This document shows positions 1 to 64,000 of a stretch of 64,000 bases of DNA, in pieces. The position numbers and the translations under genes are program-made. Source of the stretch: Desulfogranum japonicum DSM 18378. Its GTDB lineage: Bacteria > Desulfobacterota > Desulfobulbia > Desulfobulbales > Desulfobulbaceae. The notes below the pieces were generated by a model that saw only the letters and a list, made by a program, of their open reading frames with translations, made no database searches and was not told where the DNA came from. Each line of letters begins with the position of its first letter. Within the stretch, counting starts at the first letter, position 1. Location of the stretch: assembly GCF_000429945.1 (NCBI RefSeq), contig NZ_AUCV01000008.1, positions 124,001 to 188,000 of the forward strand, in the 5' to 3' direction.

Positions 1-788
1 ATTCCATGAGGGTAATGAACATTACCGCGCCCTTGGGGAAAGGACAAAGAGGCCTGATTGTAGCTCCACCTAGAACAGGTAAAACTGTTCTCATGCAAAA
101 AATTGCCAATTCTATCGTGAAAAACCATAAGGAGGCCCATCTTATTGTTCTCCTTATTGATGAACGTCCTGAAGAAGTCACCGATATGAAGCGCAATGTA
201 GATGCAGAGGTCGTCAGTTCTACATTTGACGAACCGCCCCAGCGCCATATTCAGGTCGCTGAAATGGTAATTCAAAAGGCTAAACGGTTGGTTGAGCATA
301 AAAAAGATGTTGTTATTCTTCTTGACTCCATTACTAGGTTGGCGAGAGCTTATAACACCGTTACACCTGCTTCCGGCAAAATTCTCTCTGGTGGTGTCGA
401 AGCCAATGCACTGCACAGGCCAAAGTTGTTTTTCGGAGCAGCTAGAAACGTCGAAGAAGGCGGGAGCTTGACTATTCTTGCCACTGCGCTCATCGATACC
501 GGCAGCCGCATGGATGAGGTGATTTTTGAAGAATTCAAAGGTACCGGTAATATGGAGATCGTTCTTGACCGTAAAATGGCTAATCGCAGAATTTATCCTG
601 CCATCGATATCCAAAAGAGCGGTACACGTAAAGAGGACCTTTTACTTCCACCAGATGATCTCAATCGAATTTGGATTTTGCGCAAACTCCTTTCTTCCAT
701 GAATCCTGCAGATGCTATGGAATTTCTCCTGGATAAAATGTCTCAGACGAAAAACAATCAGGAATTTTTTGCCTCCATGAATCGGTAA
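1..788 (+). CDS. rho: Transcription termination factor Rho, C-terminal part
   Basis: This is the ATPase part of Rho, the hexameric RNA helicase that ends transcription of untranslated RNA. The gene is cut by the left window edge: the reading frame is open from base 3, so the Met at base 6 is internal and the RNA-binding N-terminal domain is missing. The visible part has the P-loop APPRTGKT, the stretch [10 protein letters not shown], the Walker B-like strand [17 protein letters not shown] and the run [12 protein letters not shown], all standard for Rho. The C-terminus (FFASMNR) is intact. The gene is followed by rpmE and prfA, a neighbourhood common in Proteobacteria. Identity is near certain; only the 5' boundary is unknown. 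Confidence 0.98.
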
Positions 789-884
789 ATGTGATTTTTA
801 CTTTAAAAAAACTGGGAAAAAAGGTATATTATTATTTTTTTGTGCAAAAAAAGCGCGAAGAAATTTTACAAGGAGTAATGAGCA

Positions 885-1094
885 ATGAAATCAGATATAC
901 ATCCAGAATATAATAAAATTAAAGCTGTATGTGCTTGCGGAAACGAGGTAGAACTCGGAACAGTGATGTCCGAAATGAAAGTTGAGATTTGTTCAGCCTG
1001 CCACCCGTTTTTCACTGGTAAACAAAAATTGGTGGATACTGCTGGCCGTATCGAGAAATTCAAGAAAAAATATGCGCATCTCAACAAAAAGTAA
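885..1094 (+). CDS. rpmE: 50S ribosomal protein L31 (zinc-binding type)
   Basis: A 69-residue protein of the large ribosomal subunit. It starts with MKSDIHPEY and carries the zinc ligands CACG near residue 16 and CSACH near residue 37, so it is the C+ (zinc-containing) form rather than the zinc-free paralogue. The start is set by AGGAG at 871-875, nine bases before the ATG. The gene sits alone between rho and prfA and ends just before a strong terminator, so it probably has its own transcript or is the end of the rho transcript. The A/T-rich leader at 789-870 includes TATATT at 825-830, a possible -10 box, but I see no good -35 partner. Confidence 0.97.
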
Positions 1095-1106
1095 TATTTT
1101 TTCTCT

Positions 1107-1148
1107 AATCCACATGGCCCATTCTTCTTGTGTCATGTGGATTTTTTT
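1107..1148 (+). terminator. Rho-independent terminator after rpmE
   Basis: AATCCACATG at 1107-1116 and CATGTGGATT at 1134-1143 form a perfect 10-bp stem with a 17-base loop. A run of T follows to 1148. It separates the L31 transcript from prfA, whose start lies 24 bases further on. Confidence 0.85.
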
Positions 1149-1171
1149 GTCTTTAGCCCAGGATAAACTGC

Positions 1172-2245
1172 ATGTTTGACAACCTTCGTGACATTGATGA
1201 AAAGCTTGCTGTGCTTGAGCACCAGCTCTCAGATCCGGCACTTGTTCAAGATCAGAAAAAGTTCCAGAAAGTTGTTCGCGAGCATTCTACTGTGTCTAAG
1301 CTTGCTTCTTTGTATGGAAAGTATCTGGCTCTTTGTCAGGAAATGGATGACAATAAAGCTTTGATCAAGGATGAAGGGGAAGATCCGGAGCTGGTTGAAC
1401 TTGCTAAAGCTGAGTTGGGTGAAATGGCTGAGGACAAGGTCAAACTCGAGCAGGATATCAGCGTTCTCCTGTTACCTAAAGACCCCAATGACGAGAAGAA
1501 TATTTTCCTTGAGATTCGGGCAGGAACAGGCGGTGATGAGGCCGCTCTGTTTGTAGCCGATCTTTTCCGCATGTACAGCCGTTATGCAGAGAGTCAAAGC
1601 TGGAAAGTTGAGGTTATGAGTTCCAACCCGATTGGAATCGGCGGCTTCAAAGAAATTATTGCTTTAATCAGTGGTAAAAGTGTGTACTCAAAGCTTAAGT
1701 TTGAGTCGGGGGTGCATAGAGTCCAACGGGTTCCCGATACCGAGACACAGGGACGCATACACACTTCGGCTGTAACGGTTGCCATCATTCCTGAGGCTGA
1801 AGAAGTAGATCTGCACATAGAACCCAATGAATTAAAATTCGATGTTTACCGTTCATCAGGACCAGGCGGTCAGTCTGTAAACACCACTGATTCTGCTGTT
1901 CGCGTTACGCACCTGCCCACAGGACTGGTAGTCACCTGCCAGGACGAAAAATCACAGCATAAGAATAAGGCAAAGGCCTTACAGGTTCTACGGGCTCGTT
2001 TGCTGGATAAAATGGAACAGGAGCGTCACGATAAGATTTCAGCTGACCGCAAGAATCAGGTAGGAAGTGGTGATCGAAGTGAACGGATCCGAACCTACAA
2101 TTTTCCCCAGGGTCGAGTTACAGACCATCGTATCAACCTTACGGTATATAAGCTGGATCAGGTTATTGCTGGCGCCCTGGAAGAAGTAATCATACCTGTT
2201 ATCACCCATTACCAGACAGAAGCACTGAAACGGGCAGATGCCTAA
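1172..2245 (+). CDS. prfA: Peptide chain release factor 1
   Basis: RF1 recognises UAA and UAG and triggers release of the finished peptide. The 357-residue length is normal for the family. The catalytic GGQ lies at residues 232-234 within [12 protein letters not shown]. The anticodon-like tripeptide is P-D-T in [14 protein letters not shown], the PxT form that marks RF1; RF2 has SPF. The gene is followed after three bases by prmC, the enzyme that methylates the Gln of this GGQ, so substrate and modifier are probably made from one transcript. The only upstream sequence is the short spacer after the rpmE terminator, so the promoter must lie close to or within it. Confidence 0.97.
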
Positions 2246-2248
2246 AGT

Positions 2249-3112
2249 GTGTTGAACCTGGTTCGGATGCGAATATCAGAACTCCTTATTCAGGCCAGTG
2301 CAAAGTTGCATGGCTGTGGCGTGTCTGCAGCTTCTTTGGAAGCAGAGCTCATTATGCTGCATGTTCTTGGATGTTCGCGGGCAAAACTGTATCTCTCCTC
2401 TGATGATAACCTCACACCGGATCAACAGGAAAAATTTTCCAATCTTATTGCCCACCGATGTCGTCGAATACCATTGCAGCACCTTACCGGGCAACGTGAA
2501 TTTTGGTCTTTGGATTTTATTGTAGGCCCAGATGTCTTAATTCCCCGACCAGAGACTGAATTCCTGCTTGAGTGCGTGCTGCAATCAGTTCATCGAACCG
2601 CATGTGCAAATGCACTTGATCTTTGTACTGGTAGTGGTGTGATCGCTACAATACTGGCCCTGGAACTTGAAACCAGAGTTCTTGCCACAGACCTTTCTTT
2701 GCCTGCGTTGGCTGTAGCCCGGCAGAACGTTGCCCACCATGAGTGTACTGACAAGATCTCTCTGCTTTGTTGCGATTTGTTCAGCGCGATTGCTCCGAAA
2801 AAACAGTTTGACCTTATAGTCAGCAATCCACCTTATGTTGGGCTGAACGAACAGGATCAGCTCGAACCTGAAGTAAAAGATCATGAGCCGCATCTGGCTC
2901 TTTTCAGCGGCGAAGACGGTATGGACAGTATTATTCGCATACTGACCAGCGCTCCCCAATATTTGCGATCTGGTGGATCTTTATTCTTAGAGATAGGAGC
3001 CGGCCAGTCAGAATCTGTTTTGTCTCTTGCCTCTCACATAGGGCATTACCGAAAAACATCGATTACCCAGGACTGGTCCGGAAAGGATAGAGTCTTCCAC
3101 GGCAGGCTTTAA
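2249..3112 (+). CDS. prmC: Release factor glutamine methyltransferase PrmC (HemK)
   Basis: A SAM-dependent N5-glutamine methyltransferase that modifies the GGQ glutamine of release factors. It has an N-terminal helical domain, a Rossmann fold with DLCTGSGVIA near residue 125 and the catalytic SNPPYVG near residue 190. The longest frame begins at GTG 2249, but the ATG at 2267 (MRISELLIQASAKL) gives an N-terminus closer to typical PrmC. I regard 2267 as equally likely. The gene is coupled to prfA. About 250 bases with no convincing gene follow before murA. Confidence 0.95.
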   Translation: MLNLVRMRISELLIQASAKLHGCGVSAASLEAELIMLHVLGCSRAKLYLSSDDNLTPDQQEKFSNLIAHRCRRIPLQHLTGQREFWSLDFIVGPDVLIPRPETEFLLECVLQSVHRTACANALDLCTGSGVIATILALELETRVLATDLSLPALAVARQNVAHHECTDKISLLCCDLFSAIAPKKQFDLIVSNPPYVGLNEQDQLEPEVKDHEPHLALFSGEDGMDSIIRILTSAPQYLRSGGSLFLEIGAGQSESVLSLASHIGHYRKTSITQDWSGKDRVFHGRL

Positions 3113-3366
3113 AGGGTTGATCATCTGCGGCCTGTGGCTAGCACCAACCTGAAAAATACGGCACGCAAATTGCATTGTTTGATTTGTCTTTGCAGTTGGC
3201 TGTATCCCACAGAAGTGCCAACCATTGGACCAGTGAAGCTTCGTCGTTTTTTATATATTTTTATTGATCTCCAAAGGTGGGAGGCGATCAATGAACCGAG
3301 AATTTCGCGCATCGAAAATGCATGTGAATACAAACAGGTTTACTTTTAACATAATAAAGGGAATAG

Positions 3367-4653
3367 ATGGATAAGATAGTCATTCATGGTGGTCAACCGC
3401 TCTACGGAAAAGTGTCAATGAGTGGAGCAAAAAATGCAGCATTGCCTTTACTTGCAGCAACACTTCTCGCACCTGGTTTACATACATTGTCTAATGTCCC
3501 CGACTTACGGGATACAAGGACAATGCTCCGTCTCCTGGAAATTCTTGGTGCACACTGGCAGCGTACCGGGTCAACTGTAACCATCGAGACTTCAAATCTG
3601 ACCACAGCTGAAGCACCTTATGAACTTGTGAAAACTATGCGTGCCTCAGTGCTAGTTCTTGGCCCACTCATCGCTCGATCAGGTTTTGCCAGGGTATCTC
3701 TTCCCGGAGGGTGTGCCATAGGCGCCCGGCCAATTAATTATCATTTAAACGGTTTTGAGCAACTTGGCACTGTGACTGAGTTAAAACAGGGATATGTTGA
3801 AGTACGTGCAGAAAATGGTGGTCTTGAAGGAGGTACCATATACCTCGATAAACCTACGGTGACGGGCACTGAAAATATACTCATGGCATCTGTGTATGCC
3901 AAAGGCAAAACAGTAATTAAAAATGCAGCAAGAGAGCCTGAGATCGGAAATTTAATTGATATGCTGGAAAGCATGGGCGCAAACATCCAAGGGAAAGATA
4001 CTGACTGTCTCACTATTCATGGCGTGGAGAGTCTGCATGCGGCCACAGCAACTATTATTCCCGACAGAATAGAAACCGGCACCTATATGATCGCAGTGGC
4101 GGCTGCTGGTGGAGAGGTGGAAATCACTGATTGTATACCTGGGCACCTCCCCGCTCTTACCGGAAAGCTTGAGAGATGCGGCGTTGATATTGAAGTGGGA
4201 AACAATAGCTTTAAGGTGTGCTGCCCGGAAAATAATGGACAGAACCATTGCCGGTTACGCAGTGTGGATGTAACGACACTTCCTTATCCTGGGTTTGCTA
4301 CCGACCTGCAGGCACAATTTATGGCGCTTATGACGTTGGCAACCGGAGCTGCTGTAATTCATGAGACTATATTTGAAAATCGTTTCATGCATGTTGCCGA
4401 ATTAGAACGTATGGGAGCAGATATCAAGATAGATGGCGGCAGTGCTGTAGTGAGAGGTGTTGGACGAGGTTTTTTAAGCGGTGCCCAAGTTATGGCGACG
4501 GATCTTAGGGCAAGTGCTTCCCTGGTTATTGCCGGACTTGCCGCTTCCGGTATGACTGAAATATCGCGTATCTACCATTTGGAACGTGGCTATGAGAATA
4601 TGATTGAAAAACTTGCAGGGCTCGGAGCCAATATCAGACGCGTGCGTGAATAG
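3367..4653 (+). CDS. murA: UDP-N-acetylglucosamine 1-carboxyvinyltransferase MurA
   Basis: This enzyme carries out the first committed step of peptidoglycan synthesis: transfer of enolpyruvate from PEP to UDP-GlcNAc in the cytoplasm. The 428 residues match the usual length. The N-terminal motif [14 protein letters not shown] (KN pair for substrate binding) is present. The active-site loop [11 protein letters not shown] keeps the catalytic cysteine, Cys116 here, which is the fosfomycin target; strains with Asp at this position are resistant, so the present form is predicted to be sensitive. The ATG is preceded by AAAGGGAATAG. The gene converges on the Nudix gene, with an inverted-repeat element in between. 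Confidence 0.97.
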
Positions 4654-4668
4654 CGGACACAGCATACC

Positions 4669-4796
4669 TGATCACAGGTATTTTCTTGCTTTCATTTGCC
4701 TTGTAACGGTGTTCTGATGCCTCGGATCTGTGCAATTATGATCAATCGAAGAGGTAAAAGCGAGCAACTGGAGATTATGTGGAATACCTGTGATCA
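4669..4796. repeat. 128-bp element with 14-bp perfect terminal inverted repeats (element C)
   Basis: TGATCACAGGTATT at 4669-4682 is repeated in inverted form as AATACCTGTGATCA at 4783-4796. The left end is also locally palindromic (ATACCTGATCACAGGTAT). The element exactly fills the gap between convergent murA (stop at 4653) and the Nudix gene (stop at 4810) and holds no open frame. Its ends resemble those of the element at 48673-48776, which carries AATTGATCACAGG, and more loosely those of the palindromes at 21716 and 60186. It may be a small mobile element, a bidirectional terminator or both. Confidence 0.6.
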
Positions 4797-4809
4797 ATTA
4801 CGTTAAAAG

Positions 4810-5361
4810 TCATTTTGTCATGGCGTAAAACATAAGCGCGTTGAGTACAAGTCCATGGTCAATGGTTCCTTGCCTCACCAGAGCAGTTACTTCTTTATAT
4901 GACCTGAGGAAGCACTCAATATCCTCCATGTCATCCTGTTTGGGGTTATCAGACTTAACCGCATCCTTCACCAGTATTGTATAGCAGTAGTTATCCTGCA
5001 GAGCAGGATTAGGGCACACTTTTCCTATAATTTCAGGCTGGTTCCCCCTGTATCCGGTCTCTTCCTGTAATTCTCGGCATCCTGCAGTTATCGGGTCTTC
5101 TCCTGGATCAATTATGCCGCCGGGTATTTCTATCTCCGGACGGCAGCTTCCATAGCGAAATTGGCGTATCATGACCAGTTGCCCTATGGGGGTTACTGCA
5201 ACAACATTTACCCAGTCGGAAAAATCAAACCTGATAAATTCTTTTTTTCTGCCAGTTCTTTGACATCTTGCCGGACCGGATCTGATGGTTGCCAGCGGTG
5301 TTTTCAGTAATTCCTTCTCTTGGGCTAATATCCACCCGTGTACCTCTATATCGTCTTTCAT
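4810..5361 (-). CDS. Nudix hydrolase, ADP-ribose pyrophosphatase-like
   Basis: A 183-residue cytoplasmic Nudix enzyme. The signature GX5EX7REUXEEXGU is complete: GGIIDPGEDP followed by RELQEETGY, near residues 90-112. The N-terminal beta domain with VAVTPIGQLVMIRQFRYG and the length are typical of the ADP-ribose/sugar-nucleotide pyrophosphatase subgroup. The true substrate cannot be read from the sequence. No clear Shine-Dalgarno precedes the ATG. The gene stands alone on the reverse strand, facing murA, and the A1 repeat begins about 40 bases upstream of its start. Confidence 0.85.
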   Translation of the reverse strand: MKDDIEVHGWILAQEKELLKTPLATIRSGPARCQRTGRKKEFIRFDFSDWVNVVAVTPIGQLVMIRQFRYGSCRPEIEIPGGIIDPGEDPITAGCRELQEETGYRGNQPEIIGKVCPNPALQDNYCYTILVKDAVKSDNPKQDDMEDIECFLRSYKEVTALVRQGTIDHGLVLNALMFYAMTK

Positions 5362-5398
5362 TGTTCAATATCTATTTTTTACTGCCCTGTTGGTTAGT

Positions 5399-5599
5399 TA
5401 GTGCCTGTCTATACATGCTTTTTCGTTAGCTCGTTACTCGCTTACTTACCCAATTATTGCGTTATGCTCAAAATTCTATTCTCGAATGTAAGCGAAGACT
5501 CCGATACCAGGTATATGTTTATGATAAAAGATATCGCATGTCTCGGATTCTACGCTTACCCAAAGGTGAACATAAATCCTCATGTATGGATAGACACTA
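5399..5599. repeat. MITE-like element A1 with imperfect terminal inverted repeats
   Basis: The left end TAGTGCCTGTCTATACATG (5399-5417) and the reverse complement of the right end CATGTATGGATAGACACTA (5581-5599) agree at 16 of 19 positions. A nested inverted repeat pairs GTAAGCGAAGACTCCGA with TCGGATTCTACGCTTAC. The interior shares blocks such as TATGCTCAAAAT, AGACTCCGATA and TATCGCAT, in the same order, with the element at 15439-15614. The right end stops one base before the stop codon of the reverse-strand gene at 5601. No transposase or long frame is present. Confidence 0.75.
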
Positions 5600-5600
5600 T

Positions 5601-6527
5601 CTATCGTCGACCTGACCCACCACTGCCGCCAGAATTGCCGCCAGATCCTCCTGCACCGCCACCGGAGCCACCGGAGCCACCTGAACTACCTGAGCCATTT
5701 GAGTTATTGCCTGATCCACTGGAATCACCAGAGCCACTTGAGCTATTGCCCGCTCCTCCAGAATTACCAGAACCGCTTCCAGCACTTCGGCCGGAGATTC
5801 CTGTTTCCCTGCCGGTTGAAATATTAGATGAAATACTACGTGCAGCGTTTTCTGCAGAACCATAGCGGGCCTGGCGCTCAAAAGCATTTCTGACCTGCCT
5901 CATTTCAGCAGCCCCAAAACCACAGTTGATTGCATTTTCTGTCATCTCACCAATTGTCTCTGAGCGTACAGAGCGATAGGCCATCGCACGTGCTGTAGTC
6001 CATACCTGAATAGTTAGCTTATCCGCATCAGCCTTATTCATTGTACTGGTTCTTGTCTGCAGTGCGGCGACTATCCTACTGGAATCCTCAGTCTTAAGCC
6101 CCGCAGCATAGGCGTTGGCCACAAGGTCACAAAGAGTCTCCTGTATTGTCGTATTATCAGAGAGATTCCGGGCTGTTTTGTAGGCATTTGCATACCTACT
6201 TCGCACCGTTTCAGCCGCAACAACTATTCTGTCTTGATCAATATTCTTGGCAATGCCCTCATAGATCTTATTTGTAACAGGTTCCATTGGTAGCTTTTCT
6301 TTTTTTGCCAGTGAAACAATAGTACGCACTTGGTTAATGTTTTTTTGGCTGAACCTGTATTCCTTCATTGCCTGCAGAAGATTCGCCTCTTCAATGCCGT
6401 CTTTAGAAGAGGGCATTGAAACACCAGAATTCTTAAAAGTATTCACTTGTGCTACGGCCTGATCGGCAAGACTAAAAAAAATAGAGGCAAGAGTTATCCC
6501 TATGAGAATCATAGATCTGTTTTTCAT
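5601..6527 (-). CDS. Secreted protein with Gly/Ser-rich low-complexity tail, function unknown
   Basis: I do not recognise this 308-residue protein. The chosen start is the ATG at 6527, because it follows GGGAG and gives a clean signal peptide (MKNRSMILIGITLASIF... ending near AVAQ). A longer frame reaches 6599 but has no signal-like start. Residues 30-230 are helical, with few cysteines. The last 75 or so residues are almost only Gly, Ser and Asn, with GSG/GGS repeats ending in GRR. The gene lies downstream of the sigma factor, CBM48 protein and lipoprotein on the same strand, 155 bases after the lipoprotein, so it may belong to that regulon. The stop codon abuts repeat A1. It could be a surface or matrix protein. 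Confidence 0.7.
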   Translation of the reverse strand: MKNRSMILIGITLASIFFSLADQAVAQVNTFKNSGVSMPSSKDGIEEANLLQAMKEYRFSQKNINQVRTIVSLAKKEKLPMEPVTNKIYEGIAKNIDQDRIVVAAETVRSRYANAYKTARNLSDNTTIQETLCDLVANAYAAGLKTEDSSRIVAALQTRTSTMNKADADKLTIQVWTTARAMAYRSVRSETIGEMTENAINCGFGAAEMRQVRNAFERQARYGSAENAARSISSNISTGRETGISGRSAGSGSGNSGGAGNSSSGSGDSSGSGNNSNGSGSSGGSGGSGGGAGGSGGNSGGSGGSGRR

Positions 6528-6682
6528 GCGATTATCTCTCCCGTTAAAGCTGACGGTTACCAATGCAACGGGCATGGTTGCTTTTTGCAGCCTTGCCACA
6601 ACACAAACAATTGTTTGCCTTTATTGTTGGATTCATGATTTGTATGATGATTTTCATATATAACAATTGCTTACTGTTAAGG

Positions 6683-7030
6683 TTACCTTTCAGGAGCGAA
6701 TAAACAGTTTCTCGCTCCGAAATCATCGACAACGGTCAGTTCGCATGCAGGAATTTCTGGTACCTTATCGATAAGATAGAAGTAAGAAAAGTTACTTCTT
6801 TTAGGTACCGTAATTCGCCACATGCCGTGGTCAATATGTGCGGCAGGGTGTAATGTGAAGTGGTCGATGGACGAGGCAAAAAGGACTTCTCTTGCATCCG
6901 GATTCTGGTAATACAGCGCGATAGAATCCGATTGGATGATAAAGTAGTGCCGCTTTGAACATCCGGTAGTAATAAAAATCAGGAAGATTGCAGCAGCCAG
7001 AAGCGTTTTTCGTTGAAAGAACATAACCAT
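6683..7030 (-). CDS. Putative lipoprotein with CBM48-like early-set domain
   Basis: A 115-residue protein with a hydrophobic N-terminus ending in the lipobox-like ITTGC, so Cys24 is the likely lipid anchor. The -3 residue is Thr, which is weak. The mature part shows the same order of features as the C-terminal domain of the gene just upstream: a GMWRITVP strand, a YFYLIDK strand and a terminal DDFGARN before the last strand. I infer a second small CBM48/early-set domain. Cys96 and Cys109 flank that last turn and could form a disulphide in the periplasm. It starts two bases after the stop of the CBM48 gene, so the two are translationally coupled. Confidence 0.65.
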   Translation of the reverse strand: MVMFFQRKTLLAAAIFLIFITTGCSKRHYFIIQSDSIALYYQNPDAREVLFASSIDHFTLHPAAHIDHGMWRITVPKRSNFSYFYLIDKVPEIPACELTVVDDFGARNCLFAPER

Positions 7031-7032
7031 TT

Positions 7033-7632
7033 TTATGTCTCCACCTTTATGACAGAATTTATTGTACCGAAATCATCTGGCTCACGTGCTGCTACGGTTG
7101 GATCGGGTAAAAGCATCTTACCGTCCACTACGAAAGAATATTTATGTTCCCCATGGACTACAGGCAGGGTAATTTCCCAGTAATTACCAATGCCAGTGGG
7201 TAACAGAGCCACCTTTTTCCAGTTAGTAAAGCTGCCTATTATCTCAACCTTCACCGCCTCCTGATAGAGAACAAAACGATAGTTAACCGCTTTATTCTGA
7301 ATAGGGGTGACGTTTACGCCTGCCATTTCTTCATGGGGACCTTTCTCTGTTCCTGTAAAGATAAAAAATACTATAACCATAGCCACTGCAAAGCTAGCTA
7401 TTGGCTGCCACCAAGAGGAGAGAGCTTTCTGTAGGGAAAACTGCACTGCCTGAGAAGGAATCGGTCCTGGCATCCATTTTTCAGGTGCTCCGTGCAGAAG
7501 TTTTTCCTGCTCTAAAAATGACTTGGTTTCGCATGCAAATTGATGACTGTCGTGTACCTTATCCACGAACGTTATCTTCTCATCAAGATTAAGTTCGTCA
7601 TCAATGAATTGAGAAATTAAATAGTCTTCCAT
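7033..7632 (-). CDS. Membrane protein with anti-sigma-like head and CBM48/AMPK glycogen-binding-type domain
   Basis: The 199 residues split into three parts. Residues 1-50 (LISQFIDDELNLDEKITFVD...) resemble the helical head of anti-sigma factors but lack the His and Cys zinc ligands. Residues 76-94 form one membrane span. Residues 118-199 form an early-set/CBM48-type domain: VKVEIIGSFTNWKK, YWEITLPVVHGEHKYSFVVD and DPDDFG-like EPDDFGTINS. CBM48 domains bind alpha-glucans in AMPK and branching enzymes. The gene lies seven bases after the ECF sigma gene, the usual place for an anti-sigma factor. I infer a membrane anti-sigma factor that senses something through a periplasmic early-set domain; the ligand is unknown. 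Confidence 0.75.
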   Translation of the reverse strand: MEDYLISQFIDDELNLDEKITFVDKVHDSHQFACETKSFLEQEKLLHGAPEKWMPGPIPSQAVQFSLQKALSSWWQPIASFAVAMVIVFFIFTGTEKGPHEEMAGVNVTPIQNKAVNYRFVLYQEAVKVEIIGSFTNWKKVALLPTGIGNYWEITLPVVHGEHKYSFVVDGKMLLPDPTVAAREPDDFGTINSVIKVET

Positions 7633-7639
7633 GGCAGAT

Positions 7640-8104
7640 TCAGGTTAAAAGTTGTCTTAGTTTTTTTCTTGCCCTGTGTACTTTTACTTTAATATTTGTT
7701 TCACTGCACTGGTGGATGGCCGCAATATCAGCATAGCTTAGACCGCTGCTAACAACGAGGGCTAGGATATCTCTTTCTTCCGGTGATAACTGTTTCATTG
7801 CATCCAGAACACGTCTCGCTTCCTCTTTTTCAATATACTTCTTCTCCTGATCTGACGCGGGCTCAACAGGTTCTACATCTAAAGACGCGTCATGTTTTTG
7901 CAGACGTATATAATCGTGGAAAAGGTTTCGGCCAATGGTGAAGAGCAAGGCCAAACTCAGTTCCCGGTTTTTATATTTTTCCAGATAACGGGTAAAACTT
8001 TCCTGAACCAAATCATTTGCTACATGGGAATTGCACGATTTCCGTAGCAAAAAGTGATAAAGTCGCCCGCCATTTTCTAAATAGAATGCCCGAAATTTAT
8101 CCAT
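7640..8104 (-). CDS. RNA polymerase sigma factor, ECF subfamily
   Basis: A small sigma-70 factor of 154 residues. Region 2 spans residues 5-65 with ANDLVQESFTRYLEKY and the core-binding LLFTIGRNLFHDYIR. Region 4 spans residues 95-150 with LSPEERDILALVVSSGLSYADIAAI and the helix-turn-helix SETNIKVKVHRARKKLR. It is the first gene of a reverse-strand run with the CBM48 membrane protein, the lipoprotein and perhaps the Gly/Ser-tailed protein. ECF factors usually drive their own operon; the 278-bp divergent spacer to the Gly-rich gene at 8383 is the natural place for target promoters. I could not define a shared promoter motif by eye. Confidence 0.9.
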   Translation of the reverse strand: MDKFRAFYLENGGRLYHFLLRKSCNSHVANDLVQESFTRYLEKYKNRELSLALLFTIGRNLFHDYIRLQKHDASLDVEPVEPASDQEKKYIEKEEARRVLDAMKQLSPEERDILALVVSSGLSYADIAAIHQCSETNIKVKVHRARKKLRQLLT

Positions 8105-8382
8105 AATACTATGCTAACGGAAAAAGAGAGTGAAGGTTTCATAAAAAATAAGGTTTATTGTAAGTAGTATCTTGTGTTTCACAACAAGATGTTGTCTAAC
8201 TTGCTGTTTTAACATTGAATACCGAGGTTTTTTTGGAAATTTGATAATCAAATGTAAAATATTCTGTAACCTTCTTTTTTCTTCTACGTTTACCTCATGA
8301 AATACGGCAGATTTACAACCATTTCTCTGAACATGGTGTTTGGGGAATTATCTGTTCAAGCCACGATTAAAGGAGTGTACAC

Positions 8383-8874
8383 ATGAAGAAAAAGATCAGC
8401 ACATTGTTTGTTGTCTCTTGCGCCACCCTCATGCTGACAACTGCGACATATGCAGGTCAAGGAAAATCGGCCGGTTATGGTGATGGTAGCGGAGATTCAA
8501 CCGGAGATTATGGTCCAGGCGATTGTGATCTTACATCAATCATGAAAGATTATCCTGGTTTCCTTCTTGCCGGTAATGGGCATGGTCCAGGTGATGGAAC
8601 AGGATCTGGTGACCAAAGCGAGGCAAACGGGCCTGGAGATTGTGATACTGCTTTGATCATAAAATTGGATTCCAGCCCGCTACTTGCCAAAGGTGGCGGA
8701 GGTGGCAATGGAAATGGAGGCGGAGGGAACGGTAACGGTAACGGTGGCGGTGGAGGCAATGCCGGGTCAGGGGATAACGGTGGCAACGGACCTGGTGACG
8801 GAACAGGAACGGGTGACGGCCCCTTGGACGGAACGGGGAATGGACCTGGAACCGGCGACTGTCTCAACACCTGA
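8383..8874 (+). CDS. Secreted Gly-rich repeat protein with GPGDC motifs, function unknown
   Basis: A 163-residue secreted protein with signal peptide MKKKISTLFVVSCATLMLTT ending at ATYAG near residue 25. AAAGGAGTG lies just before the ATG. After the signal there are two related units: residues 44-64 (GPGDCD..SIMK.....LLAG) and residues 83-103 (GPGDCD..LIIK.....LLAK). A long Gly/Asn tract follows at 104-135, then GPGDGTG and GTGDG repeats. The only mature cysteines are 48, 87 and 160, each in a GDC triplet. The Asp/Gly repeats suggest metal binding or a flexible surface protein. It is transcribed away from the ECF gene and may be a target of that sigma factor. I know no characterised homologue. 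Confidence 0.75.
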   Translation: MKKKISTLFVVSCATLMLTTATYAGQGKSAGYGDGSGDSTGDYGPGDCDLTSIMKDYPGFLLAGNGHGPGDGTGSGDQSEANGPGDCDTALIIKLDSSPLLAKGGGGGNGNGGGGNGNGNGGGGGNAGSGDNGGNGPGDGTGTGDGPLDGTGNGPGTGDCLNT

Positions 8875-8884
8875 GATCACTCTA

Positions 8885-8908
8885 CCCGCCAGCCTTATGG
8901 CTGGCGGG
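8885..8908 (+). terminator. Strong G/C hairpin after the Gly-rich gene
   Basis: CCCGCCAGCC (8885-8894) pairs perfectly with GGCTGGCGGG (8899-8908) across a TTAT loop, 11 bases after the stop codon. No T-run follows, so it may act as a mRNA 3'-end stabiliser or a factor-dependent stop. The rest of the gap to 9191 shows no gene or repeat that I can recognise. Confidence 0.6.
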
Positions 8909-9191
8909 CCCCACCATATGATCAAACCTCAAGTTCTATTTCCATCTTCATCAACTGCTACGTGTAAAAAAGCAAATTTTTGATGCAACCTAAGTAGCAA
9001 ATTTCATTTGAAATATTTCTAAAAGTAACATCACCTGCGCGAATAGCCAGCATTTGCACATTCTTTCCACATTTCTTGAAAATAGGGAGAGTATTGTTTT
9101 GTGTAGTTAAAGAGTTAATCCCTCTATGACTGCCAAAAAAGTTGCGATGCAACAGATATAAGACAAAACGTTAATGCACAGGTGAAAAAAC

Positions 9192-9713
9192 ATGAATCGT
9201 AAACAAAAACTGAGTCTAACCAGATGGATGCGTACACTCCATAGAGACATTGGCTTTTTTGTAGTGGGGCTAACCATTATTTACTGCGTAAGCGGAGTTC
9301 TTTTAACCTACCGGGATACCGGTTTCCTTAAAAGCGAAATCCTCATTGAGAAAACACTGAAACCGGGATTGGCCGCAAACACCCTCGGTAGAGAACTGCG
9401 CATTCGAGATCTTAAGGTAACTGCTGGGGAAAACGATATCATATCCTTTGCTACTGGCAGTTATAATACCGTAACAGGTATTGCTACTTATACCGCAAGT
9501 GAGCATCCATATCTTCTGAGATTGTTTAACAATTTACACCATGTGAGTAGCAAGGACGGCAGGCATTGGTTTACGACTCTGTATGCTATTGCACTTCTGT
9601 TTTTAGCTCTTTCCTCTTTCTGGATGTATATACCTGGCAACAGTCATTTTAAACGAGGGCTGCTTATCTCTTTTTGCGGGATTCTTTTCTGTGTGCCGCT
9701 TTTGTTACTTTAA
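9192..9713 (+). CDS. PepSY-associated membrane protein
   Basis: A 173-residue inner-membrane protein. It has the family start RWMRTLHRDIGFFVVGLT followed by a first membrane span at about 18-40, a periplasmic section, the second conserved block HHVSSKDGRHWFTTLYAIA, a second span at about 128-146 and a third at 153-173. PepSY_TM proteins are often linked to iron reduction or siderophore uptake, or to regulation of envelope enzymes. Here the protein precedes the RND operon by 37 bases and may be co-transcribed with it. The ATG at 9192 is preceded by the weak site GGTGA. Confidence 0.75.
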   Translation: MNRKQKLSLTRWMRTLHRDIGFFVVGLTIIYCVSGVLLTYRDTGFLKSEILIEKTLKPGLAANTLGRELRIRDLKVTAGENDIISFATGSYNTVTGIATYTASEHPYLLRLFNNLHHVSSKDGRHWFTTLYAIALLFLALSSFWMYIPGNSHFKRGLLISFCGILFCVPLLLL

Positions 9714-9750
9714 ACTGATTGTTTTGCAAATTTTTACCTTAAAAAATGTC

Positions 9751-11103
9751 ATGCGAATCTTTTTGCTTATTGCTTTGACTTTTCAACTCATGGCCTGTGG
9801 ACTGCACATCGGCCCTGAGAATGCAGTATTAACGCAGGAGGACCTTAACCACCTCCCTGCCTGGCAAAGCGACAATTTAGAGGATGCTGTTTCTGCCACA
9901 TCTCTGTTTACTCTGTTTGATTCTCCGCAACTGCGAATGCTTGTAGATGAAGCTCTTGCTGCTAACCCAGACCTGCAGCAAGCAGCCCTTAATCTACAGA
10001 TTGTTCAGGTTGAGCTTAGGCAGGCCAAAGGAGACCAGATACCCCTGGTCGATGCCGATCTTTCCATGGGGAAAGAAGAAGCTTCTGAGGAGTTATACAC
10101 CGGAGCCCTGTCTGTCAGCTGGACACTCGATATCTGGGGTAAATTGCGAGATATAACCAGGGCTGGCGATATGGAGGTCAATGAGAAAAGAGCACTGTTG
10201 CAGGCTGCCCGAAACGATCTTGTTGCTGAGGTAATGGGGTATTGGCTGCAGCTCGTTGCTACATCACATGATATCGGACTTCAAACAAGACGAGTGGAAA
10301 CGTTGCTGAAGACAGAGAACTATATTCTCTCACGATATCGCAGCGGACTCGGTGACCTCCAGGATCTGGACAGTGCGCGCAGCGCTACCTCTTCCGCTCG
10401 GGCAACACTGGTTGAATATCAGGAAACGCGTAAACGACTCCAGCGTACATTACAGATACTGCTTGGTAAGACAACGGTTCTTACCATTGACCTACCTGAA
10501 AACTATCCAGTAGTTCTCACACCGCTCGTCGAGGTACCGGAACAAACACTGGGGAGGCGCCCTGATCTTAAGGCTGCTTATTATGCCATCCGGTCTGCAG
10601 ATCTCAAAACTTCTGTTGCATATAAAGAGTTGTTGCCTGAAATTAATCTCTCCGCAGTACTTGAAGATATAGGAGATTCTCCCTCAAGTCTCTTGCTGGC
10701 TGATCCGTTGTGGACCTTGCTTGGTGATTTGGCTGCACCGCTGTTTCATGGGGGAACATTACGAGCAGAGGCTGAAATCGCTGAATTGGAAGCTGCCCAG
10801 ACCTATCAGGTGTACAGGCAGACGTTACTGTCAGCCATTGGGGAGGTCGAGAATGGACTCGCCTATGAACAGGAGCTGAGCCAACGAATAGTGCTTGTCG
10901 AATCAGCGCTGAAAAGTGCCCGTAATTCCCTGGCCACTTATAGAAACAGTTATCGTGCGGGGCTGGTTGATATTCTAGATTTATTGAGCGTGCAGAAAGC
11001 AACGTATGATTTGGAATTTGAACTGGATGATCTTGTTTACAATAAACTGGCGAACCGTATTCAGCTCGGACTTGCGCTTGGTTTAGGAGTTACGGAATTA
11101 TGA
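9751..11103 (+). CDS. Outer-membrane efflux lipoprotein, OprM/NodT family
   Basis: The outer-membrane channel of a tripartite pump. I take the ATG at 9751, because it gives the lipoprotein signal MRIFLLIALTFQLMACG with Cys16 in the lipobox LMAC. The longest frame starts at 9691, inside the preceding gene, and hides this signal. The 450-residue length and the two long-helix repeats (PDLQQAALNLQIVQVELRQA in the first half; the GRRPDLKAAYYAIR block and the C-terminal ALGLG in the second) are typical of TolC-like proteins of the NodT group. The stop codon overlaps the start of the next gene by four bases (ATGA). Confidence 0.9.
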   Translation: MRIFLLIALTFQLMACGLHIGPENAVLTQEDLNHLPAWQSDNLEDAVSATSLFTLFDSPQLRMLVDEALAANPDLQQAALNLQIVQVELRQAKGDQIPLVDADLSMGKEEASEELYTGALSVSWTLDIWGKLRDITRAGDMEVNEKRALLQAARNDLVAEVMGYWLQLVATSHDIGLQTRRVETLLKTENYILSRYRSGLGDLQDLDSARSATSSARATLVEYQETRKRLQRTLQILLGKTTVLTIDLPENYPVVLTPLVEVPEQTLGRRPDLKAAYYAIRSADLKTSVAYKELLPEINLSAVLEDIGDSPSSLLLADPLWTLLGDLAAPLFHGGTLRAEAEIAELEAAQTYQVYRQTLLSAIGEVENGLAYEQELSQRIVLVESALKSARNSLATYRNSYRAGLVDILDLLSVQKATYDLEFELDDLVYNKLANRIQLGLALGLGVTEL

Positions 11104-12254
11104 AACGATTGATACAGTGGATTGCGCCTCTGTTTGCTTTGCTTTTGCTTGGGGTGGCTGTTCTGTATGTTAGGGCTGATATGGGAGAGAATAAAACGGA
11201 AGGCGCGAAAAAACAGGCGGAAAATATCGTACTCCCGGATGTTTCTGTGGTTACCTCGAGTCCCGGAAGTTATATGGCTACGATTTCGGGATACGGAGAA
11301 TCAGTACCGCATTATTCCCTTAGTCTGGTAGCAGAGGTAAGTGGCAGGGTGAAGAAGGTTGGAGTATCTTTTGAATCAGGCAATATTTCTAGAAAAGGTG
11401 AGTTGCTTGTCCAGTTGGATAATAAAAAATATCTCGCAGATGTAGCCACCGCCAAAAGCGACCTGGAGCAGAACAAACTTAACCTGCTTGAAGAAGAACG
11501 ACAGATGGCTCAGGCAAAGGCTGAATGGGAATCTTCTGGGTTGGAAGGGGAACCTGATTCGGAACTTGTTTTGAGAAGACCGCAACTTGCTGCAGCCAAG
11601 GCGATGGTGGCAAGCAGTAAGGCAGCCCTGGAACTTGCAGAAGACAAACTTGCCCAGACCGAAGTATACGCCCCCTATGATTGTCTGGTGGTCGCCCGTA
11701 ATGTTTCTCCCAGCAGTTATCTGCAGGAAGGTTCAACTATAGGATCGTTTTACAGTGTGGACAAGGTGGAAATCTCCGTACCGCTGTCCACCAGAAATTG
11801 GGATAATTTGCCGAAGCCACCTGAGCTCTCAGGTTATGCCGTGAAGATCAGCGCTGTTGACAGCGATTATTCCTGGGAGGGCAGTGTCAACCGGGTGGAG
11901 CGTAGCGTTGATACGGCAACCCGGCAGAGAGACGTGGTGGTAGAAGTCCTTGATCCTTTCAGCAGATCTACGCCGTTGCTTCCAGGCATTTTTGTACAGA
12001 TTGAAATTCATGGCAAAGAGGTTGACAATCTTTGGAGATTGCCGATGTCTGCGCTCAGTCAGCGTGGTGAGATATGGTATGTAGTGGATGGTACGTTGGA
12101 TAAGTTTTCGGCAAACCTTGTCTTCAGCAACCTTGACAAAATATATATCGAGGTTCCGGAAAGCCTTGGCGATTCACCACAACAGGTGTTGGTTCATCCG
12201 TTGTCAAATTATGTCTCCGGCATGAACGTGCATCCGGTGGAGGTTAAACTATGA
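11100..12254 (+). CDS. RND efflux periplasmic adaptor (membrane fusion protein)
   Basis: A 384-residue HlyD/AcrA-type adaptor that links the pump at 12251 to the outer-membrane channel. A single N-terminal membrane helix (residues 5-25) is followed by a split lipoyl domain: LVAEVSGRVKKVGVSFESG on one side and AEDKLAQTEVYAPYDCLVVA on the other. An alpha-helical hairpin lies between them and beta-barrel domains come after. There is no lipobox. ATGA overlaps at both ends show that all three pump genes are translated from one mRNA. The substrate range cannot be told from the sequence. Confidence 0.9.
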   Translation: MKRLIQWIAPLFALLLLGVAVLYVRADMGENKTEGAKKQAENIVLPDVSVVTSSPGSYMATISGYGESVPHYSLSLVAEVSGRVKKVGVSFESGNISRKGELLVQLDNKKYLADVATAKSDLEQNKLNLLEEERQMAQAKAEWESSGLEGEPDSELVLRRPQLAAAKAMVASSKAALELAEDKLAQTEVYAPYDCLVVARNVSPSSYLQEGSTIGSFYSVDKVEISVPLSTRNWDNLPKPPELSGYAVKISAVDSDYSWEGSVNRVERSVDTATRQRDVVVEVLDPFSRSTPLLPGIFVQIEIHGKEVDNLWRLPMSALSQRGEIWYVVDGTLDKFSANLVFSNLDKIYIEVPESLGDSPQQVLVHPLSNYVSGMNVHPVEVKL

Positions 12255-15200
12255 ACAGTTCGGGGAAGCTGAGGGGGGGTGACGGTTATGGGATTATTGG
12301 CTGGTTTGTCGAAAACCCAATTGCAGCAAACCTGTTGATGATAGTTGTTATCGTGCTGGGCGTCATGCAGGCGGCTAACCTGCAGAGAGAATCCTTTCCT
12401 TCAACGGAACCAAACTCAATTACCATTTCCGTTTCCTATGATTCCGGCTCCGCCCAACAGGCCGAGGAAGGCATAGCTATGAAGATTGAGGATCAACTCG
12501 AAGGTGTGAATGGCATCAAAAATCTTACCTCAGCCTCAACTGCAAGTGGTGCCACGGTAACTGTTGAAAAGCTCGATGACTATAACCTTGAGACCCTGCT
12601 TGATGATGTCAAAGATAAGATTGATGCGATTTCCACTTTTCCGGCAGATGCTAAAAATCCGGTAATCAGCAAATCCCAAAGGGAAGAGCATGCCATCTGG
12701 GTACAGCTTTACGGCGAAGCGGACAGAGCCACCTTGCAAAATCTTGCCTACCGGCTGAAGCTTGATCTCCTAAGCAACAGCTATGTCAGCCAGGTCAATA
12801 CCGCCGGCTGGATCGATCCGATGATGGTCATTGAGATCGATGAAGGAAAGCTACAGGCGTACGGCTTATCACTGTCCGATGTGGAGAGTGCTGTCAACGC
12901 CACCTCTTCGGATACCATGAGTGCCGTGCTCAATGGCGATAACGTGTATCTGCAGCTTAAATCCTCCAGTCAGGCATACTACAAAACAGAATTCGCAGCT
13001 ATTCCTCTGCTTACAACCAATAACGGTCATCAGGTCCTCCTGGGTGATGTTGCAGAGGTAGCAGACCTGTTTGATGATTCAACCTCTGTTCTGTCCAGGT
13101 TCAATGGTGTTAATTCCGTGGCTCTGCAGGTTATCGCGTCTGACGATGATGATATAACCGAGACTGTTTCCGGTGCCCTTGAGGTAATCACTGAGTGGCG
13201 TGATGGCGGTAAATTGCCAACAGGTGTTGAGCTGGCAACCTGGCATGATCATTCGATAAACATCAAACAGCGGCTGGCACTGCTGGGAAAGAACGCGTTT
13301 AGCGGTATAGTGCTTGTGTTTGTCCTGCTGGCAGCTTGTCTCAACCTCACTGTCGCATTCTGGGTGGCCATGGGCTTGCCTTTCATCTTCTTCGGTACCC
13401 TTTATTTTATGGGGATACCATGTATCGATCTCACCCTGAATGAATTTACGACTTTCGGATTCATTATGGCACTCGGCATTGTGGTCGATGATGCGGTTGT
13501 CATCGGTGAGAGTGTGTATACGGTCCGGCGTGGTGAAGGCGATACCAAGGCAAGCACCATTAAAGGCACCATGCTTGTGGCTGTGCCAACTCTTTTCGGT
13601 GTATTCACCACAGTGGCGGCATTTTATTCTCTTACCCAGCTCAGCGGTCGCCTGGGCCAGCTATATAGTCAGTTTGCAACAGTGGTTACCGTCTGTTTGC
13701 TTCTTTCCCTGATCGAGTCAAAGCTGATTCTGCCTGCTCATCTTAGTCATCTCAACACCAGGCGGAGCAAAATCGGCAACCCCTATCTTGCGCTTTGGCA
13801 AAAGGTGCAGGTTGCAACAGATTTTTGTCTGGAATGGTTCAATGAACAAATCTACCGCCGCGTGATTGAGTGTTCCCTTTCCCATCGTTATACGATTTCC
13901 ATTCTCTTTCTGGTCGTGTTTGTACTTGTCGTCAGTATGCCGCTGACAGGGAAGGTCCGCCTCAGCTTTTTTCCGGATGTTCCCGGCGATACCATCAACG
14001 GTCAGTTGGCAATGCAGAACGATGCCAGTTACGGGCAAACACACGCGGCGTTGTCTCAGCTGGAGCAACAGGCTCTTCAGGCAGATGAAGATTTGCGAGG
14101 TGACGGCGCAGCATCAGGCATTGCCAGCCTCCAGGTTCTCTCCGAGGCTGACAGGTCCGGCAAAATTACAGTGGAGCTTGCCCCTGACAGCCCCTATGAT
14201 GTCAAAAGCTTTACCAATCGCTGGCGGGAGCTTGCGGGGCAGCCGGAAGGAGCTAGGACCGTCTCAATCCAGTCCAGACATAACACCATTGATGCTTTCA
14301 GAATGGAATTACGTTCCAATGACGACCAGGAGCTAATTGCAGCTGGAGAATGGGTAAAGACTTATCTGCTTGATATACCAGCCGTCAGTGGCATTGAAGA
14401 TAACCTGGAACCGGGCATGCCCCAGCTGCATATTGAACTCAACCAAGAGGGAAGGGCTCTGGGGCTGACTACAGATATGCTCTCCCAACAGATCTATCAG
14501 GCATTCAGCGGTCAGATAGTCCAGCGGTATCAGCGTAACAGTGATGAAATCGAAGTTAAGGTTCGCTATCCAGAATCCAGCAGGGGAAACCCTGCCGATG
14601 TGCTTATGGCCAATATCCGTACCAGCGACAATACGGTGTTGCCACTTGATTCGGTGGCAACCGTGACCTATGGATATACAAGGGACACGATTGATCGCAT
14701 TAACGGTAAAAGGGCGGTCTATGTTTCTTCAGATATAAATAAGGAGATGCTGTCTGCCACTGAACTCGTGACCAAAGTGCAGCAGGAACTGGTAGTGCAA
14801 CTCAAACGTCACTATCCCGGGCTCGACGTTCATTTTGCAGGAGAAGCCGAGCAGCAGGCTGAAACAGAGCACTCAATGATCAATATGTTTCTCATGGCTC
14901 TGTTTATCATCTATGTTCTCCTGGCGGTTCCACTCAAATCCTACGTGCAGCCGCTCCTGATCATGATGGCCATCCCCTTTGGAGTGGTGGGAGCAATTCT
15001 TGGGCATTGGTACAACAATCTCCCGCTCTGCATTCTTTCCCTGAATGGCATCATTGCATTGAGCGGAGTTGTGGTCAACGACAGTCTTCTCCTGGTAACC
15101 TGTTTCAACAGCCTGAGAAAAGAAAATCATGGCAGCGCCCCTGAAAAACTGATTGGTATTGCCTGTCGGTCCCGATTACGGGCCGTACTGCTCACCTCCT

Positions 15201-15424
15201 GTACTACCTACGCAGGACTCATGCCGCTTCTTGGTGAAAAAACGAGGCAGGCACAGTTCCTTATTCCAGCAGCGGTCTCTCTTGGCTATGGTATACTATT
15301 TGCCACAGTGATTACATTGATTTTAATTCCGTCTCTTCTGATGATTCAGCATGATGTGGCGTCTCTTATGGTTAGAATCAAGGAGAAATTGACAACAGCA
15401 GGGCAGCAGGCAAAAAAAATATGA
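12251..15424 (+). CDS. RND-superfamily inner-membrane efflux pump
   Basis: A 1057-residue proton-driven transporter. Its first helix (FVENPIAANLLMIVVIVLG), two large periplasmic loops and twelve predicted spans follow the AcrB/HAE plan. The fourth span contains GIVVDDAVVIGE, which carries the paired Asp residues used for proton transfer. The C-terminal half repeats the plan with LNGIIALSGVVVNDSLLLV. The N-terminal ENPIAANLLM and the sequence between the spans look more like the HAE-type pumps of marine and deltaproteobacteria than AcrB itself. It is the last gene of the operon; repeat A2 begins 14 bases after its stop. Confidence 0.93.
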   Translation: MNSSGKLRGGDGYGIIGWFVENPIAANLLMIVVIVLGVMQAANLQRESFPSTEPNSITISVSYDSGSAQQAEEGIAMKIEDQLEGVNGIKNLTSASTASGATVTVEKLDDYNLETLLDDVKDKIDAISTFPADAKNPVISKSQREEHAIWVQLYGEADRATLQNLAYRLKLDLLSNSYVSQVNTAGWIDPMMVIEIDEGKLQAYGLSLSDVESAVNATSSDTMSAVLNGDNVYLQLKSSSQAYYKTEFAAIPLLTTNNGHQVLLGDVAEVADLFDDSTSVLSRFNGVNSVALQVIASDDDDITETVSGALEVITEWRDGGKLPTGVELATWHDHSINIKQRLALLGKNAFSGIVLVFVLLAACLNLTVAFWVAMGLPFIFFGTLYFMGIPCIDLTLNEFTTFGFIMALGIVVDDAVVIGESVYTVRRGEGDTKASTIKGTMLVAVPTLFGVFTTVAAFYSLTQLSGRLGQLYSQFATVVTVCLLLSLIESKLILPAHLSHLNTRRSKIGNPYLALWQKVQVATDFCLEWFNEQIYRRVIECSLSHRYTISILFLVVFVLVVSMPLTGKVRLSFFPDVPGDTINGQLAMQNDASYGQTHAALSQLEQQALQADEDLRGDGAASGIASLQVLSEADRSGKITVELAPDSPYDVKSFTNRWRELAGQPEGARTVSIQSRHNTIDAFRMELRSNDDQELIAAGEWVKTYLLDIPAVSGIEDNLEPGMPQLHIELNQEGRALGLTTDMLSQQIYQAFSGQIVQRYQRNSDEIEVKVRYPESSRGNPADVLMANIRTSDNTVLPLDSVATVTYGYTRDTIDRINGKRAVYVSSDINKEMLSATELVTKVQQELVVQLKRHYPGLDVHFAGEAEQQAETEHSMINMFLMALFIIYVLLAVPLKSYVQPLLIMMAIPFGVVGAILGHWYNNLPLCILSLNGIIALSGVVVNDSLLLVTCFNSLRKENHGSAPEKLIGIACRSRLRAVLLTSCTTYAGLMPLLGEKTRQAQFLIPAAVSLGYGILFATVITLILIPSLLMIQHDVASLMVRIKEKLTTAGQQAKKI

Positions 15425-15438
15425 AAAGCAGTATGTTC

Positions 15439-15614
15439 AGTGTCTATCCATAACTGTTTTTTTTCCTGATTTTTGCGGTATGCTCAAAATGTTATCTTCG
15501 AAGGTAAGTGTAGACTCCGATATCAACTCTATGTTTACAGTAAAATGTATCGCATACCCCGGAGTCTGCGCTTATCTGAACTTGAGCAAAAATATTTATT
15601 TATGGATAGACACT
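15439..15614. repeat. MITE-like element A2 with perfect 15-bp terminal inverted repeats
   Basis: AGTGTCTATCCATAA at 15439-15453 is exactly inverted at 15600-15614. The interior matches element A1 (5399-5599) in order and orientation, including TATGCTCAAAAT and AGACTCCGATA, and holds the same nested inverted repeat (GTAAGTGTAGACTCCG with CGGAGTCTGCGCTTAT). It fills the space between the convergent RND pump gene and the histidine kinase gene; its right end is two bases from the kinase stop codon. No coding capacity. Confidence 0.8.
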
Positions 15615-15616
15615 CT

Positions 15617-17347
15617 TTACCTGCTGCTCAGATTTTCTTTCGGGCAAGGGGTTGGCAGGCAAATACGAACAATACAGGAATAGACGGCATTATGCGTAAG
15701 TTCAATCGTACCATGGTGATTATCGACAATCTGTTTCACAATGGCAAGTCCCAAGCCGCTTCCATTTTCACGGGTTGTAAAGAATGGCTCGAATATTCTA
15801 TCCCGTAATTCTTCTTGGATACCTGGGCCTGTATCACAGACTTCTATACAAACAAAGGCGTGGCCTTGTATCTGTCTTTCAGAAGCTTTTATGGCGATGA
15901 CTGCCTGCAGGTCTTCTGCCATGGCTCTTGCGTTTTCCAACAGGTGTTTGAGTGCAGTCTGCACTTGCTGGAGGTCAGCCCAGCAGTGGAGATTTGTTTC
16001 AATATCTTGCAGGATTGTCTGTGAGTCCAAACCGATTTTTCCCAATTCCGACTGTTGCAGTACTTCAGCTGCCATTCGTTCAACATCAAACCATTCCCGA
16101 TGCAGTGCTGTAGGCCGTGCAAATTGCAAGAAATCTGTGATTGTTCTTGCCATTCTGTTGGATTCACGGAGAATTATTGCCATAAGAGTGCGTACTGTTT
16201 CCGGGTCAGTGATTTCTCCATCACCCTGTGTTCCAGCGAGAATTTGTGCAGAACCGGAGATAGCTGCCAGGGGATTTCTGAAATCATGGGCGATGGATGC
16301 ACTTAATTCACCGATGGCAGCCATTTTTTCCGCTTCCCTGATTTGTTTTTCCATTTTTTCGACCTGGCTGATATCGGCAATTGTTACAATTTTCCACATG
16401 TTTGGAGGCGTTTCACCTGAGTCAGCTGAAGGCATGTGGAGGTAAGAAAAAGAATAGCCTGCCCGTATTGATGAATGATCATCTCCTCGTCTCAGGTCAC
16501 ACACCTTTCTGGTTTGCGGTTTGTCCAACAAGATATCTGGAAAAATGGTGGTAAACAGTTGTCCAAGCACCTGGCCTTTTGAGTATCCGGTTATATTTTC
16601 GGCAGCATTGTTAAATGAGGTAATATGCTCCTGCTCGTTGGTAGTTATGATGCCAGTGGAAATATCATCAAAAATTTGCTTGTATAAAAGAGACAGACGG
16701 TCATATTCAAGGGTGGTTTTTGACAGTTCCTTTTCCGTTGTTCTCAATCTACCTGCTATCTGACCACTGACAAGGGCTGCAACGAAAAAGGTGATGCCAT
16801 GAATGGCGAAGAGGTTTGAACCGGTCAGCGGGTTAAACATTGGTTTATATGGAGTTGTCAGCAGGTATTCGGGAATGATAGCTGCATAATCCATATATAA
16901 AATACCACCATACAGAATGGTGGCTGAAGCTGCTGGGATGAGGCCACCTATTTTATATAAAATGAGGCCTCCAGCTATAACGGGAAGAATAAAGACCGGG
17001 GTAAATATGGATTGACTGCATCCTGTGCCATATACCAGCAGCGCGGCAAACAGTGTATCAGAAAGAAGCTGGATAACTCCGAATTTTCGAAGAGATATTC
17101 CTGGTCGCCTGAGGTAAACAGCAGAGGCCGCTGAGTAGCCGGTGAGCACAAGCATGAATGTAATAATAATGCCATGTGGTGGCAATATTCCATCGTGGCC
17201 TTTAACGTGCAACAGAGTGGTTATAATGAGCAGGGTCGCATAAAGAAGGATACGAACAAGAAGCAGGGAAAGCAAATGGCGTTTCAACTGTTGTTCAGTA
17301 TCGAGGACCGGTGAAAAAAGGTCTTTCCAGGCATAAGCTGAGTTCAT
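15617..17347 (-). CDS. PilS-like sensor histidine kinase
   Basis: A membrane kinase with about six N-terminal spans including LVYGTGCSQSIFTPVFILPV, a PAS domain (IFDDISTGIITTN...ENITGY), a HisKA helix with phospho-acceptor His in ASIAHDFRNPLAAI, and a HATPase domain with DTGPGI and ENGSGLGLAIVKQIV. The fold order matches PilS. I prefer the ATG at 17347, which leaves about 20 residues before the first span; the frame extends to a GTG at 17410. It lies downstream of its partner regulator on the same strand. No pilin or pilus assembly gene is in the window, so the regulated genes are elsewhere. Confidence 0.88.
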   Translation of the reverse strand: MNSAYAWKDLFSPVLDTEQQLKRHLLSLLLVRILLYATLLIITTLLHVKGHDGILPPHGIIITFMLVLTGYSAASAVYLRRPGISLRKFGVIQLLSDTLFAALLVYGTGCSQSIFTPVFILPVIAGGLILYKIGGLIPAASATILYGGILYMDYAAIIPEYLLTTPYKPMFNPLTGSNLFAIHGITFFVAALVSGQIAGRLRTTEKELSKTTLEYDRLSLLYKQIFDDISTGIITTNEQEHITSFNNAAENITGYSKGQVLGQLFTTIFPDILLDKPQTRKVCDLRRGDDHSSIRAGYSFSYLHMPSADSGETPPNMWKIVTIADISQVEKMEKQIREAEKMAAIGELSASIAHDFRNPLAAISGSAQILAGTQGDGEITDPETVRTLMAIILRESNRMARTITDFLQFARPTALHREWFDVERMAAEVLQQSELGKIGLDSQTILQDIETNLHCWADLQQVQTALKHLLENARAMAEDLQAVIAIKASERQIQGHAFVCIEVCDTGPGIQEELRDRIFEPFFTTRENGSGLGLAIVKQIVDNHHGTIELTHNAVYSCIVRICLPTPCPKENLSSR

Positions 17348-17523
17348 AAGCGTTACAAAATGTGGATGAAACAAGTACAATAGTGTACGGGATAGTTGAT
17401 ATCGAATCACAAACGATTGTAACAGCCTATAGATGTTCTGTGCTTATACATTTTTCAAGCCTATCTTTTCATGAGCAAAATAGTAGTTTGTGGCAACATG
17501 CAGGCGAACGGGACATATGACTG

Positions 17524-18906
17524 TCAATCGATTTTGTATTTCTTGGTTTTATAACGTAAACTGCGGAAACTGATTTTCAATAATTCAGCAGCACGCATCT
17601 TTGAGTTGTCTGCTTTTTCCAGCGCGTACAGGATCATCTGCCGCTCCAGATCTTGCAGGATGTCTTCCAGACCACGTTCAAAAAGCTCATCTTCATTTTC
17701 AGCAGCCACAAAGAGTGCCGGTTTCGTGGTGTTTTGGGCTTTTGAACCTTTTTTCTTTCGATGTGCGGAAAGGATTAGATTTTCCGGTAAGATAATGTTG
17801 GACGCTTCCATAGCCACGCCGCGCTCAATAATGTTTTCCAGTTCCCTGACATTACCTGGAAAATCATATTCCATGAGCACTTCCAACCCATAAGAGGAGA
17901 TCGTTTGCACTTCTTTACCGAGACGTTCACTGTATTTTTTAAGAAAATGATTAACCAGAAGAGGAACGTCTCCTTTTCTCTCTCGAAGGGGTGGAACCCG
18001 TATGGGAACCACGGCGAGACGGTAGTAAAGATCTTCCCGAAACTGACCGGATATTATTTCTTCCTCCAGTATTCTGTTGGTTGCAGCAATGATTCGAACA
18101 TCAACCTGTTTGGTTTGAGTTGAACCAACAGGCATGAATTCTCGTTCCTGAAGAAACCGAAGGAGTTTGGTCTGGATAATTGGTGTCAGCTCTCCTATTT
18201 CATCCAGGAAAGCCGTACCACCATTTGCACGTTGAAATAAGCCGGCTTTATCTGCAATGGCACCGGTAAACGCTCCCTTGACATGACCGAACAGTTCACT
18301 CTCAAGCAGACTTTCAGGGATGGCGCTGCAGGTGATCGGTACAAAGGGTTGCTGTGCGACCCGTGAGTGATTATGAATGGCCTGTGCCACTAATTCTTTT
18401 CCTGTTCCCGACTCTCCAAGAATGAGTACATTGGCAGGAGTTGGAGCAATTTTTTTAATCAGATCAAAGATTTTAAGCATCTCCGGGCTTTGCCCGATGA
18501 TTTCTGGAAAGCATTCGGTCCTTTGTTGAGAAGCTCCGTCTTTTTTTGAAAGGGCGGCCCTGATAACAGCAGTGATTTCCTCGACTTTAAAAGGCTTGGT
18601 GATATAATCGAATGCTCCATGTTTCATGGCGGCCACAGCATCTTCAGGATTGGCAAAAGCGGTAATCATTACCACACCGATGGAGCTGTCATGTTCTTTA
18701 ATGTAAGAAAGGAGTTCAAGACCTCCCATGCCAGGCATGCGAATATCAGTAACAATCAGATCCACTTTGCTGTCCTTTTGGAGGACTATATCAAGAGCTT
18801 CCCGGCCATTGCCTGCGGTTATAACATCATAGCCTTCTTTTTGAAGAAGAATTGTGAGAAATTGCCGCATACTGAGTTCATCGTCTACAACGAGCAAAGT
18901 TGCCAT
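17524..18906 (-). CDS. Sigma-54-dependent response regulator, NtrC/PilR-like
   Basis: The chosen start is the ATG at 18906 (MATLLVVDDELSMRQF), after AGGAAA; the frame runs on to 18978 without a family match. A receiver domain covers residues 1-120 with phospho-acceptor Asp54 in VTDIRMPG. An AAA+ domain follows, with the P-loop GESGTGKE at 164-171 and GAFTGA at 211-216, the loop that contacts sigma-54. The C-terminal Fis-type helix-turn-helix (KMRAAELLKISFRSLRYKTK) binds enhancers. It pairs with the kinase just downstream (177 bases after its stop). Targets should carry GG-N10-GC promoters. Confidence 0.93.
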   Translation of the reverse strand: MATLLVVDDELSMRQFLTILLQKEGYDVITAGNGREALDIVLQKDSKVDLIVTDIRMPGMGGLELLSYIKEHDSSIGVVMITAFANPEDAVAAMKHGAFDYITKPFKVEEITAVIRAALSKKDGASQQRTECFPEIIGQSPEMLKIFDLIKKIAPTPANVLILGESGTGKELVAQAIHNHSRVAQQPFVPITCSAIPESLLESELFGHVKGAFTGAIADKAGLFQRANGGTAFLDEIGELTPIIQTKLLRFLQEREFMPVGSTQTKQVDVRIIAATNRILEEEIISGQFREDLYYRLAVVPIRVPPLRERKGDVPLLVNHFLKKYSERLGKEVQTISSYGLEVLMEYDFPGNVRELENIIERGVAMEASNIILPENLILSAHRKKKGSKAQNTTKPALFVAAENEDELFERGLEDILQDLERQMILYALEKADNSKMRAAELLKISFRSLRYKTKKYKID

Positions 18907-19411
18907 ACTATTTCCTGTCAAAAAAGTGCGTAGCGTATTACCTGTGACTGTATTTGATTGGCGAATCGGAGTGTTCAAGTGCCCCTCAAGCTCGCAGCAT
19001 CAGTTTTGTTTCGACCAATTGCAGGACAGTAATTTTGCCGTGTATCCGAAGTCTATCTGCCGCAGAAAAAATCACCTGTGAGAAATGCGGGCCAAATCAA
19101 ATCATTCATAAAGGGTAGTGAAAAAAATACATTATCCACTACCTTAAAGCCAGTGTAGCCTGCGCTCTCTATTCAAGTCAATCACTATCACAGTATCGGT
19201 TTACAAGTGTATGGAGATGCGGTAGGATAAACAATTTATATATTTATATTGAACACCCAAAGAAATTTCAGCCTTTATGGCACTTGTTCCAGGTTGTGCT
19301 GTCAAAGAAAAAAACAGGTGCACGAGTGTCGGGCACACAAAAGACAGTTTCATCGCTAACCTGATGTCAGCCCGATGAATATTTTTCTCATGCAAGGAGT
19401 ACAGTGTATTT
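18907..19411. other. Intergenic region between divergent regulator and tatC
   Basis: About 500 bases with no convincing gene. GGTAGTG (19114-19120) and CACTACC (19137-19143) form a small spaced inverted repeat that could be an operator. The only well-placed signal is AAGGAG at 19394-19399, the likely ribosome site for tatC. Confidence 0.4.
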
Positions 19412-20175
19412 GTGAGTGATCAAGAAAATTTTAATAAGCAAACCTTGAGCGAGCATTTAACCGATCTCAGGTCATGCCTTGTAATTTCCCTTCTTGCTGT
19501 CATTGTTGGGTTTGGTGCAGCCTATGGAGTTATTCATCCCATTGCAGAATGGTTTTTCGCTCCTTTAATAAAGGTGTTACCTGAAACTAAGTCTTTGATT
19601 TTTATTTCCTACCAGGAAGGGTTTTTTTTTATCTGAAGCTCGCCCTTGTCTGCGGCGTTTTTCTCGCCTGTCCGATTATCTTCTATCAAATATGGAAATT
19701 TATTGCTCCAGGGCTCTATGAGCATGAAAAACGGATAGTATTGCCTTTCACCGTCATCTCAACAACATGTTTTGTCGGTGGAGCGGCTTTTTGTTATTTT
19801 GTGGTTTTAACCCCTGCATTCCGTTTTCTGCTAGGCTACTCCAATGATTTTCTGGAACCCATGCCTGCAGTGAGTGAATACTTTTCTCTTGCCTTGCGAT
19901 TATTACTTGCCTTTGGGGTAGTTTTTGAGTTACCTGTTTTTATGGTTTTTCTTGCTAAAATTGGTGTTGTGAACAAACAATTTTTGCAGAAAAATCGTAG
20001 GTATGCTTTACTCATTGCCTTTATCGTTGCAGCAATTCTGACCCCCACACCCGATGTGGTCAATCAGTGTCTCATGGCTGGCCCCCTAATTATTTTGTAC
20101 GAAGTAAGTATTGTGGCGGTGTCATTTTTTGCACGCAAGCCGTTTCTTGGTTTTTCAGAGCAACAAGAAGAGTAA
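19412..20175 (+). pseudogene. tatC: Sec-independent translocase TatC, frameshifted in a run of nine T
   Basis: TatC is the twin-arginine signal receptor in the inner membrane. The first part (GTG at 19412, 74 codons) has LSEHLTDLRSCLVISLL and ends after EGFFFI. The sequence then continues in the +2 frame: YLKLALVCGVFLACPIIFYQ, then IAPGLYEHEKR and the remaining spans to 20175. Both parts align with the normal TatC order, for example F-F-x-Y-L-K-L and FIAPGLYxHE. The break is at 19622-19630, a run of nine T; ten T would restore one frame. This may be a sequencing error, a real mutation, or slippage by polymerase or ribosome. The FeS/MoCo enzyme at 39541 has a twin-arginine signal and would need a working Tat system. 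Confidence 0.85.
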
Positions 20176-20278
20176 TTTCAGGCTAATATCTTGATGTGCC
20201 TGGATCACTCCGCACAACAAAATGACGTTGGTCTCTACCAGCGCAAATGCCGAATTCTTGCCTTCAGGGAGGGTTAGT

Positions 20279-21559
20279 ATGTCCTATTATGCCGACTTTG
20301 AAAAAGCACTCGAAATTGGACGTCCACCAAACATTGTAGAGCTTTTTCCACATTCCAGAGCACTTCTGGTAAGCGGAAAGGTTATTGATCGAGCCATGAT
20401 TGCAAAGGGTAAGGCCATGACCATTGCTGCTAACGGTCGTAGCCACCTGATAATCCGTGGAGCATTGAAAGCAGCACAGAGAGCCCGCTCCGCCATAATC
20501 ATCGAGATTGCCCGTTCCGAAGGAGGTGCCGCAGCATATTGCGGGGTTAACTACTGGAATATAGCACGCCAGGTCGACGCCCTGTGTAATCAGCTCGGCA
20601 TCACGGTTCCTGTGGCTATTCATGCCGACCATTATGGTATAAAAAGCATGGACGACATTCCTTTTGCACAACAGGAGATACCTTCTGTGATAGATGCGGG
20701 AATAACATCAATAGCTATTGATGCTTCCCATATGCCTGATGACCAGAATCTGCTGGCGAGTATAGAACTGGCTAAACAGGTACCAGCCTGGGCTGGATTT
20801 GAAACTGAGGTGGGTGAAATAAAAGGAACCCAGGGGCTTTCATCAAGCGAGGAGGCTCTTTTTCTCATTCAGGGACTTAATGCCCATGATGTTTTTCCGG
20901 ATTGGATTGCGCTGAATAATGGAACAACCCATGGAATTGAAGCATCTGCACAAGGCATTCAGGTTGAATTGACAGCAGAGATTCATAAGGCGTTGGAAAG
21001 GTATGGCGTATCAGGGGCCCAGCATGGAACTTCAGGAAATAATTCCGACAGGTTACGGGCCATCGCCGGAATGACTAATTCAACAAAAGCCAATGTAGCT
21101 ACGGCATTGCAGATGATTTCCTGGGGCCTGGTTGTTAATGATTATGGCAATGCTTCTATGGATGCTGACGGCAATTTTATAAAGGTGAAAGGTGAAGGCG
21201 TCAGTGAAGAGCTGTGGCAGGAGATGCGTGCTTATGCGGATGCACAGGGGTGGAAGAAAGGTGATTATAAAAAGTTGAACCTGGCGTTTGAAAATAAAAT
21301 TTTAGGTCAGCCTCGATCCATTCGGGAACGTATGGCGAGAAGGGTAGAAGATTTTGTCTACACTTTATTGACAGAGGTGTTTAACGCAGGTGACACTGCC
21401 CACTATGGTGTTGAATGTATTCTTGATGCCGGCAGTTATGATGTTGGGCCTAAAGTTGGTCGTATTGAGTCTATTGATGAGTGGACTCCTGAAAAAATAC
21501 AGACAAAGGCTGCTGCCTTGGATACTGATAAAGGGCCGGAAGGGGATTTTGACGATTGA
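20279..21559 (+). CDS. Class II fructose-bisphosphate aldolase family protein
   Basis: A zinc-dependent aldolase-fold protein of 426 residues, longer than E. coli FbaA. The start at 20279 (MSYYADFEKAL) follows GGAGGG; the longer frame from 20222 has no ribosome site. The family metal site AIHADHYG is present near residue 125, with FETEVGEIKG in the middle and the phosphate-binding loop GAQHGTSGNNSDRL near residue 260. It probably splits fructose 1,6-bisphosphate or a related sugar phosphate. An acidic tail (TDKGPEGDFDD) is unusual. The D1 palindrome follows the gene. Confidence 0.8.
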   Translation: MSYYADFEKALEIGRPPNIVELFPHSRALLVSGKVIDRAMIAKGKAMTIAANGRSHLIIRGALKAAQRARSAIIIEIARSEGGAAAYCGVNYWNIARQVDALCNQLGITVPVAIHADHYGIKSMDDIPFAQQEIPSVIDAGITSIAIDASHMPDDQNLLASIELAKQVPAWAGFETEVGEIKGTQGLSSSEEALFLIQGLNAHDVFPDWIALNNGTTHGIEASAQGIQVELTAEIHKALERYGVSGAQHGTSGNNSDRLRAIAGMTNSTKANVATALQMISWGLVVNDYGNASMDADGNFIKVKGEGVSEELWQEMRAYADAQGWKKGDYKKLNLAFENKILGQPRSIRERMARRVEDFVYTLLTEVFNAGDTAHYGVECILDAGSYDVGPKVGRIESIDEWTPEKIQTKAAALDTDKGPEGDFDD

Positions 21560-21715
21560 TTAATCATTTTTTCCGGTTTTGCACAGGAGCGCTTCTGGTG
21601 TGGGTACTGGTTTTGTGTACCTTCTCCAGAATCGCTTTTAACGCTGTTGACCTGAATTTGTACTGTTTAACTGAATTATTGATAAATACATAGCATAGTC
21701 TGGATAGTTCCTGGT

Positions 21716-21820
21716 AACTGATCACAGTGCATTTGATCTTTCCGCGATAGCCCGGCTTACGTATGCCCAATACGCTGCGTCAGCTTGGTTGCGAAAATCT
21801 CAAACACCCTGTAATCAGTT
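21716..21820. repeat. Imperfect palindromic repeat D1 (about 105 bp)
   Basis: The ends AACTGATCACAGTG and CACCCTGTAATCAGTT are inverted copies with two mismatches, and the complementarity continues inward. The element shares the exact blocks TGATCTTTCCGCGAT and GGCTTACGTATG with D2 at 60186-60292. It lies 156 bases after the aldolase stop and ends 41 bases before the epimerase. The 302-bp gap between the two genes has no other feature that I can see. Confidence 0.75.
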
Positions 21821-21861
21821 GCACATACAGGGAGTTGAGATAAAGGCTTGTTGAGAAATAC

Positions 21862-22872
21862 ATGAAAACTATTTTAATCACCGGTGCTGCCGGATTTATT
21901 GGTCACGCTTTAGCAAAACGTCTGTTGGAGCAGGGGAGAAGAGTCGTAGGGCTTGATAATTTAAATGACTATTATGACCCCCAATTGAAAAGGGATCGCC
22001 TGGCTGAACTGACGGTGAATCCTTTATTCAGCCATGTCAATTTTGATATGGCTGATCGAGCCAGAATGGCAGAACTTTTTACAGAATATTCCTTTGACGG
22101 AGTCGTCAATCTGGCTGCACAGGCTGGTGTTCGGTATTCACTGATTAACCCTCATTCGTATGTCGATACGAATCTTGTTGGTTTTGTCAATATTCTGGAA
22201 GGCTGCAGACATGGCGGGGTAAAACATCTGGTGTATGCATCCTCAAGTTCAGTGTACGGTGCCAATACCAAAATGCCGTTTTCTGTGCACGACAATGTGG
22301 ATCATCCCGTCTCTCTGTACGCAGCCTCCAAAAAGGCCAATGAACTGATGGCGCATACATACAGCCACCTGTTTAATATTCCCACCACAGGGCTCCGTTT
22401 TTTTACTGTCTATGGCCCATGGGGCCGCCCCGATATGGCTTTGTTTCTCTTTACCAGGGCAATGATTGCCGGAGAGCCGATCAATATTTTTAATCATGGA
22501 AATATGGAACGGGATTTCACCTATATCGATGACATCGTGGAAGGGGTAGTTCGCGTGATTGATCATGTTCCTGAGCCTAATCCGAATTGGCAGGGAGACA
22601 GTCCGGATCCGGGAACCAGCTATTGTCCTTGGCGAGTCTTTAACATAGGCAACAACAACAAAGAAAAACTCATGCGTTATGTGGAGGTGCTGGAAAACTG
22701 TCTTGGCATTGAGGCAAAGAAAAATTTTCTTCCGATGCAGGATGGAGATGTCCCGGCTACCTATGCCAATGTAGATGATCTTATTCGTGAAGTGGGTTTT
22801 AAACCGCAAACAACCATTGAGGAAGGTGTACAACGGTTTGTGGATTGGTATCGTGCATATTACAGGATATGA
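21862..22872 (+). CDS. NAD-dependent sugar epimerase, UDP-glucuronate 4-epimerase-like
   Basis: An extended short-chain dehydrogenase of 336 residues. The NAD site is ITGAAGFIGHALAKRLL at residues 5-21 and the catalytic pair is YAASKKANE near residue 153 with an upstream SSSSVYG. The segment LDNLNDYYDPQLKRDRL and the long insertion near residue 230 with PDPGTSYCPWRVFNIGN are typical of UDP-glucuronate 4-epimerases of capsule and LPS pathways. No other polysaccharide gene is near, so its product pathway is unknown. The gene follows the D1 palindrome directly. Confidence 0.88.
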   Translation: MKTILITGAAGFIGHALAKRLLEQGRRVVGLDNLNDYYDPQLKRDRLAELTVNPLFSHVNFDMADRARMAELFTEYSFDGVVNLAAQAGVRYSLINPHSYVDTNLVGFVNILEGCRHGGVKHLVYASSSSVYGANTKMPFSVHDNVDHPVSLYAASKKANELMAHTYSHLFNIPTTGLRFFTVYGPWGRPDMALFLFTRAMIAGEPINIFNHGNMERDFTYIDDIVEGVVRVIDHVPEPNPNWQGDSPDPGTSYCPWRVFNIGNNNKEKLMRYVEVLENCLGIEAKKNFLPMQDGDVPATYANVDDLIREVGFKPQTTIEEGVQRFVDWYRAYYRI

Positions 22873-23071
22873 AGAGCTGGCAGAGATAGTCGAACATAGA
22901 ATTCACTGTAGATACCGCCGTGTTCGGCTGTCCTTGCATCTCATCTGTGATCGTTTGGCAGGGTGAAGATGCAATGCGGCAGTGTCTTGGTTCATTTAAC
23001 CTGCCTCTGATACTATAATAGCTGAGCAGTGGTAACTTGCAGTTATTAAAACTGCTCTTGAGTTTGCTGTT

Positions 23072-23480
23072 TTATACGAAACACATCCGGTTTCCAGTTT
23101 TCTCGGCTTCCTGCATAGCAGCGCCAGTGCTATTTTTATCTTCACGGGCCTGAGTTAAAAGTTCGCCAACTGCATTTTCCGTGGCTACGTTTCTATTCTG
23201 AATGGTAAGGAATCTGTGAGTTCCTTGGGTAGGACTGTTTCCCGGACAACACCTACTACTGTCCCTGGAGAAAGGCCCTTGCTGTGCAGTTTTTTTCTGA
23301 TAAGTAACCCTGGCTGGTCACTGGCAAAAGGATTTGAAAACAGTATGGAATCCATGGCGATGATGTCCCGGCTGACGGAAACTCTCCATCCACATCACCG
23401 CTATTAAGGACAGCTTTTGCACGTGCAAGGGGGAAAGACCAGCTCGCCGACATACCCTTTAATGGTAAGTCGGCTGCCTA
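23072..23480 (-). pseudogene. Decayed solute-binding protein (SBP_bac_3-like), multiple frameshifts
   Basis: The 819-bp gap from 22873 to 23691 has no intact gene. On the reverse strand three short frames seem to continue one another. The first, near 23425, has FPLARAKAVLNSGDVDGEFP, like the xxRAxxxLxxGxVDG block of periplasmic amino-acid-binding proteins. The next (23355-23185) has SDQPGLLIRKKLHSKGL and GTVVGVVRETVLP, like the inter-lobe region of that family. The last ends at 23072. A stop codon and shifts break the frame. The family call rests on these short motifs only. The rest of the gap (22873-23071 and 23481-23691) shows nothing clear. Confidence 0.4.
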
Positions 23481-23691
23481 TGTGTATGATGCTTGTTTAA
23501 AGGTTTCTAAATGGGGCATTTCGTTTTGCGCTGCAATGGAATATGGCAATACCCATAGACTCAGAAGAGTGAAGTGGAAATTGCCTCGAATTCTCATTTG
23601 CATCATGCCAAGAGGCTTCTTCGAAGAAATGAAAGATATCGAACTGTCTGACTGTGTTAATCGTACATCTTTGATGTGTCGAAGAAATTGC

Positions 23692-25605
23692 CTATTTTTT
23701 TGTTTCTGTAAACTCCAGGGCGGCTTTTATGATCCCTTTGGTATCTATACCTGAATTCTCCCATAAAACCTGTTGTGAGGCATGTTCGATGAACTGGTTT
23801 GGGTGGCCAAGGATTTTAAGGGGAATATTCAGCCCCTGTGTTACAAGCATCTGCATTACGGAGCTGCCAAATCCTCCCTGGATACAGTTATCTTCAATGG
23901 TGATAATTTTGCCTGTCTGCTGTGCCCAGTGAGTGAGTAAAGTTTCGTCAAGCGGTTTGATAAAACGTGGGTTAAGGACAGCTGCCCTAATACCAGATTG
24001 CTTGAGTTTTTCTGCCGCTTCAAGAGCAGGATAAACACGGTTTCCAACGGGAAGAAGTAAAAGATCCTCACCACTTTGCAGCACTTCGCCTGTGCCGTAT
24101 TCAAGTTCCCTCATATCTTTGTCGAGAGGAACGCCAACTCCATTGCCTCTGGGGTAACGAAGTACCACAGGGCCATTATGCCTACTGGCTGTATAGAGCA
24201 TATGTTGCAGTTCATTCTCATCTTTTGGAGCCATGATGGTGAGGTTTGGAATATACCCTAAAAAGGAAAGGTCAAATATACCATGATGGGTCGGGCCATC
24301 TGCCCCTACCACACCGCTTCTATCAAGGGCGATAACTACAGGCAGGTTTGGCAGACATACATCATGGATAAGCTGATCCAATGCTCTCTGCATAAAAGAT
24401 GAATAGACAGCAAAAAACGGTCGCATACCTTCCATAGCAAGGCCGGCAGCAAAGGTTACAGCATGTTGCTCGGCTATTCCCACATCAAAAAAACGATCTG
24501 GAAATTGTTCTGAAAATGCCTGGAGACCGGTACCTCCCGGCATGGCGGCTGTGATGGCAGAGATTGTTTTGTTTGATTGTGCTAGCTTGCATAAAGTACT
24601 TCCAAAAATCTTGGTGTATGAGGGCGGAGACGGAGAGGCAGGTTTTGCTTTGCCCGTCTGGATGTCAAAAGGACCAACACCATGATATGCACCGGGATTT
24701 TCTTCAGCAGGTTTGTATCCCTTACCCTTTTTTGTTATCACATGTATTAAAACCGGACGGTGCTCGTGGTCGCGTACGTTTCTCAGCGTTGTGATAAGTG
24801 CATCGAGGTCGTGACCTGGAATGGGACCTACATATTTGAATTTGAATGCTTCAAAAAGGATACCCGGGGTGAGGAAGACTTTCAGGCTCTCTTCACTCCT
24901 GCGAAGCACAGAAAGTATATTTTCCCCCACTGAGCTTAGGGCCATCAGGCGTTCTTCAATATGGTCTCGTAGCCGCCGGATGGTTTTACTGGTCATTTTT
25001 CTGCTGAGAAAGCTGGACATGGCACCGACATTCTCAGAAATCGACATCTCGTTGTCATTGAGAATGACAATGAGATTCTTGTCAAGGTCTCCGGCATGGT
25101 TCAGCGCTTCAAAAGCCATACCTGCGGTCATGGAACCGTCACCTATAATCGCTATGACCCTGCCGTCATCATCAAGTAGTTCTTTGGCGGTAGTCATCCC
25201 CAATCCGTAGGAAATCGAGGTCGAGCTATGTCCTGTCTCTACATGATCATAGATACTTTCAGAACGTTTTGGGAACCCGCTGACGCCACCTTGCTTACGT
25301 AGGGTATGAAATTGTTCCTTTCTACCGGTAAGCAGTTTGTGTGCGTATGCCTGGTGGCCCACATCCCAGATAAGTTTGTCTTCTGGAGTGTTGAACACGT
25401 AATGGAGTGCCATGGTCAATTCCACCACACCGAGACTGGGAGCCAAATGGCCACCATTTTCTGAAACGGTAGTGATTATTGTTTCACGCAATTCCCTGGC
25501 CAGGGTTAAAAGTTCTCTGTAATTCAGCTTACGCAGGTCATCCGGTGAATGGATATCTTCAAGCACTTTGCCCTGCTGATTCAGCTGGGGGTCCATCAAT
25601 AACAT
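23692..25605 (-). CDS. dxs: 1-deoxy-D-xylulose-5-phosphate synthase
   Basis: The first enzyme of the MEP isoprenoid pathway; it joins pyruvate and glyceraldehyde 3-phosphate using thiamine diphosphate. The 637 residues are full length. The N-terminal domain has SENGGHLAPSLGVVELT, the TPP motif GDGSMTAGMAFEALN and the downstream NDN. The transketolase-like middle domain has GIAEQHAVTFAAGLA and DRSGVVGADGPTHHG; a C-terminal domain ends the protein. The start ATG at 25605 lies one base after the ispA stop, so dxs is translated with ispA and xseB. This places two steps of isoprenoid supply in one operon. Confidence 0.97.
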   Translation of the reverse strand: MLLMDPQLNQQGKVLEDIHSPDDLRKLNYRELLTLARELRETIITTVSENGGHLAPSLGVVELTMALHYVFNTPEDKLIWDVGHQAYAHKLLTGRKEQFHTLRKQGGVSGFPKRSESIYDHVETGHSSTSISYGLGMTTAKELLDDDGRVIAIIGDGSMTAGMAFEALNHAGDLDKNLIVILNDNEMSISENVGAMSSFLSRKMTSKTIRRLRDHIEERLMALSSVGENILSVLRRSEESLKVFLTPGILFEAFKFKYVGPIPGHDLDALITTLRNVRDHEHRPVLIHVITKKGKGYKPAEENPGAYHGVGPFDIQTGKAKPASPSPPSYTKIFGSTLCKLAQSNKTISAITAAMPGGTGLQAFSEQFPDRFFDVGIAEQHAVTFAAGLAMEGMRPFFAVYSSFMQRALDQLIHDVCLPNLPVVIALDRSGVVGADGPTHHGIFDLSFLGYIPNLTIMAPKDENELQHMLYTASRHNGPVVLRYPRGNGVGVPLDKDMRELEYGTGEVLQSGEDLLLLPVGNRVYPALEAAEKLKQSGIRAAVLNPRFIKPLDETLLTHWAQQTGKIITIEDNCIQGGFGSSVMQMLVTQGLNIPLKILGHPNQFIEHASQQVLWENSGIDTKGIIKAALEFTETKK

Positions 25606-25606
25606 G

Positions 25607-26512
25607 TCAATTCTTCCGTTCTATAATGTATACTGCCAAAGCCCGGAGTGGCTCAGCAAAGTGATTAAAAGGAGCTAACGCAGCAAGCGCAGCTTCCACA
25701 GCTTCCTGGGCCATGGCTCTAGATCGCTCTAACCCAAACAGCGATGGATACGTTACTTTATGCGCTGAAAGGTCACTTCCAACCGGTTTGCCCAATTCTT
25801 CGGTGGTTGATTCTATATCAAGGAGGTCATCCGCAATTTGGAAAGCAAGGCCTATGTTGTCTCCATAGGTTGCCAGGGCCTCTATTTGTGCAGGTGTTGC
25901 TCCTGCAACCAGTGCACCGCTACGGACCGAAGCGGTAATCAGTGCCCCTGTTTTGCTCTTGTGCATGGTCTGTAGCGCTTCGTAGGGAATATTTTTTCCC
26001 TCGTTGCTGATGTCAAGAGCCTGGCCGCCTACCATACCCATGGAACCTGCTGCTTTGGCTATAACCTGGATGATTTGCATTTGCGCCACCGGGGGGATAG
26101 CAACAGTATCGTTTCGGCTTAATAGATCAAAGGCAAAGGTGAGCAATCCGTCTCCGGCCAATATTGCTTGTGCTTCACCATAAACCACATGGTTTGTAGG
26201 CTTTCCCCGACGCAGATCGTCGTTATCCATGGCTGGCAGGTCGTCATGAATGAGCGAATACGTGTGAATGCACTCAAGAGCGCAAGCTATGGGTAACGCG
26301 GTCTGGTCAACCTTTTCATTTTGCGCCACGGATTCAGCTGCAGCAAGGCATAAAATCGGTCGTATCCGTTTTCCTCCCACAAAGAGGCTGTAACGCATTG
26401 CTTCTATGTGTTCAGCAAATGGACCTTCAGCCTGCAGCATAAGGGTGCCGAGAGCCTTTTCAACAACAGATTTTTTTTCTTTAAGATATGTTTTAATCAC
26501 CTGCGTCCTCAT
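25607..26512 (-). CDS. ispA: Polyprenyl (farnesyl) diphosphate synthase
   Basis: A trans-prenyltransferase that condenses IPP with DMAPP/GPP. The first Asp-rich motif is DDLPAMDNDDLRRG and the second is DDLLDIE; both are intact. GGKRIRPILCLAA precedes the first motif as usual. I choose ATG 26512 (MRTQVIKTYLKEKK); the frame runs to 26623 but that extension lies inside xseB and has no family match. The chosen start overlaps xseB by 20 bases, which implies translational coupling. Product length (C15 or longer) is not certain from sequence alone. Confidence 0.95.
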   Translation of the reverse strand: MRTQVIKTYLKEKKSVVEKALGTLMLQAEGPFAEHIEAMRYSLFVGGKRIRPILCLAAAESVAQNEKVDQTALPIACALECIHTYSLIHDDLPAMDNDDLRRGKPTNHVVYGEAQAILAGDGLLTFAFDLLSRNDTVAIPPVAQMQIIQVIAKAAGSMGMVGGQALDISNEGKNIPYEALQTMHKSKTGALITASVRSGALVAGATPAQIEALATYGDNIGLAFQIADDLLDIESTTEELGKPVGSDLSAHKVTYPSLFGLERSRAMAQEAVEAALAALAPFNHFAEPLRALAVYIIERKN

Positions 26513-26723
26513 CAAAGGGGGTAGTCGTGCAGGTCCCGTCTTTACGAAGCAGGAGGTCCACTCTGTTTTTGGCTTCTTCCAGTTTGCCACTGCAGAATTG
26601 AACCAACTGGATACCTTCATCAAATTTTTTGAGACTCGATTCTAAAGGGAGATCACCGGCTTCCAGCTCAGTTGCTATCTGCTCCAGTTTGGCGAGTGCG
26701 CTTTCAAAGTTCTTTTTGGCCAT
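26493..26723 (-). CDS. xseB: Exodeoxyribonuclease VII small subunit
   Basis: A 76-residue helical subunit of ExoVII, a single-strand DNA exonuclease that acts in repair and mutation avoidance. The body has FESALAKLEQIATELEAGDL, then LESSLKKFDEGIQLVQFCSG, the two conserved helices of XseB. The Cys-containing tail with CTTTPFDEDAGD is longer than usual and overlaps ispA. It is first in the xseB-ispA-dxs operon, an order widely seen in bacteria. The large subunit xseA is not in the window. The gene diverges from xerC, 115 bases away. Confidence 0.95.
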   Translation of the reverse strand: MAKKNFESALAKLEQIATELEAGDLPLESSLKKFDEGIQLVQFCSGKLEEAKNRVDLLLRKDGTCTTTPFDEDAGD

Positions 26724-26838
26724 TGTCTGTTAACTCTGTTTTTCCATGGCTTGAGTATATTATCTTGCTCTCCATAAGACAGAAAGGTAATTGTATAATG
26801 TAAACATATTAGTCTTTGGTTTCAATAGCTGTTTCATT

Positions 26839-27750
26839 ATGATCGAAAACATTGAACAATTCATTGTCTGGTTGAAGGTTGAAAAGGGGTACTCTCCGCA
26901 TACCATTGCCGGGTATTCAGCTGATGTTCGTGAGCTTTTCACCTACTGTGGTGAACCGGAAAACGTGGAGACAATCAATGCTGACCAGATATCCGGGTTT
27001 GTAGCCTCCTTGTACGGGCAGAATTCCAGCACTACCATTGCCAGGAAGCTTTCATCGTTGAGAACGTTTTTTCGTTACCTGCTGCGCTGTGGCATTGTCA
27101 GCCGGGATCCTCTTGCTTCCATAGGAAATCCACGTTTGGCCCAATACGTTCCTGGATTTCTTACTGTTGATGAAGTTTTTGCTCTACTCGATGCTCCTGA
27201 CGAACGGGAGAGTTTCGTGCATCGTAACAGGGCCATCATGGAAATACTCTATTCCACCGGCATGCGTGTATCAGAATTAGTTGGCAGTAACCTCAGCGAT
27301 TATGATGTCAACGCTGAAATGGTTCGTGTTCGAGGCAAAGGTAACAAGGAGCGGATCATCCCTTTTGGGAAAGCCGCGGTCGAAGCCATTGCTGCCTACA
27401 TGCGTGAAAGAGAGCAGATACGCCTTGACCGTATAAGCAAATGCAAAAATGTCGACGGAGAGGCCATGTTTCTGAATGCCAGAGGCGGGCGGCTCACCGT
27501 TCGGAGTGTTGAACGTTTTGTCAAAAAATATGGAGAACAGGCTGGAATAGTCACCGTGGTGACCCCGCATGCCTTACGTCACTCTTTTGCCACCCATTTG
27601 TTGGAAATGGGAGCGGATTTGCGTACAGTTCAAGAACTGTTAGGGCATGTGAGCCTTTCCACCACTCAAAAATACACCCATGTCGATGTGGAACACCTCA
27701 GTCGAGTGTATGATCAAGCCCACCCTCAGGCTCAGAAAGATGGAAATTGA
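26839..27750 (+). CDS. xerC: Tyrosine recombinase XerC/XerD
   Basis: A site-specific recombinase that resolves chromosome dimers at dif. The start ATG at 26839 (MIENIEQFIVWLKVEKGYSP) gives 303 residues with the standard N-terminal SAM-like domain; the frame extends upstream to 26791 without support. The catalytic set is visible: Arg in TGMRVSELVG, Lys in RGKGNKERIIP, HALRHSFATHLL, the GHVSLSTT His and Tyr in KYTHV. Position next to hslV-hslU, as in many bacteria, favours XerC over XerD, but I cannot exclude XerD. TATAAT at 26794-26799 may be its -10 box. Confidence 0.92.
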   Translation: MIENIEQFIVWLKVEKGYSPHTIAGYSADVRELFTYCGEPENVETINADQISGFVASLYGQNSSTTIARKLSSLRTFFRYLLRCGIVSRDPLASIGNPRLAQYVPGFLTVDEVFALLDAPDERESFVHRNRAIMEILYSTGMRVSELVGSNLSDYDVNAEMVRVRGKGNKERIIPFGKAAVEAIAAYMREREQIRLDRISKCKNVDGEAMFLNARGGRLTVRSVERFVKKYGEQAGIVTVVTPHALRHSFATHLLEMGADLRTVQELLGHVSLSTTQKYTHVDVEHLSRVYDQAHPQAQKDGN

Positions 27751-27906
27751 ACATAGGTCTCTATGTATTTTAGCTGTATGTATGCGTTATTTTGAGTCTG
27801 GTCTGCGCGGGTTATTACACAGGCAGCATTGACCTGGATGAAACCAATGGTTAACGTCATCCTCCATTGGACTTCAATTTTCTTTTATATATTACTCTAG
27901 AGATTC

Positions 27907-28455
27907 ATGAAAAAAATTCGATCTACAACAATACTGGCTTTGCGCCATAAGGGTGAAGTAGTGGTTGCAGGTGACGGCCAGGTCAGTTTGGGGCCAACGG
28001 TGATCAAGCATCAGGCACGTAAGGTGAGAAGACTGTACCACGATAAGGTTATTACCGGTTTTGCCGGCTCAACAGCTGACGCTTTCACTCTCTATGATAG
28101 ATTAGAGGGCAAACTGGAGCAGTTTAATGGCAATCTTATGCGTGCTGCGGTGGAACTGGCCAAGGACTGGCGCACAGATAAAATGCTGCGAAGGCTCGAG
28201 GCCATGCTCATAGCAGTTGACAGTAAGTATTCGTTATTATTGTCAGGTACTGGTGATGTCATTGAATCGGATAACGGTATATTGGCCATCGGTTCAGGTG
28301 GACCTTATGCCCAGGCAGCAGCCACCGCCCTGGTAGAAAACTGTGATCTCAGCGGGTCGGAAATCGCTCGAAAATCACTGGAAATCGCGGGATCTATCTG
28401 TGTCTACACAAACTCAAATATCATTGTCGAAACCACCAACGATGAACGTAATTAA
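27907..28455 (+). CDS. hslV: ATP-dependent protease proteolytic subunit HslV, with short propeptide
   Basis: The proteasome-like threonine peptidase that works with HslU. The mature enzyme should begin with Thr-Thr, as in E. coli (MTTIV...). Here the aligned Thr7-Thr8 comes after MKKIRS, so a six-residue leader must be removed to expose the catalytic Thr7. [45 protein letters not shown] and the sodium-site [12 protein letters not shown] are all present. It overlaps hslU by 14 bases. The spacer before the gene holds no obvious regulator site. Confidence 0.96.
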
Positions 28456-29869
28456 TTCACTGACCCCAAGGGAAACCGTTGCCGAACTTGACCGCTATAT
28501 TATTGGCCAGGCTGAAGCCAAACGTTCAGTAGCCATCGCCTTACGAAACAGATGGAGGCGTCAACAGGTTGAGCCAGGTTTACGGGAGGAAATTGCTCCT
28601 AAAAATATCATTATGATCGGTCCTACTGGTGTAGGAAAGACTGAAATTGCCCGGCGTCTTGCTCATCTGGCACAAAGCCCTTTTATCAAAGTAGAAGCCT
28701 CAAAATTCACAGAGGTTGGATATGTTGGCCGTGATGTAGAATCTATGGTTCGAGATCTGACCCAGCTTGCTGTAAATATGGTGACAAAAGAGGCTGAAGA
28801 GGGGGTACAGGATCAGGCTACCAAACGAGCAGAAGAACGCTTGCTGGATTTATTGCTCCCACATACTCCCTCTGTTAGACCTTCTCATATGCGAACAGAA
28901 GGTCACCAGCCTGATGTTATAGCCTTGGGATATGGTTCAGGGGCTGAGGGATCGTCTGGTGAAGAACAACGGCAAAACCACGAATCGACACGAGAGCGTT
29001 TCCGAGAAATGCTGCACAAAGGAATGCTCGACGAACGAGAAGTGGAACTTGAAATTGTGGCTCCCTCCGGTACTCCCATGGTGGAAGTTTTTTCCGCTTC
29101 CGGTGTCGAAGATATGCAGAATTCTCTGCAGGATGCTTTCTCACGTTTTTTTCCGAAAAAGAAACAAACCAAAAAAATGAAAGTTCATCAGGCATTTGAA
29201 GCGTTAAAGAAAGAAGAAGCCGAAAGTCTGGTGGATAATGAAAGTGTGGTAGAAAAGGCCATTCGACGTACGGAACAGTCGGGCATCATCTTTCTTGATG
29301 AGATTGATAAAATCGCGTCCCGGGGAGGTGGTAACTCCGGAACTCCTGAAGTCTCCAGGGAAGGTGTGCAACGTGATTTATTGCCGATTGTGGAAGGGGC
29401 AACCGTGACTACCAAATATGGGCCCGTAAAAACAGATCATATTTTATTTATTGCCAGTGGAGCTTTCCACCTGTGTAAACCATCTGATCTTGTCCCTGAG
29501 TTGCAGGGCCGTTTCCCCATCAGGGTAAATTTAAATGCCCTTGGAGAAGAAGAATTTTTCCGTATTCTGACCGAACCTCAAAATGCTCTGATCAGGCAGT
29601 ATAAGGCGTTGCTGGCAACAGAGGATATAGATCTCCAGTTCACCGAAGACGCAATTCGTGAGATGGCCAGGCTTGCAGCACATGTAAATCAGAAGACAGA
29701 AGATATAGGTGCCCGTCGACTGCACACTATATTGGAAAGAGTTTTAGACGAACTCTCTTTTAATGCCACTGATCAAGAAGAACTGACATTTACAGTGACT
29801 GCAGAGTATGTCCGAAAACAACTTGCTGATATCTCCGATAATGAAGATCTGAGCCGTTATATTTTATAA
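28442..29869 (+). CDS. hslU: ATP-dependent protease ATPase subunit HslU
   Basis: The AAA+ unfoldase that feeds substrates to HslV. The ATG at 28442 ([19 protein letters not shown]) lies inside hslV, and no ribosome site precedes it, so reinitiation from hslV is likely. The longer frame to 28343 only repeats hslV sequence in another frame. Motifs: [18 protein letters not shown], Walker [12 protein letters not shown], the pore GYVGRD, a long charged I-domain, Walker [12 protein letters not shown] and sensor 2 [10 protein letters not shown]. The C-terminal tail LSRYIL fits the hook that activates HslV. Confidence 0.97.
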
Positions 29870-29911
29870 TATGTGTCGGAATATGTCACATAAAGAAGGA
29901 GAAGATAGGCT

Positions 29912-30442
29912 GTGAGCACCAGGTATGATCCTGACCTCAAGTATTGCCCGCAATGTGGTGAAGAGTACCAGAAACATGCCAGTCGTTGCGTCGACTGTTC
30001 AGTGCTGCTTCTTTCTGGTACCCGGATGGTAAAACGGCAGAGGCTGAAAGAACAGCATGAGATGGGGCGGATGCAACCTATTGAAAAAGGTGAACCGCTG
30101 CTGCCTGTGCAGCATGGAAATATATTGCATATAAAACAGTTACAAGCTGAACTGAGACGTGTTCACCTTGTAAGCATGGTAAGCAATAATGAAGAACAAA
30201 CATGTGGTAAGAGCTGTTGCCAGCCCGAGGTAACTCTTTATGTTCGTGAGGCAGATTATGCTGATGTCACGGCCTTCTTGCAACGACAACATGCAGTAGC
30301 AACGGGCTTGGCCGACCACGATACACGTTATATTGAATCTGTTTTTGATCAAGACATGGCAGAGGTAATCTGTCCTGCCTGCGGTCATGCTTTCGAACCG
30401 ACAAGTACAACCTGTCCGGATTGCGGACTATGCCTTGCCTGA
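29912..30442 (+). CDS. Protein with two terminal zinc ribbons, function unknown
   Basis: A 176-residue cytoplasmic protein that I do not recognise beyond its zinc sites. The N-terminal ribbon uses Cys12, 15, 26 and 29 (YCPQCG... RCVDCS). The C-terminal ribbon uses Cys154, 157, 168 and 171 (ICPACG... CPDCG). The middle has a small alpha/beta section with VTLYVREADYADVTAFLQR, a layout seen in DUF2007-like proteins, and the unpaired cluster CGKSCC. The GTG start follows AGAAGGAGAAG. It is 42 bases after hslU and may be its last co-transcribed gene. Confidence 0.7.
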   Translation: MSTRYDPDLKYCPQCGEEYQKHASRCVDCSVLLLSGTRMVKRQRLKEQHEMGRMQPIEKGEPLLPVQHGNILHIKQLQAELRRVHLVSMVSNNEEQTCGKSCCQPEVTLYVREADYADVTAFLQRQHAVATGLADHDTRYIESVFDQDMAEVICPACGHAFEPTSTTCPDCGLCLA

Positions 30443-30506
30443 TTTTTCCTGAGTAGTAAATGAGGTTGAGTTCTTAGTGAATAGTCAGCCTTGAAAGGAA
30501 ATTTTG

Positions 30507-30537
30507 GAATACAGGTGAAAGTTTTTCACCTGTATTC
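30507..30537. terminator. Perfect 14-bp hairpin between convergent genes
   Basis: GAATACAGGTGAAA (30507-30520) is exactly complementary to TTTCACCTGTATTC (30524-30537), with a 3-base loop. It lies between the zinc-ribbon gene and the convergent dnaE end. No T-run follows on either strand, but the stem is very stable and could stop or protect both transcripts. Confidence 0.6.
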
Positions 30538-30618
30538 TATATGTGGGTCCTAATCTGTGAGAAGGGATTCGTACTGTTTGAGTTGGCGGCTTTACTTTAT
30601 AGTAATAAATAGTCGTTG

Positions 30619-33600
30619 CTAATTGGCGGCTTTCTGCTGTTTGAACTTGCCATTTCCCTTACGCCGTCCACTTTCTACGGGACGCATTTGCAGTTGCAGG
30701 GCATTGTTACCGCAAAGCTGCCCAATCTCCTTAAAAAACTGCGGGCAGGGTCGAATGGTGAGATCTTTTAGGATGTCTATATCCACCTCACCCCTGCCAT
30801 CAAAGTGAAGAGTAAGATGTAAAGGTGTGGAACCGTGGTACTGGTAAAGGAGTTCCTTAACCTGTACCATATGCTGCCTTGATGTCGCATTTGCCTGTAA
30901 TGTAATCTGGGCCTTTTCAGTATAGCGCTCTATGGCTGCATCTAATTCATGAATTTCCTGCGCAATAATTTTAGCCCCCCGCTCACCCACCTGTACGTCG
31001 CCAAGTACGATGAGCGGCTTTTCGCTACGCAGGAGTTCAGAACATTCTGCGAATGTTGATGGAAAAACAATAACCTCCATCTTTCCTGTCATGTCTTCCA
31101 CAGAGATAAATGCCATCCGGTCACCTTTTTTGGAGCGGTGTTCCTTGTAGCTATTTACGAGACCGCCAATGCGAATTGGCTGTCCGTCGTGCCAGTTTTC
31201 AGATTGATCAATTGCAGAGTCAGCAACAAGCATCAGATCCTTATTCACTCCTTCAAGTGGATGCCCGGTGAGAAAAAAACCTATGGTTTCCTTCTCACTT
31301 GCCAACCGATCAAGGTCCGGCCATTCCTCGATGTCAGGAAGTTGAATTTCTTCAGGCTGCGCTGGATCGCTAGTAGCCGCACTGCCCAGTGAAAACAGGC
31401 TCATCTGACCGCTGAGCCGATCCCTCTGTACGGCCTTTGCCTGCTCCAACGCCTGATCAAGCACGGCCATGAATTGTGCCCGCTTCCCCCCCATGGAATC
31501 AAAAGCTCCGGCTTTTATCAGACTTTCAATCACCTTGCGATTGACCTTTGCCGTGTCAATTCGATTGCAAAAATCGGTGAATGAATGAAATTGTCCGTTC
31601 TGTTCGCGTTCTGCCAGGATGAAATCCAGGGCAGCCCCCCCAACGTTTTTTACTGCGGCAAGTCCAAATCGAATGCGATCGTTAATTACCGTAAAATCAT
31701 TGTATGATTCATTAATATCAGGAGGAAGCACGTCAATTTGTTGAAGCCTGCATTCGTTAATGTATTTGACGACCTTATCTGTATTGTCTACATCACAACT
31801 GAGAAGAGCTGCAAAAAATTGGGATGGATAATGTGCCTTGAGATAGGCTGTCTGATATGCTACCAGTGCATATGCTGCGGAGTGTGATTTATTGAAACCA
31901 TAGCCTGCAAATTTTGCCATGAGATCAAAAATGTACTTTGCTTTATCCTCTGGTACATTGAGTTCTTTAGCTCCTGCCATGAATTTTTCACGTTCTTCCT
32001 CCATGACCTCTGGAATTTTTTTCCCCATGGCCCTACGAAGAATATCGGCATCACCCAGGCTATATCCTGCCAGGATATTGGAAATTTTCATTACCTGTTC
32101 CTGGTATACGATAACCCCATAGGTCTCTTCAAGTACAGGCTTGATTTGTGGAAGAGGATAGTCTGGTGGTCTGCGTCCGTGTTTTGTTTCAACAAAGGTG
32201 TCAACCATCCCGGAATCCAATGGGCCTGGACGGTAAAGTGCAACCAGTGCGATAAGATCCGTGAATTGCTCAGGATGCATTTTGACCAGGAGCTCTCGCA
32301 TACCGTCGCTTTCCAATTGAAAGACTCCAAGACTGTCACCTCTGCAGAGAAGATCGTAGCTTTTGGGGTCATCCATGGGGATTTTACTCAGGTCAACGGA
32401 GGTTCCTACATCAAATTTGATCAGTTTCAGAGCTCGATCAATGACTGTCAGGGTTTTTAATCCGAGAAAATCGAACTTTATCAGTCCGGTTTTCTCTGTG
32501 TATTTCATGTCATATTGAGTCAGGATTTCCTTGTTCGGGCCAATACATACCGGGAGGTAATCCACCAGCGGGGTAGGGGAGATAACCACCCCGGCGGCAT
32601 GGGTCGATTTATGCCTGGAAAGTCCTTCCAACGATTTAGCTACGGTAAGCAGGTTGCGGATTTCCTTATCCTGCATAGCATCCCGTAGCCTGGGTTCCTT
32701 ATCAATAGCTTTTTTCAGTGTGATTTTAAGCTCTTCTGGTACCAATTTGGCAACCTTGTCAACCACTGGCAAGGGCACTTCCAGAACTCTTCCCACATCA
32801 CGGAGAACGGCCCTGGCTTTCATGGAGCCATAGGCAACGATTTGGGCAACGTAATCGTCACCACCGTATTTATTGCGCACGTAATCTATAACTTCGTCCC
32901 TTCGGTCTTTGCAGAAATCCACATCAAAGTCAGGCATGGACATGCGCTCGACATTGAGAAAACGCTCAAAAATCAAACCATATGGGATGGGGTCTATATC
33001 CGTTATTTTGAGACAGAATGCGGCCAGGCTGCCTGCACCGGAGCCACGTCCAGGACCTACGGGAATATCCTGTTCTTTTGCCCATGTTATAAAATCTGCT
33101 ACTATGAGAAAGTATCCGGAAAAACCCATTTGCTTGATAACACCGATTTCCATGGTTAATCGGTCTACATATGCCTGCTCCAGTTCTTTGTCGACTTCCT
33201 GCATTTCACGGAGATGATTTAACCTGGCTTTCAGGCCATCCCAACAGCCCTGTTCAAAAAGTGTCTCTAGAGTTTGCCCTTCTGGAACTGGAAAAATAGG
33301 AAAATAATGTTTTCCAAATTCCAGTTGTAGATCACATCGTTCGGCGACTTCCAGTGTATTGGCGATAGCCTGTGGACAGTAGCTGAACTGCCTGGCCATT
33401 TCTTCGGCTGATTTGAAATACAATTCCTGGGTTGGAAAGCGAAACCTGTCGGGATCGGTAATTGTTTTGCCTGTTTGGATGGAAAGAAGCACCTCGTGCG
33501 CATAGGCTTCTTCGGCTGTCAAATAGTGGCAGTCGTTAGTTGCAACAAGTTTGATGTCCAGTTCTTCGGCAAGTTGCATTAAGCCTTTGTTGGCTATGGT

Positions 33601-34146
33601 TTGTTCTGGAATCGAGTTTTCCTGTAGTTCAAGATAAAAACGGTCACCAAATACTTCTTTGTATTGCAGGGCTTTTGCCTTGGCTTCTTCCGGGTTGTTG
33701 TGAGTGATTCGGTAAGGTATTTCACCATGCAGGCATGCAGTAAGGACAATAAGGCCTTCATGGTGCTGAAACAGGGTCGGGGTATCAATCCTTGGTTTGT
33801 AGTAGAACCCCCTGGTCTGAGCCAGTGAGGCGAGTTTCATAAGGTTTCGATATCCTGTTTCATTCATGGCCAGGGCAACAAGATGAAAATTGTGGCCAGC
33901 GGATCGATCATGGAGAAGCATATCTTTTTCAGAGATATAAAACTCACAGCCAACCAAAGGGCGAAGTCCTTTTTTCTTAGCTTTTTCGTAAAATTGCAGA
34001 CCGCCGTACATCGCTCCATGGTCAGTCAGCGCCACAGCCTCCATGTTAAATTCTTTGGCTTTGGCAATAAGGTCTTCCAGGCGTATCGCGCCGTCAAGCA
34101 TTGAAAATTGGCTGTGAACATGCAAATGTACAAATGGTGCACTCAT
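30619..34146 (-). CDS. dnaE: DNA polymerase III alpha subunit
   Basis: The replicative polymerase catalytic subunit, 1175 residues, near the E. coli length. It starts with the PHP domain (FVHLHVHSQFSMLDGAI). The polymerase active site shows VGPGRGSGAGSLAAFCL and MPDFDVDFCKDRRDEVI with the metal-binding Asp pair. KHGRRPPDYPLPQ and KSHSAAYALVAYQTAYLKAHYP mark the fingers and thumb. An HhH motif, an OB-fold (IRIGGLVNSYKEH) and a beta-clamp-like stretch DRLSGQMSLFSLG follow. I see no intein or frame break. It is transcribed alone on the reverse strand. Confidence 0.97.
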   Translation of the reverse strand: MSAPFVHLHVHSQFSMLDGAIRLEDLIAKAKEFNMEAVALTDHGAMYGGLQFYEKAKKKGLRPLVGCEFYISEKDMLLHDRSAGHNFHLVALAMNETGYRNLMKLASLAQTRGFYYKPRIDTPTLFQHHEGLIVLTACLHGEIPYRITHNNPEEAKAKALQYKEVFGDRFYLELQENSIPEQTIANKGLMQLAEELDIKLVATNDCHYLTAEEAYAHEVLLSIQTGKTITDPDRFRFPTQELYFKSAEEMARQFSYCPQAIANTLEVAERCDLQLEFGKHYFPIFPVPEGQTLETLFEQGCWDGLKARLNHLREMQEVDKELEQAYVDRLTMEIGVIKQMGFSGYFLIVADFITWAKEQDIPVGPGRGSGAGSLAAFCLKITDIDPIPYGLIFERFLNVERMSMPDFDVDFCKDRRDEVIDYVRNKYGGDDYVAQIVAYGSMKARAVLRDVGRVLEVPLPVVDKVAKLVPEELKITLKKAIDKEPRLRDAMQDKEIRNLLTVAKSLEGLSRHKSTHAAGVVISPTPLVDYLPVCIGPNKEILTQYDMKYTEKTGLIKFDFLGLKTLTVIDRALKLIKFDVGTSVDLSKIPMDDPKSYDLLCRGDSLGVFQLESDGMRELLVKMHPEQFTDLIALVALYRPGPLDSGMVDTFVETKHGRRPPDYPLPQIKPVLEETYGVIVYQEQVMKISNILAGYSLGDADILRRAMGKKIPEVMEEEREKFMAGAKELNVPEDKAKYIFDLMAKFAGYGFNKSHSAAYALVAYQTAYLKAHYPSQFFAALLSCDVDNTDKVVKYINECRLQQIDVLPPDINESYNDFTVINDRIRFGLAAVKNVGGAALDFILAEREQNGQFHSFTDFCNRIDTAKVNRKVIESLIKAGAFDSMGGKRAQFMAVLDQALEQAKAVQRDRLSGQMSLFSLGSAATSDPAQPEEIQLPDIEEWPDLDRLASEKETIGFFLTGHPLEGVNKDLMLVADSAIDQSENWHDGQPIRIGGLVNSYKEHRSKKGDRMAFISVEDMTGKMEVIVFPSTFAECSELLRSEKPLIVLGDVQVGERGAKIIAQEIHELDAAIERYTEKAQITLQANATSRQHMVQVKELLYQYHGSTPLHLTLHFDGRGEVDIDILKDLTIRPCPQFFKEIGQLCGNNALQLQMRPVESGRRKGNGKFKQQKAAN

Positions 34147-34275
34147 AATTGTATATTATTAAAAAATTCGTATTAAAGGTTTGTAAGAGGTGAAATACTG
34201 TCTGCTGAACCTGGGAAAGTAGCCGTTTCGTTTGGTAAAAGATTCTGAAAAAATCTAAGTACTACAATAAAAGTA

Positions 34276-35181
34276 TTAATGAGGGAATCCGATTATGGCG
34301 TCAAGAAGGGCTCCGTCAAAGCTTGTCTTATCTATTTGTGCGCCAGTTACATTTGCCCTTATAAGGTTTGCTCCCTGGAGATTTGCTCCTCGAAGATCGG
34401 CATCCTGAAGGTTTGCACCAGGAAGGTTGGCTACCCTTAAATCAGCATTGCGCAAATCTGCCCCCTGAAGGTTTGCCCTGCGAAGGTTGGAGTGGGAGAG
34501 GTCGGCAGCATAGAGTTGCGCACCTTTGAGGTTTGCTTCAATTAAATCAGCCCGTGAGAGATTTGCGCCTTCCAGGTTACAACCGGGACAATTTTTAGCA
34601 ATCCATTTCACTGTGTTGTGGATATCTTGTTTATTATCTGTATGGTGCTGTTCAGCTTTTTTGGAGGCTTGCTCATCCAACCCTGGCGCTGCTGTTTCCT
34701 CCTGTGTGGTCGTTTCCCTGGTTGCCTGTAATGCATTGCGATAGCTTCTTTTTCCCGCTTTTTCGGTTCGGTGGAGTCTCTGGCTGTCTCCTGAAAATGC
34801 CTTGGCAGTATAGACAAGTACAGCAGAAGCATTGGCGAGGTGATAGGTATTTTCAGCACGGTAGAGGGTGTAACAGCGAAGGTCACCATGCCACCATTTT
34901 CGCATGCGAAAACAAAGCTCTCCATCAACACTAACATCCCATTTTCCTGTATCTTGGTTTGCCTGTATGTCTTTGGCCGCTATATGTCCGGACTCCTGAA
35001 AGTAGAGAGATATATCTTCCCCTGCGTTTCGTATAGATAGGGTGTTGCCGTTTATGAGGGAGTAAAGTTCCTGTGCATTGAGAAGCTGTGCGTTTTCCCG
35101 TTCCAGGAGGGTGTTCACGGTGACAGGAGCGCAACCTGTCAGAAAGAGGATCAAGCTGAAACAAACAAGTGTTCTCATCAT
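34276..35181 (-). CDS. Pentapeptide-repeat lipoprotein with DUF995-like N-terminal domain
   Basis: The chosen start at 35181 (MMRTLVCFSLILFLTGC) gives a lipoprotein signal with Cys17; the frame goes on to 35289 without a signal. Residues 20-110 have the pattern LYSLINGNTLSI, G-x-W-x-V-x-x-D-G-x-L-C-F and CYTLYRAE seen in DUF995-like proteins. A charged, Gln/Glu-rich linker follows. From about residue 205 a run of A(D/N)LxxANL pentapeptides (about 18 units) predicts a right-handed square beta-helix. The protein is probably outer-membrane or periplasmic. Function is unknown; pentapeptide folds can mimic DNA or act as scaffolds. Confidence 0.8.
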   Translation of the reverse strand: MMRTLVCFSLILFLTGCAPVTVNTLLERENAQLLNAQELYSLINGNTLSIRNAGEDISLYFQESGHIAAKDIQANQDTGKWDVSVDGELCFRMRKWWHGDLRCYTLYRAENTYHLANASAVLVYTAKAFSGDSQRLHRTEKAGKRSYRNALQATRETTTQEETAAPGLDEQASKKAEQHHTDNKQDIHNTVKWIAKNCPGCNLEGANLSRADLIEANLKGAQLYAADLSHSNLRRANLQGADLRNADLRVANLPGANLQDADLRGANLQGANLIRANVTGAQIDKTSFDGALLDAIIGFPH

Positions 35182-35625
35182 AACCTGTAGGAGTTTAGGT
35201 GTTATTCTTGGCAGCTGAATAAAGTGTCTGCAACTACAATAGCGCAGGAAATGAGAAAAAAAGAAATATTTCACACTCAATGTTCGCATGACATAGACTA
35301 CTGAAATCGCGAAATATGACGTTAATTCGATATGAGGTCACAGGGTAAAAAACGCCTTCAATGCCAGTAATGATAAATGTACTGTCCCGATAGATAATCT
35401 TTTGAATGCGGATAAAGGCTGTTTTGTACAGGCATTGAAATGCTCCTATCCATCGATCTGCTGCCGTGCGTTGTGTGTAAGCAATGAAAGGCTGGAGTCA
35501 GGATGCAGGGAGCATGAATGATTGCATCAGTGAAACAACTCTTTCTGAAACAACCTGATTGCAATTAAGCATATAATATGCCACGTCCTCATCGGTTTGG
35601 CTATGATCTTTTGACAGAAAAAGGA
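35182..35625. other. Intergenic region without a recognised gene
   Basis: About 440 bases between the end of the MotA-like gene and the start of the pentapeptide lipoprotein, both on the reverse strand. Short frames here show no family features. I see no large hairpin or repeat in it. It probably holds the promoter of the lipoprotein gene. Confidence 0.4.
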
Positions 35626-36462
35626 TCATCCTTTGAGATCAATGAATTGGCCTGTGTCTTTATCCCGTATGTTGAATCGTTCTCTGATCTTGGCCAGTGG
35701 TACAAGGTCGTCCTTTCTTTCAGATGGGGTGAGAAAAGAAAGTAATTTAGTCCTTAATATGGTTGGATTGAGTTCGCTTTCAATGGCAATGATACCCTCA
35801 AGGATAATTTTTTGAAGAAGAAGCTCATGGTTAGTTCGTTCCCGTAAATTGGAGGCAAAGGGAATAAAAAAGAAATTAGCTAGTACCAGTCCATAGAGGG
35901 TTGAGGTAAGAGCAACAGGTACAGTGCGTAAGATAACTGAAGTATCGCCGATGCCAGCCAGCATCGAGATTAATCCGACCACTGAACCGATGATGCCGAA
36001 AGCCGGTAAAAAATCGCCTATTGTTCGAAGAACCCGTTCACTGTCTTCCCTGCGCATTTTAAAAAAATACATCTCAGTGTTGAGAATATCCCGAATCTGG
36101 TAAGGTTCATAATTATCAACCAGGCACCCAAGTCCCCTGCGGAGAAAAAGAATAGATGTTTCATTTTCATCTTCCTGCAGGGATAGAATGCCCTCTATAC
36201 GGGATTTGATAGCTAAATTTATTAGAATATGAACTATTTCTGTTTCAGAGACTCTACGTTGTGCGTAGGAAGAACGTACAACGTGAAAAACAATTTTCAG
36301 GCGTTGCAAGCGGAAACTGATCAATGCTGCAGACAGACTGCCACCGATTACAATTAATAGTCCTGTAAGGTTAAAGTAGAGACTGAGGTTGCCTTTGAGA
36401 ACAAACCCAGTGATAAAAATCGACATACAAAGGATAAGCCCTATTAAGTTTCGTCGTATCAT
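35626..36462 (-). CDS. MotA/ExbB-type stator-like membrane protein
   Basis: A 278-residue inner-membrane protein with two spans near the N-terminus, a cytoplasmic domain and two further spans. The third span region DFLPAFGIIGSVVGLISML and the fourth VALTSTLYGLVLANFFFIP follow the MotA pattern, in which Pro and Gly/Thr line the ion path. It lies seven bases downstream of a MotB-like gene, so the two surely form one stator. No flagellar gene is nearby. The C-terminal tail DKDTGQFIDLKG is not typical of MotA. It may power flagellar rotation, gliding or another envelope process. Confidence 0.82.
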   Translation of the reverse strand: MIRRNLIGLILCMSIFITGFVLKGNLSLYFNLTGLLIVIGGSLSAALISFRLQRLKIVFHVVRSSYAQRRVSETEIVHILINLAIKSRIEGILSLQEDENETSILFLRRGLGCLVDNYEPYQIRDILNTEMYFFKMRREDSERVLRTIGDFLPAFGIIGSVVGLISMLAGIGDTSVILRTVPVALTSTLYGLVLANFFFIPFASNLRERTNHELLLQKIILEGIIAIESELNPTILRTKLLSFLTPSERKDDLVPLAKIRERFNIRDKDTGQFIDLKG

Positions 36463-36469
36463 TAGTGTA

Positions 36470-37627
36470 TTAAGGCGCAGAGAGTTTGGGTTGATCAGAG
36501 TGTATCACTGGTGGAGTTTCTTTTGAAAGAATAATTTCCACCCGCCTGTTGGCTCTTCTGTTTTCTTCGGTTGTATTGGGTTTGACAGGCCTGAAATAGC
36601 TGAAGCCCGATACTACAATTTGTGAACCGGAAATACCCATCTCCTCGATAAGAAATCTCGCAACTTTACTGGCTCTGGCAACTGAAAGCTCCCAATTGGT
36701 TGGGTATAGAGACGAGTGCATGGGAACTGAATCCGTGTGGCCTACTACATTGATCATATATGGTGTCTGGGCAATGATGGGCGAGAGTTTACCCAGCGAT
36801 ATTTGGGCAGATTGGGTAAGATCGGCTTCTCCGGTTGCAAAAAGAAGGTCTCCTGTAAGGATGATTCGCATTGCTTTATCCGGTATTAGCTCAACAGAGG
36901 CAAATCTTTCCAGTTTTTCTTCAGCAACTGTTAATTGTGATAAATCATAGATTTCTGAAATTATTTCTTTATGTTCCCGCTGTCCTTGTTGCAAGGATTT
37001 CGCTGTAGGGGTGGCTTTATCATCTGTTATTTTTTTCTCAGGCTCTTGCGATATCTCGGGAGATCCAGGCGTTTTTTGAGCTATGGTCAGATCTCCAATA
37101 TTCATGGACGGAGAGATGGGCTTCGGTTGAGGAGTGAGAGGAGGGATAGGGCGATCCTGTACAGGTTCTTCAATAATGTCTGTAATTTCTTCAGGTGTTT
37201 CGGGTTTTGCTGATTCCAGTGTTTTAAGTTTGTCAGCCTTATGTTCAGACAATTGAGGAGATATTGGATGAAACGGAACAGTAAAAGGATCTGTTTTTGG
37301 GGGAACGGAAATGACGGAACCGGACACAACTTCTGGTTTGTCCTGGGAGAGGAACTCTCGATGCGCTAATTGATAGATGAACAAAGTCAGGAAAAGAATA
37401 AACATCGTCATCATCAGATCTGACCATGCAATGGACCAATGAACAGAGCGGGGAGTGCGGGAACGGTAAAAAGAATCTTCAATCACAAATACAGGTTGAG
37501 AAATGGTAGCATGGTAGTCAGCTGGCGGTCGGCTGACAACTTCCTGTATAAGCGGTTCTTCGTCAGATATACCCTTGCTCTGATCTATTGGTATCGCTTC
37601 AGTATCTTTCCTGTTATTATCTTCCAT
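36470..37627 (-). CDS. MotB/OmpA-type stator partner with peptidoglycan-binding domain
   Basis: A 385-residue protein. The single membrane span contains WSDLMMTMFILFLTLFIYQ, whose Asp fits the proton-carrying residue of MotB. A Pro/Glu-rich linker of about 150 residues is much longer than in MotB. The C-terminal OmpA-like domain (FATGEADLTQSAQISLGKL, VVGHTDSVPMHS, ANRRVEI) should bind peptidoglycan. An unusually long N-terminal cytoplasmic tail of about 60 residues precedes the span. Order motB then motA is the reverse of the common motAB operon. Confidence 0.85.
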   Translation of the reverse strand: MEDNNRKDTEAIPIDQSKGISDEEPLIQEVVSRPPADYHATISQPVFVIEDSFYRSRTPRSVHWSIAWSDLMMTMFILFLTLFIYQLAHREFLSQDKPEVVSGSVISVPPKTDPFTVPFHPISPQLSEHKADKLKTLESAKPETPEEITDIIEEPVQDRPIPPLTPQPKPISPSMNIGDLTIAQKTPGSPEISQEPEKKITDDKATPTAKSLQQGQREHKEIISEIYDLSQLTVAEEKLERFASVELIPDKAMRIILTGDLLFATGEADLTQSAQISLGKLSPIIAQTPYMINVVGHTDSVPMHSSLYPTNWELSVARASKVARFLIEEMGISGSQIVVSGFSYFRPVKPNTTEENRRANRRVEIILSKETPPVIHSDQPKLSAP

Positions 37628-37789
37628 ACCATATTATCGGTATTATCGTACTGAAAGAAAAGTACTTTTTTCTTCCTTTATAAAGAAGCAAGAGGAGTAG
37701 CATGGATCAAACAGACAGGTGTCGCGGCAGGTACGGAGTTTTCCTTTGCTGTGATGCCAAAAGGTATTACGGAGAGTAGGTTTTTGAGG

Positions 37790-38602
37790 TCAGGGAGCAA
37801 AAATGGTGCGCGCAAGATAGGATAGACTATGCAAGACATCTTCCACTGAGCGCTGCTCCAAAGTAATAATTGGGAGTTCTTCTTTGTTTTGTAATTCAGA
37901 AAAAAAATTGTCAAAATGAAATATTCCCTGACCAAGAGCAAGATGCTGGTCTGTGCTGCCGTTGTTGTCATGGAGATGCAATTGGCCAAGATGCGGCAAA
38001 AATGCAGAGTACCAATTTTCCCAGGATGTAGTGGAAAAGGCCAGGATATGACCAGTATCGAGACAACATTTAGGATTCAGGGGAGCAAGCCTTTCAAGCA
38101 AGGCCATATGAATAGAAGGTGCATGCTCGTAGGTGTTTTCAAACATCACTGGTACGTGATAACGCTGCGCTGATTCAAGGAGTGGTGTCCATGTTTCTGT
38201 ACAGACATCAAGCCACCTGTTTAAATCCTGGGAATGTTTAAGGTTATTATAGCCAAGATGGCAGACAATGCTTTTCGGCTGGAACACGGGGAGTAAATTG
38301 AATACCAGGGTAAGCTTTTCGCGGGTCACTCGAATGATTTCACGGTCAAAGCCGCCAGGGGTGAGGTCATGAAAGGGGGCATGTAAGGTGCAATGAAGAC
38401 CATGCCTGTTGAGAAGTTCTGCCAACTCAATAAATTCCTGCTGGGGAGTATCCCAGAGATCATTTCCCTCCAAGCCTATTTCCGGTTGGAGGCCATTGTC
38501 AATGAAAGTCGGCAGCAGGTCCGTACGGAGTCTGCTGAAGGGAGCATTTATAAAAATTTTGCCACTAAAACGTCGATAACTTCGAAATTCGTTATGGTAC
38601 AT
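37790..38602 (-). CDS. AP-endonuclease-2/sugar-phosphate isomerase-like TIM barrel protein
   Basis: A 270-residue cytoplasmic TIM barrel. The preferred start is ATG 38602 (MYHNEFRSYRRFSGKIFIN); the longer frame to 38731 runs through a hairpin and into the ferredoxin gene. Likely metal ligands are in LHCTLHAPF, VCHLGYNN, VMFENTYE, CLDTGHILAF and QLHLHDNNGS, the order seen in xylose-isomerase-like proteins. The substrate is unknown. It is the last reverse-strand gene after the MoCo operon, but the hairpin at 38623 separates it, so co-regulation is not certain. Confidence 0.8.
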   Translation of the reverse strand: MYHNEFRSYRRFSGKIFINAPFSRLRTDLLPTFIDNGLQPEIGLEGNDLWDTPQQEFIELAELLNRHGLHCTLHAPFHDLTPGGFDREIIRVTREKLTLVFNLLPVFQPKSIVCHLGYNNLKHSQDLNRWLDVCTETWTPLLESAQRYHVPVMFENTYEHAPSIHMALLERLAPLNPKCCLDTGHILAFSTTSWENWYSAFLPHLGQLHLHDNNGSTDQHLALGQGIFHFDNFFSELQNKEELPIITLEQRSVEDVLHSLSYLARTIFAP

Positions 38603-38622
38603 GGCTCGGGTATATAGATGCT

Positions 38623-38651
38623 CCTCCGCACCACTCTGAGTAGTGCGGAGG
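38623..38651 (-). terminator. Hairpin at the end of the MoCo operon
   Basis: CCTCCGCACCACT and AGTAGTGCGGAGG form a 13-bp stem with a CTG loop. The single mismatch becomes a U-G pair only in reverse-strand RNA, which fits transcription from the ferredoxin gene. No T-run follows. It lies 31 bases after that gene and may be an attenuator before the TIM-barrel gene. Confidence 0.6.
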
Positions 38652-38681
38652 AATTCGTTCAGCAAGTGACGCTGAAGAAAA

Positions 38682-39485
38682 TTATTCAGATTTGTTGTTG
38701 TCCAGCGAACTGACCAACAGAGAACCGGCAAGGCCTAACAGCCCTATTTCTTTAATTTTCTTCATGGCTGGTTTGGTCATCTGGGCTAACATCCGTCTGC
38801 GTAAAGAAGCCTCTGGCATTTCTTGAGGGGCACTTTGCATTAACAGTTCCATATCAGCTTGCTTGCTACCGTAATACATACTGTTGGGGCCTATCTGCAC
38901 CGCAGTTGAGGTGAGTCCTTTTGCCCCTTTTTTTACATATTGGGCAACATCAGAGTTGGGGTCGTCCAAGTCTCCGAATATACGTGCTCCGGCCAGACAG
39001 GTCTGCACACATGCAGGTTCAAGTCCTTCTGCCAATCGTTCAACGCAGTAAGTGCACTTATCTGCCTTGCCCATGCTTTCATCATCTGCAAGGTCTTCGT
39101 TGATATAGCGAGCACCATAGGGACAAGCGTCTCGGCAGGCACCGCATCCAATACAACGTTCTTTATCGATTTGAACGGTACCATTGAACGGATCTTTCCA
39201 GGTGGCTGCCACTTCCATTGTTATGGTCTTTCCGGTTTTAGCATCCTTGAAAGTCATGGAAACCGGATCAGCGGGACAAACATCCACACAGGATGGTTGA
39301 TCGCAGTGGTTACATAGCCCCGGATAATACGTATAGGAGAGCCCCTGGGAGGTTTGCGCAGGGCCAAGTCTATAGACCCAGTTGCGGCCAAATTGAGCGG
39401 GAACTTCCCACTCTGCCTTACAGGCAATGGTGCAGGCATGGCAGCCGACACACTTATCGATATCTATTATCATGCCATAATGCAT
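38682..39485 (-). CDS. Four-cluster ferredoxin subunit of a molybdopterin oxidoreductase (DmsB/PsrB-like)
   Basis: A 267-residue electron-transfer subunit. Four cysteine groups are visible: CVGCHACTIACKAE, CNHCDQPSCVDVC, CIGCGACRDACPYGAR and CTYCVERLAEG... CVQTC. This set fits four [4Fe-4S] clusters, as in PsrB, PhsB and DmsB. There is no signal peptide; family members usually cross the membrane as a complex with the Tat-dependent catalytic subunit. The C-terminus has a short hydrophobic stretch IGLLGLAGSLLVSSL, perhaps a weak membrane contact. GGAGG lies before the ATG. It follows the catalytic gene by 55 bases. Confidence 0.92.
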   Translation of the reverse strand: MHYGMIIDIDKCVGCHACTIACKAEWEVPAQFGRNWVYRLGPAQTSQGLSYTYYPGLCNHCDQPSCVDVCPADPVSMTFKDAKTGKTITMEVAATWKDPFNGTVQIDKERCIGCGACRDACPYGARYINEDLADDESMGKADKCTYCVERLAEGLEPACVQTCLAGARIFGDLDDPNSDVAQYVKKGAKGLTSTAVQIGPNSMYYGSKQADMELLMQSAPQEMPEASLRRRMLAQMTKPAMKKIKEIGLLGLAGSLLVSSLDNNKSE

Positions 39486-39540
39486 TTCATTTTCCTCCGG
39501 AAGATATCTACAGCTGTTGAGAGTAGATCTGTATCGTTTC

Positions 39541-41757
39541 TCAACTTACTTTCACAAGTTTGACAAAGTTATTACGCATGCCATGGCATCCTGTTTCTGG
39601 GTCTACAGCGAGCCTGGTAATCAGGCTCGTATCATCAACTCCTTTGTTGTGGCCAATGGTCAGTTCAGGATTACGGGAGCCAAAGCCATGATACATGTAA
39701 ACAGCATCCTTGCGAATACCGGGAGTAACCTTGACAGTGGTGGTGGTTCGGGATTCCACACCATCCTGATTAATGAGTTTAACCGTATCTCCGTCCTGCA
39801 GGCCTAAAGCCTCTGCTACCTTGTCGTTCACCCAGACAGGGTTGGAGTCGTTGGCTGCCATGAGCCAGGCATTGTTTTGGGTTCGGTTGAACGTATGCAA
39901 TGGTGAGCGGCCATACAGAAGGCGCATATACCCGGCGGGCGCTCTATCCACTGGTATGTATGTGGGGATAGGTGGATAATCTTCGTCTTCAAGATCTTCG
40001 TTATAAAAATGAATAGTCAGATCTTCGTCTACACCGTAGGGATCCACACCTGGCTGGAGGTGAATACCGCCCTCTTCACGAATTTTATCCAGGGATAGGC
40101 CTACACCGGAAAGGCGATAGTTAACCATTTCCACCTGGTCCTTAACAGGAATATGCTCGCCATACCCCATGCGTTTGGCAATTTCATTGGTAATCCAGAT
40201 CCCATCTTTTCGTTCAAAACCAGGTTCAACCAGCGGCATACGTGGTGCAATGTATTGCTGATGCTCATCGGCAAAGTTCCATTGGGTACCGGTTTTGATA
40301 TAGTCGTATCGTTCGAGATATGAACACTCCGGCAGGAGAATATCAGCAAACATGGTAATGTCTGTGGGCTGGATATCCGTGCACATGACAAAATCCATTT
40401 GCTGTAACATCTGGATTGTTTTTTCCTGGTTCGGGATTGTCTGAATTGGATTCTGCCCCCAAACTACGCATCCTTTAATGGGGTAGGGCTTGCCGGTGAT
40501 GGCTGCGTCCCTGATCAGATCAGTGGGAGTGCCTGGAGGTGAAAATGTATAGGGATTGTCGGAGTATTCTGTTAAGCGGTCTGCTTCATGTTCTCCATGG
40601 GGCCAGGAAACTTTTTTCAGTCCTTTAGGTCCTTTAGGTGGAACAAAGCCACCTTTGACTCCAAACGCACCAAGCAGGCCGGTCAGGCAGGCGAGAGCAC
40701 GCTGACGCTGGAAGTCATTTCCATACCACGATACATGACGGCCTGGATGGATAGCAACGTTGGGCGCATTCTCCGCAAGCATCTCTGCAACCTGTTTGAT
40801 CTGGGCAACAGGAATATCACATTCTATGGCTGCTTTGGCCAGTGTCCATTCTTTGATACCTTCAGCAAACTCCTCAAAGCCTTCGCCATATTCATCGACA
40901 AAGTCTGCGTCATACAGTTCATTTTCAATGAGGTAATTCATGATGGCAAGAAGCATGGCCGTGTCTGTGCCAGGACGAATGGGCACCCAGACATCCGCCT
41001 TGGATGCAGAGGCTGAAAAGCGTGGGTCTACAACAATGAGTTTCGCCCCGTTTTCCAATCCTTTCAGGTATCGTTTGAGATGAGAGACATGCACGTTCTC
41101 ACCAAAGTGGCCGCCAATGAGGAACAGCACCTTGGTATTGGGCATATCCACATTTTCTCCCGGCGGTTTTTCTATGGTTGCCACATACGCCATATCCCTG
41201 ATACCGCGACATTGAAAAAAAGAAGCTTCCGAAACATTCGGAGTTCCTACGGTATGCTCAAAAAAATGAAAGGGATAACTTGCAGACGCACCATGGGGAA
41301 AAATTGCCAGGGCCTCAGGGCCATGCTCTTCAACAATGCCTTTAAGTTTTTCGGCGCAGGTATCCAGTGCTTCTTCCCATGTGATCCGCTGCCACTTGGG
41401 TTCTCCACGCTTGCCAACATTTTTCATCGGATATTTCAATCTGTCTGGGTCGTACAACATTTTAACACCTGCGTTACCGCGGGCACAGATGGAAACACCG
41501 TTATCGATTGATTTTGGGTTACCTTCGATTTTAACTAACCTGCCATCCCGTACTTTACCCACCAACTGACAGCGCCAGAAACACATTTCGCAGACACCGC
41601 CAACGACTGTCTGGGTATCTTTAAAACTTCCAGGGGGCACCAGTGGTGCTTTAACAACATCAGACTCTGCTTTTGCCACAACTTTTGATAATGGCACGGA
41701 CGCAGCGGCAATGGAGGCGGTTTTAAGAAAACTCCGCCTGGACAGATGTATTGCCAT
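39541..41757 (-). CDS. Molybdopterin oxidoreductase catalytic subunit, PsrA/PhsA-like
   Basis: A 738-residue enzyme of the DMSO reductase family. The twin-arginine signal is SRRSFLKTASIAAASVPLSK, so it is exported folded. The [4Fe-4S] site is CEMCFWRC with a fourth Cys in VSICARGNAG. The probable Mo ligand is the Cys in SFFQCRGIRD. Blocks FLIGGHFGENVHVSHLKRY and VDPRFSASASKADVWVPIRPGTD bind the two pterins. The sequence resembles polysulfide/thiosulfate reductases more than formate or nitrate enzymes, but the substrate is not proven. It starts right after the chaperone gene stop. The expected membrane subunit (NrfD/PsrC) is missing. Confidence 0.9.
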   Translation of the reverse strand: MAIHLSRRSFLKTASIAAASVPLSKVVAKAESDVVKAPLVPPGSFKDTQTVVGGVCEMCFWRCQLVGKVRDGRLVKIEGNPKSIDNGVSICARGNAGVKMLYDPDRLKYPMKNVGKRGEPKWQRITWEEALDTCAEKLKGIVEEHGPEALAIFPHGASASYPFHFFEHTVGTPNVSEASFFQCRGIRDMAYVATIEKPPGENVDMPNTKVLFLIGGHFGENVHVSHLKRYLKGLENGAKLIVVDPRFSASASKADVWVPIRPGTDTAMLLAIMNYLIENELYDADFVDEYGEGFEEFAEGIKEWTLAKAAIECDIPVAQIKQVAEMLAENAPNVAIHPGRHVSWYGNDFQRQRALACLTGLLGAFGVKGGFVPPKGPKGLKKVSWPHGEHEADRLTEYSDNPYTFSPPGTPTDLIRDAAITGKPYPIKGCVVWGQNPIQTIPNQEKTIQMLQQMDFVMCTDIQPTDITMFADILLPECSYLERYDYIKTGTQWNFADEHQQYIAPRMPLVEPGFERKDGIWITNEIAKRMGYGEHIPVKDQVEMVNYRLSGVGLSLDKIREEGGIHLQPGVDPYGVDEDLTIHFYNEDLEDEDYPPIPTYIPVDRAPAGYMRLLYGRSPLHTFNRTQNNAWLMAANDSNPVWVNDKVAEALGLQDGDTVKLINQDGVESRTTTTVKVTPGIRKDAVYMYHGFGSRNPELTIGHNKGVDDTSLITRLAVDPETGCHGMRNNFVKLVKVS

Positions 41758-42369
41758 TTACTGTTCCTCCTTGGTGAAAAAATCAATTAACTGTATCGAC
41801 ACGATGTAATAATCCTGTCGAGCTTCTCTCAATACTTGCTCCTTAAACCGTTTAAACCATGGACGAAAGAGTGTTTTTACAAACTGCTCTTCTTCGTCAA
41901 AACGTTTTTCTTTGACAATGGCTGCTAAAAATTCCAACTGATGTTGAATGTGATCAGGCGGTTCGCTGGAGTCAGCTATGTCAAATCCGCAGTTCCTGTA
42001 AAAGTCATGTATTTTTTCTGTCGTTTTGCCCTGTAATGTTCCATCGCCATCCATATACACAGATGCGTAGGGAGGGACTGTGGACTTTGGGATTGCGTTG
42101 ATAAAAAGGCGGGTGTATTCAAGTTGCAATTCGTCCAGGCAGGATTCACTGGAAAAAATCAGAAGTTGAATCTGTTCGGCCTCTTCCTGCCATCCCAAGG
42201 ATTTAAGAAGCAGGACATATGTCTCCAGAAACTGGCGGTCAAGAAATTCAGGGTTAGGGTAGCGCATAGTCAGTGATAAAAACGAGTAGACGTCACTGAG
42301 GGTATGTGCCTCTTCATCGAGATTCTCTGATGAGAGATCAGTATCATGTATAGCCATGATTCGGACCAT
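41758..42369 (-). CDS. TorD-family maturation chaperone
   Basis: A 203-residue all-helical chaperone (DmsD/TorD type) that holds the apo catalytic subunit and proofreads its Tat signal. The family block EYTRLFINAIPKSTVPPYAS followed by EKIHDFYRNCGFD is clear near residues 83-130. The start may be 42369 (MVRIMAIHD) or 42357 (MAIHDTD). It is the first gene of the operon and its stop touches the ATG of the catalytic subunit, so the two are made together. Its presence supports assignment of the neighbour as a Tat-exported MoCo enzyme. Confidence 0.85.
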   Translation of the reverse strand: MVRIMAIHDTDLSSENLDEEAHTLSDVYSFLSLTMRYPNPEFLDRQFLETYVLLLKSLGWQEEAEQIQLLIFSSESCLDELQLEYTRLFINAIPKSTVPPYASVYMDGDGTLQGKTTEKIHDFYRNCGFDIADSSEPPDHIQHQLEFLAAIVKEKRFDEEEQFVKTLFRPWFKRFKEQVLREARQDYYIVSIQLIDFFTKEEQ

Positions 42370-42669
42370 TCTGCTGGTATTTAATGGGAAGTATTTTTCA
42401 GGAAATACGATCGTTATAGGAACTGCTGTGATGGTATCCTTCTGGACTGTATTCTAACGGCTGAAAAAAACTTATATCTGTCCCCCTAGTTTTTATAAAA
42501 AGTGCACACATCGTAGCATATAATATTCACTAAGACAACAGCGCTCTGCCGTATCCTCTTAAGGTTTCCATTATTTCTGCCGATAAACGAATAGGATCAC
42601 TATGCGCTCATGGATGAGGGCAGTCCAGTTGACAGTAGTATGCAAAGGTAGGTAACCAGGGAGGGACCT
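42370..42669. other. Divergent intergenic region
   Basis: Three hundred bases between the divergent chaperone gene and the calcium-loop gene. It must hold promoters for both. TATAAT occurs near 42520 within CATATAATATTC, a possible -10 box for the rightward gene. GGGAGGG at 42660-42666 is a good ribosome site for the ATG at 42670. No repeat or gene is seen. Confidence 0.4.
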
Positions 42670-43719
42670 ATGAAAATTACTGATTCATCACTCTTTTTAA
42701 CAAGCCATCATTACGAGAAGGAAACCTCGGTCCAGAATGAAACTCTTGAAATTTGGACTACAGGAGAACCTGAACAACCAAATACTGATATCCTTTCTTC
42801 CAAAATAGCAGATACCGTAGAACTCAGTTCTTCAGGGCGTACACAGCAGGCCGGCGCATTGACTGTTTCCGGTCTTGAGGAAATGGACCCCCTGGAAGAT
42901 TTGAATATGCGTCTGCTCAAGGCTTTGCTCGAAAAAATTTTTGGAGCAAAATTCAGGCTCAGTTCACCTGCCGAAATTGTACAATCCATTCAGTCTGAAT
43001 CGATACCTGATGCGAGCCCAGAGAAAGCAGTTTCTTCTGATCAGGAAAACAGTGGCTGGGGAATAATCTATAATTATTCGTTACAACACTCCGAAGTGGA
43101 ATCAACCACATTCAATGCCAAGGGGCAGGTACGTACCGCAGATGGAAAACAGATAGATATTGATATCGGGTTGAATATGAGCAGGGAATTTTTTACATCG
43201 GAGCAGCTCTCTGTAAGAGCTGGTGATGCGCTGAAAGACCCACTTGTTATAGATTTTGCCGGTACTGGAGTTGAACTTACCAAACAGACATTTTCCTTTG
43301 ATATCGATGCGGATGGGCAGCAAAACCAGATCGCATTTGTCAAGCCTGGTGCAGGATTTCTGGCATGGGACAAGAACAATGACGGCGTGATCAATGATGG
43401 CAAAGAGTTATTCGGGGCATTGAGTGGAGATGGTTTTGCAGATCTTTCTCTTTTTGATGATGATGAAAATGGCTGGATTGATGAGAATGATTCCCTTTAT
43501 TCTCATCTTCGTATTTGGACAAAAGATGATCAGGGAAATGATTCGATTGTTGCTTTAGCCGAGAAGGGAATCGGGGCAATATATCTAGGGAATATTTCGA
43601 CTGCATTTTCTCTCAAAGATTCAAATAATGACTTGCAGGGAGTAGTGCGCACCACCGGAATTTTTCTCAAGCAAGATGGGCAGGCAGGAACAATACAGCA
43701 GATCGATCTGGTTGCATAG
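42670..43719 (+). CDS. Protein with EF-hand-like calcium loops, function unknown
   Basis: A 349-residue protein with no signal peptide. The C-terminal half carries Asp-rich loops: DIDADGQQNQ at 211-220, DKNNDGVINDGKELFG at 234-249 and DDDENGWIDEND at 263-274, then RIWTKDDQGND and AIYLGNIS. This succession (LDxNxDG...ELFG...GF..L...D.NG.ID..D....L.IW) is a known calcium-binding module of hypothetical proteins and large secreted toxins. The N-terminal half has Ser/Gln-rich sequence and a helix DLNMRLLKALLEKIFGAKFR. It may be sent out by a signal-less pathway. No secretion genes are next to it. Confidence 0.75.
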   Translation: MKITDSSLFLTSHHYEKETSVQNETLEIWTTGEPEQPNTDILSSKIADTVELSSSGRTQQAGALTVSGLEEMDPLEDLNMRLLKALLEKIFGAKFRLSSPAEIVQSIQSESIPDASPEKAVSSDQENSGWGIIYNYSLQHSEVESTTFNAKGQVRTADGKQIDIDIGLNMSREFFTSEQLSVRAGDALKDPLVIDFAGTGVELTKQTFSFDIDADGQQNQIAFVKPGAGFLAWDKNNDGVINDGKELFGALSGDGFADLSLFDDDENGWIDENDSLYSHLRIWTKDDQGNDSIVALAEKGIGAIYLGNISTAFSLKDSNNDLQGVVRTTGIFLKQDGQAGTIQQIDLVA

Positions 43720-44400
43720 GCCACTGGGGACGTTGATAGTAATTATATGTACGACAATGTGGGGCTTATGGTGTTGTAGTTGATATTTTCTGTTGACAAA
43801 TATTTTTACCGTGTTAGATAAAGATCAATAAACATGAAATAAGGAAAAAGATAGCAGATTTTAGATAATTATCCTATTTAGTGCGTAAAAAAATCTTTGT
43901 GCTGTATATGATAAGAATTGTTAATGTTACAGGTAATGGTGGATCTGTAGCTATTTGCAATTTTAACTGTTGATTAAAAAGGGTTGTGGTGGACCCTTTT
44001 GTCATCTTGGCAGCTTATCTAAGATTTTTTATTGAATGTGTAGGTATGAATTGTTGTCTCGTAATCCTTTTTTTGTCTCTCTCTTTGTGTTCTTCTTTAA
44101 TTTTTTGTAATGACTCCTCATTACGCCAGCTTTGAATTGATATTTGAGTACTATCGTGCATGATTTCGCTTTGCAAACTTTGAGATTTTACGCGAATCCT
44201 GTACCGCTCTTGCCTGTTTTTTTGTAAGGGGCGATGTGTTTACAGTTGTGCTTTGCCGAATATGTGCTGCTATTTTTATGGTTCTAGTTGTTTAACAGGT
44301 GAGTTGGGGTTTTCTTGCAGGCATTCTGGTAGAAAATCCCTTTTTTAAGGGCGCCTGGAATCGTTTCAGGTGTTAAACAATCTTGTTACAAGGAGGGGGT
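43720..44400. other. A/T-rich intergenic region with hairpin and possible promoter
   Basis: This 680-bp stretch has no gene. TTGACA at 43793-43798 is followed after 16 bases by TAGATA at 43815-43820, a possible sigma-70 promoter for a long leader of the SatP gene. AAAAGGGT (43977-43984) pairs with ACCCTTTT (43993-44000), a small terminator-like hairpin. AAGGAGGGGG at its end is the ribosome site of the next gene. The long leader suggests RNA-level control, but I recognise no riboswitch. Confidence 0.45.
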
Positions 44401-44988
44401 ATGGCAGATGTAAAACCAATGGGTAATCCGGCAGTGGTAGGTTTGGCTGGTTTCGGGTTGACAACTATGTTGCTGCAGTTTCATAATTTGGGCTGGATGG
44501 GAACCGGCACCATATTCTGTACTGCGATGTTCGTCGGCGGGTTGATGCAATTTATTGCCGGATTTCAGGAGTTTAAGTGTGGGAACAACTTTGGATACAG
44601 CGCCTTTTGTACGTATGGCGGGTTTTGGATGGCTTTAGGCTCAATTTGGTTTCTGGCTGATGCAGTCCCTGATACTTGGAAGCATTTAGGGATTACAACG
44701 AATGATATTGGCTTTTTCCTTGTTGGATTTACCCTGTATACCATTATCATGTGGATTGGATCCATGCGTGTCCATATGGCTATGTTTTTAACCTTTACCA
44801 CACTGCTGCTTGGCTTTATCGGCCTGGATCTGGTATTCCTGGCTGGTATGAAAGCTCAACTGCTCAAAATTACAGCCATAGATCTGATCGTCTGCGCCTC
44901 TCTCGCATGGTATATGATGGCGGCGGCTATTTATGGTCAACTTTTTGGGCGCCCCATTTTACCTGTTGGCAAACCATTAGTTAACTGA
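44401..44988 (+). CDS. Acetate/succinate uptake transporter, GPR1/FUN34/SatP family
   Basis: A 195-residue membrane protein with six spans. The start ATG at 44401 (MADVKPMGNPA) follows AAGGAGGGGG; the frame begins slightly upstream at a TTG. The family signature NPxxxGL is present as GNPAVVGLAGFG at the start of the first span, with MQFIAGFQEFKCGNNFGYSAF before the third. SatP-type channels move acetate or succinate. In an anaerobe that oxidises organic acids incompletely, acetate export or uptake is plausible. The OFA transporter and thioesterase follow, though with separate promoters. Confidence 0.9.
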   Translation: MADVKPMGNPAVVGLAGFGLTTMLLQFHNLGWMGTGTIFCTAMFVGGLMQFIAGFQEFKCGNNFGYSAFCTYGGFWMALGSIWFLADAVPDTWKHLGITTNDIGFFLVGFTLYTIIMWIGSMRVHMAMFLTFTTLLLGFIGLDLVFLAGMKAQLLKITAIDLIVCASLAWYMMAAAIYGQLFGRPILPVGKPLVN

Positions 44989-45075
44989 GCTCTGGTTTCA
45001 TCGTAAGACTATACGCTGAATATCAGTAGGTTGATGATCTGGGGGTAAGTGTTTACCCCGGTAAAATGTAACGAA

Positions 45076-45116
45076 AATATCAGAAAAAAGGAGAGTACCC
45101 CCTTTTTTCTGATATT
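45076..45116 (+). terminator. Long A/T-rich hairpin after SatP
   Basis: AATATCAGAAAAAAGG (45076-45091) pairs exactly with CCTTTTTTCTGATATT (45101-45116), a 16-bp stem with a 9-base loop. The T-rich arm makes it a likely bidirectional terminator. Confidence 0.75.
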
Positions 45117-45402
45117 GTTGTTCAATGGTTAGGCGATTCTAGGTAAACGTGCACCGTTTTTAAGGGTAAATTACAGGGGATAAGCATTATTTTTCTTTTG
45201 TTTTTTTTGCATGTTTATTGATGGCGACTATTTTCAAATTTTGATTTATTTAAATAGGTTAAGTCCGGAAAAACGTTGGTAAGCTTGTCTTTTTTCCGGC
45301 ACTATATTTTCCGTTCTTTCTTTTCTTTCTCCTTGTAACATCGTCTTTTGTTGTGTGTCAAATTGCCTCGTCGTGAAGATGGATTCCTCCTTTTTTTAAT
45401 TC

Positions 45403-45431
45403 TTGACTCGCTTTTTTCAGGCTGTTATAAG
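45403..45431 (+). promoter_or_regulatory. Probable sigma-70 promoter of the OFA transporter
   Basis: TTGACT (45403-45408) and TATAAG (45426-45431) are 17 bases apart, an ideal spacing. The OFA start is about 120 bases downstream. A further hairpin lies upstream: CCGGAAAAA (45265-45273) with TTTTTCCGG (45291-45299). The rest of the 44989-45556 gap is A/T-rich and shows no gene. Confidence 0.55.
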
Positions 45432-45556
45432 ACCTTAGCTTCAGTAAATTTTTCTTGACGAAGTGGGTTGTATTGATTGCGTTGTCCACCATAGGCATGG
45501 AGACAAATCTCTGTGTCTTTAACAATAGTGAATCATTACAAAGGGGGAGGTTGTTT

Positions 45557-46858
45557 ATGAGTCAAGACAAAGTGCCTGTTCAAGCTTGGATCACCACGTT
45601 CGCGGGTACAGCGATCAATGCATGTCTGGGTATTCTTTATGCCTGGAGTGTCTGGGGGAAGTCTCTCGTTAATGGCGAACTCGCTGGCCAACCAATGGAA
45701 GGCATAAATGCCGGTTGGACCTATCTGACCAATGCACAGGCATCTACGCCGTTTTCCATTTGCGTTATTTTCTTTGCGCTCACCATGATTCCTGGTGGTA
45801 AAATCAGGGACGCATTCGGTCCGAAATTCGGGGCCACACTCGGCGGTCTTCTTTTAGTAGCAGGTTGTATAGTGGCGGGCCTAATGAAAAGCTATACAGG
45901 CTTGATAGTTGGGTTTGGTATACTTGGTGGCTCTGCCATGGGAATTGGATATGCCTCTCCTACTCCTGCCGCTCTGGCTTGGTTTGGACCGCAACGTCGC
46001 GGCCTTATCGCAGGCCTTGTTGTTATGGGTTACGGCGGCGCAGCTATCTACATTGCACCTTTGGCACGTTTCCTGATTAATAAGTACGGAATTACAGGAA
46101 GCTTTATTGCTCTGGGTATTTTTTTCGCAGTTGTTGTTATCGTCGCAGGTCAGCTTCTGCTTACTCCGCCAAAAGGCTATGTCGCACCAACACCGCCTGT
46201 TAAAGAAGGTGCCCATCTGAAGCGTGCAGTTGCAACTAATAAAAACTGGAACTGGCAGCAGATGATCAAAACTCCTCAGTATTGGATGCTGCTCATCATG
46301 TTTATTCTTGCCACTCAATCAGGGTTGCTCATTATAGGAAAAGCTGCAGGTATGTTGGCTAAAACGTCAAAGGCCATACCTTTCCTGGCAGCCAATGGTT
46401 GGATTCTCGCCTCATACGGTGGTATCATGAACGCTGCAGGACGTCCCGCTACAGGTGTGTATTCCGATGCGTGGAGCCGTATGAAAGCGTATGCTTTGAA
46501 TAATGGGCTTGCTGCTATTGCACTTGCTTGTATGCCGATGATTATGGCATCTCAGAATATCTTCCTGTTGTTCTTGGCTGTCGGTATTGGCTACTGGCAA
46601 TATGGAGGATTGCTCTCTCTGATGCCTTCTTTTATAGCTGACTTTTTTGGTCCTAAAAATCTTGGAATGAATTTCGGTGTTGTTTTCTTCGGTTGGGGGC
46701 TGGGTGCTTTTATGCCCCGTCTTGCCGGAACCATTCAGGATAAAACCGGTAGCCTGGATACTGCATTTTATCTTTCTGCAGGATTGCTTGTCATCTCGGT
46801 TATTATTGCGCTTATGCTCAAAAGGCCGGATGATGAACATATTCCAGCTGAACAGTAA
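45557..46858 (+). CDS. OFA-family MFS transporter (oxalate/formate antiporter-like)
   Basis: A 433-residue MFS carrier with twelve predicted spans. The ATG at 45557 (MSQDKVPVQAWITTF) is set by AAAGGGGGAGG; the longer frame to 45455 has no homology. Features of the OFA group are the first span NACLGILYAWSVWGK, the GGSAMGIGYASPTPAALAWF block and YGGAAIYIAPLARFLI. Known members exchange oxalate, formate or other monocarboxylates. The C-terminal KRPDDEHIPAEQ is hydrophilic. The gene has its own promoter and terminator. Substrate is inferred only from family. Confidence 0.88.
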   Translation: MSQDKVPVQAWITTFAGTAINACLGILYAWSVWGKSLVNGELAGQPMEGINAGWTYLTNAQASTPFSICVIFFALTMIPGGKIRDAFGPKFGATLGGLLLVAGCIVAGLMKSYTGLIVGFGILGGSAMGIGYASPTPAALAWFGPQRRGLIAGLVVMGYGGAAIYIAPLARFLINKYGITGSFIALGIFFAVVVIVAGQLLLTPPKGYVAPTPPVKEGAHLKRAVATNKNWNWQQMIKTPQYWMLLIMFILATQSGLLIIGKAAGMLAKTSKAIPFLAANGWILASYGGIMNAAGRPATGVYSDAWSRMKAYALNNGLAAIALACMPMIMASQNIFLLFLAVGIGYWQYGGLLSLMPSFIADFFGPKNLGMNFGVVFFGWGLGAFMPRLAGTIQDKTGSLDTAFYLSAGLLVISVIIALMLKRPDDEHIPAEQ

Positions 46859-46926
46859 TGTAAACAGTTATGCCATGATGCGCTCTGGCTATTTATATTA
46901 AGCAGAGTTGTCAGTAGTACAAAGCA

Positions 46927-46965
46927 AAGCGTGGATATGTGGTGGACATATCCACGCTTTTTTTA
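46927..46965 (+). terminator. Rho-independent terminator after the OFA gene
   Basis: AAAGCGTGGATATGT (46927-46941) pairs with ACATATCCACGCTTT over a GGTGG loop, and the stem runs into a T tract to 46965. It is the clearest terminator in the window. Confidence 0.92.
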
Positions 46966-47004
46966 ATGCAATCAAATTGTATAATGTAACAGGGAGGATA
47001 CACT

Positions 47005-47400
47005 GTGGAGTTTGAAATTCCCGTGGGGCAGGAAGGCGTTCAGGAGTTGATGGTTAAGTATGAGGATACTGCAGCTAACTATGGAAGCGGACTGGTTGAG
47101 GTGTATGCAACCCCTGCCATGGTTGCTTTAATGGAGAAAACCTGCCTGATGTCAGTACTTCAGTATTTGCCTGACGGATACGGTACTGTGGGGACAAAAG
47201 TTGATATCGTCCACACAAAGGCTACGCCTGTCGGCATGCGGGTAGTTTGCAGGTCAAGACTTGTAAAGATTGATCGTCGTAAGCTTGTTTTTGAGGTTGA
47301 AGCTGAGGATGAAGCTGGTGTTATTGGTCGAGGGCATCACGAGCGTTTTATTATCGACACTGATCAGTTCATGGCTAAAACAGGTGCACCTGCAAAGTAG
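47005..47400 (+). CDS. Hot-dog thioesterase, FlK-like
   Basis: A 131-residue thioesterase. Thr36 (in YATPAMVALME), Glu44 and His70 (in DIVHTKATPVG) have the same spacing, 8 and 26 residues, as the catalytic Thr42, Glu50 and His76 of the fluoroacetyl-CoA thioesterase FlK. GYGTVGTKVDIVHT is typical of the family. The real substrate is probably some other short acyl-CoA. The GTG start at 47005 follows GGGAGGAT. It lies after an efficient terminator, so it has a separate promoter from the OFA gene. Confidence 0.85.
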   Translation: MEFEIPVGQEGVQELMVKYEDTAANYGSGLVEVYATPAMVALMEKTCLMSVLQYLPDGYGTVGTKVDIVHTKATPVGMRVVCRSRLVKIDRRKLVFEVEAEDEAGVIGRGHHERFIIDTDQFMAKTGAPAK

Positions 47401-47735
47401 GTTTGTGTATTTCCTTTCTGGATCATCGCTAAAGACACAGTTAACCAATGTCCTCACTGGTTCACCTTACATGTATGACAAGGGGGCCTGCCTGTAGGAA
47501 TGGCAGGGAAATAGGATATGGAGAAGGCTTATGGGGTTGAGGAACTCCATGTCTGGCATGGAGTAAACGTTGGAGCCGGTGGTTTATTAGATAGTTATCG
47601 GGCGGAAAAAATGCGCGGTGGTAATAGTGCTACGGTATGCTGCCGCAGTCACCCCTGCCATGGTATCAGGATACTCCCGGTTTCTCTTGGCAAGAGCAGG
47701 CCGCAACAGGTGATATCGTATCTGGAAGAGAGGGT
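47401..47735. other. Intergenic region with an RNA-like hairpin
   Basis: No convincing gene in 335 bases. ACTCCATG (47544-47551) and CATGGAGT (47557-47564) form a perfect 8-bp stem with a TCTGG loop, and GGCCTGCC with GGCAGG forms another just upstream (near 47482-47508). A forward frame from 47518 overlaps the next gene and has no family features. A small RNA is possible. Confidence 0.35.
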
Positions 47736-48323
47736 TTACTTGACAGTGTTTCTCTCTTCTTTTTCCAGTAGTCGGCTATACTTGTTCAGTACACCATAAA
47801 GCATGTCTGGGAGATCGTTCTGTTGTCGAGAACTTCGCTGTAACTGTTTCAGGCATTTTTCCAGAGTAAGTGGTTCGCCGAGCATAACATGTCGAAGGAT
47901 GAGCGAGATGAGTCTGGTGATTGTCGTTAGGTTGGAAATTCGAGATTGCAGCTGATGATCACGGTCAAAAGCCGTAGAAGCAAAAATTTCCACAGGCCGA
48001 CCGTCAATTTCACTTACAGAAAGATACCATTTGTTAAATTCGCGATCAATTGTCCTGTATCGTTTTCCATCAAGTACTTCAGGTAATTCTATTTCAGCAT
48101 CAATCCTGTTTAACTGGGGATTGATTAGTAGTGGCTCATCTTGATATTCTCTCCATAATTTTTTAATTATATCAGGTTTTTGCAGGATTACGGATCGAAG
48201 GTGACGGCAACTGTCACAGATGTTGTCTTCGTGGGTGTTGTGCAGATCCCCGCTGCCACAGTATTGGCAGGTATCTTTGTTAGGTTGTTGTTTCAAAACA
48301 GCCTCCGGAACAGGATTACTCAA
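47736..48323 (-). CDS. Zinc-finger protein with TSCPD-like domain, function unknown
   Basis: A 195-residue protein. Four Cys at 19, 22, 36 and 39 (TCQYCG... ICDSCR) form an N-terminal zinc finger. Residues about 90-165 resemble the TSCPD domain found at the C-terminus of B12-dependent ribonucleotide reductases: WYLSVSEIDGRPVEIFAST, then RISNLTTITRLISLILRHV and a short Leu/Lys helix. No reductase core is present or nearby. It could regulate or partner a reductase encoded elsewhere; that is inference. It converges on the thioesterase gene. Confidence 0.65.
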   Translation of the reverse strand: MSNPVPEAVLKQQPNKDTCQYCGSGDLHNTHEDNICDSCRHLRSVILQKPDIIKKLWREYQDEPLLINPQLNRIDAEIELPEVLDGKRYRTIDREFNKWYLSVSEIDGRPVEIFASTAFDRDHQLQSRISNLTTITRLISLILRHVMLGEPLTLEKCLKQLQRSSRQQNDLPDMLYGVLNKYSRLLEKEERNTVK

Positions 48324-48672
48324 TGAAGGTGAATTCTATATTCTCTATACTCTGCCTGTGTACAGTGGGCAAAGAAAAAATTCATGGGCGGTATGCACTT
48401 GATTGCCAGTGAACCATTTCAGCATTGCAAATACTCATTTTCAGCAACTCCTGGTCTAATCGTTAAGCGTAATACCTTCCACCCAGCTCTGCTGTTTGCA
48501 GAATAGCGAAACGTATTGGATCATGGTAAAGCAGGCCAATACCTGAAAGGTCAGATGCGTTGTAAGCAGTTATTGGTTTCAATGGCTTGCAGAGGTGATA
48601 TATATTCATCTGGAAATATGTAATTACTCATGGGGGGCTTCATGTACTTGGGTTCATTCACCTCTGAACTGT

Positions 48673-48776
48673 AATTGCCCACAGGTGATTCACATTTGAA
48701 CAAGCTCGATTTGAGGCTATAGCCTATCTATGAGTGACATCGGGATCGTCCAGAGATAAAGTGCCTGTGATCAATT
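48673..48776. repeat. Possible short element E with TGATCACAGG-type ends
   Basis: AATTGCCCACAGG (48673-48685) and CCTGTGATCAATT (48764-48776) are inverted copies with two mismatches. The right end (AATTGATCACAGG on the reverse strand) is identical to the extended right end of element C at 4783-4799. The surrounding gap 48324-48883 holds no gene; the remainder has no clear structure. AAAAGAG before the ATG at 48884 is the only ribosome-site candidate. Confidence 0.45.
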
Positions 48777-48883
48777 AAGGCAACGTGGACCGCTTTGCTC
48801 CTAGCAACAATACAATACGTCATGCGTCAATCACTGTATAACTCTTAATCTGAAATCAATGTCAAAGGGGATAAAAGAGAAAT

Positions 48884-49426
48884 ATGCGCAGTAGATTTAA
48901 TCGTCGTCAGGATATACAAACTCGATATAAAAAAGCTCGTCAGCGAAATATGGTGTACGCCAATCACGGTATTCATGAGTTTGTAGTTATTCTGGATGGA
49001 TTGAAACCAGACTTCAATATTGGAAAAATTATCAGGACGGCTGATGCCTTTTCTGCACGTGAAGTACATTTAACAGGAGTGGAATTTTTTGATCCTGAGC
49101 CTGCAAAGGGTTCGATGCGATGGGTTGTGCTGCATCAACATAAGGATTTTGCAGAGTGTTATGCCTCACTCAAGGGACAGGGGCTGTCTTTTTTTTGTAT
49201 GGAGCCTGATAGCGGGAGCGTGCTAGGAGATTTTTCCCTGCCTGAAAAAACAGCGTTTATCCTTGGGCATGAAGAGTTTGGGCTAAGTTTTGACCCTGCA
49301 GACTATGATGACATTCAATCGTTGGCTATTCCCCAGTGGGGTAAAGTGCAAAGCCTGAATGTCAGTATTGCAGCTTCCGTGGCCATGTTTGAATATATCA
49401 GGCAACATGGCGGAGGTAATAAATAG
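48884..49426 (+). CDS. SpoU/TrmH-family RNA 2'-O-methyltransferase
   Basis: A SPOUT-class methyltransferase of 180 residues. Motif 1 is DFNIGKIIRTADAF, motif 2 is FILGHEEFGLS and motif 3 is IPQWGKVQSLNVSIAASVAM; together they build the knot that binds SAM. The N-terminal tail is rich in Arg (RSRFNRRQDIQTRYKKARQR), suited to RNA contact. The length fits TrmH/TrmL-like tRNA enzymes, but the target nucleotide is not known. It is a single gene between non-coding regions. Confidence 0.88.
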   Translation: MRSRFNRRQDIQTRYKKARQRNMVYANHGIHEFVVILDGLKPDFNIGKIIRTADAFSAREVHLTGVEFFDPEPAKGSMRWVVLHQHKDFAECYASLKGQGLSFFCMEPDSGSVLGDFSLPEKTAFILGHEEFGLSFDPADYDDIQSLAIPQWGKVQSLNVSIAASVAMFEYIRQHGGGNK

Positions 49427-49650
49427 TCGAGTAATTTCGTTCAGGTACTTGTGGTAATTAATCCGTGTTCAATGGCTTGAAAAAGGTACACTGGTTAAAA
49501 GAGTGATTTTTGCGCCGAAAACAGAGCCTTTTCTCTTGCATCTTCATCATCAATTGGTATTGTTTCAAACTTGGCCGTTTAAATGTTTATCGGATTAGTT
49601 TGCGGACTGGCTACATACAAGTGTCCTGTTGTTGGAAAAGCGTCATTCAT

Positions 49651-49849
49651 TAGTGTCTGTCTGTAAATGAGGATTTATAGTTTGAGAGTAGCTCAACTAA
49701 GGCTCCTAAGCGTCTTTAAAATTTTACCACAAGCACATAGTTTACAACTGAGCTCCCGTACTTCTGGAGATATATTTTGGAGATAGCGCTCTTTGGGAGT
49801 CGCTAAGCGATGAACGGAGTTCCGATTAGACAATTATTGACAGACACTA
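49651..49849. repeat. MITE-like element B with TAGTGTCTGTC ends
   Basis: TAGTGTCTGTC (49651-49661) and GACAGACACTA (49839-49849) are exact inverted copies of 11 bases. The ends match the consensus TAGTG(T/C)CT(G/A)TC of elements A1 and A2, but the 177-bp interior is different. There is no open frame of note. The element sits 94 bases before ileS inside a 516-bp gene-free region (49427-49942) that otherwise shows no structure that I can define. Confidence 0.7.
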
Positions 49850-49942
49850 ACTAATTCGAAGCTGAAAAATAACATAATTTCAGGCTGATACTGATTATAA
49901 CTCCTGGTTTACCAGCTCATCCAAGACAATTAGAGAATACAT

Positions 49943-52756
49943 ATGGATTACAGGGAAACGCTGAATCTGCCCAAAACAAATTTTAAAATGAAAGCTAATC
50001 TCACCCAGAAGGAGCCTATGGTTCTCAAACGGTGGGCAAAAGAAAAGCTCTACCAGAAAATTCAGCAACATGCAGAAGGCAAACCTGCCTATATACTGCA
50101 TGATGGTCCTCCCTATGCCAACGGGAATATTCATCTGGGCACAGCTTTTAACAAGGTGCTCAAAGATATTATTCTCCGCTCTAAGAGAATGAATGGCTTT
50201 AACGCCCCCTACATACCGGGTTGGGATTGTCACGGGTTGCCAATAGAGCATAATGTTGATCTGGAGTTGGGAAATAAGAAAGAACAGATTTCCACCTTGG
50301 CCAAGAGGGCGGCATGTCGTAAGTATGCGCAAAAATGGATCAACACCCAGAAGGAACAGTTTAAACGACTGGGGGTTATAGGTGATTGGGATAATCCCTA
50401 TTTGACCATGGATTTTGCGTATGAGGCTAGTATTGCCAAAGAATTCAATAAGTTTTTGCTTTCCGGCGCAGTGGTACGGTCAAAAAAACCTGTATATTGG
50501 TGTTCAACTTGCGGAACGGCATTGGCAGAGGCTGAAGTTGATTATGCCGACCATACTTCGCCATCCATTTATGTGAAATTTCCTGTAAAGCAGGATCTTG
50601 GAGATCTTGTTCCCGAGTTGGCGGGACAGAATGTTTTCGTACTCATCTGGACTACAACTCCCTGGACATTGCCTGCAAATCTCGCTGTCGCCTTTCACCC
50701 TGATATCACGTATGCAGCAGTCCGCGTGGGAGATGAAACCTGGATTTTAGCAGAAGATCTCGTTGGTACCTGCATGGAGAAGTTTGAGGTAGAAGGGTAT
50801 TCCTCCATAGCCTCATTTTCAGCAAAAATACTCGAAGGAAAAACATGCCGCCATCCCTTTATGGAAAGGGACTCTCTTATGGTTCTTGCAGACTACGTTA
50901 CCACTGAGGCTGGAACAGGGTGTGTACATACTGCACCTGGTCATGGTGCGGATGACTATCTCACCGGTCTGCGTTATGGGCTCGATATCCTCTCTCCCGT
51001 GGCTGATGATGGCAAGTTCACCAATGAAGCAGGGAAGTATGCTGGAGAACAAGTGCCAGATGCCAGCACGCATATCAACGCTGATCTGCACGCTGATGGA
51101 TCTTTGGTAAAAGAAGAAAAAATTCGTCACAGCTATCCACACTGCTGGCGATGTAAAGAGCCTGTCATTTACAGGGCAACGGATCAGTGGTTTGTATCCA
51201 TGGAAAAACAGGACCTGCGAAAAAAAGCCTTACAGGCAATTGAGCAGGTGAAATGGACCCCGGCCTGGGGACAGCAACGCATTTATGGCATGGTGGAAGC
51301 TCGTCCGGATTGGTGTCTCTCCCGTCAACGTTCGTGGGGAGTACCGGTCACTGTACTGACCTGCAAGGATTGTGGTGAGATCATCAGGGATGAAGGAGTT
51401 TGTGAAATCATTGAAACGCTGTTTGTAAAAGAAGGCGCTGATGCCTGGTTTAATCATCCTGCAGAAGATTTTATCCCTCAAGGTACAACGTGTCAGTGTG
51501 GTTCTACCTCCTTTAAAAAAGAATCTGATATTCTGGATGTTTGGTTTGATTCTGGTACCAGTCATGCAGCAGTGTTGGAGCAAAGGGCGGAATTGCATTC
51601 TCCAGCCGATTTGTATCTGGAAGGAAGTGATCAGCACAGAGGGTGGTTCCAGTCTTCACTGCTCACTTCAGTAGGGACTCGCGGGCGCGCTCCCTATAAA
51701 GGTGTACTGACCCATGGGTATGTTGTTGACGGGCAAGGAAAAAAAATGTCCAAATCCGTCGGAAATGTCGTCGTACCCCAGGAGGTAATTGATAAGTATG
51801 GTGCAGAGGTTCTTCGCCTTTGGGTGTCCAGTGAAAATTATCAGGATGATGTAAAAGTTTCTGAGGAAATTTTAAAACATGTAAGTGATGCCTATCGGAA
51901 AATCAGAAATACTATTCGTTTTCTTTTGGGAAATATCAATGATTTCGACCCAGAAAAACATACTGTCCAGTACTCTGAGCTTACTGACCTTGATAAATGG
52001 GCATTGTCGAAGTACGCAGAACTTGTTACGCGTGTTTTAGGTGCCTATGACCGCTTTGAGTTCCACGTTATATATCACAGCCTGTTTAATTTTTGCGGGA
52101 CCGTTATCTCCAGTCTGTATATGGATGTTCTTAAAGACAGACTATACTGTTCTGCTTCCGATGCTCCTGAGCGGAGGGCTGCTCAGACAGTAATATATCG
52201 TATCTGCGATGGAATCTTGAAGCTCATGGCCCCTGTATTATGTTTTACCGCAGATGAGGCATGGGGCTATTTTCGTTCACTGCCTCAAAACAGCCCACTT
52301 GAGCAATCTATATTTTTTCAGCAATTTCCAAAAGTTGATGATGTTGAGGTCGACGCAGCGTTTATGGATCGTTGGGACACCTTATTGGCTCTCCGGTCTA
52401 CAATAACCCGTGTTTTGGAATTAGCTAGGAGGGATAAAACCATCGGCCTGTCGCTTGATGCCCAGGTTATCCTCCGGGTTGGGGAAAAACTTAAACCGTT
52501 TGTGGAAGAGAACCTGCAGCAAATCAAAGAGTTGTGTATCGTTTCTTCTTTGGTGCTTGATTCTGGGCAGACTGATTCAACCCTTCAGTTTACCACGGTA
52601 GAAGAAGGGCTTGCCGAGGTCGAAGTGGCTGTTGTAGCGGCCCCTGGAGAGAAATGTGAACGATGCTGGATCATTTCCCAAACTGTGGGTGAATCAGAGG
52701 CGCATCCAGCCCTTTGTTCACGTTGTGCTGCCGTTGTCAGTTCACTTGCAGATTAA
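49943..52756 (+). CDS. ileS: Isoleucyl-tRNA synthetase
   Basis: A class I synthetase of 937 residues that charges tRNA-Ile. The HIGH-type motif is NIHLG at 62-66 after GPPYANG, and KMSKSVGN carries the second signature. The editing domain includes WTTTPWTLPANLAVAF. The C-terminal zinc finger is CERCWIISQT... CSRCA, as in the bacterial type 1 enzyme, which is normally sensitive to mupirocin. lspA begins three bases after the stop, the classic ileS-lspA pair. The nearest upstream feature is element B. Confidence 0.98.
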   Translation: MDYRETLNLPKTNFKMKANLTQKEPMVLKRWAKEKLYQKIQQHAEGKPAYILHDGPPYANGNIHLGTAFNKVLKDIILRSKRMNGFNAPYIPGWDCHGLPIEHNVDLELGNKKEQISTLAKRAACRKYAQKWINTQKEQFKRLGVIGDWDNPYLTMDFAYEASIAKEFNKFLLSGAVVRSKKPVYWCSTCGTALAEAEVDYADHTSPSIYVKFPVKQDLGDLVPELAGQNVFVLIWTTTPWTLPANLAVAFHPDITYAAVRVGDETWILAEDLVGTCMEKFEVEGYSSIASFSAKILEGKTCRHPFMERDSLMVLADYVTTEAGTGCVHTAPGHGADDYLTGLRYGLDILSPVADDGKFTNEAGKYAGEQVPDASTHINADLHADGSLVKEEKIRHSYPHCWRCKEPVIYRATDQWFVSMEKQDLRKKALQAIEQVKWTPAWGQQRIYGMVEARPDWCLSRQRSWGVPVTVLTCKDCGEIIRDEGVCEIIETLFVKEGADAWFNHPAEDFIPQGTTCQCGSTSFKKESDILDVWFDSGTSHAAVLEQRAELHSPADLYLEGSDQHRGWFQSSLLTSVGTRGRAPYKGVLTHGYVVDGQGKKMSKSVGNVVVPQEVIDKYGAEVLRLWVSSENYQDDVKVSEEILKHVSDAYRKIRNTIRFLLGNINDFDPEKHTVQYSELTDLDKWALSKYAELVTRVLGAYDRFEFHVIYHSLFNFCGTVISSLYMDVLKDRLYCSASDAPERRAAQTVIYRICDGILKLMAPVLCFTADEAWGYFRSLPQNSPLEQSIFFQQFPKVDDVEVDAAFMDRWDTLLALRSTITRVLELARRDKTIGLSLDAQVILRVGEKLKPFVEENLQQIKELCIVSSLVLDSGQTDSTLQFTTVEEGLAEVEVAVVAAPGEKCERCWIISQTVGESEAHPALCSRCAAVVSSLAD

Positions 52757-52759
52757 GCG

Positions 52760-53251
52760 ATGCAGTTTGTTATAATATTGATTTTAGTTGTGTGTGCAGA
52801 CCAGTTTTCCAAATTACTGGTACTGAGTAATATGGATTTGTATGAGTCCATATCTGTGGTGCCTGGTTTGTTTAACTTGACGTTTATGACGAATAACGGT
52901 GCTGCGTTTAGTTTGCTTGCAGGTCAGCCGGCCTTGTGGCGACAGCTGTTTTTTATTTTTACAGCATCGTTGGCTCTGGTGGTTCTTGTGTTTGCGCACA
53001 GAAGTTTTTCAAGGTCCCACAAACTTTACGGCGTTGCGTTTGGACTCATAGCAGGTGGGGCCGTTGGCAACCTGATTGATCGAGTTCGTCTTGGACACGT
53101 GATTGATTTTCTTGACGTCTATGTAAACGGTTGGCATTGGCCTGCTTTCAATGTGGCTGATTCTGCCATAACCGTGGGCGTTATTTTGTTTCTTGTTATT
53201 AACTTTGTTCTTGAACGCCAGCAGCGAAAAGAACAAATGATAAAATCATAA
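52760..53251 (+). CDS. lspA: Lipoprotein signal peptidase II
   Basis: An inner-membrane aspartic protease that cleaves prolipoproteins after lipid attachment. The 163 residues have four spans. The conserved TMTNNGAAFSL-like loop reads FMTNNGAAFSLL, GAVGNLIDRVRLGHVIDF carries catalytic Asp116, and FNVADSAI carries Asp134. This enzyme would process the several lipoproteins of the window (6683, 9751, 34276, 62844). It is coupled to ileS and followed after nine bases by fabD. Confidence 0.96.
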   Translation: MQFVIILILVVCADQFSKLLVLSNMDLYESISVVPGLFNLTFMTNNGAAFSLLAGQPALWRQLFFIFTASLALVVLVFAHRSFSRSHKLYGVAFGLIAGGAVGNLIDRVRLGHVIDFLDVYVNGWHWPAFNVADSAITVGVILFLVINFVLERQQRKEQMIKS

Positions 53252-53260
53252 AATAGAAGT

Positions 53261-54208
53261 ATGAAAAAAACAGCTATTCTTTTCCCTGGTCAGGGATCTC
53301 AGTATATTGGTATGGGGCAAGTATTTGCGGAAAATGATTCTGAAGCAGCTCAATTGTTCGCTTCAGGTGATCGTATTGCAGGGCTTCCAATTCACAAATT
53401 GTGCCTCGAAGGGCCAATGGCAGATTTGACGAGAGTGGTTGCCTTGCAACCAGCTTTAACGGTAATTAATCTCATCTGCTGGCAGCAACTGCAAAAAAGA
53501 CTTCCTGATTTTGTGCCTGCATGTGTTGCCGGACATTCCCTTGGCGAATATTCTGCTTTGCATGCTGCTGGAGTTTTATCTCAGGAAGATACACTCAAGC
53601 TTGTTACTAAACGTGGTGAGCTGATGGACCGGGAAGGGAATGCCAACCCCGGTGGAATGCGGGCTATTTTAGGCCTTTCCGGTGAAAAAGTTGCGCAAAT
53701 GGTCAATGAATGTCAGGGCCGTGGGCAGGTGGTTGTAGCAAATTACAATACACCTGCGCAGGTTGTGGTCAGTGGAGACGATGCCGGATTATCAGCACTC
53801 GGCGAACTGTGTAAAAGTGAGGGCGCAAAAGTTATTCCATTGAAAGTCAGTGTTGCCAACCATAGTCCGTTGGTAGCTGGCGCTGTTCCTGATTTTTCTG
53901 CTTTTATGCAGGACATTACGTTTCTTGCGCCAAAGATACCAGTGATTTTTAACGTTACCGCAAGCTCTCTTGATCAACCTGAAGACATTAAAGATGTCAT
54001 GGCTAAACAGATAGCCTCGCCTGTTCGTTGGGTGGAAGTCATCGAGCAGATGGTTGATCTCGGAGTGGAGGTTTTTGTAGAGTTGGGGCCTAAAAACGTA
54101 CTCACGGGGATGATGAAAAAAATATTGCCACGCAAAACCACCTGTGTTTGTCTTCAGGCTGACACTCCGGAAACAATTGAAGAGGTTGCAGCCTGTATTG
54201 CCGGGTAG
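53261..54208 (+). CDS. fabD: Malonyl-CoA:acyl carrier protein transacylase
   Basis: Loads malonyl groups onto ACP for fatty acid synthesis. The 315-residue protein begins with ILFPGQGSQYIGMG and has the nucleophile Ser93 in AGHSLGEYSAL. QPALTVINL and the C-terminal VFVELGPKNVLTGMMKK are also typical. It is the third gene of the ileS-lspA-fabD run, although no other fab gene is near. A different acyltransferase is possible but less likely. A promoter for ffh follows it. Confidence 0.93.
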   Translation: MKKTAILFPGQGSQYIGMGQVFAENDSEAAQLFASGDRIAGLPIHKLCLEGPMADLTRVVALQPALTVINLICWQQLQKRLPDFVPACVAGHSLGEYSALHAAGVLSQEDTLKLVTKRGELMDREGNANPGGMRAILGLSGEKVAQMVNECQGRGQVVVANYNTPAQVVVSGDDAGLSALGELCKSEGAKVIPLKVSVANHSPLVAGAVPDFSAFMQDITFLAPKIPVIFNVTASSLDQPEDIKDVMAKQIASPVRWVEVIEQMVDLGVEVFVELGPKNVLTGMMKKILPRKTTCVCLQADTPETIEEVAACIAG

Positions 54209-54250
54209 ATTTATAAATAATTACCCGAATCACCATCTGTTTCATACTGC

Positions 54251-54330
54251 TTGACAATATGTTTTGGTTAGGGTAATAGTATGAGATTTCTGCTTGCAAA
54301 AATGAATAGCGGTCGCGTAGGGTGACCGCT
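54251..54330 (+). promoter_or_regulatory. Promoter and hairpin upstream of ffh
   Basis: TTGACA (54251-54256) and TAATAG (54274-54279) are 17 bases apart. A hairpin follows in the leader: AGCGGTC (54308-54314) with GACCGCT (54324-54330), ending in TTT. It may be an attenuator, or the end of the fabD transcript. ffh starts 22 bases further. Confidence 0.55.
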
Positions 54331-54352
54331 TTGACTATACTGTGCTCGGGAC

Positions 54353-55702
54353 ATGTTTGAGAATTTAACTGATCGACTTGACAACGTTTTTAAAAAGCTA
54401 CGCGGCCATGGTAAGCTCACTGAAGAGAATATTCAGGAAGCTATGGGAGAAGTCAGGAAAGCTCTCCTCGAAGCTGACGTAAATTTTAAAGTCGTTAAAG
54501 ACTTTATCGCATCTGTTACCGAAAAGGCAGTTGGCCAGGAAGTTCTTAGTAGTCTGTCACCTGGACAGCAGGTCGTCAAGGTGGTGCATGACGAACTCGT
54601 CCAATTGCTGGGTGCAGAGACGGCTCCTATAAAACTTGACGGAAGACAACCAGCCGTAATAATGCTTGCTGGTCTTCAGGGGTCGGGTAAAACCACTACC
54701 AGTGCTAAGCTCGCCAAAATGCTGAAAAGCAAAGGGAGAAAGCCTTATCTCGTGCCAGCCGATATTTACCGGCCAGCAGCTATTCAGCAATTGCATGTAC
54801 TTGGCGAACAAATAGGTGTTCCTGTTTTTGATTCGTCAATTGAACAGAAACCTGTAGATATAGCAAGGGAAGCTGTTAAGAAAGCTCAGGAAGGAGAGTG
54901 GGATACTGTAATCCTTGACACTGCCGGGCGTCTGCACGTTGATGAAGCCCTTATGGCCGAGCTTCAGGACATCAGCTCTGCCGTTGAGCTCAGTGAGATA
55001 CTGTTTGTCGCTGATGCGATGACCGGACAGGATGCTGTGAATGTTGCGGACAAATTCAATACAGATCTTGAGATTACCGGTGTAGTCCTGACTAAAATGG
55101 AAGGTGACGCCCGTGGCGGTGCCGCTCTTTCCGTAAAAAAAGTAACTGGCAAACCCATAAAGTTTGTGGGGATTGGTGAGAGTGTCGACGCTTTCGAAAT
55201 CTTCCATCCGGATAGAACCGCTTCCCGTATACTGGGGATGGGAGATGTTCTTTCGTTGATCGAGAAAGCTGAGGCTGTAGTTGATCAGAAAAAGGCTCAA
55301 AAGCTCGCCAGAAAGATCCAGAAAAATGAGTTCACCCTTGAGGATTTTCTTGATCAGATTCAGCAGATCAAAAAAATGGGCAACCTTGAGCAGCTTATGG
55401 GTATGATCCCAGGCATTAATAAACTCAAACAACTCAAGGATGCTCCCAAGCCTGATGAAAAGGAGCTGAAAAAGACCGAAGCTATTATACGCTCAATGAC
55501 TTCAAAAGAGCGGCATAATCATCGCATCATAAATGCAAGCAGGCGGCAACGAATTGCAAAAGGTTCTGGTACCAGTGTCGCCGAGGTAAATCGTGTGCTG
55601 AAAAGCTATACAATGATGCTGAAGATGATGAAGAAGATTAAAGGGAAATCAGTCATAAAGGGTGGTAAAAGAAGGAAATTGCCCAAAGGACTGGTTCGCT
55701 GA
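54353..55702 (+). CDS. ffh: Signal recognition particle protein Ffh
   Basis: The SRP GTPase, 449 residues, which binds signal sequences with 4.5S RNA. The N domain is MFENLTDRLDNVFKKLRG. The G domain has P-loop GLQGSGKTT at 107-115, ILDTAGR and TKMEGDARGGAALS. The M domain is rich in Met and Lys, with LEQLMGMIPGINKL and SKERHNHRIINASRRQRIA for RNA binding. The 4.5S RNA gene is not recognised in the window. It is followed by rpsP, the common ffh-rpsP order. Confidence 0.98.
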   Translation: MFENLTDRLDNVFKKLRGHGKLTEENIQEAMGEVRKALLEADVNFKVVKDFIASVTEKAVGQEVLSSLSPGQQVVKVVHDELVQLLGAETAPIKLDGRQPAVIMLAGLQGSGKTTTSAKLAKMLKSKGRKPYLVPADIYRPAAIQQLHVLGEQIGVPVFDSSIEQKPVDIAREAVKKAQEGEWDTVILDTAGRLHVDEALMAELQDISSAVELSEILFVADAMTGQDAVNVADKFNTDLEITGVVLTKMEGDARGGAALSVKKVTGKPIKFVGIGESVDAFEIFHPDRTASRILGMGDVLSLIEKAEAVVDQKKAQKLARKIQKNEFTLEDFLDQIQQIKKMGNLEQLMGMIPGINKLKQLKDAPKPDEKELKKTEAIIRSMTSKERHNHRIINASRRQRIAKGSGTSVAEVNRVLKSYTMMLKMMKKIKGKSVIKGGKRRKLPKGLVR

Positions 55703-55782
55703 ATAGCTGAGATGCGTAGCCCTCTGAGAACAGCCATGTATCAGAGCGGATTTTTTTCTATCCATAGGAGGATGTAATTACA

Positions 55783-56040
55783 ATGGCAGTGCATATTCGT
55801 TTAACAAGAAAAGGTCGCAAGAAAAAACCATTTTATCGCATAATTGTTGCTGACAGTCAGGCACCTCGTGACGGTAAATTTTTAGATATCGTTGGTACTT
55901 ATGATCCTATGCAGGAGCCAGCTGCTATACAAATTGATAATGAGAAACTCAATGATTGGATGGGGAAAGGTGCCAAGCCTACCGTCACCGTTGCGAACCT
56001 AATTAAAAAACATGTCAAGGCATCTGTAGAAACTGTATAA
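55783..56040 (+). CDS. rpsP: 30S ribosomal protein S16
   Basis: An 85-residue small-subunit protein. The start AVHIRLTRKGRKKKPFYRI and then RDGKFLDIVGTYDPM are diagnostic. AGGAGG at 55767-55772 sets the ATG. It is first in a tight run with the KH protein (next base), rimM and trmD. Confidence 0.98.
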   Translation: MAVHIRLTRKGRKKKPFYRIIVADSQAPRDGKFLDIVGTYDPMQEPAAIQIDNEKLNDWMGKGAKPTVTVANLIKKHVKASVETV

Positions 56041-56271
56041 ATGGAACAACTCATCCACTTTATCGCAGGTAAACTCGTTGATAAGCCTGAAGATGTTCAT
56101 GTTAATCTTCGAGAAGAAGACGATAGCGTTATTGTCGAACTGCGTGTCGCTCAGGAAGATTTGGGTAAAGTGATTGGCAAACAGGGCCGGACTGTACGTG
56201 CCATGCGGACAGTACTCGCCGCATCTGTTGCCAGAGAGAATAAGCGTTCACGATTGGAAATACTCGAATAA
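56041..56271 (+). CDS. khpA: KH-domain RNA-binding protein KhpA
   Basis: A 76-residue single KH domain. The GxxG loop is VIGKQGRTVRAMRTVL. It begins directly after the S16 stop codon without a ribosome site of its own, so translation is coupled. KhpA proteins bind RNA together with KhpB in many bacteria; no khpB is visible here. Position between rpsP and rimM is standard. Confidence 0.93.
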   Translation: MEQLIHFIAGKLVDKPEDVHVNLREEDDSVIVELRVAQEDLGKVIGKQGRTVRAMRTVLAASVARENKRSRLEILE

Positions 56272-56272
56272 A

Positions 56273-56803
56273 ATGACCATGGCCGGAGAGCAGGCCGGTA
56301 GCTATGTCCTGCTGGGAAAAATTGTTAAGCCTCATGGTATTCGAGGGGAACTCAAGGTGTTTCCGTATACGGAACTGCCTGAGAATGTTCTGGAGTATAA
56401 AGAACTGTTTCTCTCTCTTGCTGAGCCGTTTCATCCTGAACAGCGATCAATGATCAATGGAAGGGTGCAGGGAAAGTTTGTAATCATGCGTCTTGACCGA
56501 TGCAATGATCGAAACACTGCCGAGTTACTGGCTGGTATGGAAATATATATCGAGCGTAGTGCACTGCCTGAACTCGATGATGACGAATATTACCTGCGGG
56601 AACTTATCGGTAAAAAAGCTATCTCTCAAGGCCAGGAGTTTGGCACGATACGCGATATCGTATCAGGATCAGGACATGATCTCTTGAATATAATCTCTGC
56701 TGAAGGAAAAGAAATACTTGTTCCCTTGGTTACAGAGTTTATTATCGAATTCAAAGTAGACAGTGTAGTCTTCGATCTTCCACCTGGATTGCTTGAATTA
56801 TGA
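56273..56803 (+). CDS. rimM: Ribosome maturation factor RimM
   Basis: A 176-residue factor that helps the 30S head mature by contact with S19. The chosen start is 56273 (MTMAGEQAGSYVLLG), one base after the khpA stop; 56279 is also possible. GKIVKPHGIRGELKVFPYTE opens the N-terminal barrel, and YYLRELIGKKAI with IPLV-like ILVPLVTEFIIE marks the PRC domain. The frame that reaches back to 56174 only overlaps khpA. Confidence 0.95.
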   Translation: MTMAGEQAGSYVLLGKIVKPHGIRGELKVFPYTELPENVLEYKELFLSLAEPFHPEQRSMINGRVQGKFVIMRLDRCNDRNTAELLAGMEIYIERSALPELDDDEYYLRELIGKKAISQGQEFGTIRDIVSGSGHDLLNIISAEGKEILVPLVTEFIIEFKVDSVVFDLPPGLLEL

Positions 56804-56821
56804 AGGTAAAGCAAGCTGTCC

Positions 56822-57577
56822 ATGATTTTTGATATAGTAACGATCTTTCCTGATTTTTTTTGCTCACCTCTGCGTGAAGGAATAATACGCCGTGCGCTAG
56901 AGGCTCATCAGATTCAGGTTAGGGTACATAATATTAGGGAATGGGCTACCGATCGCCACCAAATGACTGATGACCGTCCTTTTGGTGGTGGTGAGGGTAT
57001 GGTGATGAAACCTGAGCCACTCACCAGATGCGTAAATGCCATTGAGCGGGAAGGCGATCTGTCTAAAGTCATTTTGCTTTCTCCTCGGGGGAAATTGTTC
57101 ACGCATAAGGAAGCTGTTCGCCTTGCTGGTTGCAGACAACTGGTATTTATCTGTGGAAGATATGAAGGTGTTGATCAACGGTTTAGTGATACATGTGTAG
57201 ATGAGGAATTCTCCATCGGAGATTTTATCCTTAGTGGTGGAGAACTCGCTGCCATGGTTATGCTTGATGCAATAACGCGGTTGCTGCCGGATGTATTGGG
57301 CTGTTGCGACTCAGCAGCGAAGGATACATTCAGTCGTAATTTGTTGAAACATCATCAATATACACGACCAAGAGAATTTGCTGGCCTGGAAGTTCCCGCG
57401 GAATTACTGACAGGAAATCATGCTGCCATTGAAGAGTATCGTTTTCTTGAATCAGTACGGCTAACTCTGGAAAGAAGACCTGATTTGTTGCACAATGCAG
57501 CGTTTTCCAGGCAGGAGGTGAAACTGCTTAAGAAAAATGGTGTATGGGAAAAAATAGCCAGCTTGTTACACGGGTAG
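56822..57577 (+). CDS. trmD: tRNA (guanine37-N1)-methyltransferase TrmD
   Basis: A SPOUT-class enzyme that makes m1G37 and prevents frameshifting. The 251 residues start with MIFDIVTIFPDFF. ICGRYEGVDQRF and EFSIGDFILSGGELAAM form the SAM knot. HHQYTRPREFAGLEVP is the tRNA-contact region. It follows rimM after 18 bases and is followed by a second, different SPOUT-type enzyme. Confidence 0.97.
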   Translation: MIFDIVTIFPDFFCSPLREGIIRRALEAHQIQVRVHNIREWATDRHQMTDDRPFGGGEGMVMKPEPLTRCVNAIEREGDLSKVILLSPRGKLFTHKEAVRLAGCRQLVFICGRYEGVDQRFSDTCVDEEFSIGDFILSGGELAAMVMLDAITRLLPDVLGCCDSAAKDTFSRNLLKHHQYTRPREFAGLEVPAELLTGNHAAIEEYRFLESVRLTLERRPDLLHNAAFSRQEVKLLKKNGVWEKIASLLHG

Positions 57578-57678
57578 AGGCCGGGAAACGCAAAAACAAA
57601 GCAAACTTGCTATAAAATGCGCCATTATCTCTACGAGGTAATGGCTAAAATTCTTTGCAGAAATTGAATACATCTGAC

Positions 57679-58257
57679 ATGACCGGACTAACACAACATC
57701 ATTCCACGCTGGAAGTTGTGCTGGTTCACTGGCCTGTTGTGAACAAACATGGAGATATTATTGGTTCGGCTGTAACTAATCTTGATATCCATGATATCGC
57801 TCGGGCCTGTAAAACTTTTGGAGTCCACAGATATTGGATTGTTACTCCCTTTGATGAGCAGCAAAAGCTTGTAGGGGAGATAACTCGTCATTGGACATCG
57901 GGATATGGCGCTAAAGCAAATCCTGATAGGCAAAACGCTCTGGAATTGGTACACGTTCGCACCTCCATTGATGAAGTTGTGGACGAAATGCAGGGTTATT
58001 ATGGTGTAAACCCACAGACTATTGTGACCTGTGCCAGTCCCCAGGCAAACATGCTTGGGTATGATGAGGTAAAAAAAAATATCACGGAAGACCGTCCAGT
58101 GCTGCTGATGTTTGGTACTGCATGGGGACTGGCTCCCGAAATGATGCATAAGGCAGATGCAACATTGCCACCAATACGAGGCGAAGGTGAATTTAACCAT
58201 CTTTCTGTACGCTCAGCAGTTTCAATTATTCTTGATCGACTGCTAGGCAAATATTGA
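57679..58257 (+). CDS. SAM-dependent RNA methyltransferase (RNA_Me_trans family), between trmD and rplS
   Basis: A 192-residue protein whose start LEVVLVHWPVVNKHGDIIGSAVTNLDIHDIARA, split across residues 9-42, matches a family of predicted RNA methyltransferases commonly placed between trmD and rplS in deltaproteobacteria and Aquificae. LLMFGTAWGLAPEMM and the terminal SVRSAVSIILDRLL resemble the SPOUT knot. I take ATG 57679; a TTG at 57655 is the frame start. The RNA target is unknown. Confidence 0.82.
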   Translation: MTGLTQHHSTLEVVLVHWPVVNKHGDIIGSAVTNLDIHDIARACKTFGVHRYWIVTPFDEQQKLVGEITRHWTSGYGAKANPDRQNALELVHVRTSIDEVVDEMQGYYGVNPQTIVTCASPQANMLGYDEVKKNITEDRPVLLMFGTAWGLAPEMMHKADATLPPIRGEGEFNHLSVRSAVSIILDRLLGKY

Positions 58258-58410
58258 AATCATCAGTCACGATGCCTGGGGAATGAGATTAACGTTTCAG
58301 GATGTCGTGAGTGAGGCTATTGTTGTGAAATGGAAATAGAATGGATGATATGGAGGCATCCTTCGGGTCGGCAGCATAAATAATTGCTGGGTACCTGTAA
58401 AGCAAAGGCA

Positions 58411-58758
58411 ATGAATATACTTGATAAAATAGACCGCGAACAGATGCGTTTCGATATTCCTGAATTCCGCCCTGGCGACACTGTTAAGGCGCATATTCGT
58501 ATTGTTGAGGGTAATAAAGAACGTGTTCAGGTCTTTCAGGGCGTTGTTATTAAAAGAAAACGCGGTAATATGAATGCAACTTTTACTGTACGTAAAATTT
58601 CTCACGGTGTTGGCGTTGAGAAAACATTTGCTTTGCATTCACCCCGTCTTGAGAAAATTGAAGTCCTGACCAGAGGTAGAGTGCGTCGTAGCCGTCTTTA
58701 CTACCTCAGGGATAGACGTGGTAAAGCAGCTCGTATTAAAGAGCGCGGCATCAACTAA
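58411..58758 (+). CDS. rplS: 50S ribosomal protein L19
   Basis: A 115-residue large-subunit protein at the 30S/50S interface. [20 protein letters not shown], then [13 protein letters not shown] and [20 protein letters not shown] are diagnostic. The ATG at 58411 ([12 protein letters not shown]) is preferred over the upstream TTG 58384. It keeps the standard order trmD-rplS-rnhB, with the extra methyltransferase inserted. Confidence 0.97.
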
Positions 58759-58767
58759 TAGGCTTCA

Positions 58768-58818
58768 GGAGACAAGTTATCCTAGAGTTTCATTTAGTTT
58801 TCAAGGGTACTTGTCTCC
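58768..58818 (+). terminator. Inverted repeat after rplS
   Basis: GGAGACAAGT (58768-58777) is exactly complementary to ACTTGTCTCC (58809-58818) with a 31-base loop, starting 10 bases after the rplS stop. No T-run follows. It may stabilise the transcript end or reduce read-through into rnhB. Confidence 0.5.
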
Positions 58819-58973
58819 ATTCTAAAGCTGGTAGTGCGGGTAGCATTGTATCACAATGATCTTCATGTTATCCTACGTGTCTTTGGAATCTATTTGGCCT
58901 TTGAGCTTGACACCATCGTTTTTTCAAGTAATTGCCTTGAGTAGAACTTCCATGGGGTTGATGGAGTAAAGTT

Positions 58974-59672
58974 TTGCAAAAGTCTCTTTCAACCTCATTT
59001 TCAAATCATATATCCCAATGGGATGGTTCCAACCTCTTTTATGAACAGCAACTCGCTCTACAGGGATTTCGAGCTGTAGGAGGTGTTGATGAAGCAGGAA
59101 GAGGACCCCTTGCTGGTCCTGTTGTGGCCGCGTGTGTAGTTTTCTCTCCTGATTGCCAACCGCATGGCTACTCTGATTCTAAAATTCTTTCCGCCCGACA
59201 GCGTGAAGATTTATATCTTCAACTCGTTAACAGCAAAGCCGCATATGGCATTGGTATTGCCGATGCACGTGAAATTGAAAGAATTAATATTTTACAGGCA
59301 TCGTTGCAGGCAATGCTCAGGGCAGTGAAAGAGTGTGCAGCGATCAATCCGGATTTTCTGTTAATTGATGGTAAATTCAAAGTTCCTTCTAATCTTCCCC
59401 AACTGGCACTGGTGAAAGGGGAAACGAAGAGTATTTCCATTGCTGCAGCTTCAATTCTTGCCAAAGTAACACGGGACAGACTCATGTCTGAATATCATGC
59501 GCAATACCCATGTTACGGTTTTATTGATAACCAGGGGTATCCAACCAAGCAACATAGGGAGGCTATCGCCCAATATGGACCTTGCCCCATACATAGAACA
59601 ACCTTTAAAGGAGTACGTGAGTACTGTCTAGATGCTGAGATGTATAGTTCTGAGCAAAAAACACTCTGGTAG
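58974..59672 (+). CDS. rnhB: Ribonuclease HII
   Basis: Removes ribonucleotides from DNA. The 232-residue protein has the active-site motif GVDEAGRGPLAGP with Asp39 and Glu40, the later SDSK-like YSDSKIL, LIDGKFKVP and SIAAASILAKVTRD. The start is a TTG at 58974 preceded by GGAG; no ATG lies near the expected position. The N-terminal 30 residues before the catalytic domain are longer than usual, so a start further in is possible. It closes the ribosomal run. Confidence 0.92.
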   Translation: MQKSLSTSFSNHISQWDGSNLFYEQQLALQGFRAVGGVDEAGRGPLAGPVVAACVVFSPDCQPHGYSDSKILSARQREDLYLQLVNSKAAYGIGIADAREIERINILQASLQAMLRAVKECAAINPDFLLIDGKFKVPSNLPQLALVKGETKSISIAAASILAKVTRDRLMSEYHAQYPCYGFIDNQGYPTKQHREAIAQYGPCPIHRTTFKGVREYCLDAEMYSSEQKTLW

Positions 59673-60185
59673 GCTGAGATTCAACTGAATTTTTTAGTTA
59701 CCTGCCCCCAGCAGTTATACGTACGTCTAATATAGTATCAGTTTGTGAACGTGCTGATATTACTAGAAAACTGAACGTTTCAGTGCTGGATATCATCGGC
59801 GTTTGATGCAATTGATTGCATACATTCCTTTGAGTTTTCTCTCAATCACCCGCCCCTTATACGAGTTGAAGACCTCTTCCATAAGCGAAAATCAAGAGCC
59901 AAAGAAATGTAATTCTGTATAACATGCATTTCTCATTGGCTTGAAATATGGTACACTTTCATACATGCAGATAATACATTTGCGGATTTAATGATCGTAC
60001 TTGGCGAATGTTATGCCGGTGATGGAGTGCGATAGAATTTTTCTGATTTTTATTATGGCATTTGGTTCCTGTGACTCAAGCTCAAATCATATACGGTTGA
60101 AAATGATTGAGATAATTCCTGAAATACAGCGTTGAAGTCACATTAATATCTGAAAATACAATCTTTAGAGACTATCCAGGATAGT
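59673..60185. other. Intergenic region without a recognised gene
   Basis: The gap between rnhB and the PilZ gene is about 810 bases (59673-60486). Its first 510 bases hold no gene, and only a minor palindrome near ATGCAATTGATTGCAT. The stretch ATTGGCTTGAAATATGGTACACT near 59935 resembles AATGGCTTGAAAAAGGTACACT near 49471, upstream of ileS; its meaning is unknown. Confidence 0.35.
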
Positions 60186-60292
60186 ACCTGCTCACAGTGC
60201 ACCTGATCTTTCCGCGATCAGCCAGGCTTACGTATGATCCAGTATGCTGAGCCGGCCTGATTGCGATAATCTCAGGCACCGTGTAACCAGTT
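60186..60292. repeat. Imperfect palindromic repeat D2 (about 107 bp)
   Basis: A second copy of the repeat at 21716-21820. Exact shared blocks are CACAGTGCA, TGATCTTTCCGCGAT and GGCTTACGTATG. It is again an inverted repeat along most of its length (ACCTGCTCACAGTGC at the left, CACCGTGTAACCAGTT at the right). It lies 195 bases upstream of the PilZ gene. Confidence 0.75.
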
Positions 60293-60486
60293 ATAAATAC
60301 GGGTGAGGTTCAAGTTTATCCGTTTCCCCAATGAGTAGTTCCCAAGGATATACTGCATTGGGATTTTGCATGTAAGACGTAAAGGTACCGTTTTCAGGTC
60401 GTGCTATCCTGTTTAGCAACTGATGAGTAATCCGGCGTTGCCTGAAGCATATCTCCGCTGGATTGATCTGTGACGATTGGAGGCCT

Positions 60487-60855
60487 ATGCAGTTTAAGCA
60501 GAATGTCGATGATAAACGTCAAGGGATACGTTTTACCTTTCAAATCAAGGTGAAAGTGCAGATTGAAGAGCATGATATTTCCTTTACAGGGCTGACCAGT
60601 GATGTAAGTGTTACTGGCTTGGCACTTGATGTTTCGGTTTCTAAGCGCTACCTTGGTATGCAATGCATGATCAGTATTATTTTTCATGGCAAACATAGTA
60701 ATCTGGTCATAGATTCTCTGAAAGGAATTATAGTTCGTGTTGATGAACACGTAACCGCTGTTAACTTTATACAGCCACTGGAATGGTTTCTTCTTTTTCC
60801 CGCATATCAGGGTAAAATGAATCAGGTCATGCAGCGAACAGATAAAGGAGGATGA
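60487..60855 (+). CDS. PilZ-domain protein (c-di-GMP effector candidate)
   Basis: A 122-residue protein with a single PilZ-like domain. The start ATG at 60487 (MQFKQNVDDKRQGIRFTF) follows TTGGAGG. The first motif is degenerate: KRQGIRF in place of RxxxR. The second, (D/N)xSxxG, is clear as DVSVTGLALDV. Binding of c-di-GMP is therefore possible but not sure. The stop codon overlaps the first ATG of yraN. Confidence 0.72.
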   Translation: MQFKQNVDDKRQGIRFTFQIKVKVQIEEHDISFTGLTSDVSVTGLALDVSVSKRYLGMQCMISIIFHGKHSNLVIDSLKGIIVRVDEHVTAVNFIQPLEWFLLFPAYQGKMNQVMQRTDKGG

Positions 60856-61241
60856 CCATAGAGATGAAACAGGTTTATCGTGCACAGACAGGGTCCATTG
60901 GCGAGGATATTGCCTGTGAACGATTACAGAAGTGTGGGTATATCATAAAGGAACGTAATTATCGCAAACGATTCGGGGAAATCGATATTATTGCTGTACA
61001 CCAGGATGTGATTTGCTTTATTGAGGTTAAAACACGGCGCAGTAGCGGATATGGCAGTGGCTTTGATGCTGTGACCAGCCACAAGCAGCGACGTCTTTCC
61101 CGAACTGCTTTGGATTATCTTACTCGCCAAAGAAAGCTGGATCACCCAGCTCGCTTCGATGTCGTTTCTATTTTGTTGCAAAAAAATAGGCAACCACAAG
61201 TTGAACTGTTGCAAAATGCTTTTGAGTTAATTGAATTATGA
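60852..61241 (+). CDS. yraN: YraN/UPF0102 family nuclease-like protein
   Basis: A 129-residue protein of the restriction-endonuclease-like fold. The motif GEIDIIAVHQDVICFIEVKTR fits the (E/D)...D...ExK metal site. GSIGEDIACERLQKCGYIIKERN opens the family domain. AAGGAGG ends just at the ATG 60852, so the ATG at 60864 may be the real start. It overlaps pdxA by four bases. Cellular role is not established. Confidence 0.9.
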   Translation: MTIEMKQVYRAQTGSIGEDIACERLQKCGYIIKERNYRKRFGEIDIIAVHQDVICFIEVKTRRSSGYGSGFDAVTSHKQRRLSRTALDYLTRQRKLDHPARFDVVSILLQKNRQPQVELLQNAFELIEL

Positions 61242-62242
61242 ATAGCTTCTCTCCCCTTGCCCTGACCATGGGATGCCCAGTGGGTATTGGTCCTGAATTA
61301 CTTATCAAACTTTTTCAACGCAAAGCAGCTCAGCAGGAGAATCCCGGTGTGATTATCGGGGATCAGCATTTGTTAACCCGCTTGCTCGATGATCAGAAGA
61401 TACCACTGAAAATAGTTTCATGGCAACCAGGGGACCGTCTTAAGGTTGGCACGATACCCGTGTTTCATGCAGGTACCTTAGCCCTTGATAGACTGCGATG
61501 GGGAAAGCCTGATGCTGCAACCGGCAAGGCTGCTGGTGAATACATTTCCACAGCAATTAAATTAGCGCTTAAAGAGCTTGTTTCAGGCATAGTTACATGT
61601 CCAATTAATAAAAAAAGTATGAATATGGGCGGGTTTAATTATCCAGGGCATACTGAAATGCTTGCAGATATGACCGGTACCAATCATTTTCGAATGATGA
61701 TGGCAGGAGACCGGTTAAAAGTGGTGCTGGTAACCATTCATGAACCTTTGGAGTATGTCCCTGCATTGGTGACCCAGGCTGAAGTCAGAGACTGCATTGC
61801 CCTTACTTTCAAGGCACTGCAGGAAAATTTTGCCCTCGAACACCCAAGGTTGGCTGTGGCTGGTTTGAATCCACATGCCGGAGAGGATGGTATGTTTGGT
61901 CTGCAGGAACAAGAATACATCTCTCCAGCTATACAGGAGTGCCAGGCTCTTGGAGATGTAACCGGACCATGGCCTGCGGATACAGTTTTCCATCTTGCGG
62001 CTTCCGGTCGATTTGATGCCGTCATTGCCATGTATCATGATCAGGGACTCATTCCTTTTAAATTATTGCATTTCGAGGATGGCGTTAATGTAACACTGGG
62101 CTTACCAATTGTACGAACATCTGTGGATCATGGCACAGCCTACGATCTTGCTGGAACTTGGAAAGCATCAGAAACAAGCCTTGTTGCTGCTGCAGATATG
62201 GCACTCAAGATTGTTGCCAATCGTTTGCGGGTGCAGGAATGA
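61238..62242 (+). CDS. pdxA: 4-hydroxythreonine-4-phosphate dehydrogenase PdxA
   Basis: An NAD-dependent dehydrogenase of pyridoxal phosphate synthesis, 334 residues. The metal-binding His residues are in NYPGHTEMLAD, LNPHAGEDGMFG and MYHDQGLIPFKLL. NVTLGLPIVRTSVDHGTAYDLAG is the family end block. It overlaps both yraN and tmk by four bases, so the three genes are one coupled unit. PdxA-like paralogues with other substrates exist; the full motif set favours true PdxA. Confidence 0.92.
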   Translation: MNSFSPLALTMGCPVGIGPELLIKLFQRKAAQQENPGVIIGDQHLLTRLLDDQKIPLKIVSWQPGDRLKVGTIPVFHAGTLALDRLRWGKPDAATGKAAGEYISTAIKLALKELVSGIVTCPINKKSMNMGGFNYPGHTEMLADMTGTNHFRMMMAGDRLKVVLVTIHEPLEYVPALVTQAEVRDCIALTFKALQENFALEHPRLAVAGLNPHAGEDGMFGLQEQEYISPAIQECQALGDVTGPWPADTVFHLAASGRFDAVIAMYHDQGLIPFKLLHFEDGVNVTLGLPIVRTSVDHGTAYDLAGTWKASETSLVAAADMALKIVANRLRVQE

Positions 62243-62835
62243 GAGGAAAACTTATTGCCTTTGAGGGGATTGATGGTACCGGGAAATCAACGCAACTCAA
62301 ACTGCTTGCAACTTTTTTAAGGCAGCGTGGTCAGCTGGTCCTGGAAACAAAAGAACCTACAGATGGGCCTGTTGGCCAACAAATCAGGGCACTGTTCCAT
62401 AACAGAAAGAGTCTGTCCCTGGATGAAGAGTTGGAACTGTTCATCGAAGACCGCCGCATGCATGTGCTGCAGCACATTTTGCCTGCTCTTGAACAGGGAG
62501 CATTTGTGCTCACTGATAGGTACTATTATTCTACTGCGGCATACCAGGGTGCACGCGGTGCAGATCCGGAATTGATTTTTGAGAAAAATCAATTTGCCCC
62601 TGTGCCGGATCTGGTTCTGTTGTTTACCATGAGTTGCGATGAAAGCGTTCGTCGCATAGAACAGTTCAGGGGGGAAAAGTTAAATGATTTCGAGCAGAAA
62701 GACCATTTGTCCAAGGTTGCGTCCCTGTTTGCATCATTTTCTGACCCAGCCATTGTACACGTTGATGCTGCGCGATCTTTGGAGGTTGTCCGGCAAGACG
62801 TAGTCTCCATTGTTTGCGACAGGTTTGATCTCTGA
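62239..62835 (+). CDS. tmk: Thymidylate kinase
   Basis: Phosphorylates dTMP to dTDP. The chosen ATG at 62239 (MRGKLIAFEGIDGTGKSTQ) overlaps the pdxA stop; the frame to 62158 lies inside pdxA. The P-loop is EGIDGTGKST, the DRYYYSTAAYQG motif binds dTMP and the LID section is RRIEQFRGEKLNDFEQ. Length is 198 residues. It belongs to the yraN-pdxA-tmk unit. Confidence 0.95.
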   Translation: MRGKLIAFEGIDGTGKSTQLKLLATFLRQRGQLVLETKEPTDGPVGQQIRALFHNRKSLSLDEELELFIEDRRMHVLQHILPALEQGAFVLTDRYYYSTAAYQGARGADPELIFEKNQFAPVPDLVLLFTMSCDESVRRIEQFRGEKLNDFEQKDHLSKVASLFASFSDPAIVHVDAARSLEVVRQDVVSIVCDRFDL

Positions 62836-62843
62836 GGTATATC

Positions 62844-64000
62844 ATGCGATTAAGCATTCAGTTTTCCTTTTTTTTCTGGGTATTCGGTTGGGTCACATTA
62901 CAAGGCTGTGCATTGCATGGAGGCGCTACCAACAAGACCCTTGAATATAAAAATGATGCCCAAGCCTTACCCCCAGTCGAAAGCCAGTTTCTTTCGCAAG
63001 AGAATGCTACCCCATCTGGAGACTCTGATACCAGTTGTTCATACTTTTATTTTCTCTGGGGAAGGCATGCGGAATTACAGCTGCAGTTTGATGAAGCTCT
63101 TGAAGCCTATGAAAAGTCCTTGATATGTGATCTTAACAGCAGTTTTCTCAGTCGTAAAATTCCTCTTCTTCTGATGAAAATGAACAGGCAGGATGAAGCA
63201 CAATCCTGGCTGGAAAGATATATTGAGCAACATGCTGAAACTTCCGAAATGCGGATGCTGCTTGCAAAATCTCTGGTGCAGCAAAATAAAATTGATCAGG
63301 CAATCGTTCAGTACAAACTCCTTTCTCAAAATAATCCTGAATTACCTGCACCGCAGCTGCTGCTGGCAGAACTATTTTTAAGCCGTAACGAGTTTACCCA
63401 AACCAGAAATGTCTTGGAAAAGATGATAGACACCGGTATTGGTGTCTATCCTGCAAAAGTACTTATGGCTCAAACATATGAGACCCAGGGAGAAATCGCT
63501 AACGCTATACATTGGTACCGGGCGGCTCTTGAGGAAAACTGGTCTGCAGAAATTCTTATGGAAATAGGCAAACTACAGGTTGAGGCTGAAGAGTACCAGG
63601 ATGCTATTTCTACATATAGCCAAATCCTTGAGAAAAACAAGTTTGATGAAAATGCCCGCATTGGCCTTATCCATGTCTATCAGCTGCAAGACAAAGAAGA
63701 ACAGGTATTAGCAGAATTGCGAAATCTGCGGGATGTCTCAGAGAATCCGGCCCGGGTCGATTTCACCATTGCCCGCCTGCATGCGGGAAATGGTGAATAC
63801 GACAAGGCTATTGAGGTGCTTGAACAGTTGCTCGAAGAAGATTCTCTGCCTGAGGCACGGTTGTTTTTAGCTCAACTTTACTATCGCATGGAACGAAGCG
63901 ACCAAGCCCTTGAGCAACTGCAGCTCATCAGTCTCTATGAAGATTTTTATCAGGATGTTCTCTATCTTGAGGTACGGATTCTGCAGGAACAGGACAGAAC
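62844..64000 (+). CDS. TPR-repeat lipoprotein, 3' end cut by window edge
   Basis: The frame is open from ATG 62844 to the window end (about 385 residues). The N-terminus has a lipoprotein signal with lipobox LQGC, so Cys22 is the likely anchor. From about residue 70 it shows tetratricopeptide-like units, for example FDEALEAYEKSL, KIDQAIVQYKLLSQ, EYQDAISTYSQILEKN and EYDKAIEVLEQLLEED. Such lipoproteins often act in envelope assembly or secretion complexes. It lies eight bases after tmk and is likely co-transcribed. Function is unknown. Confidence 0.82.
   Translation, partial: MRLSIQFSFFFWVFGWVTLQGCALHGGATNKTLEYKNDAQALPPVESQFLSQENATPSGDSDTSCSYFYFLWGRHAELQLQFDEALEAYEKSLICDLNSSFLSRKIPLLLMKMNRQDEAQSWLERYIEQHAETSEMRMLLAKSLVQQNKIDQAIVQYKLLSQNNPELPAPQLLLAELFLSRNEFTQTRNVLEKMIDTGIGVYPAKVLMAQTYETQGEIANAIHWYRAALEENWSAEILMEIGKLQVEAEEYQDAISTYSQILEKNKFDENARIGLIHVYQLQDKEEQVLAELRNLRDVSENPARVDFTIARLHAGNGEYDKAIEVLEQLLEEDSLPEARLFLAQLYYRMERSDQALEQLQLISLYEDFYQDVLYLEVRILQEQDR

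Follow-up and report, generated by a model that had tools for sequence, protein, structure and literature searches.

ECF σ factors paired with zinc-less class I anti-σ proteins, as in the RseA and RskA systems, contain regions σ2 and σ4, and an overlapping or adjacent gene encodes a membrane protein whose cytosolic head is short. Their promoters are of the autoregulated type, with an AAC box in the –35 and a CGT box in the –10 region. Class I anti-σ domains lacking the zinc motif Hx3Cx2C are common and account for about 44% (PMC7406223). In the SigI/RsgI systems of Clostridium thermocellum, which control cellulosome genes, the anti-σ factor bears a carbohydrate-binding-type domain outside the membrane; the extracellular domains described for RsgI are CBM3, PA14, and GH10 (PMC4711584). 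Two further families bear on the locus described here: the glycogen-binding domain of AMPK β (PF16561) together with CBM48, and the MbnH/MauG enzymes with their small secreted partners.

We analyzed a stretch of 64,000 nucleotides from Desulfogranum japonicum DSM 18378 (contig NZ_AUCV01000008.1, positions 124,001 to 188,000), which we refer to as the window. It contains a locus that shares the features of these ECF/class I systems, autoregulation being predicted from its promoter motif, and differs from them by a candidate periplasmic sensor of the AMPK-β/CBM48 type, a related lipoprotein, and a probable regulon of dedicated Gly-rich secreted proteins. With SigI/RsgI it has in common the anti-σ-like protein carrying a carbohydrate-binding-type domain outside the membrane, but the type of σ factor, the domains, and the promoter are others, and SigI/RsgI includes no lipoprotein. 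The RsgI N-terminal domain is absent among the matches listed for the 48 members of the P0002 family (Pfam, E up to 0.5; 25 of the 29 families), and membership in the RsgI group was rejected for want of a supporting Pfam match. AMPK β resembles the C-terminal domain of P0002 in sequence and P0003 in its modeled fold, whereas the domains found here are periplasmic and bacterial and have lost part of the glycan-contact residues. In some loci controlled by the motif described below, a CCP_MauG gene accompanies that of a small secreted protein, as in MbnH/MauG systems; here, however, the scores stay below the family cut-offs, the small proteins have no family match, and in the D. japonicum genome the two are unlinked. 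Assignment to the MNIO/bufferin or MbnH systems was discarded, as no match supports it, and a search of the bufferin literature yielded nothing on this system. The layout is not described in the literature searched, the main ECF classification lying outside that search, and that published classification may already assign a group number to the σ factor family.

Gene content and conservation of the locus

Five genes occupy positions 5601-8874 of the window, a run of four on the minus strand and a divergent gene on the plus strand (Table 1). P0001 matches Sigma70_r4_2 (1.2e-14), Sigma70_r2 (6.7e-7), and Sigma70_r4, all above the Pfam cut-offs, and scores 74.1 bits against TIGR02937 (cut-off 42.9). 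With σ2 and σ4 present and neither σ3 nor σ1.1, it has the architecture of an ECF σ factor. Open reading frames at 5401-5865 (+) and 8550-8870 (–), on the strand opposite to the Gly-rich genes, were dismissed as shadows. For the Gly-rich reading frames themselves a low-complexity artefact was ruled out, as conservation extends to their signal peptides, tails, and promoters.

Table 1. Genes and predicted promoters of the locus (positions in the window)
Feature	Position	Strand	Description
ECF σ factor P0001	7640..8104	-	154 aa, σ2 + σ4 only
Anti-σ-like membrane protein P0002	7033..7632	-	199 aa; head ~1-50, span ~76-94, CBM48 118-198
Lipoprotein P0003	6683..7030	-	115 aa; lipobox TTGC; second CBM48/AMPK-β-like domain
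Secreted protein P0004	5601..6527	-	Signal peptide, helical-repeat solenoid ~42-238, Gly/Ser-rich tail
Secreted Gly-rich DGTG-type protein P0005	8383..8874	+	Signal peptide, GPGDGTG repeats
σ-operon ECF promoter	8116..8141	-	TGAAACCTTCACTCTCTTTTTCCGTT, GAAAC variant; 11 nt ahead of σ start codon
ECF promoter of divergent Gly-rich gene P0005	8265..8290	+	TGTAACCTTCTTTTTTCTTCTACGTT
Probable ECF promoter of P0004 gene	6662..6686	-	GTAACCTTAACAGTAAGCAATTGTT, –10 TGTT instead of CGTT; overlaps lipoprotein stop codon

Related loci were collected by scanning GTDB genome contigs and located via the anti-σ protein, which gave 61 genome loci; gene presence was scored with profiles built from seven loci. 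The anti-σ-like gene adjoins the σ factor gene in all 61, as is typical of class I anti-σ genes. Of the same 61 loci, 53 encode the lipoprotein and 51 the helical protein, several of the absences coinciding with contig ends. According to their labels, the loci belong mostly to Desulfobulbaceae, Desulfocapsa, Desulfobacterales, Desulfuromonadaceae/Desulfuromusa, and Deferribacterales. Among 57 relatives, P0002- and P0003-type proteins co-occur in seven genomes including that of D. japonicum, always side by side. In a sample of 395 genomes from the same phylum, the lipoprotein profile has matches in 18; the anti-σ profile has matches in 24 of 51 genomes from Deferribacterota, the phylum to which locus L062 (Denitrovibrio) belongs. 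Four new Deferribacterota loci show the order Gly-rich DGTG protein, σ factor, anti-σ-like protein, lipoprotein, helical protein, with the DGTG gene at the head of the operon.

The constant order in 61 loci rules out chance adjacency and bears out the four-gene set with its divergent gene given in the preliminary description, which had called for a search of this neighborhood in relatives and named its absence from all of them as grounds for abandoning the idea; that objection falls away. Judged from sequence, the cassette is a conserved, putative five-part gene switch in at least two phyla. Three genomes carry a second copy. The copies L058 and L065 are devoid of the lipoprotein and helical genes and keep their promoters and the gene for the divergent repeat protein; since some second copies manage without both genes, these appear dispensable for the core switch. 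The paralogous σ/anti-σ pairs of the three genomes co-segregate, that is, they cluster together, a pattern that co-inheritance of neighboring genes would also produce.

A promoter motif with fixed spacing

Comparison of upstream regions revealed the bipartite motif GTAAC(N)(A/C/T)T-N13-CGTT, in which the GTAAC and CGTT boxes stand at one fixed distance. On both strands of 62 loci (680 kb), some of which had been inspected to find the motif so that the count is not independent, it occurs 91 times with a spacer of 13 and 0-3 times with every other spacer from 8 to 20. Sixty letter-permuted motifs occur on average 0.65 and at most four times; like the spacer control, this one uses the same DNA. 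A slightly looser pattern precedes the σ factor gene in 45 of the 62 loci and was not found before it in the other 17, and such an ECF-type motif ahead of its own σ gene suggests the autoregulation typical of ECF σ factors. The same looser pattern precedes the helical gene in 26 of the 52 loci that have one and the annotated divergent Gly-rich (GDG) gene in 15 of 17. As the motif ends 11 bases ahead of the σ start codon in many loci, the σ factor mRNA would be almost leaderless.

All three of these positions carry the motif in the window, that of P0005 an exact copy and the other two copies with one substitution each. The site upstream of P0005 is the only match to TGTAACNTT-N13-CGTT in the 5.8 Mb genome. 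A strict genome-wide pattern yielded 20 matches in 17 cassette genomes, compared with one for the reversed pattern; whole genomes contain 0-3 strict matches, mostly at the cassette. Among relatives, the strict motif occurs in 4 of 7 cassette-bearing genomes versus 1 of 50 others (Fisher p 4e-4).

Because all three genes share this promoter with fixed spacing, the σ factor probably controls its own operon together with the helical/Gly-tail and DGTG secreted proteins. The earlier proposal that it governs secretion of low-complexity proteins stands as far as their expression is concerned, for which the shared promoter speaks; the part concerning secretion itself found no support. Away from the cassette, motif matches precede more secreted proteins of the DGTG or Gln-rich kind along with di-haem enzymes similar to MauG/MbnH (L089, L100, L090, L117), another small family (L115), an orphan Gly-rich gene (L121), and a Cys-rich uncharacterized family (L110), which also stands behind the motif near the cassette in L030, L034, and L078. 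Thus far, the genes behind the motif are mostly the exported proteins themselves, and no glycan-active gene was seen behind it in the loci inspected. Wider matches in the D. japonicum genome (C19, C33, C40, C44) include two, C40 and C19, without a convincing target gene.

The AMPK-β-like pair and the secreted proteins

P0002 matches AMPK1_CBM (PF16561) with an E value of 1.7e-11 and 44.6 bits (gathering score 26.8) and CBM_48 with 2.2e-5, also above the Pfam cut-off; all 48 members of its family match PF16561, and AMPK β subunits are the best PDB sequence matches. In none of the 48 does the head contain a conserved Cys or the zinc motif HxxxCxxC. The missing zinc ligands are no argument against an anti-σ role, given the large share of non-zinc domains in class I, and P0002 probably restrains the σ factor as an anti-σ protein.

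Profile comparison relates the P0003 family to the C-terminal domain of the P0002 family (hhalign, 97%). The AlphaFold (AF2) model of P0003 (pLDDT 90.7) finds AMPK β as its best Foldseek match (8.8e-5) and superimposes on an AMPK-β CBM structure with a VIA Z of 12.5 and an rmsd of 1.9 over 86 aligned residues; CBM48 structures match as well. A Cys pair (C96, C109) is invariant in all 47 family members. In E. coli, the absence of Asp at position +2 of a lipoprotein points to the outer membrane. Position +2 is A, S, T, G, or V and never Asp in the 47 members, so by this rule P0003 probably sits in the outer membrane.

The start of P0004 is most likely at 6527, not 6599, judging from the signal peptide. 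The first ~240 residues form a helical-repeat domain and only the last ~68 are rich in Gly and Ser; the AF2 model shows ten helices, with a pLDDT of about 97 over the core and of about 50 over the disordered tail. Tails with at least 30% Gly are found in 39 of 41 family members. In the fold search, the helical domain gave no clear natural structure match; because the best matches are designed helical repeats with VIA Z below 10, we read no function from this fold. P0005 is the sole match to its family in the D. japonicum genome, and in other loci the promoter motif precedes P0005-like genes as well. The reading of P0002 as a zinc-less head, one span, and a periplasmic CBM48 domain, and that of the lipoprotein as a second such domain, had been put forward before and agree with these results. 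The picture of two flanking Gly-rich secreted proteins applies to P0005 and to the tail of P0004, the rest of which is mostly helical repeat with a corrected start; the label "matrix protein" for the secreted products is a guess.

Possible signals and regulatory mechanism

We consider it likely that the system is a self-contained ECF σ/anti-σ switch for envelope or secreted proteins. The zinc-less head of P0002 would hold the σ factor inactive at the inner membrane, while two related domains, the periplasmic AMPK-β-like one of P0002 and that of the lipoprotein, would sense a ligand of the envelope or surface, either by touching one another or by recognizing a glycan or protein. Upon such a signal, the freed σ factor would amplify its own operon, and the cell would make and export the helical/Gly-tail and DGTG proteins, whose probable site of action is the cell surface. 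It is very unlikely that the head is not an anti-σ domain, with the σ factor controlled otherwise and P0002 a co-transcribed envelope protein: similarity to zf-HC2 is weak (13 of 48 members, best E 1.2e-3), but the invariant adjacency to the σ gene in 61 loci, a single span preceded by a cytosolic head of suitable size, and the co-segregating paralogues argue against it.

As for the signal, CBM48-type domains might bind α-glucan or another surface polysaccharide and release the σ factor, much like the CBM-bearing RsgI of C. thermocellum (PMC4711584). The domain family is one of glycogen- and starch-binding proteins. Among six positions of AMPK β1 that we take to contact glycan (W100, K126, W133, L146, T148, N150), the equivalents of W100 and N150 are invariant in the 48 P0002 members by alignment to AMPK β1, and L146 is conservatively replaced by Phe. 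Those of K126, W133, and T148, however, differ from AMPK β1 in most or all members, the lipoprotein family lacks a W100 equivalent, and glycan-active genes are missing from the regulon seen so far, which makes this reading unlikely. As the predicted glycan site of P0002 is kept only in part, a glycan signal is possible and a protein partner, including the neighboring lipoprotein, at least as likely. In other ECF or envelope systems, it is RseB and lipoprotein co-regulators that signal stress of the envelope or of secretion. The CBM48-like domains could serve here in the same way, by binding each other or the secreted helical and Gly-rich proteins. The adjacent genes for two related domains in 53 of 61 loci, the invariant Cys pair of the lipoprotein, and a regulon made up mostly of exported proteins lead us to entertain this tentatively, even though the copies L058 and L065 lack both the lipoprotein and the helical protein. 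A further possibility concerns the products: the regulon may include MauG/MbnH-like di-haem enzymes that oxidize DGTG-type proteins, for instance to enable cross-linking or the binding of metal. In the four genomes with such off-locus di-haem enzymes, the motif precedes either a small secreted protein plus a CCP_MauG gene or CCP_MauG alone, the linked enzymes contain this Pfam domain, and MauG-like genes lie no more than 6 kb from the cassette in seven loci. The NCBIfam scores are nevertheless far below the equivalog cut-offs (TIGR04039, 128 versus 363 bits), and the closest MauG-like gene of D. japonicum (62% identity) has no such promoter, so that we rate this reading as quite unlikely.

Returning to the ECF switch, a broader formulation, in which an envelope module of at least two phyla uses the AMPK-β-like pair of anti-σ protein and lipoprotein to gate an ECF σ factor for low-complexity secreted proteins, some of them possibly modified by MauG-type di-haem enzymes, is conceivable but doubtful. 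The locus puts a domain of the AMPK-β type where an ECF system has its sensor. To two families of low-complexity secreted proteins in Desulfobacterota and Deferribacterota that have lacked an explanation, it assigns a promoter, a regulator, and a candidate for the sensor. The promoter motif is defined sharply enough for the members of the regulon to be listed in any genome, and the function of the system thereby becomes testable in cultured hosts such as Desulfogranum marinum, Desulfobulbus rhabdoformis, and Desulfopila sp. IMCC35008.

Divergent repeat proteins and an additional CBM domain

The divergent secreted proteins of the paralogous loci L058, L065 and L052 contain repeats. In L058 and L052, the repeat unit approximates DGSCLPAVEIVTPTLAxDQIRDKKQLK, and the layout is akin to that of the Gly-rich secreted DGTG proteins. 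The second lipoprotein-type (CBM48/AMPK-beta-like) domain of L023 has lost the lipobox, its signal peptide resembles that of the adjoining helical gene, and its gene has a promoter motif of its own.

Features of related loci
Feature	Position	Strand
Divergent secreted repeat protein, paralogous locus	L058:4716-5405	
Divergent secreted repeat protein, paralogous locus	L065:4409-5332	
Divergent secreted repeat protein, paralogous locus	L052:1-490	minus
Second lipoprotein-type CBM domain	L023:6981-7337	
Cys-rich protein behind cassette-type promoter motif	L030:4010-4669	
Cys-rich protein behind cassette-type promoter motif	L078:4784-5497	

Other genes near the cassette or its promoter motif

Further members of the Cys-rich family are encoded downstream of the cassette promoter motif in L034 and L110; the two members tested gave no Pfam match. 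In L089, L090, L100 and L117, the sigma-type promoter is followed, directly or one gene on, by a gene for a MauG/MbnH-like di-haem enzyme. The closest homologue in the window genome (L119) lacks a sigma-type promoter and is located after a response regulator gene.

Protein clustering showed that five loci (L034, L036, L044, L045 and L053) encode DUF2202-family proteins no more than 6 kb from the cassette, with PF09968 confirmed for L034 and L044. One genome (L113 and L035) has a helical-repeat gene at a large distance from its cassette; a motif copy follows this gene, in a stretch that includes masked bases.

Promoter position relative to the sigma gene

At window positions 8104-8141 and their counterparts in many loci, the sigma start codon lies only 11 nt past the promoter boxes; because of this short distance, the sigma mRNA is probably near-leaderless.
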